Virus record (IMG/VR): IMGVR_UViG_3300031566_000152
Coordinates: 1 to 39,365 of that record
Strand: one strand, 5' to 3'
Length of the DNA: 39,365 bases
Origin: a virus
Every line of letters starts with the position of its first letter. Positions within the stretch are counted from its first letter, which is position 1. The notes beneath the pieces were generated by a model that did not search any database, was not told the origin of the DNA, and saw only the letters and a list, made by a program, of their open reading frames with translations. Both the position numbers and the translations under genes were made by a program. This document shows, in pieces, positions 1 to 39,365 of the stretch.

Positions 1-2
1 CG

Positions 3-870
3 CTGGCTCCCTCCGGGATAGCTTCCGGGGAAGCGTTCGGGACAGCGGTGATCAGTGTGGGCTCAGTGCCTTTGGTTTCTTCGGGGATAGCTTCTGCTGA
101 AGCCTTCGGCACTCCCGTAATTACTACGGGGGCCGTCACGGTCAGTCCCTCCGGGATAGCTTCCGGGGAAGCGTTCGGGACAGCGGTGATCACTGTTGGG
201 CCTGTCTCCGTCATAGCTGTGGGTATTTCCTCCGGGGAAGCCTTCGGATTGGCTACGGTATCCCCCGGAGCCGTCAGCATTCTCCCGGCATCTATTCCAT
301 CGCAGGAAGCATTCGGGACTCCGGCAGTGGGCCAGGCTATCGAAGTATCCGGGATTATTTCCGGGGAAGCCTTCGGGACAGCGGTGATCACTACGGGGCC
401 TGTCTCCGTCATAGCTGTGGGTATTTCCACGTCAGAAGCCTTCGGGGTATGTTTGGTCACTACGGGGGCCGTCAGCATTCTACCATCAGGAATAACCACA
501 GCGGAAGCCTTTGGTATTCCTTCTGTCTCCCCTGGTGCGGCCCCTGTCGGGCCGGGAGGGATTGGGACTGAGGAAATATTTGGGACGGCTGTGATCACTG
601 TTGGGCCTGTGGATATACTCCCCTCCGGGATCACGACAGCGGAAGCCTTTGGAGCTGTGACTGTGACTCCGGGAGCCGTGAGTATACTTCCCACTGGAAT
701 TGTATCAGCTGAAGCCTTCGGAGTCAGCAGCGTTTTTACTGGTCAATTTATCGATGATGCTGGTGGGATCGCTTCCGGGGAAGCCTTTGGGACGGCTTTA
801 CTACAATATCGTCAGATCATATCCCCTTCTGGAATTGTCTCTGGGGAGTCCTTCGGGACAGCGGTGGTGC
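3..870 (+). repeat. Tandem 66-75 bp coding repeats (EAFG units)
   Basis: Thirteen degenerate tandem units encode the G-I-x-S-x-E-A-F-G motif. Some copies are nearly identical in DNA: positions 8-54 and 146-192 match over 47 bp, exactly 138 bp apart (two units), and a third close copy starts near 353. Identity at synonymous sites suggests recent duplication or gene conversion inside the array. Confidence 0.85.
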
Positions 871-1220
871 GATTGATTCCGCTCTCTCCGTTTTTCCAGA
901 TGCTGGAGGATGATATTGATGATGTATTTCTGCACGTCGGTTCCAGTGAATTTGCTGAGGCGGCCGTATATCACAGCCCTGAGTGGGGTGTGACTATGGA
1001 TATCAATTTGATTTTCGACAGGGAGTATTTGGCGATAGATATTGACAGCGGGGCGATGGTGCAGGGGCGGGAGCCTTACGTGCTTATTCAGTCCCGCAAA
1101 TTACCCCATCCCCCTGTCCAGGGAGATTGGTTGGAGATACGGGGAGCCCGTTGGCGCGTGGTTTCATCGCAACCGGACGGGACAGGGATTTCAGTGGTGA
1201 CGTTGAACGAAGGGATTTGA
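3..1220 (+). CDS. Head-tail connector (FII-like) with N-terminal EAFG repeat array; 5' partial
   Basis: The frame is open to the left edge of the window, so the true start lies upstream; the GTG at 48 is only an internal codon. About 290 residues consist of tandem units of 22-24 residues with the core G-I-x-S-x-E-A-F-G followed by a beta-type stretch (TAVITxGxVSIL). Thirteen units can be counted. The last 110 or so residues (from about 885) have the look of the lambda gpFII-type head-tail joining family: an acidic DDIDDVF start, a central IFDREY segment, a GDWLEIRG strand and a VVSSQPDGTG ending. The position just before a tail terminator gene fits a neck protein. What the repeats do is unknown; I infer a surface-exposed beta array. 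Sure of the repeats, fairly sure of the connector domain. Confidence 0.75.
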   Translation: MAPSGIASGEAFGTAVISVGSVPLVSSGIASAEAFGTPVITTGAVTVSPSGIASGEAFGTAVITVGPVSVIAVGISSGEAFGLATVSPGAVSILPASIPSQEAFGTPAVGQAIEVSGIISGEAFGTAVITTGPVSVIAVGISTSEAFGVCLVTTGAVSILPSGITTAEAFGIPSVSPGAAPVGPGGIGTEEIFGTAVITVGPVDILPSGITTAEAFGAVTVTPGAVSILPTGIVSAEAFGVSSVFTGQFIDDAGGIASGEAFGTALLQYRQIISPSGIVSGESFGTAVVRLIPLSPFFQMLEDDIDDVFLHVGSSEFAEAAVYHSPEWGVTMDINLIFDREYLAIDIDSGAMVQGREPYVLIQSRKLPHPPVQGDWLEIRGARWRVVSSQPDGTGISVVTLNEGI

Positions 1221-1221
1221 G

Positions 1222-1755
1222 ATGCCTTGGAAGCACAGGAGAAATGAGATCAGGGGAAAGCTCACGGCGCTCCTAAAAGCTGGAGTGGATGTGGGGCAGC
1301 GTGTATTTCCGGAGCGCTTTGACCCACTATTCATTCCTGAGATGCCTTGTATTTGCTATTATTTTGAGAATGAGCCAGTGGATGATGATAAAGCGCGGCC
1401 GATTAGGAAAAAGCGGAGACTCACAGTCAATATTGATATTATCCGACGGATCGGACAGGAGGATGGGCTTGAGTCTTGGTTGGATGAGCGGGCGGCGGAG
1501 GTGGAACAGGTTTTTGATAATAACAAGTATTTGGATTTCAATTATGTCTCCGATACTTTTCTCACCAATACGTCGTGGGGCAGTATTGATGTGAGTGCTG
1601 AGGAGCACGTCAGGGCTCTCCGATTGACGTATCAGATAAATTATGAAACAGAGATTCAACCCACGTCAAGCCTGGATGAGTTCAAGAAGGCTCCGACAGA
1701 CTACGTGACCCCGGAGGGGGCGGAAGCGCGGGATGATATTGTGATTCGCACTTAA
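1222..1755 (+). CDS. Putative tail terminator / tail completion protein
   Basis: 177 residues. The start follows the preceding stop by one base. The protein has the shape of tail terminator (gpU-like) families: an N-terminal helix (EIRGKLTALLKAG), an F-I-P-x-M-P strand, a KKRRLTVNIDI strand, a helix (LDERAAEVEQVF) and a late LRLTYQINY strand. Its place between the connector and the sheath genes is where contractile phages keep this gene. The C-terminal 30 residues are acidic and probably unstructured. The family assignment rests on layout and secondary-structure pattern, not on a diagnostic motif. Confidence 0.6.
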   Translation: MPWKHRRNEIRGKLTALLKAGVDVGQRVFPERFDPLFIPEMPCICYYFENEPVDDDKARPIRKKRRLTVNIDIIRRIGQEDGLESWLDERAAEVEQVFDNNKYLDFNYVSDTFLTNTSWGSIDVSAEEHVRALRLTYQINYETEIQPTSSLDEFKKAPTDYVTPEGAEARDDIVIRT

Positions 1756-1775
1756 CATATTCAATGGAGGTGGTT

Positions 1776-1988
1776 ATGCAGATAATAGTCAAACCCAAAT
1801 CTGGAATGATCGTGCGCGATCCCCGTGGTGGGGCAATTATTCCGGCCGGGGGCAAGCGCGTCAATCCTTCGACATATTGGATGAGGAGGTTGGAAGCGGG
1901 AGACGTTGAATTGGGAACTAAAAAAACAGTGGATAAAAATCTGAAGACTTCAGCGGCTTCAGTATTCAAATCTGCTGCTGACAAGTAA
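1776..1988 (+). CDS. DUF2635 family protein (Mu gp38-like)
   Basis: 70 residues. The ATG at 1776 is preferred over the in-frame ATG at 1764 because the GGAGG at 1766-1770 sits five bases before it. The sequence shows the DUF2635 signature: IIVKPKSGMIVRDPRGG, then a V-N-P-S-T-Y-W-M-R-R-L-E-A-G-D-V block. In Mu-type tail modules this small protein sits directly before the sheath gene, as here. Its molecular role is not established; a role in tail assembly is inferred from position. Confidence 0.8.
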   Translation: MQIIVKPKSGMIVRDPRGGAIIPAGGKRVNPSTYWMRRLEAGDVELGTKKTVDKNLKTSAASVFKSAADK

Positions 1989-2020
1989 TATTTTTATCAT
2001 CATTTACAGGAGGGAAAATC

Positions 2021-3529
2021 ATGTCAATACCCACTACAATTCGCGTGCCTTTTGTGTACGTTGAATTTGACGAGTCACGGGCATATTCTGGCCCGGCGCT
2101 TTTGAAATACAAAGTGCTAATTTTAGCGGAGAGATTGAGCACGGGAACGAAGGCAGTCAATGAGATTTCGGCTGTCACTTCAGCTGATCAGGCAGCAACC
2201 TATTTCGGCGCGGGATCCGTGATTCACAGAATGTTTCAGGCTTGGTTTCAGAACAATAAACTGGTTGAAGTTTTTGGGCAGGGGATCGAGGAAGCGACAG
2301 GAAACAAGGCAGCAGCAAGCATAGTATTCACCGGAACAGCTACAGCAGCAGGGACGGTATATGCTTATATTGACGGAACAACTATCCAAGTTGCTGTTGA
2401 ATCCGGAGATGCTGCCGCTGATGTTTCATCCGCTCTGGCTACGGCGATCATTGCCGTGACTTCTCTCCCAGTGACCTGCGACGGCACCACTACTCCGGGA
2501 ACGGCTGTGGTGACTTGTCGGACAAATGGAACAGTGGGAAATGAGTTGGATATCCGGCTCAACTATAATGACGGAGAGGAGTTGCCGGCGGGCATCACTG
2601 CTGTTGTCGCTGGATCGGGCCATCAGGCTACTCTCTCCGGCGGCACGGGGACTCCCGATTGGTCAAGCACTTCTCCCCTGTCCAGCTGGGGTGATACGTG
2701 GTTCAATATCATTATCGGATCGGTCAAGGATGCGACCAATATGACTTTGATCGAGACTGAGTTGGCAGACAGATTTGGTGCCCTGCGTATGATTGATGGT
2801 ATATATATCTCCTCCCAGCGCGGGACTCTCTCTGGACTTGCGTCATACGGAAACGGGCGCAACAGTCCTCACGTGATCATGCTGGAGAACGGTGGAAAAT
2901 TAGGAGTGGGCGGCCCGACAAGCAGCTGGTGGATTGCGGCGGGAGCCGGAGGACGGATTGCCACTGAGGCTGAAATCGATCCGGCCCGGCCATTTCAGAC
3001 TCTTCAAATTATCGGAGCCCTCCAACCCGATATCACGGAACAGTTCACACTGGCAGAGCGCAATACTCTCCTCTATGACGGCATAGCAACCATCCGTCCG
3101 TCATCCGGGGGAGCGGTTCAGATTGAGCGGGCAATTACAATGTATCAGACCAACGCTGCGGGAGCGGCTGATATAGCTTATTTGAACTCAAATACTCTGT
3201 TCACATTAATGTATATCCGGTATGACTGGAGAAACATTATACTGACAAAATATCCGCGAGCGAAGTTGGCGAATGACGGAGTGATGGTGGCTCCGGGACA
3301 GCAGATCATGACCCCTTCTGTGGGCCGGGCCGAAGCGATAGCGCGGGCGCGCACGTGGGAGTTCTTGGGACTGGTGGAAAATATCGATCAGTTCAAACAG
3401 GATCTGGTGGTGACGCGGAGTATATCTGATCCGGATAGGTTGGATTTCCTCCTTCCTCCTGATTTGATTAATCAATTGAGGGTGGTGGGGAGCACTATTC
3501 AGTTCTTGTTGGAATCACCGACAATATAA
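2021..3529 (+). CDS. Tail sheath protein (Mu gpL-like)
   Basis: 502 residues, usual length for Mu-type sheath proteins. It forms the contractile outer tube of the tail. The N-terminus (RVPFVYVEFDESRAYSG) and the following segment, where TSADQAATYFGAGS leads to MFQAWFQNN, are typical of the family. A 100-residue Ala/Thr/Gly-rich domain follows (about 100-210), then the C-terminal sheath core (AERNTLLYDGIATIRPSSGG, later YIRYDWRNIILTKYPRAKL). AGGAGG lies 10 bases before the ATG. The tube gene follows directly, as in all Mu-like modules. Confidence 0.92.
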   Translation: MSIPTTIRVPFVYVEFDESRAYSGPALLKYKVLILAERLSTGTKAVNEISAVTSADQAATYFGAGSVIHRMFQAWFQNNKLVEVFGQGIEEATGNKAAASIVFTGTATAAGTVYAYIDGTTIQVAVESGDAAADVSSALATAIIAVTSLPVTCDGTTTPGTAVVTCRTNGTVGNELDIRLNYNDGEELPAGITAVVAGSGHQATLSGGTGTPDWSSTSPLSSWGDTWFNIIIGSVKDATNMTLIETELADRFGALRMIDGIYISSQRGTLSGLASYGNGRNSPHVIMLENGGKLGVGGPTSSWWIAAGAGGRIATEAEIDPARPFQTLQIIGALQPDITEQFTLAERNTLLYDGIATIRPSSGGAVQIERAITMYQTNAAGAADIAYLNSNTLFTLMYIRYDWRNIILTKYPRAKLANDGVMVAPGQQIMTPSVGRAEAIARARTWEFLGLVENIDQFKQDLVVTRSISDPDRLDFLLPPDLINQLRVVGSTIQFLLESPTI

Positions 3530-3562
3530 ACGGAATACTTACAATCTTTTTGGAGGTAGAAA

Positions 3563-3928
3563 ATGTCAAATGAGAACAGAAGAGCGGGCATACTTGAGGT
3601 GAAAAAGGATGCCCAATTGCTGGATGTGAAGGGAAACTGGACGTATAATATTGGGCGGCCGAAACGTGACGCGATAATTGGTGCTGATCGGGTTCACGGA
3701 TACAAAGAAATGCCGCAAGTTTCTTACGTCGAAGGCTCTATCACAGATGCTTCAGACTTGGATTTGAAATCATTGTTAGACACTACCAACGCCACTCTCA
3801 CCCTCACCCTGGCCAACGGCAAAACAATTGTTTTCCGTGAAGCCTGGTATGCGGGGGAAGGTGCAGTGACTACGGAGGAAGCGGAAATTGCCGTCAGATT
3901 TGAGGCAATGAGCGCTGAGGAATTATAA
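3563..3928 (+). CDS. Tail tube protein (Mu gpM-like)
   Basis: 121 residues forming the inner tail tube. Typical tube features: an N-terminal G-I-L-E-V-K segment, KGNWTYNIGRPKRDAI, then GYKEMPQVSYVEGSITD and DLKSLLDTTNATLTLTLANG, and a final strand ending in VRFEAMSAEE. TTTGGAGG precedes the start. It lies between sheath and chaperone genes, and a strong terminator hairpin follows its stop. This would give sheath and tube more transcript than the genes downstream. Confidence 0.92.
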   Translation: MSNENRRAGILEVKKDAQLLDVKGNWTYNIGRPKRDAIIGADRVHGYKEMPQVSYVEGSITDASDLDLKSLLDTTNATLTLTLANGKTIVFREAWYAGEGAVTTEEAEIAVRFEAMSAEEL

Positions 3929-3934
3929 TCAACC

Positions 3935-3969
3935 GGAGGGAGTTCACCGGGGACTCCTTCCTATTTTTT
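3935..3969 (+). terminator. Rho-independent terminator after tail tube gene
   Basis: A nine-base-pair stem, GGAGGGAGT (3935-3943) with ACTCCTTCC (3953-3961) and one G-U pair, loop TCACCGGGG, followed by TATTTTTTC. It is probably a partial terminator that sets the ratio between abundant sheath and tube and the low-copy chaperone and tape measure. Confidence 0.85.
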
Positions 3970-3992
3970 CATAATCAATCAGGAGGTAGATG

Positions 3993-4301
3993 ATGGCTGG
4001 TCAAAGAGAACAGGGACAGGAGCAAAAAGTATTTCCACTCCCTCACACTATCAGGCTTCAGGAGCCCATCCCATTCGGGAAAGATGAAACGATTAACGAG
4101 ATTGTATTTCAGCGGAGACTCAAGGCGAAGGACTTAATGGGCATCAAGGTGCAAGATATGACCTTTGATGATATGCTGAAAATAATCTCCCGTATGACTG
4201 TTCAATCGATGGCGATTATAAAAGAATTGGACGGGGTGGACTTTATGGAAGCATCTGAAGTTGTCAACTCTTTTTTGCCAAATGGGGCTCAGGCGGATTA
4301 G
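3993..4301 (+). CDS. Tail assembly chaperone, short form (Mu gp41-like)
   Basis: 102 residues. ATG 3993 is preferred over 3990 because AGGAGG (3981-3986) is then six bases away. The protein matches the Mu gp41 / Phage_TAC_7 type: an N-terminal LPHTIRLQEPIPFG strand, an EIVFQRRLKAKDLMGI segment, and a helix containing LKIISRMTVQS. Such chaperones bind the tape measure protein during tail assembly. The gene lies between the tube and the tape measure and carries a -1 frameshift signal near its end. Confidence 0.85.
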   Translation: MAGQREQGQEQKVFPLPHTIRLQEPIPFGKDETINEIVFQRRLKAKDLMGIKVQDMTFDDMLKIISRMTVQSMAIIKELDGVDFMEASEVVNSFLPNGAQAD

Positions 4302-4432
4302 CACGCCTGGGTCAATTCGCGGTTCTGTTTCATTGGCCCCCGTCGGAACTATATGAGATGGATGATGTGGAGATCCGATTTTGGGGCAAAGTTGCGGATG
4401 AGTACATGAAAGCGCTCAAAGGAAAATCATAA
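3993..4432 (+). CDS. Tail assembly chaperone, long form by -1 frameshift (gp41-42-like)
   Basis: If ribosomes slip back one base on T TTT TTG (4271-4277), translation continues from codon 4277-4279 to the TAA at 4430-4432, giving about 146 residues instead of 102. The added 51 residues include ARLGQFAVLFHWPPSELYEM and later FWGKVADEYMKALKG, which look like the second domain of Mu-type chaperones (W-P-x-E-L, then a helix ending E-Y). This segment has no start codon of its own. Its stop overlaps the tape measure ATG (TAATG). Frameshifted chaperones are known in Mu and most long-tailed phages; use of the site here is inferred. Confidence 0.85.
4271..4277 (+). promoter_or_regulatory. -1 ribosomal frameshift slippery heptamer
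   Basis: T TTT TTG in the X XXY YYZ arrangement relative to the chaperone frame (codons TCT TTT TTG). Both tRNAs can re-pair after a -1 slip. It lies eight bases before a stem-loop (4286-4313). Confidence 0.85.
4286..4313 (+). promoter_or_regulatory. Frameshift-stimulating stem-loop
   Basis: Ten base pairs: 4286-4295 (GGCTCAGGCG) with 4304-4313 (CGCCTGGGTC), including two G-U pairs, loop GATTAGCA. The spacer from the slippery site is eight bases, within the usual range. The zero-frame stop TAG (4299-4301) is in the loop. Confidence 0.75.
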
Positions 4433-6198
4433 TGGCTTTTGGAATCAGACCAGTGCGCGTCCCGATTGTGGGCGTGGATCAGTTCTCCAAGACGTTCGGA
4501 AAGATAGGCAAAAACCTGTCCCGATCAGGAGAGAAGATAGCACAAGTGGGATCATCGATGACCCGAAAAGTCACGTTGCCCATTATGCTAGCTGGCGCTG
4601 CTATTTTAGCCACAGCGGGATCCTTTGAAGCGTCAATGAAGGAAGTTCAGGTACTCACCACTACTTCCGGAGCGGCTTTCACAAAACTGTCCGACAGGGC
4701 GCGGGAGATGGGAGCAAATACCCAATTCTCCGCGTCCGAAGCTGCAAAGGCGATGACATTCTTGGCGATGGCCGGGTTGAGCGCTGATCAAACATTCACG
4801 GCGCTCCCCGGCACTCTTCAATTAGCTGCTGCGGCGGGGACGGATCTGGCGACGGCGGCTGATCTGGCTACTAATATCATGACCCCATTCGGGTATGGAG
4901 CGGAGCGGTTGACTGAGATCAATGACGTTCTGGCCAATACATTTACGCGAACAAATACGAATATGCTTCAGCTTGGGGAGGCAATGAAATACGTTGCTCC
5001 TGTTGCTAACGCAATGCATATTTCCCTTAATGAGACGGCGGCTGCAATAGGATTGATGGGCAATGCGGGTATACAGGCGAGTATGGCGGGAACGTCACTG
5101 CGCGGTGTGCTCTCCAAACTGGCTACTCCCTCCCGCGAAGCAATCAGGGTATTGTCGAAACTACGGATCAGAAAACAGGACGTGCTGGACAGCAGAGGGA
5201 ATGTCAAATCAATAATCGACGTGGTGAGAGCGCTGGAGAAGTCCGGCGCTTCAGCCGGGGATATGCTGGAGATATTTGGAGAGCGGGCAGGTCCTGGGAT
5301 GGCTGCGCTGGTCCAACAGGGATCCGGAGCGCTGGCAGATTTGACGGAGAAAACGAAGATCACCGGGAAGGCTGCGGAGATAGCGAAGATCAGGCAAGAG
5401 GGTTTATTTGGCCAATTAAAGCGGCTCCGGAGCGCGGCGGAGGAGCTGGCGATATCTATGGGTGAGGCGGGACTGCTGGAAGCGGCGACAAAACTTGCTA
5501 TGAAATTAATCGCTCTCACCCAGAGATTCCAGAAGCTGTCCCCGGAGACAAAGAGATGGTTGATGATTACTGCGGGGATCCTTGCGATCTTGGGGCCGAT
5601 ACTCCTGGTGGTGGGAAAGTTTATAGCATCTTTGGGATTTATCTTCATTGGTGTGGCGAAGCTGGCCCCCGTATTTCTATTTCTATTGAAGATATTTGGT
5701 TGGCTCCTCACTGGGTTCAAATTCCTATTTGTGGCTTTCCGGATATTCATGGGACTGTCGAAGTTGGCGTTGCTCAATCCCGTCACGTTGATCATAGCTG
5801 CGCTATTTATTTGGATCTACGTCATCAAGCAAATAGCGGACAATTGGGAAGCGTTGACAAGTGCGTTTGAGAGCAAAATGACTTTCTTCAAAACCTTCAA
5901 ATTTTTTCTTGCGGAGATAGCTGAAGCGCTGGCTGATATGTTCTCTAAAATCCCGCTATTGGGGAAGGGACTGTCAGAGCATTTCAGACTGGCGGCGGAG
6001 GGCTTCAGGATGGAGGGAGCTGAGACGGGGGCGGCGACAGCTGGCGCGGCAACAGTGGGCTCAGTCAATACGAATAATGCGCACGTGCTTGTGGAGGTTC
6101 AGAGCAAGGACGGTTCCCCAGTGAGAGCGAAACGGGAGAGCGGTGCTGATGTATCGTTGAAAACGGATACGGGCCTGATGTGGGCTCCGGGATTATAG
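4432..6198 (+). CDS. Tail tape measure protein
   Basis: 588 residues. It sets tail length and is packed inside the tube. Residues 60-240 match the TP901-type minor tail/tape measure core (ATAGSFEASMKEVQVLTTTS, then NTQFSASEAAKAMTFLAMAG and AGTSLRGVLSKLATP). Residues about 378-475 hold several hydrophobic segments (AGILAILGPILLVVGKFI, LAPVFLFLLKIFGWLL, VTLIIAALFIWIYVI), common in tape measures. At about 0.15 nm per residue the tail would be near 88 nm, short for a myovirus (inference). The start overlaps the stop of the frameshifted chaperone. Confidence 0.92.
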   Translation: MAFGIRPVRVPIVGVDQFSKTFGKIGKNLSRSGEKIAQVGSSMTRKVTLPIMLAGAAILATAGSFEASMKEVQVLTTTSGAAFTKLSDRAREMGANTQFSASEAAKAMTFLAMAGLSADQTFTALPGTLQLAAAAGTDLATAADLATNIMTPFGYGAERLTEINDVLANTFTRTNTNMLQLGEAMKYVAPVANAMHISLNETAAAIGLMGNAGIQASMAGTSLRGVLSKLATPSREAIRVLSKLRIRKQDVLDSRGNVKSIIDVVRALEKSGASAGDMLEIFGERAGPGMAALVQQGSGALADLTEKTKITGKAAEIAKIRQEGLFGQLKRLRSAAEELAISMGEAGLLEAATKLAMKLIALTQRFQKLSPETKRWLMITAGILAILGPILLVVGKFIASLGFIFIGVAKLAPVFLFLLKIFGWLLTGFKFLFVAFRIFMGLSKLALLNPVTLIIAALFIWIYVIKQIADNWEALTSAFESKMTFFKTFKFFLAEIAEALADMFSKIPLLGKGLSEHFRLAAEGFRMEGAETGAATAGAATVGSVNTNNAHVLVEVQSKDGSPVRAKRESGADVSLKTDTGLMWAPGL

Positions 6199-6209
6199 GG
6201 GAGAGTATT

Positions 6210-7427
6210 ATGGGATGGAAAGAGAGATTATTGCCGGCCAGTTTTCGCGGTGTTTCTTTTTACGTGAATGCGGCCAATAACACGTTCGGCCGTCGAATGA
6301 TCACTCATGAGTTTCCCCAACGTGACGTGCCGTATACGGAGGACTTGGGGCGGCAACCGAAGCACTATCAGATAGACGGATATTTGCTTGGTGATATGTA
6401 TATGGAACAGCGGGACAGGCTTCAGAGCGCTTGTGAGGATCAATCCACGGCAGGTGAATTGATTCATCCTTATTACGGGATATTGAAAGTGCTGTGCTCC
6501 CGGTTTGTCACTTTGGATAGTACGGAGGAGACGCGGATACTGCGCATTCAGATTGCTTTTGTCGAAGCTGGCTCTCTCCTGTTCCCTTCAACTTTTGTGA
6601 ATACTTCTTTTTCCAACGCCACCAACAAGCTATCCGTCATCGATCAGGCGCGGGCCGGGCTCAGGGCTCTCTATGATTTGACCCGTATCCCGGTAAATAA
6701 ATTCAGAGAAATACGCACCAATGTTCAATCGGCAATAGGAGCCATTGAGGATTATAGATTGATAGTTGCTTCTGTTGCTTCATACGGGAAGATGGTCAAA
6801 CGGACTCTGGCCGATATCGATACACTGATTCAAAGCGCAGATGATCTGGCTGAAGCGATGGCCGATTTGGTGACGTTTGGATCTTTCCCTGATGGATTGT
6901 TTCCCTCTGATCGCAATGATTTCGATACTGCCAATGAAGAAAATCCGGCGACTGAATTGAATAGCAGGGATCAATTCGATGAATTGAAATCTATGTTTGA
7001 ATGGGAGCCGGAGACAAGCACCAGCGAGCAATCGGACGCGGTGACCGCGTATATTCAGCAAATCAATATAGCCACAGGCGCTGGTTTTATGTCCGTGATG
7101 CCCTTCAGCAGTCTGGATGACGCGGAAGCATTCCAAGACATTATAGTGGGCCAGATCAATAGGGTGCTTTTGAATGATCTTCCGACAGATATTGCGGCGG
7201 CTTTCCGCGATCTAAAAGCATCAGTGATAGCTGATTTGAAAAAGCGTGCCACTACATTGGCCCGGCTCACCACGTTGACTCCTCCGGAGTCCGTCCCGGC
7301 CCTTGTGCTGTCCTTTAAGCTATACGGAACAGTGGATGCGGAACAGGATATCATTGATAGGAATAAAATTGATCATCCCGGATTTATCCCCGGAGGACAG
7401 GAAATTGAGGTATTGACCAGTGTCTGA
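6210..7427 (+). CDS. Mu gpN-like tail/DNA circularization protein
   Basis: 405 residues from ATG 6210, which has GGGGAGA just upstream; an in-frame GTG at 6180 lies inside the tape measure gene. The first 130 residues match the 'DNA circularization protein N-terminus' family: ERLLPASFRGVSFYV, RRMITHEFPQRDVPYTEDLG, KHYQIDGYLLGD and HPYYGILKVLC. Despite the family name, gpN is a baseplate hub component in Mu. The C-terminal half is helical and less conserved. The gpP-like gene follows with an 8-base overlap. Confidence 0.88.
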   Translation: MGWKERLLPASFRGVSFYVNAANNTFGRRMITHEFPQRDVPYTEDLGRQPKHYQIDGYLLGDMYMEQRDRLQSACEDQSTAGELIHPYYGILKVLCSRFVTLDSTEETRILRIQIAFVEAGSLLFPSTFVNTSFSNATNKLSVIDQARAGLRALYDLTRIPVNKFREIRTNVQSAIGAIEDYRLIVASVASYGKMVKRTLADIDTLIQSADDLAEAMADLVTFGSFPDGLFPSDRNDFDTANEENPATELNSRDQFDELKSMFEWEPETSTSEQSDAVTAYIQQINIATGAGFMSVMPFSSLDDAEAFQDIIVGQINRVLLNDLPTDIAAAFRDLKASVIADLKKRATTLARLTTLTPPESVPALVLSFKLYGTVDAEQDIIDRNKIDHPGFIPGGQEIEVLTSV

Positions 7428-8484
7428 AGTCAATCTGAGAATAGGAACGGTGAACTATACTGGCTGGAAAACGGCGAGTATTTCCCGCTCCATTGAGTCT
7501 CTTTGCGGTTCCTTTTCTTTGGAATTGATAGATGGCTTCACTCCAGAGCTATGGCCAATCACTCCCAATGTTGAAGCTGATATTGATATTGATAATACTC
7601 CCGTGATGCGCGGGTTGATCGATCGCATCAGCCCCTCCATTAAACAGGATTCCAGAGGGCTGTCAGTTTCAGGAAGGGATACAACAGCGGATCTGGTTGA
7701 CTGTTCGGCTATGAATGAGCCGGGGACTTGGAGAAACAATACAGTCACAGTCACAACACTGGCCCGTGCGCTGTGCGCTCCTTTTGATGTGAGAGTGATT
7801 GCGGAGCGGCAGACCGCTGAGAAATTTACCCATACCATACAGGCGGGGGAGAGTCCTTTTGAGTCTTTGGCGCGGGCGAATGAATTTGAGGGAGCACTAT
7901 TTTTAACTGATGAGCGGGGACGGCTATTGATTACCAGCCCAGGGCAGGGGGAGCCCGCAACCGATAAACTGGTGACGGGGGAGAATATTATTGAAGCGTC
8001 AGCTGCTATTGATTATTCAGATAGGTTCTCTGATTATACAGTGAAAGGACAGGCGCGGGAGATAGGGGACGGATGGAACAGCAATACAGTATCAGTCAAG
8101 GCTTCATCCTCAGATCCTATCATCGCATCAAAGCGCTTCCGTCCGAAGCTGATAGTTGCTGAAAAAACTGTGAACACTGCTGATGCGCAGAATCGGGCTG
8201 ATCTGGAAGCGACGGTGAGAGCGGCGAAGTCATCACAAGTGACCGTGACTGTTGCTGGTTGGGCTCAGAGGAGCGGAAGGCTTTGGCCTTTGAATGGATT
8301 GGTATCGGTGAATATTCCTGAGCTACAGTTGACGGACAGAAAGATGCTGATCACTTCGGTCAATTACTCCAAATCTATCGGTGAGGGATCGAGAACAATC
8401 ATTGAGTTGAGACGTGAAGATGCTTATAAAGCATTGGTGAAAAAACAAGTCAGAACAGGAACGGCGAACGGCTATGGCTGGTAA
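7420..8484 (+). CDS. Baseplate hub protein (Mu gpP/gp44-like)
   Basis: 354 residues with a GTG start inside the end of the previous gene; GAGGT lies about nine bases upstream. It matches the gpP / gpD-like hub family: N-terminal SISRSIESLCGSFSLEL, then PVMRGLIDRISPSIKQD and LSVSGRDTTADLVDCSA, and a C-terminal segment VAGWAQRSGRLWPLN. The hub connects the spike to the tube and is related to T4 gp27. Order gpN-gpP-gp45 is as in Mu. Confidence 0.9.
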   Translation: MSEVNLRIGTVNYTGWKTASISRSIESLCGSFSLELIDGFTPELWPITPNVEADIDIDNTPVMRGLIDRISPSIKQDSRGLSVSGRDTTADLVDCSAMNEPGTWRNNTVTVTTLARALCAPFDVRVIAERQTAEKFTHTIQAGESPFESLARANEFEGALFLTDERGRLLITSPGQGEPATDKLVTGENIIEASAAIDYSDRFSDYTVKGQAREIGDGWNSNTVSVKASSSDPIIASKRFRPKLIVAEKTVNTADAQNRADLEATVRAAKSSQVTVTVAGWAQRSGRLWPLNGLVSVNIPELQLTDRKMLITSVNYSKSIGEGSRTIIELRREDAYKALVKKQVRTGTANGYGW

Positions 8485-8947
8485 TGATAGGACATTGAAT
8501 ATGCTTGAGCGTTGGATTTCTCCGCTCAGAAAGCGTGTTGCGCTGATGATTATGAAAGCCGTCGTGAAGAGCATCGACACGGCCACAAAGCTGCCCACAG
8601 TGACCGTGGCGTTGCTGTCGGGGGAAGATAAACCAGTCACCCTTCTCCAAGCATACGGCATGGCATCCTGGCCAGTTACGGGGGCGCAGGGCATTGTCCT
8701 GTTTCCCGGAGGAAATCGGGAACAGGGCTTGCTGGTTTCGACGGATAATGCGGATGGGCGGCCCGCTCTGGATAATGAAGGTGATACGGCTCTATATAAC
8801 AAGGGCGGATGCCTGATCAAGTTGAAAGATGACGGAATTGAGATCACAGCGGCCGGAGGAAATATCACCATCATAGCTTCCGGATCTGAAGTGAATATAA
8901 CTACGGATAAATTCACAGTCAACGGCTCTAATCTTGAGGTGACTTAA
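8474..8947 (+). CDS. Baseplate assembly/spike protein (Mu gp45-like)
   Basis: 157 residues, shorter than Mu gp45. It has an OB-fold part (VVKSIDTATKLPTVTVALLS, then LQAYGMASWPVTGAQGIVLF and GGNREQGLLVSTDN) followed by a short repetitive beta tail (GIEITAAGGNITIIASGSEV) typical of trimeric spike helices. It starts within the end of the hub gene, and its stop overlaps the next start (TAATG). No HxH iron-binding tip is visible, so the tip may be the next gene product. Confidence 0.85.
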   Translation: MAGNDRTLNMLERWISPLRKRVALMIMKAVVKSIDTATKLPTVTVALLSGEDKPVTLLQAYGMASWPVTGAQGIVLFPGGNREQGLLVSTDNADGRPALDNEGDTALYNKGGCLIKLKDDGIEITAAGGNITIIASGSEVNITTDKFTVNGSNLEVT

Positions 8948-9345
8948 TGTCAGAATTTATAGCCAATCAAGATTGCACTCTATCCATAATCACTCCGGGG
9001 GTATCGGGGGTGATTACGGTTCTGTCCGTCCCCAGTACGGTGATGAAAGCGGAGGGCAAGGGAGTATACAAAAAGGAAATTGAATTTAGTGTAGCCAATG
9101 TGGTTGCTGTGGCTCCGGCTCCTCCTTGCGGTTCGGTGACTCCGGGGACTGTCACCAGTGCGAAGATATTAGCAACGGCAATAGCGGTGACTACTGAAGG
9201 GGATGCTGTGATGAGATTAGGGGATAAGGTGACAGGGGTGACCACGACAGGGGCAACCAATCCCGGCTCTCCTCCTATTTCTTGCACAATCACTTTTGAT
9301 GTGGAAATCACGGACGCTGGACAGAATAAAGTGAAGGCGGTTTGA
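8947..9345 (+). CDS. Possible spike-tip (PAAR-like) protein
   Basis: 132 residues between gp45-like and gp46-like genes. The protein is almost entirely beta with features resembling phage PAAR-like spike tips: VMKAEGKGVYKKEIEFSV, then GDAVMRLGDKVTG, a proline/cysteine-rich turn (NPGSPPISC) and a final strand ending N-K-V-K-A-V. Two other cysteines (C11 and C61) could be structural. The tip role is inferred from position and the KAEG / GD motifs; no metal site is certain. Confidence 0.5.
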   Translation: MSEFIANQDCTLSIITPGVSGVITVLSVPSTVMKAEGKGVYKKEIEFSVANVVAVAPAPPCGSVTPGTVTSAKILATAIAVTTEGDAVMRLGDKVTGVTTTGATNPGSPPISCTITFDVEITDAGQNKVKAV

Positions 9346-9346
9346 T

Positions 9347-9835
9347 ATGGATTTTGAAAATATAGGCGATATGATGATGACTCTTGATCCGTTGGATGGG
9401 TACGGAGATATCAATATGACTTTACGGGACGCTGCCAGAGATTCAGGGCTGGAGACAGCGGTGCTCATATCTCTGTTCTCCGACAGGAGAGAGAATGATG
9501 AGCGGTTGCTCCCAGATGACTCCGGGGGCAAGGGTGGATGGTGGGCGGGGGCCGTATTGGATAGTGATATAGAATTTGGATCAAGGCTTTGGTTATTACA
9601 GAGGGGAAAAGATGTCAATGAAGTATTGACATTATCTCGTCAATATTGTCTTGAGGCACTTCAATGGATGTTGGACGGGGAAGTGGCGAGCGAGATTGAC
9701 GTGACCGCAACCAAATACAGTTCTCAAATATTGTTCCTGTCCATCCGCATAGTACGGCCAGGAGTCACTCAATCAAATGAATTTACTTATAGATATTTCC
9801 TAAATTGGGAAGCACAGACTATACGAAGGGGATAA
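9347..9835 (+). CDS. Baseplate protein (Mu gp46-like)
   Basis: 162 residues. The gp46 family signature is clear: LETAVLISLFSDRR, then LLPDDSGGKGGWWAGAVLDS, and RLWLLQRGKD. gp46 is the wedge/sheath-initiator component related to T4 gp25. It lies directly before baseplate J, as in Mu. Confidence 0.92.
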   Translation: MDFENIGDMMMTLDPLDGYGDINMTLRDAARDSGLETAVLISLFSDRRENDERLLPDDSGGKGGWWAGAVLDSDIEFGSRLWLLQRGKDVNEVLTLSRQYCLEALQWMLDGEVASEIDVTATKYSSQILFLSIRIVRPGVTQSNEFTYRYFLNWEAQTIRRG

Positions 9836-9839
9836 TATT

Positions 9840-10907
9840 ATGCCGTTCACCAGACCAACACTGATTACGATTATTCAACGTATTGAAGCGGATATGGAGC
9901 AGCGGCTCACTGGGACTGTCCCGTTGCTTGCTGTGGGGCTCCTCCGGATATTGGCCAGAGTATTTGCGGGAGCAATCCACCTTCTGTATGGACTCCTCCA
10001 GTGGCTTGCCAAACAGCTATTCTATGATACAGCGGAGGAAAGCGAATTGGACAACCATGCCCGGCGATGGGGCTTGACCCGGAAGGCGGCTGAGTTTGCA
10101 ACAGGCACAATCACATTCACTGGAGTTGATGGGGCGAGTATTGCGACTGGGACATTGGTGGTGGATGAAGATGGAGTTGAATTAGAAACTACAGCCAGCG
10201 GAATAATAGCGGCCGGGACTCTCACGTTGGCCGTCGAAGCTGTGGAGCCGGGGGATGCGGGAAATTTAACGGCAGCCACTGTATTGATTATGATAGAGCC
10301 GATGAGTGAAATAACTGAAGTTGAAGTTGTATCAATGGCCGGGGGGTTGGATCAGGAGAGCGACAGCGATTTGGCCGGAAGGATATTTGAGCGCATATCT
10401 ACTCCTCCTATGGGCGGGACTGCTGATGATTTTGAACGATGGGCAAGGGAGGTGTCTGGAGTGGCGGATGCTTGGGCCTTCCCGAATAATCCGTCATTGG
10501 GGACGGTGTCAATAGTAGCGAAGGCGCTGGGGGTTGACCCTGTTCCGGCTCCCGCTCTCCTGTCTGCCGTAGAAACAAACGTGAATGCAAAAAAGCCAGT
10601 CACGGCCGGGACAGCAATTGAGCCTATTGTCAGTAAGTTGATAGATATTACAATTGAGATTGATACTGATTATACCCCGTATGAAAACGCTATTGAATCT
10701 AATCTGTCGGATTTCTTCGGAAGCGAAGCGGCCCCCGGCGGGACAATTCTTTGGAGTCAATTGAATAACGCTATATCAACATCAGGCATTCCGGATTATG
10801 AGATCACGCAGATCACTGTCGCCGGCACTCCTGTCTCCTTGGCTGATATCGTTTTCACAGGTTTTGAATATCCTGTTTTGGATGATGTATTCTGGACTTT
10901 GATTTAA
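9840..10907 (+). CDS. Baseplate J-like protein (Mu gp47)
   Basis: 355 residues, standard length. Baseplate J features: an N-terminal helix (LITIIQRIEADMEQRL), LYGLLQWLAKQLFYDTAEE, ELDNHARRWGLTRK, a beta domain with GTLVVDEDGVE, the EVVSMAGGLDQESDSDLAGR block, and IFERISTPPMGGTADDFERW. These proteins form baseplate wedges (T4 gp6 relative). GGGGATAATATT precedes the ATG. Confidence 0.94.
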   Translation: MPFTRPTLITIIQRIEADMEQRLTGTVPLLAVGLLRILARVFAGAIHLLYGLLQWLAKQLFYDTAEESELDNHARRWGLTRKAAEFATGTITFTGVDGASIATGTLVVDEDGVELETTASGIIAAGTLTLAVEAVEPGDAGNLTAATVLIMIEPMSEITEVEVVSMAGGLDQESDSDLAGRIFERISTPPMGGTADDFERWAREVSGVADAWAFPNNPSLGTVSIVAKALGVDPVPAPALLSAVETNVNAKKPVTAGTAIEPIVSKLIDITIEIDTDYTPYENAIESNLSDFFGSEAAPGGTILWSQLNNAISTSGIPDYEITQITVAGTPVSLADIVFTGFEYPVLDDVFWTLI

Positions 10908-10922
10908 TAGGCGGAGAAAAAT

Positions 10923-12542
10923 ATGGCATATGAAGAATTTGAGCCGTCTCAAAAATACTCCTGTTTAGAGTATTTGAAAATGCTCCGACGGCTATTGCCC
11001 AGCGGGCCGCTATGGGATCGGCTCCGGATCGCTCCGTGCTTGGCGGTGACTCCCCGGTATTGGGTGAAGGTTGCTGAATCTCCCTCCAGCGCTCCGGCCG
11101 GGTTGGAAGTCATGGTCACGCAGACTTATGGCGGCCGTATTTGGATGGGGACACGTCACACAGACGGAACAGGGAGACTATGGCAATGGTTCGGATCGGA
11201 GTTGGAGATATCCCTTGCGGCAGATACTTATTTGGGGCAGGAATTGATCTATGCGCTGGAGCCTTATGGCGGGTATTTAATGGTGGGAACGGGGAGAACA
11301 GGAGCACTATTGAAGCATACTCCCGGCTCAGGTTTTTGGTCAGTTGAGGCTCCTATGACCAGTGGTCAAACTGATCTTTTTTCCCTTCGCACATCTTTCT
11401 ATCCCGGCCCTCAACCAATTCTTTATATCGGAACATATCCCAACGGACTCCTTCTGAAGAATGATATTTGGGCACCAGGTTCAATGACTCCTGTTCTCCC
11501 CCAAGCGGCAGGGAAATGGACCATACACTACATGGATATACTCAACAATAAGTTATACGGAGTGACGGAGAGTATGGCGCTATTTGAGTGGGATTTCGCG
11601 GCTGGCACGTGGACTGTGCTTCAGGACGGGTGGATGGATACTATAGGTGGATGGGCGCTCAGGGCCTTCAACGGTTCTGTTTTTGTCGGTACACGGGATC
11701 ATGCAAGGATCGGATATTGGGATGGGGCTTCAATTGTAGAATTGCCCCGCTCTCCCTATTTGGATTATGATAGTTCTCTTCATTTTCTCCGGGAACATAA
11801 TGGAAAATTATATGGTGTGACGATGGCGGCTATCTCCGGCGCTCCTCCAACTATCGAAGGCGGATCATATCTAATTGAAGTTGATTCCAATTTCAATTAT
11901 CAGATATCGGCTTTGACCCCGACAGCCAATGGGATTGGTATGGCTGGATTGGAAAGCCTTAATGGAAAGTTATACGGTATCCAAACTGATGGGACAATAT
12001 GGGAAGCGGTGGAGAGCCCGGAAACGTCATGGTTGGGGCGGTTATTGTCTTGCTTTGCTTCGGAGCTATCCCGTTTTGAAGCTGATGTGGTTAGGTTGCA
12101 GCGGGAAAGCGTCCCCGGACTGTCCGTTGAATTGCTATCGGACTGGGAGCGGATAGCAGGGTTGCCTGATATATGTACTCCTCCCTCATTGACGACAGCC
12201 CAGAGGCAAGCCAATGTTCACACAAAAATATATTTGACTTATTCAGGGCTCAGCAGTCAATTCTTTATTGATTACGCGGCAGGGCTGGGCATCACTATCA
12301 CGATATCAGATGTATCGGGCGGGGATTTATTCCGCACAGGACATAAGACTGATGGAAGGATTCAGCGAGTCACTCAAATGCCCCCTCCGGACGGTATTGA
12401 TGATTCAAGACTAAATTCATCAAGCGTTCAATATCAGTGGGTAGTTGATGTGGTATCGGATCCGGGAGGAAATAGGAGCCTGATGGAATGCGTATTCAAT
12501 AAGATAAAACCAGCGTGGACTCAAGTGATATTCACGCCATAA
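10923..12542 (+). CDS. Tail protein gp48-like (DUF2313) with inserted beta-propeller
   Basis: 539 residues, against roughly 200 for ordinary gp48/YmfQ-type proteins. The N-terminal 35 residues (YLKMLRRLLPSGPLWDRLR) and the C-terminal 170 (SELSRFEADVVRLQRES, LLSDWERIAGLPD, TTAQRQANVHTKI, FIDYAAGLGITITISDVSGG) are the two halves of the gp48 family. Between them, residues about 60-365 hold seven copies of a blade motif ending in a conserved strand: GGRIWMGTRH, GGYLMVGTGR, QPILYIGTYP, NNKLYGVTES, NGSVFVGTRD, NGKLYGVTMA and NGKLYGIQTD. This predicts a seven-bladed beta-propeller on the tail tip, perhaps for receptor or polysaccharide binding. The fibre gene follows. Confidence 0.82.
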   Translation: MAYEEFEPSQKYSCLEYLKMLRRLLPSGPLWDRLRIAPCLAVTPRYWVKVAESPSSAPAGLEVMVTQTYGGRIWMGTRHTDGTGRLWQWFGSELEISLAADTYLGQELIYALEPYGGYLMVGTGRTGALLKHTPGSGFWSVEAPMTSGQTDLFSLRTSFYPGPQPILYIGTYPNGLLLKNDIWAPGSMTPVLPQAAGKWTIHYMDILNNKLYGVTESMALFEWDFAAGTWTVLQDGWMDTIGGWALRAFNGSVFVGTRDHARIGYWDGASIVELPRSPYLDYDSSLHFLREHNGKLYGVTMAAISGAPPTIEGGSYLIEVDSNFNYQISALTPTANGIGMAGLESLNGKLYGIQTDGTIWEAVESPETSWLGRLLSCFASELSRFEADVVRLQRESVPGLSVELLSDWERIAGLPDICTPPSLTTAQRQANVHTKIYLTYSGLSSQFFIDYAAGLGITITISDVSGGDLFRTGHKTDGRIQRVTQMPPPDGIDDSRLNSSSVQYQWVVDVVSDPGGNRSLMECVFNKIKPAWTQVIFTP

Positions 12543-12558
12543 ACAGGAGGAAACAATC

Positions 12559-14148
12559 ATGCACAGGTGTACCAACGCGGACAGCAAAACCACGGCCACG
12601 GGAAAATACGACGGAACGGTTGATATATACCGCGATCAATTGGGAGGGAGCTATGACGCAACGCAATTGAGGCACGCGGAAATGAACGCAATACAGGAGG
12701 AAATAGCCAACGTCATTCGCGGTGAGGGTATATCCCTCCAAACGGATACTGAGACTCCTGCTCAGATGTTTCAATTGGAAACGGCTATCAATGCTAAGCT
12801 GGTTGCGTCCCGGATAGACAATGATTCAGGGGTATCCGGAACGGATGTGGATGATGCGTTGGATCAGTTGGATTCTGATATCGGAGGGTTGGATAGTACA
12901 GATATCGGGAATGTTTCTACTGTCACCGGAGCTACAGTAACAGCTGCGCTGAATGCTCTGGATACTTTACTTGGATCGCTAAGCAGTGATGATGTGGATA
13001 GTGATTGTGGATATCTATTGGGAACAACAGTGACTGATGATCTTGACAATCTGGCGGAGCGATTGTATTATGATGAACTGTTCGGAACAATAACTGGATT
13101 CAATTATGAAGTAATTACGGGGGGCAGTGATTATTTTAGAGTGAATTTCAGAACGGAAGGCAAGACTATTGGGCGGCCCTTTGGCCCCTATGCGCAACCG
13201 ATATATCGAATCAATGCTGGCGATCATTATAAAAATGTAGTTGCCGGAAGTGCTCTGGTGAGCTGGGTTGCGGGTTCGGGTGTCGGGGGGTGCGCTTCTG
13301 CGCTTGAGGACTTGCCCGCCACTCCCTCCACTACGTTTTCCGGTATACAGACTTCGGGGAGCGCTGTCATTACATCAATGACCGATACCACGAAGATCAG
13401 CGTGGGTGATCTTGTGGCTATCAGCAGTACGGGCTTTGCTCCAAATAAATACGTCAGGGTGGTCGGGAAATCTGGTACTTCAATTACGGTTCACCGCACA
13501 TCCAGCAATACTTCTGGATGTACAGTTGAAGTGGCTTTCCGGCCCCTATTTGTATTTGCTCTGGGGAAAACTACATTGATGACGGCTGCTGAATACGGAT
13601 TTGATACTTCTTATAGTGCATCAAATTTGATGTCAGATGTGGCTGGGGATGGGTATGATTTGTATAGACGGATCGGACATATTATCATATCCGGATCTAT
13701 CCCCGGAGCGGCGGGAGGATGGGCCGTAATTCCTATGGTGAAACAGGGGCAGAGATTTATTTTGAATGAGTCCGTGAAGTTGGAAGATACTGCGATCATA
13801 GGATCAACCGCAAGATCATTTACAGTCCCACTGCGCACCGACGTAAATGATTATTGGTATAAGATCGCTGATATGCAATTTACTTATAGATCAGGAGGGG
13901 ATACTGGAGCAGCTACTCAACTGGATATCAGGGGCGATGACGGAGGAGGAAGTGCGGACAGTATTCTGGAGTCATTGAATCTGGATACGGCGAGCAGTGA
14001 AACGTATGACACTATTCAGGCGATGGTGCCGTTGCGTAAAATATCATCTGAATATTATGTGAGACGTTCGACAGGGGATTTGGATGGGGAATTTGAGGCA
14101 CGTTTCCGGGGATGGATTGAGGATTTGAGCAGTGAATGGGGTACTTAA
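12559..14148 (+). CDS. Putative tail fibre protein
   Basis: 529 residues with AGGAGGAAACAATC before the ATG. Residues 20-75 resemble the N-terminal attachment part of fibres (QLRHAEMNAIQEEIANVIR). Residues about 88-175 contain three related repeats of the type G-T-x-V-x-D-A-L-x-x-L-D (GTDVDDALDQLDSDIG, GATVTAALNALDTLLG, GTTVTDDLDNLAERL), typical of trimeric fibre shafts. The rest is glycine/serine-rich and beta. It is the last tail gene before the lysis genes, so it is probably the receptor-binding fibre. No chaperone gene follows. Confidence 0.75.
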   Translation: MHRCTNADSKTTATGKYDGTVDIYRDQLGGSYDATQLRHAEMNAIQEEIANVIRGEGISLQTDTETPAQMFQLETAINAKLVASRIDNDSGVSGTDVDDALDQLDSDIGGLDSTDIGNVSTVTGATVTAALNALDTLLGSLSSDDVDSDCGYLLGTTVTDDLDNLAERLYYDELFGTITGFNYEVITGGSDYFRVNFRTEGKTIGRPFGPYAQPIYRINAGDHYKNVVAGSALVSWVAGSGVGGCASALEDLPATPSTTFSGIQTSGSAVITSMTDTTKISVGDLVAISSTGFAPNKYVRVVGKSGTSITVHRTSSNTSGCTVEVAFRPLFVFALGKTTLMTAAEYGFDTSYSASNLMSDVAGDGYDLYRRIGHIIISGSIPGAAGGWAVIPMVKQGQRFILNESVKLEDTAIIGSTARSFTVPLRTDVNDYWYKIADMQFTYRSGGDTGAATQLDIRGDDGGGSADSILESLNLDTASSETYDTIQAMVPLRKISSEYYVRRSTGDLDGEFEARFRGWIEDLSSEWGT

Positions 14149-14366
14149 TGGCTAATGATTGTAATGAACATTCAGAGCATGCCTGGCGCTTGGAACGTAA
14201 TGAAAAAGATATCCGGGATAAGACGCGGGAAATATGGCAGCAAGGAGTTATTCCGTTGAGAAAGCAGATTAGTGTCATGATACGTTGGGTGATTGCCGGG
14301 ATGGGTGCGGTGATTCTACATCTGGGCTTGACCCTTCTCCAGTGGTATACAAACAGGGGGATTTGA
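14148..14366 (+). CDS. XhlA-like holin-associated membrane protein
   Basis: 72 residues. ATG 14148 overlaps the fibre stop (TAATG); an in-frame ATG at 14136 has no reason to be used. The N-terminal two thirds is a charged amphipathic helix (EHAWRLERNEKDIRDKTREI), followed by one hydrophobic segment (VIAGMGAVILHLGLTLLQW). This is the shape of the haemolysin XhlA family, which works with phage holins. It overlaps the endolysin start (TGATG), making a lysis cassette. Confidence 0.65.
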   Translation: MANDCNEHSEHAWRLERNEKDIRDKTREIWQQGVIPLRKQISVMIRWVIAGMGAVILHLGLTLLQWYTNRGI

Positions 14367-14953
14367 TGTTGACTCCGACAGCGGCGGCTCACGCAGCGGA
14401 TATGATTCAGGAACACGATTTGCTCACGGCCAGGTTCCATAATCTTGATACCACTTTGGTGTCGGGAGCGCTCCGACAGATGACTCAGATGGTCTATAAG
14501 CCCAACCACTACGGGATATATGAATTGGTGCCACCGGAGATATATTCAGTATACGGTGAGAGTTCTCTTTGGTGGGTGGACGCGAGACAGGCGTGGACGG
14601 CGGACGCGATCTGGGAGCGATTCAATAGTGCCTCTAAACTGGAGCGCTGGCCCGTATCTGGGGAGAAACGGCGCATCTGGATAAACAATTGGCGGTGGGG
14701 AGGGCCACGCAAATATAGTGGTTTCCGGCCGCCAGACTGTTCGGAGGGCTCCCCCCTATCGCAGCACAGGTGCTCCAGGGCCACTGATATGATTATAGAG
14801 GGAATTACAGCGGAGGAAGTCCGGGAAGATATCCGCACGCATCTCAGCGTTTCAGCGTATCAATTTATCACTGCTGTCGAATTGGATGTGGATTGGCTTC
14901 ATACAGATTGTAGAAATACTGGGAGCGATCAGATTATGTGGATAAAACCATGA
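14366..14953 (+). CDS. Putative endolysin, M15-type zinc peptidase
   Basis: 195 residues from ATG 14366, which overlaps the previous stop. Residues 105-185 match the peptidase M15A/M15_3 type: INNWRWGGPRKYSGFRPP, then SQHRCSRATD (H134 and D141 as zinc ligands) and DVDWLHTD (H179 as third ligand, D176 as likely base). Such enzymes cut peptidoglycan peptides. The N-terminal 100 residues may be a cell wall-binding or accessory part. There is no signal peptide, fitting release by a holin. The usual glycine of SxHxxG is replaced by Cys/Ser. Confidence 0.72.
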   Translation: MLTPTAAAHAADMIQEHDLLTARFHNLDTTLVSGALRQMTQMVYKPNHYGIYELVPPEIYSVYGESSLWWVDARQAWTADAIWERFNSASKLERWPVSGEKRRIWINNWRWGGPRKYSGFRPPDCSEGSPLSQHRCSRATDMIIEGITAEEVREDIRTHLSVSAYQFITAVELDVDWLHTDCRNTGSDQIMWIKP

Positions 14954-14964
14954 TAGGAGGAAAT

Positions 14965-15276
14965 ATGGATTGGAGCAATGTACTCCAAATCGGAGGAGGA
15001 GCGGCCGCTGGTGTGATAGCATCGATACTTGCTGCGCTTCCTATATTTTTGGGCCTTCGGAGAGCTGCGGAGGAAGCGAGAGAACAGACTATTTTATTCA
15101 CAGACAAATGGGGCGAGAAGGGATTGGACAAAGAATTGAGGATTGATGTGAGAAGATTGTTGATCAGCTATGATGCGGTGACGGAGCGAGTTGCGGATAT
15201 ACTATCAATATTCGGTGCCCGGAGAGCGGCAGCGCGGCTCCGGGATCTTATTGATGATTCACGGCTGAAATTATAG
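14965..15276 (+). CDS. One-helix membrane protein, possible holin
   Basis: 103 residues. ATG 14965 has AGGAGG at 14955-14960; the earlier ATG 14950 would put that site inside the gene. One hydrophobic segment near the N-terminus (GGGAAAGVIASILAALPIFLGL) is followed by a charged helical domain (RRAAEEAREQ to the end). Position after the endolysin and before a terminator suggests a lysis role, but a single helix plus cytoplasmic domain is not diagnostic. Confidence 0.6.
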   Translation: MDWSNVLQIGGGAAAGVIASILAALPIFLGLRRAAEEAREQTILFTDKWGEKGLDKELRIDVRRLLISYDAVTERVADILSIFGARRAAARLRDLIDDSRLKL

Positions 15277-15285
15277 TTTCCCGGT

Positions 15286-15302
15286 CAGACCACATTGGTC
15301 TG
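15286..15302 (+). other. Small perfect hairpin after the lysis cassette
   Basis: CAGACC (15286-15291), loop ACATT, GGTCTG (15297-15302), nine bases after the stop of the last lysis gene. No T-run follows, so it is more likely an RNA-stabilising 3' hairpin than a terminator. Confidence 0.5.
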
Positions 15303-15309
15303 CCTCCTG

Positions 15310-15345
15310 CCCCTGGTTTCGCTTCCGAGCGGGCCGGGGGTTTTT
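15310..15345 (+). terminator. Rho-independent terminator of the late/lysis operon
   Basis: The arms CCCC-T-GG-TTT-CGCT (15310-15323) and AGCG-GG-CC-GGGG pair with two small bulges around loop TCCG, followed directly by GTTTTTC. It closes the tail-lysis transcript before the control region. Confidence 0.8.
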
Positions 15346-15360
15346 CTATGGTTCAAATAT

Positions 15361-15478
15361 AAAACGCTATAAAAACGCTATACAGCTAAATGGTATCTTT
15401 TATGTTATCTATTCTCTTTTGTAAATTTTTAGACAGTTAAGGGGACTATGTAGTGCTATAGCGTTTTTATAGCGTTTT
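15361..15478. repeat. Paired inverted-repeat control element, copy 1
   Basis: Left arm 15361-15382 is the 11-bp unit AAAACGCTATA written twice. Right arm 15457-15478 is its exact reverse complement, so the arms form a perfect 22-bp inverted repeat 74 bp apart. Within each arm the CGCTATA cores are 11 bp apart, about one helical turn. A 33-bp stretch (15445-15477) recurs unchanged in copy 2. The centre contains ATTCTCTTTTGTAAA (15411-15425), which copy 2 carries in reverse complement. It looks like an operator or origin-type binding array; the protein is unknown. Confidence 0.85.
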
Positions 15479-15523
15479 CATTTCGGAGCCAAAAAAATAT
15501 ACAATGAAATAAAATTTTACAAT

Positions 15524-15556
15524 TGCCTAAATGATTATTGTATATTTGGTTAGGCA
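15524..15556. promoter_or_regulatory. Possible operator: 7-bp inverted repeat
   Basis: TGCCTAA (15524-15530) and TTAGGCA (15550-15556) are perfect inverted halves 19 bp apart, just upstream of the candidate early promoter. Could be chance in AT-rich DNA. Confidence 0.35.
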
Positions 15557-15584
15557 CGATGGTGAAAATAAATAAAAAAAATAC

Positions 15585-15614
15585 TTGTATTTCTGAAATG
15601 TATTGGTGTATATT
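15585..15614 (+). promoter_or_regulatory. Candidate sigma-70 early promoter
   Basis: TTGTAT (15585-15590), an 18-bp spacer and TATATT (15609-15614). It lies 43 bp before the first early gene in an AT-rich setting and is the best match to a housekeeping promoter in this gap. Confidence 0.55.
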
Positions 15615-15657
15615 AGATAAGACGGAAGTTCAACCACATTCAAAGGGAGGCACCCCA

Positions 15658-15951
15658 ATGAGCAAACAAGCAACTGATCTTCGGGAAAAAGCGGCAAGGC
15701 TGTCCCGGCTCCCCCAGAGCCCGGAGAGAGCCCGTCAGATCGCAGCAGCGCTTCGGAGCGCGGAAGCGATAGAAGCAGCGGAGCTACAGGCACAGACAGC
15801 CCGCCAGCAGCAAGCAGAGTTCAACACGGTTCGCAAACTTGTCAGACGGCGCATGGGTATCCCTTCCCGGCTGTCCGGGATAGCGGGTTCACTGGCCAAT
15901 CTTATTGTCGATCTGGGCGCTATGAGGGTGACTCAGGAAATCCGGACATGA
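15658..15951 (+). CDS. Small helical early protein, unknown function
   Basis: 97 residues. ATG 15658 has GGGAGG nearby; the upstream extension of the frame runs through the promoter and is not coding. The protein is mostly helical and charged (DLREKAARLSRLPQSPERA, then a Gln/Ala-rich helix) with a basic VRKLVRRR stretch. It is the first gene of the early block. No family recognised; first-position early genes of phages often act on host functions (inference only). Confidence 0.65.
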   Translation: MSKQATDLREKAARLSRLPQSPERARQIAAALRSAEAIEAAELQAQTARQQQAEFNTVRKLVRRRMGIPSRLSGIAGSLANLIVDLGAMRVTQEIRT

Positions 15952-16304
15952 GCCCGCTCATGAAGTATACCATTAATGTATCCCGGAGCGGAAAGCACCT
16001 TTTTGTCACTGATCCAAATTCACTCTCAGATCGGGAAAAGGCATATAAGTTGTATCAGGAGTTCAAAGAGAAATTTTCAGATTGCGCTGTACAGGTGACA
16101 CGGTATGAGGACGTTTCCGGATACATTGAAGATTGGGATGAACCGGAAGCGGAGCCGGAGCGCTGTTTTTATTGTGGTGAGCATGCGAAGCCGGGCGAGC
16201 AGGGCAAAACAATTCGTGCTGATATGGATCCCGGTGACCCGGAGAACGGCCCGGCCCCGGATATACAGGATGCGTGGATTTGCAATCACTGTACTAAAAT
16301 TTAA
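15948..16304 (+). CDS. Small protein with C-terminal zinc ribbon, unknown function
   Basis: 118 residues, ATGA overlap with the previous gene. The N-terminal half (YTINVSRSGKHLFVTD, then a helix with DREKAYKLYQEFKEKF) looks like a small alpha/beta domain. An acidic linker (DWDEPEAEPE) leads to CFYC and, after a Gly/Pro-rich loop, CNHC, giving four cysteines for one zinc ion. Function not recognised. Confidence 0.65.
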   Translation: MSPLMKYTINVSRSGKHLFVTDPNSLSDREKAYKLYQEFKEKFSDCAVQVTRYEDVSGYIEDWDEPEAEPERCFYCGEHAKPGEQGKTIRADMDPGDPENGPAPDIQDAWICNHCTKI

Positions 16305-16332
16305 CAATACAAAAAACGAAGGGAGGCACCCC

Positions 16333-16593
16333 ATGAATAATTCTTCACTAACAATAGACCAGCGTTTCATCAGTGCAATCAATCGGACGTTCACGGTGAT
16401 CGCTTCGGATCTAATGGCGGCAGGAGACGCGGACAGTATCAGCGGAGCAGAAGCGCGGGAAGTCACGATGGATAGCGGATATATGGAGATGTATGGCGAT
16501 GATAAGGAAGCCGTGGCGGAGTTCCGCAAGCTGTCCTATACAGCACAGGAAAAAATAGCGAAACGCGCACTGCCGTGCCGGAGGTACTCATGA
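16333..16593 (+). CDS. Small early protein, unknown function
   Basis: 86 residues from ATG 16333, directly after GGGAGGCACCCC, the same start context as the gene at 15658. The long in-frame extension back to 16105 is a shadow of the preceding gene. Predicted helical with an acidic middle (GADAxS-type, then MYGDDKEAVAEFRKLSY). No family recognised. Confidence 0.6.
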   Translation: MNNSSLTIDQRFISAINRTFTVIASDLMAAGDADSISGAEAREVTMDSGYMEMYGDDKEAVAEFRKLSYTAQEKIAKRALPCRRYS

Positions 16594-16826
16594 CTGACGC
16601 GGCCCTGATTGCCTTTATAGGCGCGGATATGATAGAGGAAGTTTGCCCTGAATGTATGGGAGACGGTTGTGAAAGCTGTTCGGGCTCCGGACTTGTTTCC
16701 AGTGAAGATGCGAAACGGATCCAGAACAGGATTGACTGGGATATGGATTTATTTTTAATAGAGGAGGAGCGGAAGGAACGAAGGGATGAAGTATATTTGA
16801 GCCAGCTGGCTATACAGTATTGCTGA
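16590..16826 (+). CDS. Small zinc-finger protein with DnaJ-type Cys repeat
   Basis: 78 residues. ATG 16590 overlaps the previous stop and has GGAGGT seven bases before it. Residues 19-34 read CPECMGDGCESCSGSG, the CxxCxGxG pattern of the DnaJ zinc domain, one ion. The rest is a strongly acidic/basic helix (EEERKERRDE). There is no J-domain, so it is not a DnaJ. Role unknown. Confidence 0.65.
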   Translation: MTDAALIAFIGADMIEEVCPECMGDGCESCSGSGLVSSEDAKRIQNRIDWDMDLFLIEEERKERRDEVYLSQLAIQYC

Positions 16827-16873
16827 CAGGGGAGGCACCCCATCACTTTCAATATTCTTTACAGGAGGCACAG

Positions 16874-17935
16874 ATGAAACAGGGCAGGACACTGACAGGA
16901 TTGGCGGAGCAGTTGGAGCATCAGTTGGAATCGAAGCGTGATTATATCGCACGTCCCGATGCGTTGACTATGACCGAAGGGCTGTCACTCTCCGGACTCC
17001 CGGAAGGCGAAGTGGGGATCACCGATTTGGCCCACTCCCAGATAGCTGAGTTCACAGGTATCCCCGGCCCATACTACAAGCGGATGAAGGTCAGCTGGCC
17101 TGTTTTGCTGTCGATGAATGTCAATACATGGATGAAGGAACAGGGAGACAAGCGGCGATTGATCCGGACTCTGGATGGTTCGGCGCGGGCGATGTTGTCT
17201 GACAAATATCGGCCAATCGATAACTATGAACTGGCTGACGCGGTTCTGCCCTCTATTTCGGAAGCGGGAGCGAAGTTGGAAAGCTGTGATCTCACTGAGC
17301 GGAAGATGTACCTGAAAGCCGTTTTTCCTAAAATCGAAGGCGAGATCAAGAGGGGTGATCCTGTTCAATTAGGGCTTGTGGTGTCCAACAGCGAAGTGGG
17401 CTGCGGATCCGTCTCTATCCAGCCCCTTATATACAGACTTGTTTGCCTCAACGGCATGATCGCTCCTGACTATTCGCTCCGAAAATATCACGCGGGGCGG
17501 TTGAATCGGGAGGAAGATATCACGGCAGCGCTGTTCTCCTCCGAAACACTGGCGGCGGATAACCATGCATTTTTTCTCAAGGTGCGCGATCTGGTCAAGG
17601 GTGTGCTTCAGCAGGAAGTTTTCGACAGGATCCTGAATGGACTCCGGGAGACTACGGAACGGAAAATTGAGCGCGATCCGGTTCAGTCTATCGATTTTAT
17701 GGCTGCAAGTTTCGGGCTCTCAAAGGAGGAGCGCGGCGGAGTTCTCCGGCATCTTGTCGAAGGTGGTGACCTGTCCCAGTGGGGTGTGATCAACGCGGTG
17801 ACCCGGACGGCACAGGACGTGGACAGCTATGACAGGGCAACGGAGCTGGAGACGTTGGGCGGAAAGATCGCTGTGCTCAACAAGCGAGATTGGCAAGCGA
17901 TAGCGGTGGATGGCGAATATAAGGAAGCAGCATAA
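16874..17935 (+). CDS. DUF932 family protein
   Basis: 353 residues from ATG 16874 with AGGAGG upstream. It matches the DUF932 phage/plasmid family: early HSQIAEFTGIPGPYYKRM, then RTLDGSARAMLSDKYRPIDN, LGLVVSNSEVGCGSVSIQP, RLVCLNGMI and a helical C-terminus. The biochemical function of the family is not established; members occur near replication and recombination genes of phages and plasmids, as here. A terminator-like hairpin follows. Confidence 0.85.
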   Translation: MKQGRTLTGLAEQLEHQLESKRDYIARPDALTMTEGLSLSGLPEGEVGITDLAHSQIAEFTGIPGPYYKRMKVSWPVLLSMNVNTWMKEQGDKRRLIRTLDGSARAMLSDKYRPIDNYELADAVLPSISEAGAKLESCDLTERKMYLKAVFPKIEGEIKRGDPVQLGLVVSNSEVGCGSVSIQPLIYRLVCLNGMIAPDYSLRKYHAGRLNREEDITAALFSSETLAADNHAFFLKVRDLVKGVLQQEVFDRILNGLRETTERKIERDPVQSIDFMAASFGLSKEERGGVLRHLVEGGDLSQWGVINAVTRTAQDVDSYDRATELETLGGKIAVLNKRDWQAIAVDGEYKEAA

Positions 17936-17946
17936 TCACGTTTCTC

Positions 17947-17974
17947 CGGGGAGGGCTCCGGCTCTCCCCGTTTA
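17947..17974 (+). terminator. Terminator-like hairpin after DUF932 gene
   Basis: CGGGGAG (17947-17953) pairs with CTCCCCG (17964-17970), ten-base loop, followed by TTTAAAT. The T-run is short, so termination is probably partial. Confidence 0.55.
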
Positions 17975-17990
17975 AATAAAGAGGAAGATC

Positions 17991-18794
17991 ATGATGACAA
18001 AAATATCACTATATCAACACTATTTGCAGAAGGGGTACACTATGAAGGCGACGAAAGATTATGGCGAATGCGGATGCGGATGCGGACGGATGATCAAAAA
18101 GAGTGATGATTTTAAAATGTCCAGCGGTGAATTTTATCTGGATGGCCATGACCCGGCATCCACGGCCCCGAATGCTCCTTCAGCTGCGGCTCCGGCTGTG
18201 ACTCCGAAACGGAAGCGCAGAGCCACTCAGGAAGCCCCGCATACTGCCCCGGCAGCAGCAGCCAGTTCTCCGGCAACCCCGAAGCGGAAGCTCGCACAGG
18301 CGGCCCCGGAAGCCACTCAGAAGTCAAAAGCGAAAGCGGAGCCGAAAGAGAAAGCAGCGCCGAAAGCAAAGGTATTGACTCCGAATGGTTTGACTATTCA
18401 ATTGCTGTGTGAACGCAAATATATCGATGAAGATATATTCAAGAGAGTTGCCGCGAAGTTTCCGGACAGGAACGTGAAGCAGGTGAAAATGGATATTTCT
18501 GTGAATCGTTCAATGCTCAACAGTGAAAAATACTATAAGACAGTGAAGGAGAAATACAATATCACGGAGCCCATCGAGCGATTAATCAAAGTGGGCAAGG
18601 AATTGATACCAGCTTCTCAGATGGATACCCCGCACGTGGCTCCTGTTGTTGAGGCTGCGAAGGCTCCCGCCACAGGTGGACGGCTCCGGAAGCGGGCCGA
18701 AGCGCTGGCGCTGGACGCGAAAGCGGCCCCAACCAAAACTGCAAAGAAAAAATCAATCAAAAAGGCGACAAAAGCAACCGGCAAGGGGAAATAG
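17991..18794 (+). CDS. Lys/Ala/Pro-rich DNA-binding candidate with Cys knuckle
   Basis: 267 residues. ATG 17991 has AGAGGA upstream; ATG 18042, with AAGGGG before it, is an alternative that would remove 17 residues. Near the N-terminus is a compact cysteine knuckle (ECGCGCGR). Residues 55-125 are a low-complexity Ala/Pro/Lys linker with repeated TPKRK. Residues 130-205 form a helical domain (LLCERKYIDEDIFKRVAAKF). The C-terminus is histone H1-like (KTAKKKSIKKATKATGKGK). Probably a nucleoid-type or replication-associated DNA-binding protein; no named family recognised. Confidence 0.65.
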   Translation: MMTKISLYQHYLQKGYTMKATKDYGECGCGCGRMIKKSDDFKMSSGEFYLDGHDPASTAPNAPSAAAPAVTPKRKRRATQEAPHTAPAAAASSPATPKRKLAQAAPEATQKSKAKAEPKEKAAPKAKVLTPNGLTIQLLCERKYIDEDIFKRVAAKFPDRNVKQVKMDISVNRSMLNSEKYYKTVKEKYNITEPIERLIKVGKELIPASQMDTPHVAPVVEAAKAPATGGRLRKRAEALALDAKAAPTKTAKKKSIKKATKATGKGK

Positions 18795-18797
18795 CAG

Positions 18798-20219
18798 GTG
18801 CCTCTGCTACCCCAACGCCCAGCCGGGGAGGGTTCTTTGCCTTCTTTCTCTCCCCGGCTCTCTTTACATAAACGGCCATGGCAGGTGTGGATGCTGTCCT
18901 ATATGATTCAGCGCTCTCACTTTGCCCTATTTGTCGATCCCCGGATGGGAAAGACTTTGCCCACTGTGAAGCGGATCGGGATGATGAGCCCTGCGGCTGA
19001 ATCTATCCTGATAGCTGGCCCCTATAGTTGCCTGTTTGGATGGGAGGAGACTATATTGAGGGAGACAGGAGAGCGCGTGACCTATATCACAGGAGACGCG
19101 GAGAGCAAAGCCGAAGGACTCCGGGAGCGTTCCCGCTGGTGCTTAACTAATAAGGAAAGTCATTTATATGCCCCACTCCATCGTGTTCACTGGGACGTAG
19201 TTATTGCTGATGAATCTACTTTTCTCAAGAATCCAGGATCAAAAGTCAGCAAGTATTTTTCTCGCCATTTTCGTTCAGCGCGGATCCGGGGTATATTGTC
19301 CGGGACTCCGGCCCCGGAGGGGGAACAGGAGTATTTTCAGCAGCTAAAATTTCTTGACCCTTCAATTATCGGATATAAGGGATATTGGGACTGGATTCAC
19401 GATTGGTTCATACAGCCATTGGGCGCTGAATTGGTAAAATCGAAAGCGCACAAATGGTATATAAGTTTGAAGGGGAGGGAGCGGCTCCAGCGCCAGCTCT
19501 CCACTAATTGTTTCGCACTGAAGCGCTCCGACGTTCGGGAGGAACGAATTGAGCGACAAGTGCGCAAGGTTCATCTTCCGGGCGAGTTCAGGGAAATCTA
19601 CAATAAAGTTGAACAGGAGTTCATACTCTCTCTCCCCTCCGGCGAAGCACTCAGAACTATCTGGAGCACACAGCAGTACATATGGTATCGACAGATTGCT
19701 TCAGGAATTGTCAGAGGGGAATTGATTTGGCCGGGTAAAATTGAAGCTGTCTGGGAGTTCCTTCAGACAGAATTGAGGGGCCAGCCTGTTGTTATTTGGG
19801 CCGCGTTCACCGATGAAATACGATACATATATGACATATTTACGAAGCGGGGAGCCCGGTGCGTTCAGGTCTGGGGTGAGGTTCGGCCGGAGGAGCGAGA
19901 GCGGCGAAGGATAGAATTTCAGCAGGGGAGGGTGGAATATTTCATTGGCCAACCAGCATGTTTCCGGCACGGCACGGATTTATCGGTTGCGGATACGGAG
20001 ATATATTTCAGCAGTCCGACGGGACTGGAGACGCGGCAGCAGAGCAGAGATAGAATAGTATCAATGGCCAAGGACTGTATTCTATACGTCGTGGATTTCC
20101 TCACTGAGAAAACTGTTGATGAGAGTATTCACAGGGGGACGGCCGCGAAGGAACGGCGGAGCGATCTAATGCTCAGAGTGATCCGTGACGCAAGAAAGCG
20201 ACAGGAGGGAGGAGTATGA
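18798..20219 (+). CDS. SNF2-type DEAD-like helicase (SF2)
   Basis: 473 residues from GTG 18798; TTG 18837 is an alternative. The start must precede the Q-motif region (KRPWQVWML), so ATG 18891 is too late. Motif I is DPRMGKT (residues 47-53), motif II DEST (138-141, in place of DEAH), motif III LSGTPAPEG, motif V about GQPACFRHGTDL, motif VI QQSRDR. ATP-driven translocation on dsDNA is expected. Phage copies of this size lie in replication and recombination blocks, as here. A small gene starts at its stop codon. Confidence 0.88.
   Translation: MPLLPQRPAGEGSLPSFSPRLSLHKRPWQVWMLSYMIQRSHFALFVDPRMGKTLPTVKRIGMMSPAAESILIAGPYSCLFGWEETILRETGERVTYITGDAESKAEGLRERSRWCLTNKESHLYAPLHRVHWDVVIADESTFLKNPGSKVSKYFSRHFRSARIRGILSGTPAPEGEQEYFQQLKFLDPSIIGYKGYWDWIHDWFIQPLGAELVKSKAHKWYISLKGRERLQRQLSTNCFALKRSDVREERIERQVRKVHLPGEFREIYNKVEQEFILSLPSGEALRTIWSTQQYIWYRQIASGIVRGELIWPGKIEAVWEFLQTELRGQPVVIWAAFTDEIRYIYDIFTKRGARCVQVWGEVRPEERERRRIEFQQGRVEYFIGQPACFRHGTDLSVADTEIYFSSPTGLETRQQSRDRIVSMAKDCILYVVDFLTEKTVDESIHRGTAAKERRSDLMLRVIRDARKRQEGGV
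18821..18859 (+). other. Perfect 10-bp hairpin at the 5' end of the helicase gene
   Basis: AGCCGGGGAG (18821-18830) and CTCCCCGGCT (18850-18859) enclose a 19-base loop that contains a possible TTG start (18837) with GGAGGG before it. It resembles the hairpin at 17947-17974. It could attenuate transcription between the two genes or control helicase translation. Confidence 0.5.
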
Positions 20220-20353
20220 GGGGACTGGTGCGGTTGCTGTATGAATTATCCCGAAGGCTCAATGATATTACTTCGGTGATGGGCGGGAGGGGAGCCCGAC
20301 GGATCCGAAACAAGTTGGTGGGGCGAGCTATCGGAAAGCGTATATTCAAATAA
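20216..20353 (+). CDS. Small basic protein (45 aa), unknown function
   Basis: ATG 20216 overlaps the helicase stop (ATGA) and has a strong AGGAGGGAGGAG before it. The 45 residues are very basic: a helix LVRLLYELSRRLNDI, then GGRGARRIRNKLVGRAIGKR. The tight overlap, strong ribosome binding site and filled gap argue for a real gene. Similar short Arg-rich proteins with an R-N-K-L-x-G-R-A motif occur in other phages as I recall; no function is known. Confidence 0.65.
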   Translation: MRGLVRLLYELSRRLNDITSVMGGRGARRIRNKLVGRAIGKRIFK

Positions 20354-20374
20354 TTTTCTACAGGAGGCACACTG

Positions 20375-20617
20375 ATGAGAAAAGATGAGTTGACAAGCGA
20401 AGCGTATTATTGGATGAGGAGCGGGAAGGAATTGCCGGTCATTGTAAAGATTAGGTTGGCCCCGCTGATGATTATTACGGTATGCGATGGGATGACATCA
20501 ATGGCGCTCCCGGACGCTGAATTTGACGGCCCGATACTCCCCCCAGTGAATTGGATGGCGGATAGAAATGATGATTCATATGAGGCTGCTGGGATAGGAT
20601 ATGACGGTGATTTTTAA
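20375..20617 (+). CDS. Small acidic protein, unknown function
   Basis: 80 residues with CAGGAGGCACACTG before the ATG. A helix (SEAYYWMRSGKELP) is followed by beta strands (VIVKIRLAPLMIITVCDG) and an acidic tail. No recognised family. It lies between the helicase and resolvase genes. Confidence 0.55.
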   Translation: MRKDELTSEAYYWMRSGKELPVIVKIRLAPLMIITVCDGMTSMALPDAEFDGPILPPVNWMADRNDDSYEAAGIGYDGDF

Positions 20618-20638
20618 TAGTGCACAACAGGAGGAAAT

Positions 20639-21136
20639 ATGAAGGACAGCGAGGGAAATGATATTGATCCGGGATGGTGGCAGATATCTCGTTTTCTGTC
20701 CCTGGATCCGGGAGTGAATACAGGATGGTCGATTTTCGATGCTGAGCCCGTCCCTGAGTTTTCGGGGATCATACGGGCTCCGGATCGCTTCGGTAGTGCG
20801 GAGCGGTTGATCTGTTTGCGGGACAAATTAATGGAAATAATCAATAAATATCAGCCCACATTGACTGTAATAGAAGATGCAGAATTTCGCAACTATCCAA
20901 CCGGCAGGGCTTCAGCAGCTTCCGGATCGCTGGAATTGCTCACAAAGATAGTGGGCGCGTATATTGTCCTTTGCCCGGAGCCCACTATGGTGCGGGCGAC
21001 TCAGTGGAAGGGACAATTGCCGACGTTGATATTGGAACAACGGATCAAGAGGGCGATGGGGCGGGAGATAGGGGATATGAGAGAGCATGAGCGTGAAGCC
21101 ATTGGGTTGGGTTTGGCTGTGAGGGGGGAGCTATGA
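20639..21136 (+). CDS. RuvC-like Holliday junction resolvase
   Basis: 165 residues, AGGAGG upstream. RNase H-fold: first strand RFLSLDPGVNTGWSIFD with catalytic D23, second acidic residue in TVIEDAEFRN (E79), and a C-terminal HEREAIGLGLA helix (H150, E151, E153) in the place of the RuvC D-x-x-D-A motif. It would resolve branched DNA made during replication and recombination, or trim DNA at packaging. The use of E/H in place of the last Asp pair is a variation seen among phage resolvases. Confidence 0.82.
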   Translation: MKDSEGNDIDPGWWQISRFLSLDPGVNTGWSIFDAEPVPEFSGIIRAPDRFGSAERLICLRDKLMEIINKYQPTLTVIEDAEFRNYPTGRASAASGSLELLTKIVGAYIVLCPEPTMVRATQWKGQLPTLILEQRIKRAMGREIGDMREHEREAIGLGLAVRGEL

Positions 21137-21339
21137 GAGTGACAATAGAGCATCGTGAGTCCTTTGAAGCTATGGTGAAAACTATTAAAGCCCGTGCTAT
21201 GGCTGTGGAGACTAAACAGTATTCACCCATATGTCCAATATGCAATGATCTTTGGCTCACTGAGCACGGAGAGCAAACGGTTGAATACTGTTCCTGTCCC
21301 GGAGCGCGGAGGTTTTTTGGTGAAACAATTAAGAATTGA
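21133..21339 (+). CDS. Small Cys-rich protein
   Basis: 68 residues, ATGA overlap with the resolvase gene and GGGGGAG before the start. CPIC (residues 34-37) and CSC (53-55) could bind zinc around a WLTEHGEQ turn. The N-terminus is helical. The end overlaps the next gene by 20 bases. No family recognised. Confidence 0.55.
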   Translation: MRVTIEHRESFEAMVKTIKARAMAVETKQYSPICPICNDLWLTEHGEQTVEYCSCPGARRFFGETIKN

Positions 21340-21853
21340 ATACTGCCGACGTTGCCGGCTCTCCCAGTGGCGGAGAATGGTGGTGATCGGGCGGGGATCG
21401 CTTCCTTGCGAATTGTTGATCATAGGTGAAGCCCCCGGAAAGACTGAGAATTTGACCGGGATCGCATTCCAAGGAAGGGCGGGGAAATTATTGGATAAGA
21501 TGTTACACGAAGCAGGGCTGGCATCTTTGTCAGTCTATATCACAAATACGGTACTATGCCGGCCGTGCGATGGATGGAAAGAGGAGAACAGGGAGCCGTT
21601 GCCCGATGAGGTGCTGGCGTGCGCTGAGAATGTAGTCAGGATCCTTCGGAGAGCGCAGCCCAAATATGTAGTGCTGGCGGGGGAGACTGCGAAGCGATAT
21701 TTTAAAAAGGATTTCCCAGATGCGGTTTCTATACAGCATCCTGCATATATTCTCAAGACAGGCGCGGAGAGCAGCCCCCGGTATCTGGAGAATATTAGAA
21801 AACTTCAAACCATTGAGCGGAGGAGGAAATATGAAAAAATATCATCCCGCTAA
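21320..21853 (+). CDS. Uracil-DNA glycosylase, family 4-like, Fe-S
   Basis: 177 residues from GTG 21320, seven bases after GGAGG (21308-21312). Four cysteines placed as in family 4/5 enzymes: C9 and C12 (CRRC), C80 (TNTVLCRP) and C101, for a 4Fe-4S cluster. Active-site motifs: GEAPG (36-40) and HPAY (140-143). It removes uracil or related bases from DNA. In a phage predicted to carry modified thymine it may remove misincorporated dU while sparing the modified base (inference). Confidence 0.88.
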   Translation: MKQLRIEYCRRCRLSQWRRMVVIGRGSLPCELLIIGEAPGKTENLTGIAFQGRAGKLLDKMLHEAGLASLSVYITNTVLCRPCDGWKEENREPLPDEVLACAENVVRILRRAQPKYVVLAGETAKRYFKKDFPDAVSIQHPAYILKTGAESSPRYLENIRKLQTIERRRKYEKISSR

Positions 21854-22736
21854 ACAGGGAATCACACAGAGCATCTTGACCAATTTTATGAGATGCCCTC
21901 AGATGGGCGTTTTCTCTGTCGGGGACGGGGAACAACACTGGGAGAGCGTTGGATTGGCGGAGCGGGTGAGGTTCGGGAATATATGTCATGATATACTTGA
22001 AGGTGTATACAGTCCCGGAGCGGCCCCCACGGAGGAGCTGGTGGAAGTGCTGTTGGAACGGGCGGCGGACAAATTAGCGAATGAAGGCGATACAAGTCAG
22101 GAAGCTGAAAGCGATCTGGCGAGGGCTGAAGCTATAATGAAGGAATATATTTACACGTTTCCAGATGATTTCCACGGCAAGGCGTTCAAAGGTTCGGAAA
22201 CTGTTTTTGAAGTGGAGTGGATGGGCTATCCGTTGAAGGGAAAGATTGACGCAAACTATAAAGATAAAAAAAAGAAACTGTGGATCATGGATCATAAGAC
22301 AAAAGGGAAGATTGTTGAGAATAAGATTGTTGAGACATTGGCACGTGATTTTCAGTTACAATTCTATCAGCTGATTTATGAGGTCAAGATCCAGCCAACA
22401 GCTGGGGTGATGTTGAATGTCATTCGGAACAGCGGCCACAAGCCCCATAAGGGTGAATCACTCCCGGACTTCATTGAGAGACTACGCGATATTGTCAGAG
22501 CAGATCCGCAGGGTTTTTTCTATCGTTTCCCCGTCATCTTCACCCCCAAGGATCAGGAGGAGTTCCGGGGAGAATTGATTTGGAAATTAGGTCAAGTGGA
22601 TAAAATAATGAGCGGGCGAGTCCCCGTGATGCACAATGAGACTCAATGTCAGATGTGCGATTATGTGAGGCTATGTAATACGGGATCTACAAACGGGTAT
22701 AAACGCAAAGCACTTTTTTCAGAATTAGGAGGATGA
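21831..22736 (+). CDS. PD-(D/E)XK exonuclease, RecB/Cas4-like, Fe-S
   Basis: 301 residues from ATG 21831 with AGGAGG before it. Nuclease core: GKID (D140), DHKT (D154, K156), and a QLQFYQ motif near 175-180. Cysteines C22 and C273-C276-C282 (CQMCDYVRLC) match the Fe-S staple of AddB/Cas4-type nucleases. It probably resects DNA ends for the Sak4-like ATPase encoded next. No cas1 or cas2 is present, so this is not a CRISPR gene. The start overlaps the glycosylase end by 23 bases. Confidence 0.87.
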   Translation: MKKYHPAKQGITQSILTNFMRCPQMGVFSVGDGEQHWESVGLAERVRFGNICHDILEGVYSPGAAPTEELVEVLLERAADKLANEGDTSQEAESDLARAEAIMKEYIYTFPDDFHGKAFKGSETVFEVEWMGYPLKGKIDANYKDKKKKLWIMDHKTKGKIVENKIVETLARDFQLQFYQLIYEVKIQPTAGVMLNVIRNSGHKPHKGESLPDFIERLRDIVRADPQGFFYRFPVIFTPKDQEEFRGELIWKLGQVDKIMSGRVPVMHNETQCQMCDYVRLCNTGSTNGYKRKALFSELGG

Positions 22737-22737
22737 A

Positions 22738-23700
22738 ATGGCAATTGTCAGACGCGGAGAGAGTGGTCAACCGATCACCGCACGCGGTTCAACTACGGTG
22801 AATCCGACAGTTCTCCCGGCAGCACTACATATTTTGTCTGCGCTGTCTGGAGTAAAGACAAGGGGAGGTATGGCTGATATGTCAGCATATACTCTCCCTT
22901 CCGTCCGCACGGAGCCCAGCGAAAATCTGGCGGATTATACGTGGTTGATCTACGGTGAAAAAGGTATCGGGAAAACGTCCCTGGCCGCTCAGATGGATGC
23001 GAAGGATCAGGACGGCCAGCGGGTTCTTTTTTGCATGTATGAGCCTGGAGCGAAGGGATTGAGAGTATACGCCACTCCAGTGATTACCAGTTGGGATCAA
23101 CAGAAGCACATAGTATCGCAACTGGAAGCGGATCCGAAGGCTTGGAACACGTTGGTCATTGATCCCGGAAACATAGCATATAAGCGCTGTCTGGATGCGG
23201 TGTGCCGGGTGAAAGGAATTATTCACCCCGGACTCCAGAAAGACTACGGAGCCAGCTGGGACGCGGTGAACACTGAATTTCAGGATCTTCACTCAAGGGT
23301 GGCAGCTTTGGGCTTGTCTTTTGTAGTAATAGCACATAATACAGAAAAGGAAACGGAACGGAGGAACGGAACAAAGTTTCAACGCACGGCTCCGGTAATG
23401 AGCGGAGCCACTGAGGAGTTCTATGCTGGAGTGGTTGACTTGATTGCTTATTATCACTACTCCGGGCGCTGGCGCTTTTTGATGATCCGGGGAGATGAGG
23501 ATATTCAGGCAAAATGCCGCGTTGACGGTCATTTTATCACCCCCAACGGGGAGCCCGTCATCAGGATACCGATGGGCGAGAGCCCACAGGAAGCGTGGTT
23601 GAATATCCAACAGGCATTCCACAATAAACAGAAAGAGACTTGGCTGGACATTGAAGTCACAGGTATCAAGAAATCCCGGCCCAAGCAAAAGGTCAAATAG
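22738..23700 (+). CDS. Sak4-like RecA-family ATPase
   Basis: 320 residues, AGGAGG before the ATG. Walker A GEKGIGKT (73-80), Walker B VIDPG (140-144), a sensor-type strand LSFVVIAHNTEKETE. This is the phage AAA/RecA-like family often called Sak4, which promotes strand annealing or exchange with an SSB-type partner. The first 45 residues are non-conserved. It is flanked by the nuclease and by the putative ssDNA-binding gene, a common recombination set. Confidence 0.82.
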   Translation: MAIVRRGESGQPITARGSTTVNPTVLPAALHILSALSGVKTRGGMADMSAYTLPSVRTEPSENLADYTWLIYGEKGIGKTSLAAQMDAKDQDGQRVLFCMYEPGAKGLRVYATPVITSWDQQKHIVSQLEADPKAWNTLVIDPGNIAYKRCLDAVCRVKGIIHPGLQKDYGASWDAVNTEFQDLHSRVAALGLSFVVIAHNTEKETERRNGTKFQRTAPVMSGATEEFYAGVVDLIAYYHYSGRWRFLMIRGDEDIQAKCRVDGHFITPNGEPVIRIPMGESPQEAWLNIQQAFHNKQKETWLDIEVTGIKKSRPKQKVK

Positions 23701-23732
23701 GGCCATCACATCAATCCAAAGGAGGTACTTTA

Positions 23733-24611
23733 ATGAGTACCATGCAGGAACGAATAGCGGGAATGCGGCGAGATATTGCGACCGCAAAACAGTCACTGGC
23801 CAACGGGGGGTTCCGTGATCTCCCGGCTGCCATCTACGTCGGCCATCTGGAGCGGTATGAGCCCGGATACAGCAAGAGCGACAAAGCTCAGGTATATCGG
23901 ATCATTAGAGTCACGGAAGGGGATGAAGCTGGAAATACAAGCCGTGACTGGCAATCGATCGAGAATGACGTGGGTATGGTTATTTGCTGTCAGTTCCTTG
24001 GTCAGTTCGGCTTTGAAGCTACTCCGGAGGACATATTTGATTTGGCAGCTTCGGAAGCTGCTAGTAAATTTGTCTTTCATCCGGATTTCATTGCCTGTTG
24101 CCGGGAGATAGAACAGGGCCAGCCCAAGCTCAGATTTCAGCTCACAAAGCGTCCCGGAACAGATGGAGGACGGGCATTCAGTGATGTTGATATCCTGGAA
24201 GTGATGGAAGGACTTGCGGAGACAGGAGCTGCCCCGGCTCCGGCGGTTGCCCCTCCCCAGAGGGCGGCACGTTCGGCTCCTCCGGCTCCCCCGGCTCCTC
24301 CGGCTGATCCTGAAGTATCGGCATTGATCGAATTTGCGCTGAGAAACGGAGCCACGATCAACGATGCTATGGACAAAGCCCAGATCATCGCAGCTATCGG
24401 TGAATATGAATATCCGACAGTGGGCGTGACGGAGGAGCAATTGCTCCAATCCGGGTATGCGAAGGAAGATATCAACATGGACTCGTTGATATCAATAGTG
24501 GACGCGGATCTGCTGGAGAGAAACGGCTTGGGCAGCGCGGTTGTGCGGCCCGCTCCAATTGTTCCCCCGGCGGCTCCTGCGGCTGGAGGGATACGGAGAA
24601 GGAAAAAATAG
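23733..24611 (+). CDS. Putative single-stranded DNA-binding protein
   Basis: 292 residues, AAAGGAGG before the ATG. Residues 1-150 resemble the DUF669-like phage proteins (FRDLPAAIYVGHLERYEPGY, then KAQVYRIIRVTEGDEAGN and KLRFQLTKRPGTDGG), which partner Sak4. A Pro/Ala linker (about 170-195) leads to a helical domain and an Ala/Pro tail with a basic end (GGIRRRKK). Location between Sak4 and the polymerase supports ssDNA binding. The usual acidic SSB tip is absent. Confidence 0.6.
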   Translation: MSTMQERIAGMRRDIATAKQSLANGGFRDLPAAIYVGHLERYEPGYSKSDKAQVYRIIRVTEGDEAGNTSRDWQSIENDVGMVICCQFLGQFGFEATPEDIFDLAASEAASKFVFHPDFIACCREIEQGQPKLRFQLTKRPGTDGGRAFSDVDILEVMEGLAETGAAPAPAVAPPQRAARSAPPAPPAPPADPEVSALIEFALRNGATINDAMDKAQIIAAIGEYEYPTVGVTEEQLLQSGYAKEDINMDSLISIVDADLLERNGLGSAVVRPAPIVPPAAPAAGGIRRRKK

Positions 24612-24613
24612 CT

Positions 24614-24838
24614 ATGGATCGGTTGAGCGGATTTCCTCATATCCATAGGGCATGCGGTTGCTGTCGGTTTGGCGGCGGGCCGCATGGCCCTTTTCCCTAT
24701 TGCGCGGAGACAGGAAAGCGGATTGATAATTTGGATGATATTTGCGAACAGGAGAAACGGGATGAAGCGACAGAAACGAATAAGGCCGGAAGCTGTGATG
24801 GGCGTGGACTCCTTCCCCGGAGCGGTGAAAGCCTTTGA
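24614..24838 (+). CDS. Small Cys-rich protein, probable zinc ribbon
   Basis: 74 residues, start two bases after the previous stop, with only AAGGA about ten bases upstream. Cysteines C14, C16, C17, C30 and C44 sit in a pattern (CGCCRFGG, then PYCAETGKRID, then DDIC) common in short phage zinc proteins. The last 77 bases overlap the polymerase gene. It fills an otherwise empty 150 bp, but the long overlap leaves some doubt. Confidence 0.5.
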   Translation: MDRLSGFPHIHRACGCCRFGGGPHGPFPYCAETGKRIDNLDDICEQEKRDEATETNKAGSCDGRGLLPRSGESL

Positions 24839-26690
24839 TATAGAGACAGCGTCAAGTGGCAACTATACCGACGGCGGAGCATTGAATCCATACGGTGATT
24901 CTTGGATATTTGCTTATTGTATCGGCCATGAATTGGATAATATTGAAGTGATCCGGGCTGGGCGTGACCCCTATTGGACCAACCCACATAATATCTGCCC
25001 CCGGCTTCAGTCCTTTTTGGATGATACTTCTATTGCTAAAATATGTCACAATGTAAAGTTTGAATATTCATTCCTTGTGACTCAGGGGTATCGGATCCCC
25101 GATAATACGGTTTGGCATGATACGATGATTATGAGTCAATTTGTCCGCAATCTCGCCCAGAACCATCAGTTGGAGTATTTGGTATGGGAGCTGGGCGGTG
25201 ACCCCAACGGGGAGATGGTTGCGTTGGATGAAAAGGTGAAACGGATGGCGCGGGCTTATAATGGATTTGATAAGGTTCCGGAGCCCTTAATGAATCGATA
25301 TCAACGCACTGATGGTCAATGTACTCTAATGCTGTATGAGGCTTTTCTCCCCTTCCTCCGGGAGAACGAAGATCAGTGGATTGATTACAGGAACGATATT
25401 GCGTTGGCCCTGGTCACTCAGCGAATGGAGATGAGGGGATTTATGCTGGATAGGGAGGGATGCGATAATATTCTACAGCATTGCGATAAGGGAGTGAAAG
25501 ACGTATACAGTCAATTGAAGACTGTCGGAAAGCCCAATGAATTTTATAATCTCGCCAGCCCCAAAGATATCATCAGGCTCCTCTATAATGAGCAAAAGCT
25601 CAAGCCCCCGTTTTTTACAAAAACAGGACAGCCATCAACTGATAAAGATGCTATGTCAATTCTACGGGAGCAATACGGTGATCATCCGGCGCTCTCTATC
25701 GTGCAGCGTTTCCGAAGTTATATGAAAGGGGACGGAACGATCAGGAAGTATTTTGAGCTGGCAGACAGCAATGACGTGATTCATCCGAATATCAAAACCA
25801 ATCATGCAGTCACAGGGCGGGAAGCGTGTGACAATCCTAATCTTCAAAATGTATCGAAGCCTGAGAATGCAAAAAATGAGTTCATCGTTTCTACGCGGCC
25901 CGGATTCCGGGCACGACAAGGATACAAGTTGCTGAACATAGATCAAAGCGGGATAGAGCTAAGATTGATCATTGAGGCGGCGGGATCCGATAAAATGAGG
26001 GAATTGATGTTGGGCGGGAAGCATCCCCACGTGCATGCTTGTGAATTGTTCTATAAAGACATATATGAAACTGATAATGGGCTTAAAATAGTGACTCCTC
26101 CCCTGGCTCCTCCTCCCTCCTATAAGCCGTATTGGATAGGTAAAAAAGAGAGCAAGCCCCGGTATGATGCAGGTAAAAATGGCCACTTCTGTCTGGGCTA
26201 CGGGGGAGGGTTGGAGACGTTTGCGGAGACTATCAATATGCCTATACCCTTGGCGGAGCCGGGATACAACAGATATTGCCTGGAGTTCCCGGAGATTGTA
26301 AATTGCGCAACTGATGGAGCCCGGAAGGTAATGACCACAGGATACATAATCACCCCCTTTGGCCGGCAATTGGCTATCCCTTCCGGGAAGTTTTATGCTT
26401 GGCTGAATTATTATATACAAGGGACAGCGGCCGGAATAATCAAACGTGGCCAAGTGGCTGTGGATGAGTATATCCGGAAATACTGGAGCGGGCTCATATA
26501 CATGATTTTGACTGTTCATGATAGTATTATGTTTGAAGTGGAGGAGGAGACTTGGGAAAAATACGGCCCGGTTCTCTATCGGGATATATCCCGGCTGATG
26601 ATTTCGATAGAGCATATCATGGTTCCGTTGGAAGTGGAGTGGGAGATATCGGACAGATGTTGGAGTGACGCAAAACCATTCAGAATGTAG
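24762..26690 (+). CDS. DNA polymerase, family A
   Basis: 642 residues from ATG 24762, seven bases after AGGAG. A 3'-5' exonuclease domain (residues 20-200) has FDIET (D26, E28), HNVKFE (96-101) and YQRTD (180-184). The polymerase domain has TGREACDNPNLQN (351-363), motif A NIDQSGIELR (D394), motif B around GKNGHFCLGYGGG and motif C TVHDS (584-588). Exonuclease motif II ends in Glu (E101) where Asp is usual. It is the phage replicase; there is no 5' nuclease domain. Confidence 0.95.
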   Translation: MKRQKRIRPEAVMGVDSFPGAVKAFDIETASSGNYTDGGALNPYGDSWIFAYCIGHELDNIEVIRAGRDPYWTNPHNICPRLQSFLDDTSIAKICHNVKFEYSFLVTQGYRIPDNTVWHDTMIMSQFVRNLAQNHQLEYLVWELGGDPNGEMVALDEKVKRMARAYNGFDKVPEPLMNRYQRTDGQCTLMLYEAFLPFLRENEDQWIDYRNDIALALVTQRMEMRGFMLDREGCDNILQHCDKGVKDVYSQLKTVGKPNEFYNLASPKDIIRLLYNEQKLKPPFFTKTGQPSTDKDAMSILREQYGDHPALSIVQRFRSYMKGDGTIRKYFELADSNDVIHPNIKTNHAVTGREACDNPNLQNVSKPENAKNEFIVSTRPGFRARQGYKLLNIDQSGIELRLIIEAAGSDKMRELMLGGKHPHVHACELFYKDIYETDNGLKIVTPPLAPPPSYKPYWIGKKESKPRYDAGKNGHFCLGYGGGLETFAETINMPIPLAEPGYNRYCLEFPEIVNCATDGARKVMTTGYIITPFGRQLAIPSGKFYAWLNYYIQGTAAGIIKRGQVAVDEYIRKYWSGLIYMILTVHDSIMFEVEEETWEKYGPVLYRDISRLMISIEHIMVPLEVEWEISDRCWSDAKPFRM

Positions 26691-26702
26691 ATGGGAGAAA
26701 AT

Positions 26703-26903
26703 ATGAAAATAAAACGGCCCAAGGTTAGGTTGTCTGATTTAGTTGAAACCATAGTGCGCAAGGCGCGGCTCTCTCCGTGCGGGAAAACAAAGCATGCATT
26801 CAACAGAAAACAATTGAGTGAATTGGTAGTGGTGTTGGATAGGATAGAAAACCGGACTGAGGAGGAGTTTATAAATGCCGATCAAAAGACGGGGCACAGG
26901 TGA
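26703..26903 (+). CDS. Small basic protein, unknown function
   Basis: 66 residues from ATG 26703, five bases after GGGAG; ATG 26691 is an alternative. Helical and basic (KRPKVRLSDLVETIVRKAR), then a second helix (RKQLSELVVVLDRIE). It overlaps the primase start by 29 bases. Wedged between polymerase and primase genes, so a replication accessory role is possible but not shown. Confidence 0.55.
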   Translation: MKIKRPKVRLSDLVETIVRKARLSPCGKTKHAFNRKQLSELVVVLDRIENRTEEEFINADQKTGHR

Positions 26904-28944
26904 GACGGTTTCTGCTGCCCGCTCCGTTTCTGTCGATGAGCTGAAGGCTTTTCGCAATCACGGATTTCGGCAAAAAGGTATGAGCGGGGGAAATGTATCT
27001 GGTGACTGTTTATTTTGCGGGAAGGCGGATCATTTATTCATCAATCCAGAAACAAAAATGTGGGATTGCAAGCGATGCGGACGTGAGGGCGGATTTCAAA
27101 CATTTTTGGAGGAGGTTGTGAATAAAAACCTATCCAATCCGGCGCTCCCCTCAGCGCTCCAGGAATTGTCGAAAGACAGGCACATTGCTGTTGAGACACT
27201 ACAGGCGGCCGGAATAGGATTCAGCCAGTTGACCGGGGAGTATACATTGCCCGTATATGCTATGAGGGGGACGGATCGGGAAGTATGGGACGTGAGGCGG
27301 TATAAGATCGGAGGAGCGTTGAAGAGCACAGCAGATTGCAAACTGGGGATCCTCAACTGGGATCAATCCCCGGCTTTCGATAAAATATGGCTTTGCGAAG
27401 GGGAGTGGGATGCGCTGGCATGTACGGAGATGTTGAGCGTGAACGGGATCGGGGATACTCTGGCACTGGGGCTCCCCGGAGCCAATACATTCAAGCCAGA
27501 ATGGCTATCTATTTTCAAAGACAAAAAAGTGATATGCGCTTATGACGCTGATGAGCCCGGCCGGAGGGGAGCGGTGAAGGGATACAACATGCTTCAGCGG
27601 GCGGTGAAATCTGTGAAATTTATTCAATGGGGAGAAGTCCGGGATGGATATGACCTGCGGGATGCCTACAGCGAGCACGGCGCTGGCGCGTATGCTCAGT
27701 TGCTGTCGAAGTTGGGCGAGTATCCAGAAGGTATAGACACTGCGCAAATAACTGGCTCCCCGGATGCGGGGCAGCTGGATGGGGAGGGATTGACGGCTGA
27801 GGAGGTATATGCTCAATTTCAGAAGTGGTTATATCTCCCGGATACTGCCGTGATAGATGTGATCTTTGGTTCTATTATAGGAAATCGTCAAGCGGGCGAT
27901 CCACTCTGGATGTTCATAGTGGCTCCTCCGGGGGGAACAAAAACAGAGCCACTCAGGACATTGGCGGCGGCTCCGCATATTGTTTATAAAAATACTTTGA
28001 GCGCAAAATCACTTGTCTCCGGACAGATAATGGCGGCTGGAGCTGATCCGTCCCTCCTCCCCCGGCTCCATGAGAAAATACTTGTGGTTGAGGATTGGAC
28101 TGCGCTTCTATCCCTCCCAGCGGCTTTCCGGGAGGAGATATTTGGAATACTTCGGAGCGCTTTCAACGGCACATATGAAAGAGACTACGGAAACGGCCGT
28201 ATATTCAAATGTGATTGTCACTTCGGGATATTAGCGGCTGTCACTCCAGCGATAGAACATGAAGCGGAGCAGATGGCCGCGTTGGGTGAACGGTTCCTGT
28301 CCTATTATCCCCCCATCCCCAGAGATATCCGGGGGCGCAGACCGTTTCTGGAAGCGGCGCGGAGAAATACGTCAAGGGTATCGGAGATGAGGGAGGAGTT
28401 GCTGGCCACTTCCTCTTTGGTGTTGAAACATAATTTCACTATATCTCCTGATGTTCCGACAGCTATGGCGGACAGGACAATTGACGCGGCTCAGTGGACT
28501 TCAATGATGAGAGGAGTGGTGAAGAGAGAACGATTCAGCAGTATGCGGGAGGTGACCCATGAGCCATACGCAGAGCTGGGGACGCGGCTTGTGACTCAAT
28601 TTACAAAGCTATTGGACGGGATAGGGAGATTCAGGAGAGTGGGGACGGTGACTGAGCGTGAATTTGAAATTGTGCGAAGAATTGCCTATGGCTCCACCCC
28701 CAGCGATAGGAGACGTTTTATTGAAGTGATGTGGTGTGATAATAGTCGAGGATGGAGCACGGCGGAAATCTCCGATGCCACAGGGCTCCCCCGTCATCCT
28801 ATGTGCGAACGGATAGCGGAGACATTATCACTATTGGGTATTATTAGAAAATCAAAAGCAATCAGCGGGCTCCGGGCGACGTACCTTTGGCATCTGAGGG
28901 ATGACTTTGGAGCGTTGACGGAGAGCGTCGGCATTTTTAACTAA
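26875..28944 (+). CDS. Primase-helicase (zinc ribbon, TOPRIM, P-loop ATPase)
   Basis: 689 residues, GAGGAGGAG before the ATG. Zinc ribbon C45-C48/C65-C68 (CLFC, CKRC), as in DnaG-type primases. TOPRIM: E175 in LCEGEWDA and D224-x-D226 in CAYDADEPGR. ATPase: Walker A APPGGTKT (350-357), Walker B ILVVED (402-407), arginine-finger candidate ERFLSYYP. A C-terminal winged-helix-like part (STAEISDATGLPRH) may bind DNA. It would prime and unwind at the fork with the polymerase encoded just upstream. Confidence 0.88.
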   Translation: MPIKRRGTGETVSAARSVSVDELKAFRNHGFRQKGMSGGNVSGDCLFCGKADHLFINPETKMWDCKRCGREGGFQTFLEEVVNKNLSNPALPSALQELSKDRHIAVETLQAAGIGFSQLTGEYTLPVYAMRGTDREVWDVRRYKIGGALKSTADCKLGILNWDQSPAFDKIWLCEGEWDALACTEMLSVNGIGDTLALGLPGANTFKPEWLSIFKDKKVICAYDADEPGRRGAVKGYNMLQRAVKSVKFIQWGEVRDGYDLRDAYSEHGAGAYAQLLSKLGEYPEGIDTAQITGSPDAGQLDGEGLTAEEVYAQFQKWLYLPDTAVIDVIFGSIIGNRQAGDPLWMFIVAPPGGTKTEPLRTLAAAPHIVYKNTLSAKSLVSGQIMAAGADPSLLPRLHEKILVVEDWTALLSLPAAFREEIFGILRSAFNGTYERDYGNGRIFKCDCHFGILAAVTPAIEHEAEQMAALGERFLSYYPPIPRDIRGRRPFLEAARRNTSRVSEMREELLATSSLVLKHNFTISPDVPTAMADRTIDAAQWTSMMRGVVKRERFSSMREVTHEPYAELGTRLVTQFTKLLDGIGRFRRVGTVTEREFEIVRRIAYGSTPSDRRRFIEVMWCDNSRGWSTAEISDATGLPRHPMCERIAETLSLLGIIRKSKAISGLRATYLWHLRDDFGALTESVGIFN

Positions 28945-28963
28945 TCAAAGACAGGAGGCACAA

Positions 28964-29713
28964 ATGCCTATCAGAAAGCGCGGTTCAGTCCCTTCCCTTC
29001 CTTCGGTTTCTACAGTTCTCCCGGTCAATCCGGTTCTGCCCTCTATGGCTGTGGCCCCACGTGCGGCAAACCATATTGCGTATAATCCGGGCCGATATCC
29101 TCACGTGCCCGTTGAATTGGATTTCGTTTCTGTCCCTATTGACAGCGTGAGACTTGATCCGATGAATCCCCGTAAGAATGATATGGCCGCAAAAAAGCTG
29201 GCCCCGCTCCTCCGGCTTAATGGATTCAGGAAGCCAATATCAGTGGATCAAGACGGTGTGATCAGGGCCGGGAACACGGCATGGAAAGCGGCGAAGATAT
29301 TGGGCATGACTCATATTCCTGCTGTTCGGTCATCCTATACCACTGAGAGGGACAAAGTGAATTATACGGTTTCCGATAATGAAGCCGGGACATATTCGGA
29401 GTGGGATGACGAGATATTGATGCAATTGAAATCTGGAGGGTTATTGAATCAAGATGCATCCGGGTTCAACGATAACAAATGGAAGGGGTTGGAGCTATCG
29501 GAGGAGATGCCCCCGGCGCTGCAGGAGGTTGAGATAAAAGGTGATCATAAGGAATTGGGTGATTTTATTGTGGTGCGGTTCCCGGATTCTGAGGCTCTGG
29601 CGGAGTTCAAATTGCGGATCGGTATGGGTATCAATGAACGGGCAATCGAAGCGGCCGCATTCATAAGCGCTGTCCAGGGCATGACGGCGGTTGATACAGG
29701 AGTTCCATTTTGA
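28964..29713 (+). CDS. ParB/Srx-fold protein
   Basis: 249 residues, AGGAGGCACAA before the ATG. After a Pro/Val-rich lead, residues 50-130 match the ParB N-terminal fold: VSVPIDSVRLDPMNPRKN, then LLRLNGFRKPISVDQDG, VIRAGNTAWKAAKILGM and HIPAV. The usual G-x-x-R box reads G-N-T-A-W. The C-terminal half is unassigned. There is no ParA and no helix-turn-helix, so plasmid partition is unlikely. ParB-fold proteins occur in phage DNA-modification loci. It overlaps the PLP gene start by four bases. Confidence 0.8.
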   Translation: MPIRKRGSVPSLPSVSTVLPVNPVLPSMAVAPRAANHIAYNPGRYPHVPVELDFVSVPIDSVRLDPMNPRKNDMAAKKLAPLLRLNGFRKPISVDQDGVIRAGNTAWKAAKILGMTHIPAVRSSYTTERDKVNYTVSDNEAGTYSEWDDEILMQLKSGGLLNQDASGFNDNKWKGLELSEEMPPALQEVEIKGDHKELGDFIVVRFPDSEALAEFKLRIGMGINERAIEAAAFISAVQGMTAVDTGVPF

Positions 29714-30522
29714 TAAAATCCAATACTCCTTTTGAGATATATCAGATAGGTGACCGACAAAACATATGGGTGAAGCGGGAGGACTTGTGCTGCGAACAGG
29801 CAAGATTTTCCAAGATACGGGGAGTTGAAGCGCATCTGCGCTCAGTCTCAGCTTCTACAATCGGTGTGCTGGATACCCGGCACAGCAAAGCCGGATGGGG
29901 TGTGGCGTATATTGCTCAGCAGATGGGGAAACGGTGCGTGGTATATTATCCTTCATTCAAAGATATACGCGGGCTCCGGCTGTCCCAAGTGAAAGCGAAG
30001 GAATGGGGAGCTGAATTGGTTGGACTACCTGCGGGGCGCTCCTGCATTCTATACCACAGGGCTTGCCGCGATCTGGCAGAGCGGTTCCCCAATAGTTATA
30101 TGTTGCCCAATGCGTTGAAACTATCGGAGAGCGTAGAGGAGACAGCCAATGAATTGATAGCGTATACTCCCAGGGAGATGCTTATTGATAAAGCGCTTTG
30201 GGTGGTTTCTGTCTCCTCCGGGACGCTGGCGGCGGGGGTGATCAAGGGGATAGAAACTATTGGTGCGAAGCCAACAGTGATCCTTCATATGGGGTATAGC
30301 AGGAAACGCGAAGCGCTCGTGAAGTATATCCAGAAATACGCGGCCGGGGATCGCTTCCGTATACTCATGGTTGATGAAGGATACAGCTATGCGGATGCCG
30401 TGCGGTTCCCCTGTCCCTTCCCCTGCAATCCGTTTTATGATTTGAAGGCGTGGCGCTGGCTGTACAAAAAGGCGGAGCAGATGAGCTATGATCCAATAAT
30501 CTTTTGGAATATAGGAGAGTGA
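29710..30522 (+). CDS. PLP-dependent enzyme, fold type II (TrpB/ACC deaminase-like)
   Basis: 270 residues with a TTG start overlapping the ParB-like stop; AGGAG is seven bases upstream. Fold-type-II features: VKREDLCCEQARFSKIRG with the likely PLP lysine in F-S-K-I-R-G, the VLDTRHSKAGWGVAYIAQQM segment like the substrate loop and helix, and SSGTLAAGV as the phosphate-binding loop. The length is short for TrpB (about 400). Next to the transferase and kinase genes, it most likely decarboxylates or rearranges the amino acid attached to thymidine in DNA (inference). Confidence 0.82.
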   Translation: MIKSNTPFEIYQIGDRQNIWVKREDLCCEQARFSKIRGVEAHLRSVSASTIGVLDTRHSKAGWGVAYIAQQMGKRCVVYYPSFKDIRGLRLSQVKAKEWGAELVGLPAGRSCILYHRACRDLAERFPNSYMLPNALKLSESVEETANELIAYTPREMLIDKALWVVSVSSGTLAAGVIKGIETIGAKPTVILHMGYSRKREALVKYIQKYAAGDRFRILMVDEGYSYADAVRFPCPFPCNPFYDLKAWRWLYKKAEQMSYDPIIFWNIGE

Positions 30523-30524
30523 AC

Positions 30525-31835
30525 ATGAAGCGGAAAACTGAATATCAAGATTTTCTTCAAATGGAGCGTCCCGACAGAAGGCCGGGTGGGGTTGATCCGA
30601 AGTGGGGGAGGTTTGAGTATTGGGATTTGGGGATGACGCGGAATGCGCGGGAGGAGAACAAAAGCACATACAAAGTTTTTCTTGACCCGGCTCCTCACGT
30701 TATTCTTGACCAGAACGTCCCGTTGAGAGGATGGTATAAATCAAAAGCGGAGCCGAAGGGGAAGCGGGCGCGGCCCTGTTTCACCGAAGCGCTCCTGACT
30801 CAGCCCTATGGAGGAGCTTGCCCGGTGAGGTGTCAATTTTGTTATATCAATAATGGTATACGGGGGTATCGGGGAAGCGGTGTGACTGTGGTTGATCCTG
30901 AATATCCTTTGAAGATAGAGCGGCAGCTATCCAAAATGCGTTTCGGGTGGAATGCATATATTTCAAGTTTCACGGAGCCATTCCAGAAACTGGAGGAGAA
31001 ATTTCACAACACTGAGCAGCTATCTGAAATCGTGACAAGCTATGGGCTGCCCCTGTTCTATCTCACGCGGCAGGTTCCCCCGGACTGGGCTTGGAAGTAT
31101 TTGAAACTGAGCAAATACAGCTATCAACAATTCAGCATCATCACTCCGGATCGGGAAGTATACAGGCGGCTATCTCCCGGAGCGGCCCCGTTGGATGATC
31201 TTCTGAAGGTGATTGCGGAGATGAGGAAAGCCGGAATATATACGTCAATCCAAATCAATCCAATTCTCCCCGGAATTATCCAGCCGGAGGAGATCATGGA
31301 GTTGATACGGGAGTTGGGGAAAGCCGGAGCCCGTCACGCCATTTTCAAGTTTGTGGAAATTGTATCCCCAGCGGCCGGAGCTATGACAACTAAGATGCTG
31401 CAACTATTTCCCGGAAAGCGGGGGGAGGAGTTTGCGGCGCTGTTCTCCGATACTATTGGGGGACTCCGGACAGTGCAAGAAACATATCGTATAAGGGCTC
31501 TGCGGAGATTCCAGGTGACGTGCGCGGAGAACGGAATGACTATGGGACTTTGCTATGAATATAAATATACCCGTGATAATCAGGGAAACGTAGTTGATAA
31601 GACAGGAGAGTCACTGGGGCGGGAGTTCTGCACAGCTGATCAATGCCACGGGTTTCGCATACCGATACACGTGAAGGTGAAAGGTAAATTTCAGCCATAT
31701 GAGGGTTGCCCCCCGTCGGGCTGTCTATATTGTAAAGAACAAACGGAGGGCCAGAGCGTCCCCTGCGGCAGTCCCTTCCTCCAGGAAGCCACAGCCCTCC
31801 GGCCTTCGGATTATAACAATTGGAGGAGGGGATGA
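30525..31835 (+). CDS. Radical SAM enzyme 1, spore photoproduct lyase-like
   Basis: 436 residues from ATG 30525 with AGGAGAG before it. The 4Fe-4S/SAM motif is C99-x3-C103-x2-C106 (GACPVRCQFCY). A TIM-barrel pattern follows (WNAYISSFTEPFQKLE, YGLPLFYLTRQVPPDW, YTSIQINPILPGII). The C-terminal 90 residues hold further cysteines (FCTADQC, GCPPSGCLYC, VPCG) that could bind a second cluster or zinc. By analogy with M6-type phages it may isomerise an N-linked aminoacyl thymidine to a C-linked one (inference). The RMF-like gene starts at its stop. Confidence 0.85.
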   Translation: MKRKTEYQDFLQMERPDRRPGGVDPKWGRFEYWDLGMTRNAREENKSTYKVFLDPAPHVILDQNVPLRGWYKSKAEPKGKRARPCFTEALLTQPYGGACPVRCQFCYINNGIRGYRGSGVTVVDPEYPLKIERQLSKMRFGWNAYISSFTEPFQKLEEKFHNTEQLSEIVTSYGLPLFYLTRQVPPDWAWKYLKLSKYSYQQFSIITPDREVYRRLSPGAAPLDDLLKVIAEMRKAGIYTSIQINPILPGIIQPEEIMELIRELGKAGARHAIFKFVEIVSPAAGAMTTKMLQLFPGKRGEEFAALFSDTIGGLRTVQETYRIRALRRFQVTCAENGMTMGLCYEYKYTRDNQGNVVDKTGESLGREFCTADQCHGFRIPIHVKVKGKFQPYEGCPPSGCLYCKEQTEGQSVPCGSPFLQEATALRPSDYNNWRRG

Positions 31836-32071
31836 GCAGCACATTCAGGGCAATACAGATAGCTGGCTATGCGGCGCGGAAAGCAGGTGCTATGATGTGG
31901 GACTGTCCCTATGATAGTAAATCACCACTATTTAAGATATGGGAAATAGGATGGAAGGCGGCAGAGCATGAAGAGAGTAAGAATGGGAGTGCTGAGCAAA
32001 ATGAAGGATTCTCCCCTATGGCCATGGTTCAAACTATTCGCAGAGCTACACAAAATCAGCGGGGACATTGA
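31832..32071 (+). CDS. RMF/CrpP-like small protein
   Basis: 79 residues, ATGA overlap with the radical SAM gene and GGAGGAGGGG before the start. Residues 10-45 resemble the ribosome modulation factor/CrpP family: a small-residue helix (IAGYAARKAGAMMWD), C-P-Y, then a F-K-I-W-E-I-G-W-K-A-A box. RMF-like domains bind ribosomes; phage copies have unclear roles. The second half overlaps the transferase gene in another frame by at least 70 bases. Confidence 0.6.
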   Translation: MSSTFRAIQIAGYAARKAGAMMWDCPYDSKSPLFKIWEIGWKAAEHEESKNGSAEQNEGFSPMAMVQTIRRATQNQRGH

Positions 32072-32936
32072 TCCAGTTTATCCGGTTCTGCGGAAGGTAC
32101 ATGAACTGAGGAACAATAGCCAGGAACAGTCCATCTGGCATGCTCTCCTCTATGTGACATGGTACAATTTAGGGAGCGCTGAGAAAGTGCTTCAGCGTTG
32201 GCCACTTCCCTCCCCAGTGGTCATGGAGGAAGCTGGATTGATCGGTCATATTTCTTGGGGTGGATTGAAGACAGGAGTGGAGCGGCGCGGATTCCGGGGG
32301 AAGGACAATGAAAAGCCATTCCAGATGATCAACGGGCTTTTAGCTTCTGTTTGGAAAAACTACAGGACGTTGGAGGAGTGGTTGACGGAAACAACGAAGC
32401 CGGGAGGACGGTTGGGTTGGCAGCGGCTCTATATCGATTTCCAAGGCTATCCGGGAAACGGGACGTGGGCCGCGTATAAGTGGTGCGATTTGACGAAAAA
32501 TGTATTGGGGTATAAGATCACCAGCCCCGATATTGGACTGGGAGGAGGGGGGCGCAATGCTGGGCCTGTGCCTGGGTTGTCGCTGATGTCAGGGGAGCCG
32601 TGGGAGCGGTGCGCGCGGGATGAGGAATTTCAAGAGCAGTTCTACAGAGAAGCGCGGGAAGATGGATTGCCGTGGGATGGGTTGGAGGAGATGGAAACGT
32701 GCTTATGTGACTTCAATTCTACATATAAGGGCACGTATTATTTGGGCCATGATATTGATAAACAGATGGAAGATATACGGGACTGTCCGAAGGAATATTG
32801 GGAAGCGCGGCGGCTATCCTTCCACCCAGAGTATTTGGGAGAGATCCAGGGATGGGACGGGGTGAGGAAGGACAGGAAGCCCAAATTCAAGAGATGGCTT
32901 GAAGCTCAGAAAACTATAACGGGGAGCGATATATGA
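31968..32936 (+). CDS. Amino acid:DNA transferase (alpha-glutamyl/putrescinyl thymine pyrophosphorylase family)
   Basis: 322 residues if ATG 31968 is used; ATGs at 31983 and 32001 are also in frame and no ribosome binding site decides. The protein resembles the aGPT-PPlase family, with a helical DNA-glycosylase-like fold: WPWFKLFAELHKISGDIDP, SIWHALLYVTWYNLGSAEK, ASVWKNYRTLEEWL and GNGTWAAYKWCDL. Family members replace the pyrophosphate on activated 5-hydroxymethyl-dU in DNA with an amino acid or polyamine. The kinase gene that makes the substrate follows with an ATGA overlap. Which amine is used cannot be read from the sequence. Confidence 0.8.
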   Translation: MKRVRMGVLSKMKDSPLWPWFKLFAELHKISGDIDPVYPVLRKVHELRNNSQEQSIWHALLYVTWYNLGSAEKVLQRWPLPSPVVMEEAGLIGHISWGGLKTGVERRGFRGKDNEKPFQMINGLLASVWKNYRTLEEWLTETTKPGGRLGWQRLYIDFQGYPGNGTWAAYKWCDLTKNVLGYKITSPDIGLGGGGRNAGPVPGLSLMSGEPWERCARDEEFQEQFYREAREDGLPWDGLEEMETCLCDFNSTYKGTYYLGHDIDKQMEDIRDCPKEYWEARRLSFHPEYLGEIQGWDGVRKDRKPKFKRWLEAQKTITGSDI

Positions 32937-33463
32937 AATTGACATTGGTTGGGATCGGAGGAGTGCCCGCAACAGGGAAAAGCCGAATAGTATCAGAGAT
33001 TGTGAGGAGGGAGGGATTGAACCGTATTTTCAAATACGGCACTCTGGTGTTCCATACCCGTGATAAGCGGGATTTATACGTGCTGGGGAAGTATGAGGAG
33101 GGGGAAGCCTTCCCCGGAACGGATAGACTGAGCATGGCCGTGATTAAAGATGCGCTGGGCTATGTGCACAGACTCCTTTTTACTTCAGCGGAGATTCCGG
33201 CCCGTATGATATTTGAAGGTGATCGGCTTTTCTGCAATCGGTTTCTTGATGAAGCGGAAGCGGATGAAAAGTATTTTTTGATCCTGGCCACTGCGACTCA
33301 TATCTTGTCGAAGCGACGGGAGGAGCGCAAACAGTCAGAGGTATTTCTGAAGGGGCGGGCCACGAAGATACGGAACATGATGACGCGGCCTGATGTGGTA
33401 GTGATGGATCACAATGAGCCGAAGGATACTGAATTCATTATTAAATATGTAATGGGGAGGTAA
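32933..33463 (+). CDS. 5-hydroxymethyluridine DNA kinase (P-loop)
   Basis: 176 residues, GGGAG before the ATG. Walker A is GGVPATGKS (residues 8-16). Later features of the phage 5-hmdU DNA kinase family are FEGDRLFCNRFLDE and a helix RREERKQSEVFLKGRATKIR. The family phosphorylates 5-hydroxymethyl-dU within DNA, giving the pyrophosphate substrate of the transferase. The ATGA overlap with the transferase gene supports co-expression. A general nucleotide or tRNA kinase is the less likely alternative. Confidence 0.82.
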   Translation: MKLTLVGIGGVPATGKSRIVSEIVRREGLNRIFKYGTLVFHTRDKRDLYVLGKYEEGEAFPGTDRLSMAVIKDALGYVHRLLFTSAEIPARMIFEGDRLFCNRFLDEAEADEKYFLILATATHILSKRREERKQSEVFLKGRATKIRNMMTRPDVVVMDHNEPKDTEFIIKYVMGR

Positions 33464-33468
33464 GTGGT

Positions 33469-33783
33469 ATGGGTATCGGAATTATTCAATGGGCTCCGGG
33501 AGAGAAAGAGAAGTTGGCGCAGATCAAGGATTATATCCGTGAGGATTTGGACCGTGCCTATACGTCGAACAATGGCAATATTCACACGGCCATTGATGTT
33601 GTTCAGGTGAAGCTGAGGCGCGTTGCTCCCCGCGATCCGCAACAGCGGAGGAAATATGAATTCATAGCCAACGAAGCAGGGGAGGAGTGGCTGGCGGGGA
33701 TCGGACAGCCCCGCAAGGTCAGTCCATCCCCTATTTTTGATGTGATACGTGGTATGGTGTTCGGGGGGCGGAGGAGGGGATGA
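33469..33783 (+). CDS. Unknown small protein in modification cluster
   Basis: 104 residues, GGGAGG eight bases before the ATG. Helical N-terminus (EKEKLAQIKDYIREDLDRAY), then a basic middle (KLRRVAPRDPQQRRKYEF). No family recognised. It overlaps the next gene (ATGA). Confidence 0.6.
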   Translation: MGIGIIQWAPGEKEKLAQIKDYIREDLDRAYTSNNGNIHTAIDVVQVKLRRVAPRDPQQRRKYEFIANEAGEEWLAGIGQPRKVSPSPIFDVIRGMVFGGRRRG

Positions 33784-33995
33784 AGCGGAAGCGACAGAAA
33801 CGGACAGGTGACCCGATGCTATCCCGATGGCTACGGGAGTATTGCCCGCGTGGGTGTGGTTGCCGGTTGAGGACGGACGGAAAGTTGATTTGGTGTTCAT
33901 ATATTCATTGTAATTTTTCACAGGAGGTACATGATGGCGGATTTGGGAGATTTACTCAGAGAGTTGATGCACAAAGCGGAGGAATGCCAGTGTGA
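33780..33995 (+). CDS. Small zinc-ribbon protein
   Basis: 71 residues, GGAGGAGGGG before the ATG. CPRGCGC (residues 22-28) and CSYIHC (39-44) form a zinc ribbon with the strands CRLRTDGKLIWC between them. The basic lead (KRKRQKRTGDP) suggests nucleic-acid contact. The last 64 bases overlap the following gene. Confidence 0.58.
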   Translation: MKRKRQKRTGDPMLSRWLREYCPRGCGCRLRTDGKLIWCSYIHCNFSQEVHDGGFGRFTQRVDAQSGGMPV

Positions 33996-34296
33996 TAGTT
34001 GTCGGCAGGAGCGCGGATTGCCTCCCCGGCCCCGGCGGGATATACGGGAGTTGACCATGGAGGAGATGGAGGAGATGACGTTGATCAAAGCGCTTCGACG
34101 GGAAGCGGAAGCGATGAATGAGAGGGCGAAGTCAGTTTTGAATGAAGCCAATGCCCGCAGGGAAGTATTCTGGGCAAAGATCGACAGGAAGTATAATGGC
34201 TATGATAAGAATTTCACGATTAGCAAAGATAACATGCTTCAGGAGGTTTCAGATATCCCAGAGAATAAGGAGGAGGAGGAGAAATCAAATGGCTGA
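33934..34296 (+). CDS. Coiled-coil protein with Cys motif, unknown function
   Basis: 120 residues; ATG 33934 is six bases after AGGAGG, ATG 33931 is an alternative. CQCDSC (residues 18-23) could bind metal or form disulphides. Residues 36-85 are a long charged helix (ELTMEEMEEMTLIKALRREA), probably a coiled coil, with an acidic end. No family recognised. Confidence 0.6.
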   Translation: MADLGDLLRELMHKAEECQCDSCRQERGLPPRPRRDIRELTMEEMEEMTLIKALRREAEAMNERAKSVLNEANARREVFWAKIDRKYNGYDKNFTISKDNMLQEVSDIPENKEEEEKSNG

Positions 34297-34645
34297 CACA
34301 AATGGTGGAAAAGTTGAGAGCCTTCCCAAGTGGGCTCAGGGGTATATCAAAAGTTTGGAGCGGGAACGTGAGACGGCTGTGAATGCGCTGTTCGACTATA
34401 CAAAGAATCAAGAGCCATCTCAATTTTATTCTGATTCCTTCCTACGCTTGGGGCAAACCAGTATGGTGAAACAGTATATTCAAGCAGATAGTGTGACTTG
34501 TGAGATCAAGGGACTGTCTGTGGATATGCGTGTTCATGACGATAATTCCATATCAATTATGTTCAGCGAAAAATATGGATATGAGGCGGTTTTGGTTCCC
34601 TTTGCCAGTAATTCATTTAGAATAAAAAGGATAAAAAGGCAATGA
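34289..34645 (+). CDS. Phage protein of unknown function (LPKWAQ type)
   Basis: 118 residues from ATG 34289, overlapping the previous stop by eight bases; GGAGGAGGAG lies upstream. It begins with LPKWAQGYIKSLERERE, a pattern I recall from many small phage proteins. The second half is beta (VTCEIKGLSVDMRVHDDNSI, then AVLVPFASNSFRIKRIK). Function unknown. Confidence 0.6.
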   Translation: MADTNGGKVESLPKWAQGYIKSLERERETAVNALFDYTKNQEPSQFYSDSFLRLGQTSMVKQYIQADSVTCEIKGLSVDMRVHDDNSISIMFSEKYGYEAVLVPFASNSFRIKRIKRQ

Positions 34646-36009
34646 AAAGAAGGCGCATCACTCCCACTGTTCCGGCCCCGGCCCCGGCCCCGGCTCCGGT
34701 TCCTGATCGGTTCTATCCATCTCCACGTTGGAGTGGGGAAATACTGGATTGTTCGATGCCGATGACGTTTGATCAGTTCTCTCGCTGTTCATATGACTGT
34801 CTATATTGCTTCTCCTATTTCCAGCGTTCAGTGCGTCATCTCAATCCACTACAGAATAAGGACGGGAAACGGGAATTGTATACACATGAGGCCCCGTATC
34901 CAGTGAACGTCCCGGAAATCAAAGCTATTTTTTCCGGAGAGAAGCGCAGTCAATTCTCCGGGTACATAGATGAAAAGGTGTGGATGCAGTGGGGAGGGCT
35001 GTCAGATCCTTTTGATGAATTTGAGCGGAAGCAAGGCGTTGGGCTGGAGCTGCTGAGGTATTTCTCCGCTCTCCAGTATCCTATCTGTTTCAGTACGAAG
35101 GGGACGTGGTGGGTATATGATGAACGGTATATGGAGCTATTCCGGCGGAACAGAGAGCGCTGGAATGTGAAATTCAGTATTATCAATCTGGACGCGGAGC
35201 GCTCCCGGAAGATAGAGCGCGGTTGCCCTCCCCCAGCGGATAGATTGAAAGCGATGAGGGAACTATATGAATCAGGGTGCAGTGCCACCCTGCGGCTCCG
35301 GCCGTTTATCATAGGGCTGTCGGACAGGGATGATGAGTATTTGGAGCTGATCGCTCAGGCACATGAACAGGGAGCCACGGCTCTCTCCACTGAGTTTTTC
35401 TGTCTGGAGGGAAGGATAATTGACCGGACGCGATATGACAAGATGAGTGAGGTGCTGGGGTTTGACCTGTTGGATTTCTACAAGCGGAACAGTCCGAAGC
35501 GGGGAGGGTATATGAGGCTCAACTGGAAAATCAAGGAGCCCTATGTCAACAAGATGGAACGACTATGCCGGACGCTGGGAATGCGGTTCTATGTCTCCGA
35601 TGCGCATCACAAGGATCGCTGTGCGACGGGGAGCTGCTGCGGGCTCCCGGAGGGCTCCAACTACCATCGAGGACAATTCACTCAGGCGATAGTGATTGCG
35701 CGGCAGCGCGGTGAAGTCCGGTTCTCCGATATTGAACCGTATATTCTCCGGTGCTTTAAAAATATTAAAGCGACTCAAGCGACTAATGGACTGAATTTTA
35801 TGCGCGGAAGTCCGGGACAGCGGGCGCGGTTCAAAGACTTCACAATATATGATATGTTTCGATATTTTTGGAATGAGCCGCAAGACGCTAAAAGTCCTTA
35901 TAAGTATTTCGCCGGAGCCCTCCGGCCCGACAGAATAGACGGCGACGGAAACGTGGTTTATAGGTTTCATGGCTATCAGGAGCCAGCAAAGGGGGGCGAG
36001 CTTATTTGA
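34642..36009 (+). CDS. Radical SAM enzyme 2, spore photoproduct lyase-like
   Basis: 455 residues, ATGA overlap with the previous gene. A PAPAPAPAPVP lead is followed by the cluster motif C49-x3-C53-x2-C56 (RCSYDCLYCF). The pattern MQWGGLSDPFDEFERK and YPICFSTKG is like the SPL/YgaQ-type radical SAM branch. Near the C-terminus DRCATGSCCGLPEG adds three cysteines. It is the last gene before the second control element. It is related in type to enzyme 1 but clearly distinct in sequence, so it probably does a different step on the same modified base (inference). Confidence 0.82.
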   Translation: MKRRRITPTVPAPAPAPAPVPDRFYPSPRWSGEILDCSMPMTFDQFSRCSYDCLYCFSYFQRSVRHLNPLQNKDGKRELYTHEAPYPVNVPEIKAIFSGEKRSQFSGYIDEKVWMQWGGLSDPFDEFERKQGVGLELLRYFSALQYPICFSTKGTWWVYDERYMELFRRNRERWNVKFSIINLDAERSRKIERGCPPPADRLKAMRELYESGCSATLRLRPFIIGLSDRDDEYLELIAQAHEQGATALSTEFFCLEGRIIDRTRYDKMSEVLGFDLLDFYKRNSPKRGGYMRLNWKIKEPYVNKMERLCRTLGMRFYVSDAHHKDRCATGSCCGLPEGSNYHRGQFTQAIVIARQRGEVRFSDIEPYILRCFKNIKATQATNGLNFMRGSPGQRARFKDFTIYDMFRYFWNEPQDAKSPYKYFAGALRPDRIDGDGNVVYRFHGYQEPAKGGELI

Positions 36010-36077
36010 CTTTAATGGTTGAAAGTGACTGTCGTAAAATTAGATTTTATCAAGGACTTATGCTATGCTTCAATATG

Positions 36078-36200
36078 AAAACGCTATAAAAACGCTATAT
36101 CGCTATATACATATACTCATAGCTAACTTGTCTTTTTCTTTACAAAAGAGAATATATACATTTACACACTATGTAGTGCTATAGCGTTTTTATAGCGTTT
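36078..36200. repeat. Paired inverted-repeat control element, copy 2
   Basis: Left arm 36078-36099 is identical to the left arm of copy 1 (AAAACGCTATA twice). Right arm 36180-36200 matches 21 of 22 bases. The arms are 80 bp apart. A further CGCTATA (36101-36107) extends the left arm. The block 36168-36200 is identical to 15445-15477. The centre carries TTTACAAAAGAGAAT (36139-36153), the exact reverse complement of the copy 1 centre. It lies in the 226-bp gap 36010-36235, before the last gene block. No convincing terminator is seen in that gap. Confidence 0.85.
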
Positions 36201-36213
36201 CTTTGTTTGATGG

Positions 36214-36229
36214 TTCAAACAGGAGGGAG
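36214..36229 (+). promoter_or_regulatory. Small inverted repeat before ribosome binding site
   Basis: GTTTGA-TGGT-TCAAAC can form a six-base-pair hairpin ending immediately before the AGGAGG (36230 onwards) of the next gene. A related TGGTTCAAA occurs at 15349-15357 just outside control element copy 1. Confidence 0.4.
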
Positions 36230-36235
36230 ACAGGA

Positions 36236-36553
36236 ATGACGTTGAAGTATGAGATTCACCCTATTGATATGACGGATTGTGCCGTGGCGCTGCGGTTCCG
36301 GTTTGATATGGATCGGAGCGGACTGGGGACGTTTGAGCTGGGAGGGAAGGCGCGGGATATCCCGACAATGAAGGCGCTGGCTGAGAATGTATTTGGGAGA
36401 ACGAGGTTGGGGGATTTCAGATTCACGGCGGCGAATAAGGGATGGTTCAGTTGGAAGGGACATATGAAGGAAATTGAGGAAGCGCTCCCCCGGCTGGAGG
36501 AGTGCCGATTCATTTTCCAACAGGTCAAGTCATTCGGAACACTAACAAGATGA
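36236..36553 (+). CDS. Unknown protein, first gene of right-hand block
   Basis: 105 residues, AGGAGGGAGACAGG before the ATG. Mixed alpha/beta, with strands CAVALRFRFDMDRSG and DFRFTAANKGWFSWKG and a C-terminal helix (KEIEEALPRLEEC). No family recognised. It directly follows control element copy 2, so it is probably under its control. Confidence 0.6.
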   Translation: MTLKYEIHPIDMTDCAVALRFRFDMDRSGLGTFELGGKARDIPTMKALAENVFGRTRLGDFRFTAANKGWFSWKGHMKEIEEALPRLEECRFIFQQVKSFGTLTR

Positions 36554-36571
36554 GACAGAAGGGGAGGAGCT

Positions 36572-36874
36572 ATGCCGAATATGGCTATTGATGAAATGCT
36601 AAAAGAGATAGGGAAGGAAATGGAGCGGATGGTCAATGTGGCCCGGTATCATGAGAATAAATGGCGTGTGTTGGAGCGTGATTATGTTCTCCCTCTATTC
36701 GGAATTGCGGAGGAAATGGGGTTTGACCTTCAGCAGATGGTTCATGATAACCCAGGAAGGAATTGCGTGCAGCTATTCGTGGAGGAAGTCCGGAAGTGGA
36801 GGAAGTGCAATCTATGCGATGCTGTGGCGAAGCATAGATATTGTGCGATACATAAACCATGGTCACCGACATAG
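36572..36874 (+). CDS. Unknown protein with C-terminal zinc motif
   Basis: 100 residues, GGGGAGGAG before the ATG. Helical (IDEMLKEIGKEMERMVNVAR, then LFVEEVRKWRK) and ending in CNLCDAVAKHRYCAIH, a likely C2-C-H zinc site. No family recognised. Confidence 0.6.
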   Translation: MPNMAIDEMLKEIGKEMERMVNVARYHENKWRVLERDYVLPLFGIAEEMGFDLQQMVHDNPGRNCVQLFVEEVRKWRKCNLCDAVAKHRYCAIHKPWSPT

Positions 36875-36892
36875 CGACAGGAGGAGAACAGC

Positions 36893-37216
36893 ATGACTGA
36901 GGAGCGGTTGAGGTATACGACGGGACTGCCTATGGAGGTGCTGAGCGCGGAGACACTGCCTCTGGCGCTGTGCGCGTATATGGAGAAATATATTGAAGCG
37001 CTCCCTATACCCTTAATGAGAAACAAAGCGAAGATGATTGCGCTTCATATTGATCTTTCGGAGGACGCGAAAGCGGAAGTGAGAGCGATATGCAAAATGG
37101 CTTTCCTCCGGGATAAAACAAAAATCCAAAACGGTATGGGCCCCCGGATAGACGGAAAAGCCCCGAAAAGTGATCTGGAGATATGGGAGGAGGGTGAAGG
37201 AGATGATAGTGAATAG
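36893..37216 (+). CDS. Unknown helical protein
   Basis: 107 residues, GGAGGAGAACAGC before the ATG. Predicted helical (LPLALCAYMEKYIEALP, then AKAEVRAICKMAFLRDK) with an acidic C-terminus (EIWEEGEGDDSE). It overlaps the next gene by 14 bases. No family recognised. Confidence 0.58.
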   Translation: MTEERLRYTTGLPMEVLSAETLPLALCAYMEKYIEALPIPLMRNKAKMIALHIDLSEDAKAEVRAICKMAFLRDKTKIQNGMGPRIDGKAPKSDLEIWEEGEGDDSE

Positions 37217-37934
37217 GGATCAGCTCACTATGCAGTCCGTGGTGGGGGATGACGGGACACTACAGTTGAACAGGGACAGGAGCGCGGTGGCAACGAACAA
37301 AAAGGTATATCTGGTATGCGAAGGGGTGCCGGGCGGGATCCGGGAACAGGTGCCGTTGGAGGAGGGGGAGCTGGGGGATGAGCGGGTTGCGGTGTCGCCG
37401 GAGACTGTCCGGGAGATGCTGAAGAACGTCCCACGTGATCGAAGGTTCGGCGGCCTGTTGGAACATATTGACGTGCGGGCATCCGCAACTGATGTGACCT
37501 TTGAATCTACGGACGGGAAGCGAAAGACGCGAAAGACAGCGAAGCGAAGCGATAGGGAAGTAAACAGTGCCCCGGCGACAAAACTGATATTGGATACGTT
37601 CGGGAGGAAGGACGTGACAGTGATGTGCCTCAATCTATCCCGTTTTATTGACTTGATAGCTGCGATGGATTCTATCAGCGATGACAGCAGCGGGGAAAGC
37701 CCAGTATGGGTTGCGGTTTCGCCTGATGGGGACATAGCACTGCGGACGGTTAAGTGGAAAACGGGGCAGCGGGTGCTGGGCTATATGCATTCCTATAATG
37801 GAGCTGATAGTCAGATCCCGGAGCTATCGGAATGGGAGCGGAGAATGAAAGGATCGACAAAAAGAGAAAATCAGGGTATATTAAATAATAGACAGCCCCC
37901 CGTTACACAACGGAGGAGGAGGAAGCAACAATGA
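37203..37934 (+). CDS. Unknown protein, possible sliding clamp-like fold
   Basis: 243 residues from ATG 37203 with GAAGGAG before it. Two similar alpha/beta parts can be seen: residues 10-115 (VSPETVREMLKNVP, then DVTFESTDGKRKT) and 130-200 (VMCLNLSRFIDLIAAMDSI, then PVWVAVSPDGDIALRTVKW). Repeated helix-then-strands of this kind occurs in processivity clamps, but no clamp motif is diagnostic here. The Arg/Lys/Gln-rich tail (TQRRRRKQQ) could touch DNA. Treat the clamp idea as weak. Confidence 0.55.
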   Translation: MIVNRDQLTMQSVVGDDGTLQLNRDRSAVATNKKVYLVCEGVPGGIREQVPLEEGELGDERVAVSPETVREMLKNVPRDRRFGGLLEHIDVRASATDVTFESTDGKRKTRKTAKRSDREVNSAPATKLILDTFGRKDVTVMCLNLSRFIDLIAAMDSISDDSSGESPVWVAVSPDGDIALRTVKWKTGQRVLGYMHSYNGADSQIPELSEWERRMKGSTKRENQGILNNRQPPVTQRRRRKQQ

Positions 37935-38206
37935 AGAAAACATTGGCGTTGATGATTAAGCCCCGTGCCCGATGGCTGACGAGATTGCTTTGGTATACGT
38001 TTCTGTTGCCCCGGAGCGTCCCCGTGACTTTTATCTCTCGAACAGGGAACAGTGAGACGTGGCCTGTGAGAGTCAATCGGTTGATCGCCACGAATAGGAG
38101 GAAGGTGGTATTTGGTGATGATGGGGCGGGGGAGCATTTTGTGATGTTGAGGATGAACGGGAGATGGGAGAAGGGAGACAGGGGGCAAAATGTTCTTAAA
38201 TCTTGA
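37931..38206 (+). CDS. Small basic protein, unknown function
   Basis: 91 residues, GGAGGAGGAAGCAACA before the ATG, ATGA overlap with the previous gene. Basic N-terminus with a moderately hydrophobic helix (WLTRLLWYTFLLPRSV), then beta strands. It overlaps the next small gene by 17 bases. No family recognised. Confidence 0.5.
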   Translation: MKKTLALMIKPRARWLTRLLWYTFLLPRSVPVTFISRTGNSETWPVRVNRLIATNRRKVVFGDDGAGEHFVMLRMNGRWEKGDRGQNVLKS

Positions 38207-38363
38207 TAAAGCGAAAGCTGCAAAAAAGGTCTGGAAGCGGTGTGATCATTGTCGGGGAGTATTCAAGCTTCACCGGGCGGCAAAGAATTGCCCCAACTGT
38301 TCCGGATCGCTGGAGACGGTGTACAGGAGGTATAATGATCCGGGGAAGGAGGAGCAGCCGTGA
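38190..38363 (+). CDS. Small zinc-ribbon protein (57 aa)
   Basis: ATG 38190 follows GGGGG. The 57 residues have CDHC (18-21) and CPNC (34-37) separated by RGVFKLHRAAKN, a rubredoxin-type zinc ribbon, with a basic N-terminal helix. The stop overlaps the GTG of the next gene (GTGA). The competing frame from 38203 is Arg-rich and featureless. No partner or function can be named. Confidence 0.65.
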   Translation: MFLNLDKAKAAKKVWKRCDHCRGVFKLHRAAKNCPNCSGSLETVYRRYNDPGKEEQP

Positions 38364-38554
38364 GTGCGTTTATGTTTCGATGGACGCGGGGGGAGATAAT
38401 TGAATTGGCTGTGGCTGTGGTGCTGTTGGTCGGAGCGGTTCCGGTCAGTTGCGGGGCAGCTAAAAAATGGATGGAGGTTCGGTATGGTTTCTGCTATGGT
38501 ACGGGTGGAGTGGAAGGAGACTGCGAAGGATCTGGACAGGCTATCAAAAAGTGA
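38360..38554 (+). CDS. Small one-helix membrane protein
   Basis: 64 residues with a GTG start after GGAGGAGCAGCC, overlapping the previous stop. One hydrophobic segment (IIELAVAVVLLVGAVPVSC). The C-terminal part overlaps the next gene by 71 bases, so the true functional part is the first 40 residues. A cysteine after the helix is not in a good lipobox. Role unknown. Confidence 0.45.
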   Translation: MSAFMFRWTRGEIIELAVAVVLLVGAVPVSCGAAKKWMEVRYGFCYGTGGVEGDCEGSGQAIKK

Positions 38555-39194
38555 ACTGCCCTATGTAGTGGCGAGAGCGTTGACGGAGACGGCGCGGGGA
38601 GCGTCTATGAAGATGCAGAGAGTGACAAGAAATGTATTCAATATCCACTCTCAATTTGTTCCACGCGGTGTCCGGTTCACTCCGGCCTTTGCGAAGGATT
38701 TGAGGAGGTACGGATTTATTGAAGCAGATGTGCATACTGCCCCGCGTATTTCTACGTTCATGCCGGTTCATGAGACAGGGGGCACGCGATATCCGCAGCG
38801 CTCCGGAAGCGTGAATGACAAGGGGCGATCTATCGCAATCCAATCTAAGTTCCTCCGGCGCAATATCCGGACAGGGACAGGGAAGGTGCAGAAGGCGTGG
38901 AAGCCCGCGATGTTATTGAAGGATTACAACAGCAGTCACAATAAGAGGACAATAAAAGTGGGGAGGGGAGGAAAGAGGGGCAGCGCTTTCATTATAAATA
39001 GCAGGAAAAATAACGTGGCTATGATTGTGAGGAGAAAGAGCAGTGGGAGCTATCCGTTGGAGCGGTTATTTGTTTTCGCTTCCCATGCGGGGTATAAGCC
39101 TGAGTGGGGGTTTGAACAGAATGTGAAAGGGTTTGCTGCGTATGCGTTTGACAAGAAGTTCAAGCGCTTGTGGGATACTATCGTAACAGGTTGA
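38484..39194 (+). CDS. Putative minor tail/neck protein (gpZ-like)
   Basis: 236 residues from ATG 38484, with GGAGG eight bases upstream. It resembles phage minor tail protein Z-type proteins: VEWKETAKDLDRLSKSELP, VVARALTETARGASMKM, a basic beta-rich middle and a C-terminal LWDTIV helix. In other phages such genes lie at the head-tail junction. Here it is at the end of a run of small early-type genes, which suggests that a structural block begins beyond the right edge. The assignment is by overall pattern only. Confidence 0.55.
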   Translation: MVSAMVRVEWKETAKDLDRLSKSELPYVVARALTETARGASMKMQRVTRNVFNIHSQFVPRGVRFTPAFAKDLRRYGFIEADVHTAPRISTFMPVHETGGTRYPQRSGSVNDKGRSIAIQSKFLRRNIRTGTGKVQKAWKPAMLLKDYNSSHNKRTIKVGRGGKRGSAFIINSRKNNVAMIVRRKSSGSYPLERLFVFASHAGYKPEWGFEQNVKGFAAYAFDKKFKRLWDTIVTG

Positions 39195-39208
39195 TTAACT
39201 ATAATCAA
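39191..39208 (+). other. Small AT-rich hairpin
   Basis: TTGATTA (39191-39197), loop ACTA, TAATCAA (39202-39208), overlapping the gpZ-like stop and ending just before AGAGGAGG. There is no T-run. It could affect translation of the next gene. Confidence 0.35.
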
Positions 39209-39225
39209 AGAGGAGGACAGAGGGC

Positions 39226-39365
39226 ATGGAGAAGATAACGATGAGGAAAGTATACACTGAACTATCGAAGGACATAAACAAACAGGGCGAGCAGATGGAC
39301 AGGCTGATCAAGATTATATCAAAGCTATCCAGGATAGTCAAAGACGTTCAAGCGAAGGTTGACGG
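39226..39365 (+). CDS. Unknown coiled-coil protein; 3' partial
   Basis: ATG 39226 with GAGGAGGACAGAGGGC before it; the frame is open to the right edge (46 residues visible). The visible part is a continuous amphipathic helix (KVYTELSKDIN, then QMDRLIKIISKLSRIVKD) with heptad-like spacing, probably a coiled coil. No function can be given from this fragment. Confidence 0.55.
   Translation, partial: MEKITMRKVYTELSKDINKQGEQMDRLIKIISKLSRIVKDVQAKVD

Follow-up and report, generated by a model that had tools for sequence, protein, structure and literature searches.

A predicted seven-bladed beta-propeller inserted into the gp48-type wedge subunit of a Mu-type phage baseplate

The window, a virus record of 39,365 bases analysed at its full length, carries a Mu-type contractile tail module within its first 14 kb, and the gene that precedes the tail fibre was confirmed, by sequence matches and a structural model, to encode the gp48-type wedge subunit (BW3) of its baseplate, with a predicted beta-propeller lodged behind its N-terminal segment and ahead of helix 2 (Table 1). 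An earlier note on this DNA had claimed gp48-type N- and C-terminal parts, about 300 residues with seven blade-like motifs between them, and an insertion that more than doubles the protein. Both gp48-type ends are borne out by PF10076, PHROG 203, the Mu gp48 structure and the N-terminal motif, and at about 2.8 times the length of a normal gp48 (about 195 aa) the protein is indeed more than doubled; the seven blades stand, supported by the register of homologues and by the model, but the insert is longer than claimed, at about 330 residues. We consider that the propeller is probably a host-surface adhesin, likely to bind glycans through one face and acting besides the fibres.

A gp48-type protein in a Mu-type tail module

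The C-terminal part of the protein matches PF10076 over residues 373-538 (E 8.9e-14; 52 bits against a Pfam cut-off of 37.4) and PHROG 203, a baseplate wedge subunit family, over residues 359-538 (4.3e-32), and the Mu gp48 chain 9ki1_a is matched at 1.5e-6. At the other end, residues 16-33 (EYLKMLRRLLPSGPLWDR) correspond to positions 7-24 of a gp48 profile constructed for this analysis, a match that is weak when taken alone (6 bits), and this region shares 57% identity across 21 residues with the gp48 N-terminus of contig L195. The motif reads LLPSGPLW, so that the LLPxGxxW segment is present ahead of helix 2. Likeness to Mu gp48 (PF10076, PHROG 203; 9KI1) extends over this motif, helix 2, the WE..GLP core, a C-terminal PA.T..F motif and the place in the gene order, whereas the Mu protein lacks the insert of ~330 residues. 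In Mu, the fibre docking loop comprises residues 133-155 (PMC11915804); its putative counterpart here is shortened to ~8 residues, with a longer loop just ahead of it.

The tail genes follow the Mu-type order of sheath, tape measure (TMP), DNA-circularisation protein, hub, spike, gp46, J (gp47), gp48 and fibre. Both the gp48 core (40% identity) and the start of the fibre (40-42%) are related to their counterparts in contigs L279 and L280. Three further contigs, obtained from different metagenomes, contain the gp48-type gene with 0-2 bases altered, which rules out an assembly chimera. In contig L004, the sole differences within this gene, at positions 11518 and 11520, produce the adjacent replacements W199L and T200A at the start of blade 4; both change amino acids, although two differences are too few to test. 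Elsewhere in the window, a radical SAM-like protein (PF04055, under the cut-off) is encoded at 34642-36009 among small unassigned genes.

Table 1. Coordinates of the gp48-type protein, its tail module and related proteins on other contigs
Feature	Contig	Position	Strand	Basis or remark
gp48-type baseplate wedge subunit (BW3) with inserted propeller, 539 aa	window	10923..12542	+	ORF from ATG start to stop, PF10076, PHROG 203, 9KI1
gp48 N-terminal segment, residues 14-33, CLEYLKMLRRLLPSGPLWDR	window	10962..11021	+	gp48 profile, identity to L195, Mu gp48 counterpart FLQLLPSGLAWNK
Predicted inserted seven-bladed beta-propeller, residues 45-365 (residues 45-51, strand closing blade 7)	window	11055..12017	+	homologue alignment, AlphaFold2, fold matches
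gp48 core, helix 2 to end, residues 366-539 (last 174 residues)	window	12018..12539	+	PF10076, PHROG 203
Putative stretch at the place of the Mu gp48 fibre docking loop 133-155, residues 511-518	window	12453..12476	+	alignment
Contractile tail sheath	window	2021..3529	+	PF04984, PF17482
Baseplate hub, gp44/gpP type	window	7420..8484	+	PF22255, PF21683, PF21929
Spike, gp45 type	window	8474..8947	+	PF06890 1.4e-12
gp46-type wedge subunit (BW1), without extra domain	window	9347..9835	+	PF07409 1.9e-29
gp47/baseplate J wedge subunit (BW2)	window	9840..10907	+	PF04865 1.6e-56
Tail fibre protein, 529 aa	window	12559..14148	+	PHROG 2617 and 6859 (tail fibre) matched at the N-terminus
gp46 with N-terminal propeller	L239	2390-4021	+	
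gp46 with N-terminal propeller	L242	6884-9055	+	
gp46 with N-terminal propeller	L250	4688-7069	-	extra domain of ~200 residues within the propeller
Split gp48 ORFs	L279	4898-5812 and 5809-6306		ATGA stop-start overlap at the junction
Split gp48 ORFs	L280	5790-5972 and 5983-6492		core ATG preceded by a GGAG-like site

Fold of the insert

Contig L165, found at the DNA level through the blade motif NGKLYGVT, encodes a tail protein with seven clear repeats; the insert aligns with it in register (E 5e-12) and also matches L174 at E 2e-17. Two further protein searches yielded more homologues, mostly with exactly seven repeats of ~42 residues and starting with the presumed closing strand of blade seven. 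Structure prediction, which the earlier note had proposed for the full protein, was run with AlphaFold2 on the insert with 13 homologues as alignment (A6) and returned a closed seven-bladed propeller (pLDDT 82.9, pTM 0.86), whose strands are arranged as seven blades of four and whose first strand, at model residues 10-16, completes the last blade. The fold is thereby supported as a predicted, not a solved, structure. As one blade contains both the first and the last strand, the two ends exit the ring next to each other, as insertion into a loop requires. Repetition within the single sequence is modest, with one of 60 shuffles matching the self-alignment score, so that proof of seven blades depends on the homologues and the model. 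A single-sequence AlphaFold2 run of the whole protein was unusable (pLDDT 37), and two whole-protein alignments (A1 and A5) put gp48 N-termini on blade 7 and were excluded from folding.

By its own sequence, the propeller had no match in Pfam, PHROGs, the PDB or isolated phages. A profile of it matched mostly propellers in the PDB, with the designed Scone-E and SAKe6FE at the top. Solved propeller chains align to the model over 277-300 residues with Z 28-32, including WD40 proteins at Z 28-29, with virginiamycin B lyase (PDB 2Z2O; Z 32.2, 2.3 A, 288 residues) scoring highest. This match raises the question whether the insert is itself an enzyme, either a lyase or a hydrolase of glycans, cleaving surface polysaccharide en route to the membrane, in keeping with the many propellers among carbohydrate-active enzymes, with the propellers of phage endosialidases (PMC4901313) and with the depolymerase-kind beta-helix on the gp46 wedge neighbour of the L195 gp48. 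However, this antibiotic-cleaving lyase shares 8% identity with the insert and the scores of many non-enzyme propellers come close to its own, so that the likeness informs on the fold only. The columns kept across all rows of A6 (Ala, Leu, Trp and Tyr) are typical of blade scaffolds, and none is charged in a way that would point to a shared active site. We therefore regard an enzyme as improbable and favour the adhesin.

Insertion site and carriers of the propeller

In the alignment with Mu gp48, the break falls in a short NK/SPDS loop. Between LLPSGPLW and helix 2 lie about 330 residues (~333), against mostly 2-7 in 122 gp48 relatives bearing the motif, none of which carries the insert; a search of gp48 homologues had also been suggested by the earlier note. 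Likewise, none of 18 gp48 proteins from 398 genomes of one phylum has the propeller. Rarity is poorly measured, since the examination covered the 80 best gp48 matches among at least 554 in viral contigs. Taken together, 184 gp48 and 102 propeller ORFs (contig copies included) meet in one protein only in the analysed phage and in L195. Several apparent gp48 inserts (L061, L042, L066, L158 and others) turned out to be upstream open frame.

The scarcity of the insert among gp48 proteins would also suit a neutral passenger that folds independently and has no function. Against this, an open frame of 330 residues and seven intact blades have been kept despite strong divergence (more than three changes per column), the family has repeatedly been joined to baseplate proteins, and the base composition, which equals that of the neighbouring genes, gives no sign of a fresh insertion; recent acquisition, considered for the case of an odd composition, was set aside. 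A passenger is thus highly improbable, and the recurrence of the propeller on different baseplate parts speaks for a function of the module rather than an accident.

This recurrence is seen in a newly named propeller family (NGKLYGGT..EWNG): over 20 IMG/VR contigs of uncultured phages carry it on various tail proteins, and it went undetected in 50,697 isolate phage records. Its members (L165, L171, L173, L195, L200, L239 and others) share the seven ~42-residue repeats and the N-terminal closing strand but differ in their carriers, and only the copy described here was found inserted inside gp48. This copy is much diverged, with 21-28% identity in A6, most EWNG.DAW signatures lost and an end branch of more than three changes per column in the tree. 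Carriers include hub-like proteins (L165, PHROG 196/1887; L173 and L200 by the look of the sequence only), TipJ-like proteins (L180 and L184, the former with PF13550 and PHROG 1101), proteins bearing LamG (L204, L181), fibronectin-type or fibre-like proteins (L176 and L172, by appearance) and small proteins with little besides the propeller. Two arrangements come closest to ours. The L195 protein is a second gp48 (PF10076, 6.2e-15), encoded after J and before a fibre-like gene, with the propeller at its C-terminus. In L239 and L242/L250, which share the tail gene order of the analysed phage, with 35-38% identity in the hub, 40-44% in J and, where seen, 40% in the gp48 core, the propeller is found at the N-terminus of gp46 (PF07409). 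A propeller tree did not settle whether the copy described here and the gp46-borne copies go back to one shared acquisition, its branches being long.

Some members of the family depart from the common pattern. L170 (6064-6831) has six near-identical blade repeats and L188 is a shorter variant with fewer blades, which suggests recent tandem blade growth or assembly collapse. L254 (minus strand, ORFs of 242-315 aa) and L235 (three ORFs of 311-316 aa) carry three or four adjoining stand-alone propeller genes; the propellers of these two contigs that were read have a VYRYDGG or VYRYEGG variant of the repeat. L196 and L199 are circularly permuted, starting with strand B and ending with strand A, so that the ring would close from the C-terminus. 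Chromosomal relatives (L269-L274) come from genomes that belong to the same phylum as the Phycisphaerales MAG G004; L269, the only one examined over its full length, begins with a signal-peptide-like segment and also carries LamG.

Further modules were found on gp46 and gp48. In L279 and L280 (the latter on the same contig as L250), two ORFs encode the N-terminal part and the core of gp48, and the break coincides exactly with the insertion site of the propeller in our phage; as these are two independent contigs with cores 51% identical and the same split point, a sequencing error is unlikely. The N-terminal part of L279 has about 260 residues unrelated to the propeller, with repeats and a jelly roll-like part but no Pfam match, and similar repeats occur on gp46 of the same phage, in which a propeller was detectable on neither gp46 nor gp48. 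In L280, the propeller is on gp46 instead, and the gp48 site holds only a short linker. Furthermore, gp46 of L195 (887-3169) has a large N-terminal right-handed beta-helix (PF13229, 4.8e-13) of depolymerase-like kind, the gp48 of L128 (3974-5491; the same protein in L293), which comes from a Gammaproteobacteria MAG, bears at its C-terminus an SPDG.xWT repeat domain that, judging from its repeats, is likely a second, unrelated kind of propeller, and the L145 gp48 is extended at its C-terminus by a part that weakly matches SWM repeats.

The variety of these additions indicates that both proteins repeatedly carry extra domains, and the baseplate seems to offer cassette platforms both in the insertion site and in the gp46/gp48 pair. 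Tentatively, and with somewhat more doubt than confidence, we propose that in these related uncultured contractile phages gp46 and gp48 may be interchangeable mounts for host-binding or host-cutting modules, with a hypervariable cassette site after LLPxGxW and with gp48 made as two polypeptides in L279 and L280. If so, the wedge itself would sense the host alongside the fibres, and the site would offer a concrete and portable place to seek such modules.

Possible roles at the baseplate

In Mu, each wedge has one BW3, hence six per virion, located at the baseplate periphery where they hold the fibre, and the apex of the N-terminal bundle of BW3 lies near gp46 (PMC11915804). By analogy, six propellers might ring the baseplate of the present phage, and those borne by gp48 and by gp46 may occupy the same region. 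The earlier note had placed the propeller at the tail tip beside the fibre; a baseplate location near the fibre fits the Mu gene order, but with the insertion loop in the N-terminal region the propeller may lie along the upper rim instead of at the very tip.

Such a position could also serve a purely structural part, in which the propeller docks a folded-back fibre along the sheath or braces the contact between gp46 and gp48 and has no host ligand. This would agree with an insertion in the region near gp46 in Mu (PMC11915804) and with related modules that carry the propeller on gp46, and the apparently shortened Mu-type docking stretch means that another fibre dock may be needed. Nevertheless, hub-like, TipJ-like and fibre-like carriers share no common structural neighbour, and L280, with a propeller on gp46 but not on gp48, together with L279, with none on either, implies that baseplate assembly does not need it; we judge a structural role unlikely.

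As an adhesin, the propeller would be a portable module of a family spread across the baseplate and tip proteins of uncultured phages. One face bound to a host ligand would hold the baseplate on the cell and add avidity to the fibres, and the binding signal might be relayed straight to the wedge, helping to trigger contraction. An adhesin is consistent with the other domains resembling adhesins or depolymerases, as judged by their sequences, on gp46 and gp48 (L195, L128, L279). On the other hand, a fibre gene is present and its product could do all receptor binding alone, and if the bundle apex lies near gp46 as in Mu, the propeller might not be turned towards the cell before contraction. The fibres alone are generally taken to determine the host range of Mu-type phages and pyocin-like particles, and a receptor-type propeller in a core wedge subunit would let the host surface touch the contraction trigger directly.

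Propellers at phage tail tips are already known; the gp48 carrier and its insertion site appear new to us. The earlier note knew of no described example, and our search of open-access papers turned up no account of such a domain on either gp48 or gp46 of Mu-type baseplates, but undescribed ones exist at the C-terminus of the L195 gp48 and at the N-terminus of gp46 in L239 and L242/L250. One known case is PhiKZ gp131C (4GBF), a seven-bladed propeller at the baseplate periphery suggested to bind a receptor (PMC4901313); it likewise belongs to a contractile tail, but is the C-terminal domain of another protein in a jumbo phage. No sequence link to it was found, and its absence among the fold-search matches listed is uninformative on kinship. 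The receptor-binding protein (Gp45) of Staphylococcus phage phi11 is also reminiscent of our insert, being a baseplate propeller closed by an N-terminal strand, with a GlcNAc-sized cavity as a likely glycan site (PMC4901313), although it has five blades and is a separate trimeric protein on a siphophage baseplate rather than a wedge subunit. PRD1 P2 and the phage endosialidases are further adsorption parts with propellers (PMC4901313).

Among predicted structures, the baseplate wedge initiator of cyanophage S-SSM7 (BFVD E3SL21) gave a weak propeller match (TM 0.64) with a poor superposition of 7.7 A; this is a propeller-like match in a wedge-annotated protein, but a giant one whose homology to the insert is not established. 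We take this wedge initiator to be of the T4 type.

Follow-up and report, generated by a model that had tools for sequence, protein, structure and literature searches.

Phages are known to obtain the 5-hydroxymethyl pyrimidines of their DNA in two ways, through folate-dependent nucleotide hydroxymethylases and through the O2-dependent oxygenases of the TET/JBP type, and TET requires oxygen. The chemistry of Pseudomonas phage M6 comprises the attachment of glycine, isomerisation by a radical SAM enzyme and decarboxylation by a PLP enzyme. Another radical SAM enzyme, spore photoproduct lyase (SPL, or SplB), acts on thymine in DNA. Thymidine hypermodification clusters of the TET/JBP type are exemplified by genes 1-8 of Rhodococcus phage Tonitrus (PMC11955845).

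The cluster described here is located in the virus record IMGVR_UViG_3300031566_000152. The window, by which we mean the whole stretch analysed (positions 1-39,365), is an incomplete 39 kb contig from an uncultivated phage. We infer that the second radical SAM enzyme of this cluster, rSAM2, installs a hydroxyl on the thymine methyl group in DNA without O2, or activates this group in an equivalent way.

Layout and downstream enzymes of the cluster

All six cluster genes are found on the + strand between positions 28964 and 36009 (Table 1). A preliminary description had listed these six gene types as co-directional and mostly overlapping. Matches to Pfam and PHROG profiles bear out all six types, and the shared direction stands. 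Overlaps of 4 nt are present at three junctions, which are ParB/PLP (TTGA), ADDT/kinase (ATGA) and the ORF preceding rSAM2 with rSAM2 itself (ATGA). An overlap of PLP and rSAM1 is probably not real, because rSAM1 most likely starts at the ATG located 2 nt past the PLP stop codon, and thus an alternative start at 30504 creates no real overlap. The kinase and rSAM2 genes are separated by approximately 1.2 kb of small ORFs, the last of which (34142-34645) is a DUF7239 gene; the preliminary description passed over this interval. The cluster is conserved elsewhere, in further contigs, and its genes have homologues in characterised phages, which excludes a chance arrangement.

Table 1. Features of the cluster in the window and the evidence for each assignment
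Feature	Position	Strand	Evidence
ParB-like protein, possible DNA-targeting partner	28964..29713	+	phrog_620 9e-21
Fold-II PLP enzyme, M6 gp052 homologue	29710..30522	+	phrog_7093 2e-75; M6 identity; SKxRG
rSAM1, SplB-like radical SAM, M6 gp053 homologue	30525..31835	+	phrog_9252 3e-108; CxxxCxxC
ADDT, amino acid:DNA transferase	31968..32936	+	PF18724 3e-8; matches to solved glycinyltransferase
P-loop DNA-base kinase, Walker A GVPATGKS	32933..33463	+	phrog_800 2e-7; Tonitrus kinase profile match
Small ORFs between kinase and rSAM2	33469..34645	+	ORF list, profile search
rSAM2, predicted O2-independent thymine (5-methyl) hydroxylase on DNA	34642..36009	+	family alignment; TET/TS exclusion; AlphaFold/Foldseek

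The PLP enzyme also matches PF00291 (5e-12) and is 52% identical to its M6 counterpart over the full length, with an SKxRG motif that is invariant across the window, M6 and Pam3. By analogy with M6, it is predicted to decarboxylate an attached glycine. Similarly, rSAM1 matches PF04055 (7e-9) and is 42% identical to the M6 protein. The CxxxCxxC motif is invariant in this comparison, and the cluster cysteines are kept along with many C-terminal ones. Its predicted role, again drawn from M6, is isomerisation of the attached glycine. The match of the transferase to the ADDT model PF18724 exceeds the cut-off, and its profile matches a solved glycinyltransferase (8z2m, E 8e-13; 25qc, E 4e-13), as expected of an aGPT-PPlase/ADDT-type enzyme. 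The kinase falls under the cut-off for PF18751 (3e-4), shares phrog_800 with M6 gp054 and, when profiles are compared, matches the kinase of Tonitrus (1e-15). It thus has the features of a 5-hmdU DNA kinase and belongs to the group seen adjoining ADDT in TET-type phages. These profiles and homologues support the earlier proposal of a thymidine hypermodification cluster that combines a PLP/radical SAM pair of the M6 type with an amino acid:DNA transferase and a DNA-base kinase, and the HMM check suggested there for the kinase and the transferase places both in fitting rather than unrelated families.

The ParB-like protein matches PF02195 (E 5e-4). Among 76 rSAM2 loci, 56 have a gene of this kind at a distance of up to 3 kb from rSAM2. 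In the ADDT set, 51 of 66 TET loci have one equally close to TET.

A candidate family of SPL-like radical SAM enzymes

The match of rSAM2 to PF04055 is under the cut-off (3e-4), and its CxxxCxxC motif is intact. In an alignment of 54 family members, seven cysteines are invariant in every sequence. They comprise C49, C53 and C56 of the motif plus C37, C254, C332 and C333. The AlphaFold model (pLDDT 91, pTM 0.90) was compared with the PDB using Foldseek, and all fold matches to E 1e-3 are radical SAM enzymes. Ranks 1-6 are all spore photoproduct lyase (best E 4e-7), with a TM-score of 0.44 by query and 16% identity. Unlike spore photoproduct lyase, rSAM2 carries the four further invariant cysteines. 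By sequence it is not a member of the SPL family, as there is no SPL model among its NCBIfam matches at E <= 0.1, and a sequence search against the PDB gave no credible match. There are weak matches to the PA0069 and Rv2578c families (5e-13 and 3e-11), well under the curated cut-offs (49 versus 360 bits and 43 versus 430 bits, respectively). The bacterial relatives of rSAM2 belong to this uncharacterised PA0069/Rv2578c group. From sequence and model together, rSAM2 appears to represent a new SPL-like radical SAM family. As a radical SAM protein it is not a 2OG-Fe(II) oxygenase of PF12851, and any equivalence to TET/JBP is limited to functional replacement.

Exclusion of hydroxymethyl sources and swapping of modules

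There is no match to TET/JBP (PF12851) or to thymidylate-synthase-like proteins (PF00303) in the 39 kb window. Likewise, neither model is matched in any of 50 related rSAM2 contigs (<= 60 kb), although most contigs are fragments and therefore this absence is statistical rather than established per genome. The lack of a known 5-hmdU source in the window cluster is the key to the finding, and was missed in the preliminary description.

Among 50 ADDT contigs that lack rSAM2, TET is present in 43 and PF00303 in five, and the two never occur together. Neither is found in any of the 13 tested contigs that carry both ADDT and rSAM2 (Fisher p 1e-11, with relatedness of the contigs ignored). The same pattern holds for 46 contigs with the TET-associated glycosyltransferase (TAGT), wherein TET is found in 24 and rSAM2 in 11 with no overlap. 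One contig (G006) encodes a divergent rSAM2-like protein, 37% identical and without the C332/C333 motif, together with a PF00303 match. The rSAM1 and PLP pair accompanies each of the three sources, PF00303 type, TET and rSAM2.

The preliminary description placed the second radical SAM enzyme at a late step, where it would tailor the attached amino acid a second time to give an undescribed thymidine derivative, and this would put the 5-hmdU gene off the contig. The position of rSAM2 at the end of the cluster, near the kinase and ADDT, is consistent with such a role, and the window is indeed a fragment. In addition, rSAM1 is remotely homologous to rSAM2 (hhalign 6.5e-11), which makes related chemistry possible. 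However, dozens of rSAM2 contigs contain no PLP, no rSAM1 and no ADDT, and the majority of rSAM2 loci lack all three, some with an adjoining glycosyltransferase instead; on these grounds the late role was rejected. Moreover, rSAM2 never occurs with a TET or TS-like source in ADDT or TAGT contigs, and tblastn found no match to it in 50,697 sequenced phages, M6-type phages included. We therefore regard late tailoring as unlikely. Because rSAM2 is seen without PLP, rSAM1 and ADDT, and can be exchanged for TET/JBP or for an enzyme of the dUMP-hydroxymethylase type, it most likely performs the first step, which provides the hydroxyl on the base.

Across 72 rSAM2 loci, TAGT is present in 32 and kinase/ADDT in 20, and the two modules never occur together; neither was recognised at the remaining 20. 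A divergent ADDT is present at one locus (L004; PF18724 4e-19), and none was found near rSAM2 at two others (L009 and L080). The tree requires a minimum of nine switches in the partner of rSAM2, TAGT or kinase. In one pair of loci with the same flanking genes, the rSAM2 proteins are 93% identical and one is accompanied by TAGT (L062) and the other by the kinase (L086). A base hydroxyl is required by both the kinase and the base glycosyltransferase, and this swap is most simply explained by a hydroxyl common to both. Position and exclusion indicate that rSAM2 fills the place of TET or dUMP hydroxymethylase without fixing its product, and in principle the enzyme could functionalise the thymine methyl otherwise, for example with a formyl group or a non-OH nucleophile accepted by both kinase and TAGT. 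A further SPASM-type radical SAM gene, present at 16 of the 72 loci, would fit such chemistry. However, TET and TS systems use these same kinase and TAGT families to act on hydroxymethyl bases, and the single-gene swap is simplest with a shared hydroxyl, making another functional group quite improbable.

It is also conceivable that 5-hmdU comes from a divergent enzyme, such as another 2OG oxygenase or a host enzyme, and that rSAM2 merely assists. The searches used the Pfam TET and TS models on fragmentary contigs, and two ADDT contigs (G059 and G066) lack every known or proposed source. The first of these looks like a sibling of G058 that has been truncated, and the second is 248 kb long. However, the same models matched in 48 of the 50 ADDT contigs without rSAM2, so that their silence is almost wholly confined to rSAM2 contigs, and we give this explanation little weight. 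Finally, a SplB-like DNA-repair enzyme, or a neighbour unrelated to base modification, would fit the top fold matches and the bacterial relatives, but is very hard to reconcile with the recurrence of rSAM2 with ParB and either kinase/ADDT or TAGT across dozens of divergent contigs, and leaves the TET/TS exclusion unexplained.

Proposed pathway and comparison with known systems

We place a probability of roughly two in three on a pathway in which rSAM2 catalyses the first step and the kinase, ADDT, rSAM1 and PLP enzyme then act as in M6. In this pathway, rSAM2 would act on thymine in DNA, where a 5'-deoxyadenosyl radical would abstract a hydrogen from the C5-methyl group. The thymine radical would be oxidised, perhaps via a second Fe-S site built from the extra invariant cysteines, and addition of water would yield 5-hydroxymethyl-dU without O2. 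The kinase would activate this hydroxyl, and ADDT would exchange it for an amino acid, which on the model of M6 would be glycine. Subsequently, rSAM1 would turn the N-linkage into a C-linkage, and decarboxylation by the PLP enzyme would give 5-(2-aminoethyl)-dU or a close relative. By analogy with M6, the final base is predicted to be 5-aminoethyl-dU rather than a new base. The enzymes may be guided to DNA by the ParB-like protein. We know of no direct precedent for hydroxylation of a base methyl group by a radical SAM enzyme.

The few host clues for rSAM2 contigs are Clostridia and Selenomonadaceae and, more distantly, Spirochaetaceae and Methanobrevibacter. Contigs that read TGA as glycine, a code of Gracilibacteria and Absconditabacteria, also occur in the rSAM2 set. 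These clues point to anaerobes. The anaerobic ribonucleotide reductase NrdD (PF13597), used as a host marker, was found in one of 51 and lends no support to anaerobic hosts. Since TET cannot work without oxygen, TET-style modification in phages of strict anaerobes poses an open question that rSAM2 makes testable. Probably, rSAM2 permits phages of oxygen-free habitats to decorate thymine without oxygen. On balance, we favour rSAM2 as the first family to hydroxylate the thymine methyl in DNA without oxygen, a radical SAM counterpart of TET/JBP. It would form a third, non-homologous 5-hydroxymethyl route, on which phages that infect anaerobes (Clostridia, Selenomonadaceae, possibly methanogens and TGA-recoded CPR bacteria) would draw for hypermodifications of the amino-acid, glycosyl and other types. 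If this is true, radical SAM chemistry gains a new reaction, in which a methyl C-H bond on a DNA base is hydroxylated, and rSAM2 becomes a tool to write 5-hmU into DNA without oxygen. It would also mark a large set of modified genomes now hidden by annotation as "DNA repair photolyase" or hypothetical protein.

The 5-aminoethyl-dU (5-NedU) cluster of M6 (gp051-gp058) encodes ADDT, PLP, SplB-like radical SAM and phrog_800 kinase proteins homologous to those of the window, whose kinase is closer to the Ploopntkinase3 branch. M6 has the thymidylate-synthase-like gp058, HMUDK_hel gp055 and Nmad5 gp056, whereas the window has the ParB-like gene and rSAM2, with no PF00303 match. HMUDK_hel (PF18723) and Nmad5 were not seen among the scanned window proteins, a subset of the ORFs of an incomplete contig.

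With respect to TAGT systems, the same glycosyltransferase family adjoins rSAM2 in 25 of 50 contigs, usually with a ParB-like gene. These contigs differ from TAGT systems in that TET is absent, and C5-cytosine methylases occur in only 5/50 rSAM2 contigs. Thus, thymine is the likely substrate, and 5mC is disfavoured as a general one. Tonitrus (PMC11955845) and the window share the ParB-like, ADDT and kinase genes in the same order, including the kinase branch. The TET/JBP-like oxygenase of Tonitrus, which depends on O2 and 2-oxoglutarate, is replaced by rSAM2 in the window.

Gene content of the hypermodification cluster

The six genes listed in the preliminary description are all present on the + strand at the coordinates it reported, and profile matches back each of them. 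Inspection of the junctions reveals 4-nt overlaps between the ParB-like and PLP genes, between the transferase and kinase genes, and directly before rSAM2, the second radical SAM gene. Small ORFs fill the ~1.2 kb that separates the kinase from rSAM2. The window is a linear IMG/VR phage contig of 39,365 bp, and a near-identical contig (G010) terminates within the transferase gene. A family A DNA polymerase and a primase (profile matches), tail genes (identified by eye) and a PD-(D/E)XK nuclease are encoded elsewhere. The replication module also includes a UDG-superfamily protein with homologues in four other contigs (G001, G002, G006, G007).

Coordinates of the cluster genes and of one replication-module gene in the window
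Feature	Coordinates	Strand	Support
ParB-like	28964-29713	+	profile
PALP-type PLP enzyme	29710-30522	+	profile
rSAM1 (radical SAM)	30525 (likely start)-31835	+	profile
Amino acid:DNA transferase (ADDT, PF18724)	31968-32936	+	profile
P-loop kinase	32933-33463	+	profile
rSAM2 (radical SAM)	34642-36009	+	profile
UDG-superfamily protein	21194-21853		

Over its full length, the PLP protein shares 52% identity with gp052 of Pseudomonas phage M6, and rSAM1 is 42% identical to M6 gp053, with key motifs conserved in both. The transferase scores above the Pfam ADDT cut-off, and the aligned sequences of its relatives hit a solved glycinyltransferase structure, 8z2m, at 8e-13. The kinase shares phrog_800 with the M6 kinase, which Pfam labels a 5-hmdU DNA kinase, although hhalign places it closer to its counterpart in Rhodococcus phage Tonitrus (1e-15) than to that of M6 (6e-7). 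The locus was correctly recognised at the outset as a thymidine-hypermodification cluster. Reportedly, glycine is attached first in the M6 pathway, after which the radical SAM enzyme isomerises it and the PLP enzyme decarboxylates it.

The rSAM2 family and its hosts

rSAM2 constitutes a separate family, found at 74 IMG/VR loci and a few genome loci, with no match among 50,697 sequenced phages. Seven cysteines are invariant across 54 diverse members, comprising the radical SAM cluster residues C49, C53 and C56 and four extra positions (C37, C254, C332 and C333). All six top PDB matches of its AlphaFold model (pLDDT 91, pTM 0.90) are spore photoproduct lyase, whose radical SAM chemistry targets thymine in DNA. 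There is also remote kinship between rSAM1 and rSAM2 (hhalign 6.5e-11).

Readable hosts are Clostridia from goat cecum and Selenomonadaceae for the core family, and Spirochaetaceae and Methanobrevibacter for distant members. Relatives of rSAM2 at four loci (L092, L093 at 10001-11239, L096 and L097) have frames broken only by TGA, and these codons align with conserved glycines at 12-16 sites each, indicating that TGA is read as glycine. This is a code of Gracilibacteria and Absconditabacteria, and the system seems to be present in phages infecting such hosts as well. The oxygen independence of the predicted rSAM2 step fits both the readable hosts and the TGA-recoded contigs. An anaerobic reductase marker was uninformative as a host clue.

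Exclusion of known 5-hmdU sources and exchange of partners

A profile search of the window found neither a thymidylate-synthase-like dUMP hydroxymethylase (TS-like, PF00303) nor a TET/JBP-like oxygenase (TET, PF12851). The other enzymes of the cluster require 5-hmdU; a known enzyme for this first step is missing, and the window carries rSAM2. Among 50 rSAM2 contigs, none carries TET or a TS-like gene, while 25 carry a TET-associated glycosyltransferase (TAGT). An ADDT query gave a further 50 contigs once previously identified rSAM2 carriers had been set aside; 43 have TET, five a TS-like gene, none both, two neither, and none rSAM2. Both sources are likewise absent from all 13 tested contigs carrying ADDT plus rSAM2 (Fisher 1e-11), where p-values overstate the evidence because contigs are related and partly fragmentary. 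A TAGT-anchored sample of 46 contigs includes 24 with TET and 11 with rSAM2, and no contig carries the two. The exclusion runs in the same direction from three anchors. A weak point is G006, whose divergent rSAM2-like protein lacks the CC motif and is encoded on the same contig as a TS-like gene. Separately, the 248,579-bp contig G066 (locus L191) carries ADDT and rSAM1; searches of it detected neither TET nor a TS-like gene nor rSAM2, and it possibly encodes a further source of 5-hmdU.

The M6 pair of rSAM1 and PLP enzyme is found with each of the three sources: TS-like (M6, Pam3, L181, L196, L198, L203), TET (L178, L180, L188; L189 has rSAM1 with no PLP gene detected) and rSAM2 (window, L041, L076; L039 has rSAM1 without PLP). 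At 51 of 66 TET loci in the ADDT set a ParB-like gene lies no more than 3 kb from TET, and at 56 of 76 rSAM2 loci one lies equally close to rSAM2.

Downstream modules are swapped beside rSAM2. Of 72 loci, 32 have TAGT nearby, 20 have kinase and/or ADDT, none has both types and 20 have neither. Partners change 12 times on the rSAM2 tree, and at least nine changes are forced by well-supported branches. For example, L062 (TAGT) and L086 (kinase) have rSAM2 proteins that are 93% identical and the same neighbours, with a single gene exchanged; their module family matches are weak in Pfam and backed by PHROGs. A strong TAGT match is present at L059, which shares 89% identity with L086. If a glycosyltransferase and a kinase share one substrate, that substrate must carry a nucleophile, a role played in known systems by the hydroxyl group on 5-hydroxymethyl-dU or -dC (PMC12783734).

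Several loci have additional features. Four (L086, L091, L055, L080) pair a kinase with rSAM2, with neither ADDT nor TAGT detected nearby; their final base might be phosphorylated hydroxymethyl-dU, or a transferase there might be unrecognised. A SPASM-type radical SAM gene (median 311 aa), possibly modifying the sugar or base further, lies beside rSAM2 in 16 loci, mostly TAGT-type clusters (L043, L044, L063, L070-L075, L077, L088, L089, L095, L103, L115, L116). A class II glutamine-amidotransferase-like gene immediately upstream of ADDT (L006, L040, L052, L085; Pfam on two) suggests ammonia or amide chemistry. Seven loci (L065, L113 and five others) have a GNAT acetyltransferase gene lying between rSAM2 and either ADDT or the kinase, consistent with acetylated amino-acid hypermodifications. 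In L024, whose contig also carries ADDT, kinase and rSAM2, the dUTPase gene (6608-8314) contains an intein that bears an HNH endonuclease. The 802-codon rSAM1 homologue of L030 (G008, 4482-6887) has its match split near window residue 113, beside CxxxCxxC, probably by an intein within the radical SAM active-site motif.

Proposed route and comparison with known phages

The preliminary description suggested that a second radical SAM step could give an undescribed base. The exclusion of TET and TS-like genes and the partner swapping indicate instead that rSAM2 most likely acts at the start of the pathway, and the base predicted for the window phage is the known M6 type. A 5'-deoxyadenosyl radical would take hydrogen from the C5-methyl of thymine in DNA, the allylic radical would then be oxidised, perhaps via a second Fe-S site formed by the four extra cysteines, and water addition would yield 5-hmdU. 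The kinase would follow, then ADDT adding an amino acid (probably glycine), then rSAM1 and the PLP enzyme to give 5-aminoethyl-dU. We infer this chemistry; the results themselves consist of the assignments to gene families, the mutual exclusion of sources, the exchange of partners and the rSAM2 fold. The novelty of the system lies in what seems to be an oxygen-free start of thymidine hypermodification. M6 and Pam3 carry a TS-like protein and Tonitrus encodes a TET/JBP-like oxygenase (PMC11955845), whereas the window phage has rSAM2 instead of either.

Follow-up and report, generated by a model that had tools for sequence, protein, structure and literature searches.

Enzymes of the TET/JBP type require O2, and this raises the question of how the phages of strictly anaerobic bacteria begin TET-style hypermodification of their DNA. 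The window, by which we mean the whole stretch of DNA analysed here (39,365 bases, the complete IMG/VR record IMGVR_UViG_3300031566_000152), is virus DNA with genes for a tail sheath protein, a tail tape-measure-like protein and a Mu gp48-like protein. It also carries an operon containing two radical SAM enzymes, and it is the role of the second of these, rSAM2, that we consider here.

The operon and its genes

The genes of the operon, and the basis on which each was identified, are as follows.

28964-29713, plus strand: ParB_N-like protein, heading the operon (domain/family match)
29710-30522, plus strand: PLP enzyme of PALP fold, phrog_7093, counterpart of M6 gp052 (family match)
30525-31835, plus strand: rSAM1 (enzyme 1), phrog_9252, M6 gp053-like (family match, ~42% identity)
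31968-32936, plus strand: amino acid:DNA transferase (ADDT, PF18724; family match)
32933-33463, plus strand: P-loop kinase related to 5-hmU DNA kinases (family match)
33469-34645, plus strand: four small ORFs (33469-33783, 33780-33995, 33931-34296 and 34289-34645) in the interval between kinase and rSAM2
34642-36009, plus strand: rSAM2, a radical SAM enzyme with a predicted spore photoproduct lyase (SPL)-like fold (ORF, motif and predicted fold)

An hmU-type DNA kinase and an amino acid:DNA transferase are encoded together in this one operon, the combination by which we recognise thymidine hypermodification. The four small genes that a sequence-only reading of the window had placed between the kinase and rSAM2 are indeed there, overlapping or separated by gaps of a few bases and on the same strand as their neighbours; the ORF at 33780-33995 recurs in one other rSAM2 locus, and the remaining three have no counterpart in other rSAM2 loci. 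Neither a PF00303 hydroxymethylase nor a TET/JBP protein is present as a source of 5-hmU in the 39,365-base record, itself a fragment. A scan of the window for promoters and terminators gave no more signals than were seen in shuffled sequences, and the model of the ParB-like protein is mediocre (mean pLDDT 77.4, pTM 0.54). A very near relative of this virus has also been sampled, as a second IMG/VR contig (3300031539_000180) encodes an rSAM1 that is 100% identical to that of the window; that contig stops soon past rSAM1 and has no rSAM2 on it.

The predicted fold of rSAM2 and its relation to spore photoproduct lyase

The rSAM2 ORF is intact and encodes 455 amino acids from an ATG start. The C49/C53/C56 triad, described as intact in the sequence-only reading, has the CX3CX2C spacing of the radical SAM motif and does not vary in any of the 61 aligned rows. 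Radical_SAM is the sole Pfam match, and a weak one (E 2.7e-4, 21.6 bits against a cut-off of 29.5 bits), with no Tet_JBP domain, whilst a PDB sequence search gave 0 matches with the protein itself and a best E of only 0.03 with the A4 profile. Two radical SAM families of NCBIfam, PA0069 and Rv2578c, also match weakly (48.7 and 43 bits), far under their cut-offs of 360 and 430 bits, and a known metabolic family was rejected on these scores. The AlphaFold2 model is confident (mean pLDDT 91.9, pTM 0.90), and the PDB structures that it matches best are those of radical SAM enzymes. The top six positions are all occupied by SPL, both in Foldseek (E 5e-7 to 2e-5) and, among the matches listed, in VIA (Z 19.5-19.9 over residues 12-320, the next entry scoring 16.4), the best VIA match being 4fhf, in which SPL is complexed with a dinucleoside photoproduct; lipoyl synthases are also found among the structural matches. 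A confident model with an SPL match, taken together with relatives in 40 IMG/VR loci, places the rSAM2 ORF far beyond chance.

That the two radical SAM enzymes of the operon are of the same SPL-like type and yet have little sequence in common, as had been suggested, is borne out by profile–profile comparison (probability 98.7 over 248 columns, 20% identity). The phrog_9252 family matches enzyme 1 at 3.3e-108 and is absent from the rSAM2 listing, and the C-terminal cysteines differ, again in line with the earlier suggestion: C332-C333 is present in 60 of 61 rSAM2 rows (with C37 in addition in 61 of 61), whereas rSAM1 has C343, C374, C395, C400, C403 and C414, each kept in 6 of 6 rows. Judged from family matches and cysteines, rSAM2 is a member of a family other than that of enzyme 1.

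The likeness of rSAM2 to SPL consists of the radical SAM triad and the predicted fold across model residues 12-320, at an identity of 15-16%, and a comparison of sequence profiles is weak (probability 8.3). Unlike SPL, rSAM2 carries an extra C-terminal region containing a CC motif, C332-C333, for which there is no aligned SPL counterpart. The two residues by which SPL itself is recognised, the hydrogen donor Cys141 and the radical-relay Tyr99 (B. subtilis numbering), are also missing, the corresponding MAFFT columns being, in all 61 rSAM2 rows, L, M or V and Phe, respectively. This mapping rests on the MAFFT alignment plus structural ranking and its register at Cys141 is uncertain by one residue, the neighbouring residue of the window protein (G119) also not being cysteine. 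The SPL cysteine is likewise missing from rSAM1, where the column is F or Y in 6 of 6 rows.

In PMC3742179, SPL is described as taking the C6 hydrogen of the photoproduct, with fragmentation then giving a putative thymine methyl radical that is quenched by Cys141; in the C141A mutant, the same paper states, this radical is trapped by SO2-. An SPL-like pocket from which the quenching cysteine is missing would therefore be suited to functionalising the thymine methyl group. The fold could also be read as that of a DNA repair or host-directed enzyme, a mere passenger in a cargo region of the genome, and relatives of enzyme 1 do bear the annotation 'DNA repair photolyase', but we consider this very improbable given the missing catalytic Cys and Tyr and the systematic pattern, described below, by which systems have one of rSAM2, TET or PF00303.

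Gene partners of rSAM2 and sources of the hydroxymethyl handle

Relatives of rSAM2 were found in 40 IMG/VR loci (28-64% identity) and in 29 loci of a bacterial genome collection (26-50% identity); tblastn searches with the window protein against 50,697 phage records, and with the divergent rSAM2 of locus L041 against isolated phages, gave no match. The genome loci come from 10 Bacteroidia, 9 Clostridia, 2 Negativicutes, 2 Spirochaetia, 1 Lentisphaeria and 5 other or unclassified hosts, a list of 29 loci rather than 29 genomes (L046 and L047 pair up, as do L049 and L050) that stands without a matched set of TET-bearing hosts. The named hosts and sources (gut, rumen) we take to be mostly anaerobic.

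Partner genes were counted using HMMs (E <= 1e-5) in 41 virus loci, including the window, and the 29 genome loci, near-copies being counted in these tallies (L014/L016, L024/L056, L028/L029, L049/L050 and L010/L011, for example; 64 of the 69 tree rows differ). The most constant partner is a ParB-like gene, seen in 37 of the virus loci and 25 of the genome loci; the sequence-only reading was silent on the copy at 28964-29713. Kinase genes are found in 9/41 virus and 15/29 genome loci, ADDT genes in 7/41 and 13/29, and glycosyltransferase genes in 15/41 and 6/29, and orthologues of rSAM2 are thus not confined to phages that lack kinase and transferase. Enzyme 1 is present in four virus loci only, the window counted, and in none of the genome loci.

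Several other features of these neighbourhoods can be recorded here. Many Clostridia and Negativicutes loci (L055:8267-9495, L058, L059, L061, L062, L063) have two tandem ParB-like genes directly upstream of rSAM2. Six virus loci (L026:8034-8990, L028:1022-1930 and L010:5055-5882 among them) have a gene for another radical SAM protein (cluster c8) upstream of rSAM2, that of L026 having a SPASM domain; this protein is a possible further tailoring or partner enzyme. A further one (cluster c43), with an N-terminal half that by eye is B12-binding-like, lies near rSAM2 in two loci (L013:7029-8327 and L019). Directly upstream of ADDT, L003 (6036-6725) and L005 (3647-4276) encode related proteins that on visual inspection look like class II glutamine amidotransferases and may possibly perform extra tailoring.

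The kinase and the glycosyltransferase are alternatives. All three scanned members of the glycosyltransferase cluster match the Pfam family 'TET-Associated Glycosyltransferase' (TAGT), and one TAGT searched in phages has matches in 490 records, among them proteins annotated as beta-glucosyl-HMC-alpha-glucosyltransferase, often beside dCMP hydroxymethylase. Over 69 full-length rSAM2 rows (the ORF of L072, at <380 amino acids, was omitted from the tree), 24 have the kinase only, 21 TAGT only, 24 neither and none both, the rows with neither including all eight members of the most divergent rSAM2 clade. On the rSAM2 tree the kinase/TAGT label requires at least eight switches, four of them forced by well-supported branches. 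The rSAM2 proteins of L058 and L066 are 88.9% identical and yet have opposite partners, in the orders TAGT–ParB–ParB–rSAM2 and kinase–ParB–ParB–rSAM2, respectively. Kinase and TAGT partners both need a hydroxymethyl-pyrimidine. Since rSAM2 is accompanied by one or the other but never by both, its step is likely to come before theirs rather than after, and swaps of this kind would be tolerated by the maker of a common hydroxymethyl precursor but not by an enzyme whose substrate base was already phosphorylated or glycosylated, pointing to rSAM2 as the precursor maker.

These observations bear directly on the proposal of the sequence-only reading that rSAM2 performs a later step on a base that has already been modified. 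As a tailoring enzyme (forming a second C–C bond, isomerising or methylating an aminoacylated or otherwise decorated base), rSAM2 would sit naturally in an operon shared with ADDT, kinase and rSAM1, and would resemble in its role the related rSAM1, reported to have a base of this kind as its substrate in M6. However, rSAM1 is missing from 37/41 virus and 29/29 genome rSAM2 loci, the substrate would need to change from a phospho- or aminoacyl-base in one phage to a glycosyl base in another, even between rSAM2 proteins that are 89% identical, and the missing TET and PF00303 enzymes (below) would be left unexplained. We regard tailoring as unlikely, and the absence of rSAM1 from the majority of rSAM2 loci led us to reject a second tailoring step after rSAM1 as the main reading. 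What survives of the earlier interpretation is an SPL-type radical SAM enzyme that is distinct from enzyme 1 and tied to DNA hypermodification; the second C–C bond or methylation step falls away.

Similarly doubtful is the idea that rSAM2 attacks the pyrimidine methyl group but installs a nucleophile other than water, such as sulphur by way of a C37/C332/C333 cluster, for the kinase or glycosyltransferase then to act upon. Lipoyl synthase and biotin synthase are examples of sulphur insertion, and both the conserved extra cysteines of rSAM2 and the lipoyl synthases among its structural matches would fit. Against this, the kinase, ADDT and ParB-like proteins belong to the families of the hydroxymethyl-using TET/JBP and M6 systems, and the one TAGT tested matches phage HMC glucosyltransferases.

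If rSAM2 does make the hydroxymethyl handle, it joins a short list, the known makers being PF00303-type hydroxymethylases and TET/JBP. In the 40 rSAM2 records searched (with L040 omitted as a near-copy of L036 and L001, which is part of the window, replaced by the window), TET (PF12851) was found in none and PF00303 in one. The control phages M6 and Pam3 were positive for PF00303, and the TET search was shown to work by 23 positives among kinase records. The exception with PF00303, L007 (record G006), encodes the only rSAM2 of 61 without C332/C333, a single case whose sequence appears to agree with the expected direction. ThyX was considered as a general handle maker and ruled out, being present in only 2 of 42 rSAM2 records.

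The same relationship is seen from the side of the partner enzymes. Among 80 rSAM1 virus loci (the best 80 of 93) examined with local HMMs, 46 have a PF00303-type enzyme only, five rSAM2 only and four TET only; in 25 no handle maker was seen and in none were two found together. In the 49 of these on contigs of 15 kb or longer, which were searched for PF00303 and rSAM2, PF00303 is present in 35 and rSAM2 in five with no overlap (PF00303 in 0/5 with rSAM2 versus 35/44 without). A kinase scan (the best 80 of at least 563) gave 79 new loci, and the 26 whose contigs reach 15 kb or more, searched for TET, PF00303 and rSAM2, have TET in 23/26, PF00303 in 0/26 and rSAM2 in 0/26. The PF00303/TET/rSAM2 label needs at least four changes on the rSAM1 tree and the handle-source label at least eight on the kinase tree, where many long branches make the tree uncertain. 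Independent events across the rSAM2, rSAM1 and kinase trees therefore number in single digits, and since the rows are related, Fisher and hypergeometric values overstate independence and are not relied upon. Most records are fragments, so that the absence of TET or PF00303 from any one of them says little and the argument rests on the pattern. That pattern is strong: each system has one known or proposed handle maker, with rSAM2, TET and PF00303 mutually exclusive.

Two large M6-type rSAM1 records, L093/G053 (266 kb) and L100/G055 (249 kb), are without PF00303 and have ThyX matches in frames of 613 and 491 amino acids; L093 has a local TET-type gene in addition.

Two further points concern the substrate. 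No C5-cytosine methyltransferase (PF00145) was found above cut-off in 33 rSAM2 records or in 17 TET-bearing kinase records, a match in G108 being sub-threshold, and 5-methylcytosine was rejected as the rSAM2 substrate on this basis, thymine being favoured. The substrate might instead be a free nucleotide (dTMP or dCMP), rSAM2 then being a pool-level, unrelated equivalent of the PF00303 hydroxymethylases. As set out in PMC8670742, a subset of PF00303 enzymes makes hydroxymethylpyrimidines and PF00303 enzymes, which rSAM2 would replace in M6-type systems, work on nucleotides. The SPL-like fold, with a best VIA match to SPL holding a dinucleoside photoproduct, and the ParB-like partner in 37/41 and 25/29 loci both speak against action on free nucleotides, which we think highly unlikely.

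Proposed reaction and comparison with known systems

Our preferred reading, to which we assign a probability of roughly 0.6, is that rSAM2 makes the 5-hydroxymethyl-pyrimidine handle without O2 or a nucleotide-pool hydroxymethylase, the product probably being 5-hydroxymethyluracil made from thymine in DNA, and rSAM2 thereby replacing TET/JBP. A more specific version is finely balanced and, if anything, a little more likely to be wrong than right: rSAM2 would be an O2-independent DNA thymine hydroxylase using SPL-type radical chemistry and water, the anaerobic counterpart of TET/JBP, and would provide the first step for a module that is widespread among phages of anaerobic bacteria and is made up of a ParB-like protein, rSAM2 and, interchangeably, kinase/ADDT or a glycosyltransferase.

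On this proposal rSAM2 would act on thymine in replicated phage DNA, with the ParB-like protein perhaps helping or targeting it. The 5'-deoxyadenosyl radical would abstract a hydrogen from the thymine C5 methyl group and the resulting methyl radical, unquenched in the absence of the SPL donor cysteine, would be oxidised, perhaps by a putative auxiliary Fe–S cluster that C37, C332 and C333 could carry, addition of water then giving 5-hydroxymethyl-dU. In the window, the kinase (32933-33463) would phosphorylate this handle, ADDT (31968-32936) would substitute an amino acid, and rSAM1 and the PLP enzyme would rearrange and trim the product as in phage M6. Radical SAM hydroxylation using water is, to our knowledge, rare, and we know of no radical SAM enzyme proposed as a DNA base hydroxylase before rSAM2; a literature search turned up no description of a DNA hydroxylase of the radical SAM type, although the gene family may have been mentioned earlier.

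If correct, the proposal ties SPL chemistry to the armouring of DNA and predicts that phages infecting Bacteroides, Prevotella, Clostridia and Selenomonas have modified DNA, and the window phage would have a route to an M6-type aminoethyl-thymine that operates on DNA and needs no O2 at any step. Cultured sources of rSAM2 homologues exist in B. fragilis S82 and S. ruminantium S137, and rSAM2 might serve as a tool for the O2-free writing of 5-hmU or 5-hmC.

Two known systems invite comparison. The first is that of Pseudomonas phage M6, the DNA of which carries 5-(2-aminoethyl)deoxyuridine according to PMC6449724. The M6 cluster encodes a PLP-type enzyme (gp052, annotated as threonine dehydratase), the M6/YuA radical SAM protein to which rSAM1 is ~42% identical (gp053) and gp054, which is matched by the kinase HMM and bears the annotation 'terminase small subunit'; gp058 is of the thymidylate synthase type. 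Lee et al. in 2022 reportedly identified gp053 as an isomerase of a glycinyl-thymidine. The window has counterparts of the PLP enzyme, rSAM1, transferase and kinase of the M6 5-(2-aminoethyl)-dU pathway. The difference lies in the presumed source of the handle: M6 has the PF00303 protein gp058 near its cluster and no rSAM2, whereas the window has rSAM2 and no PF00303.

The second is the TET/JBP cassette. Gordonia phage Wooper encodes, in a row, a ParB-like protein, a Tet-like J-binding protein, aGPT-Pplase2 and a 5-hmU DNA kinase, and Rhodococcus phage Tonitrus has the same order with small insertions, its kinase being annotated as adenylate kinase; PMC11955845 treats the cassette as a possible thymidine hypermodification system. 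The order ParB–TET–ADDT–kinase also occurs in metagenomic kinase loci (L153, L166 and L216, for example), and the locus of Bacteroides fragilis S82 (L053) runs ParB–ADDT–kinase–rSAM2. HMMs built from rSAM2 loci match the Wooper and Tonitrus proteins at 3e-17 and 5e-15 (ParB), 8e-43 and 1e-41 (ADDT) and 3e-20 and 3e-22 (kinase), respectively, so that the two modules are similarly compact and share homologous ParB, ADDT/aGPT-Pplase2 and kinase proteins. Where Wooper and Tonitrus have the O2-dependent TET/JBP enzyme, however, rSAM2 loci have a non-homologous radical SAM protein, encoded elsewhere in the module, and, unlike the Wooper/Tonitrus cassette, they are found mostly in hosts of anaerobic lineages.
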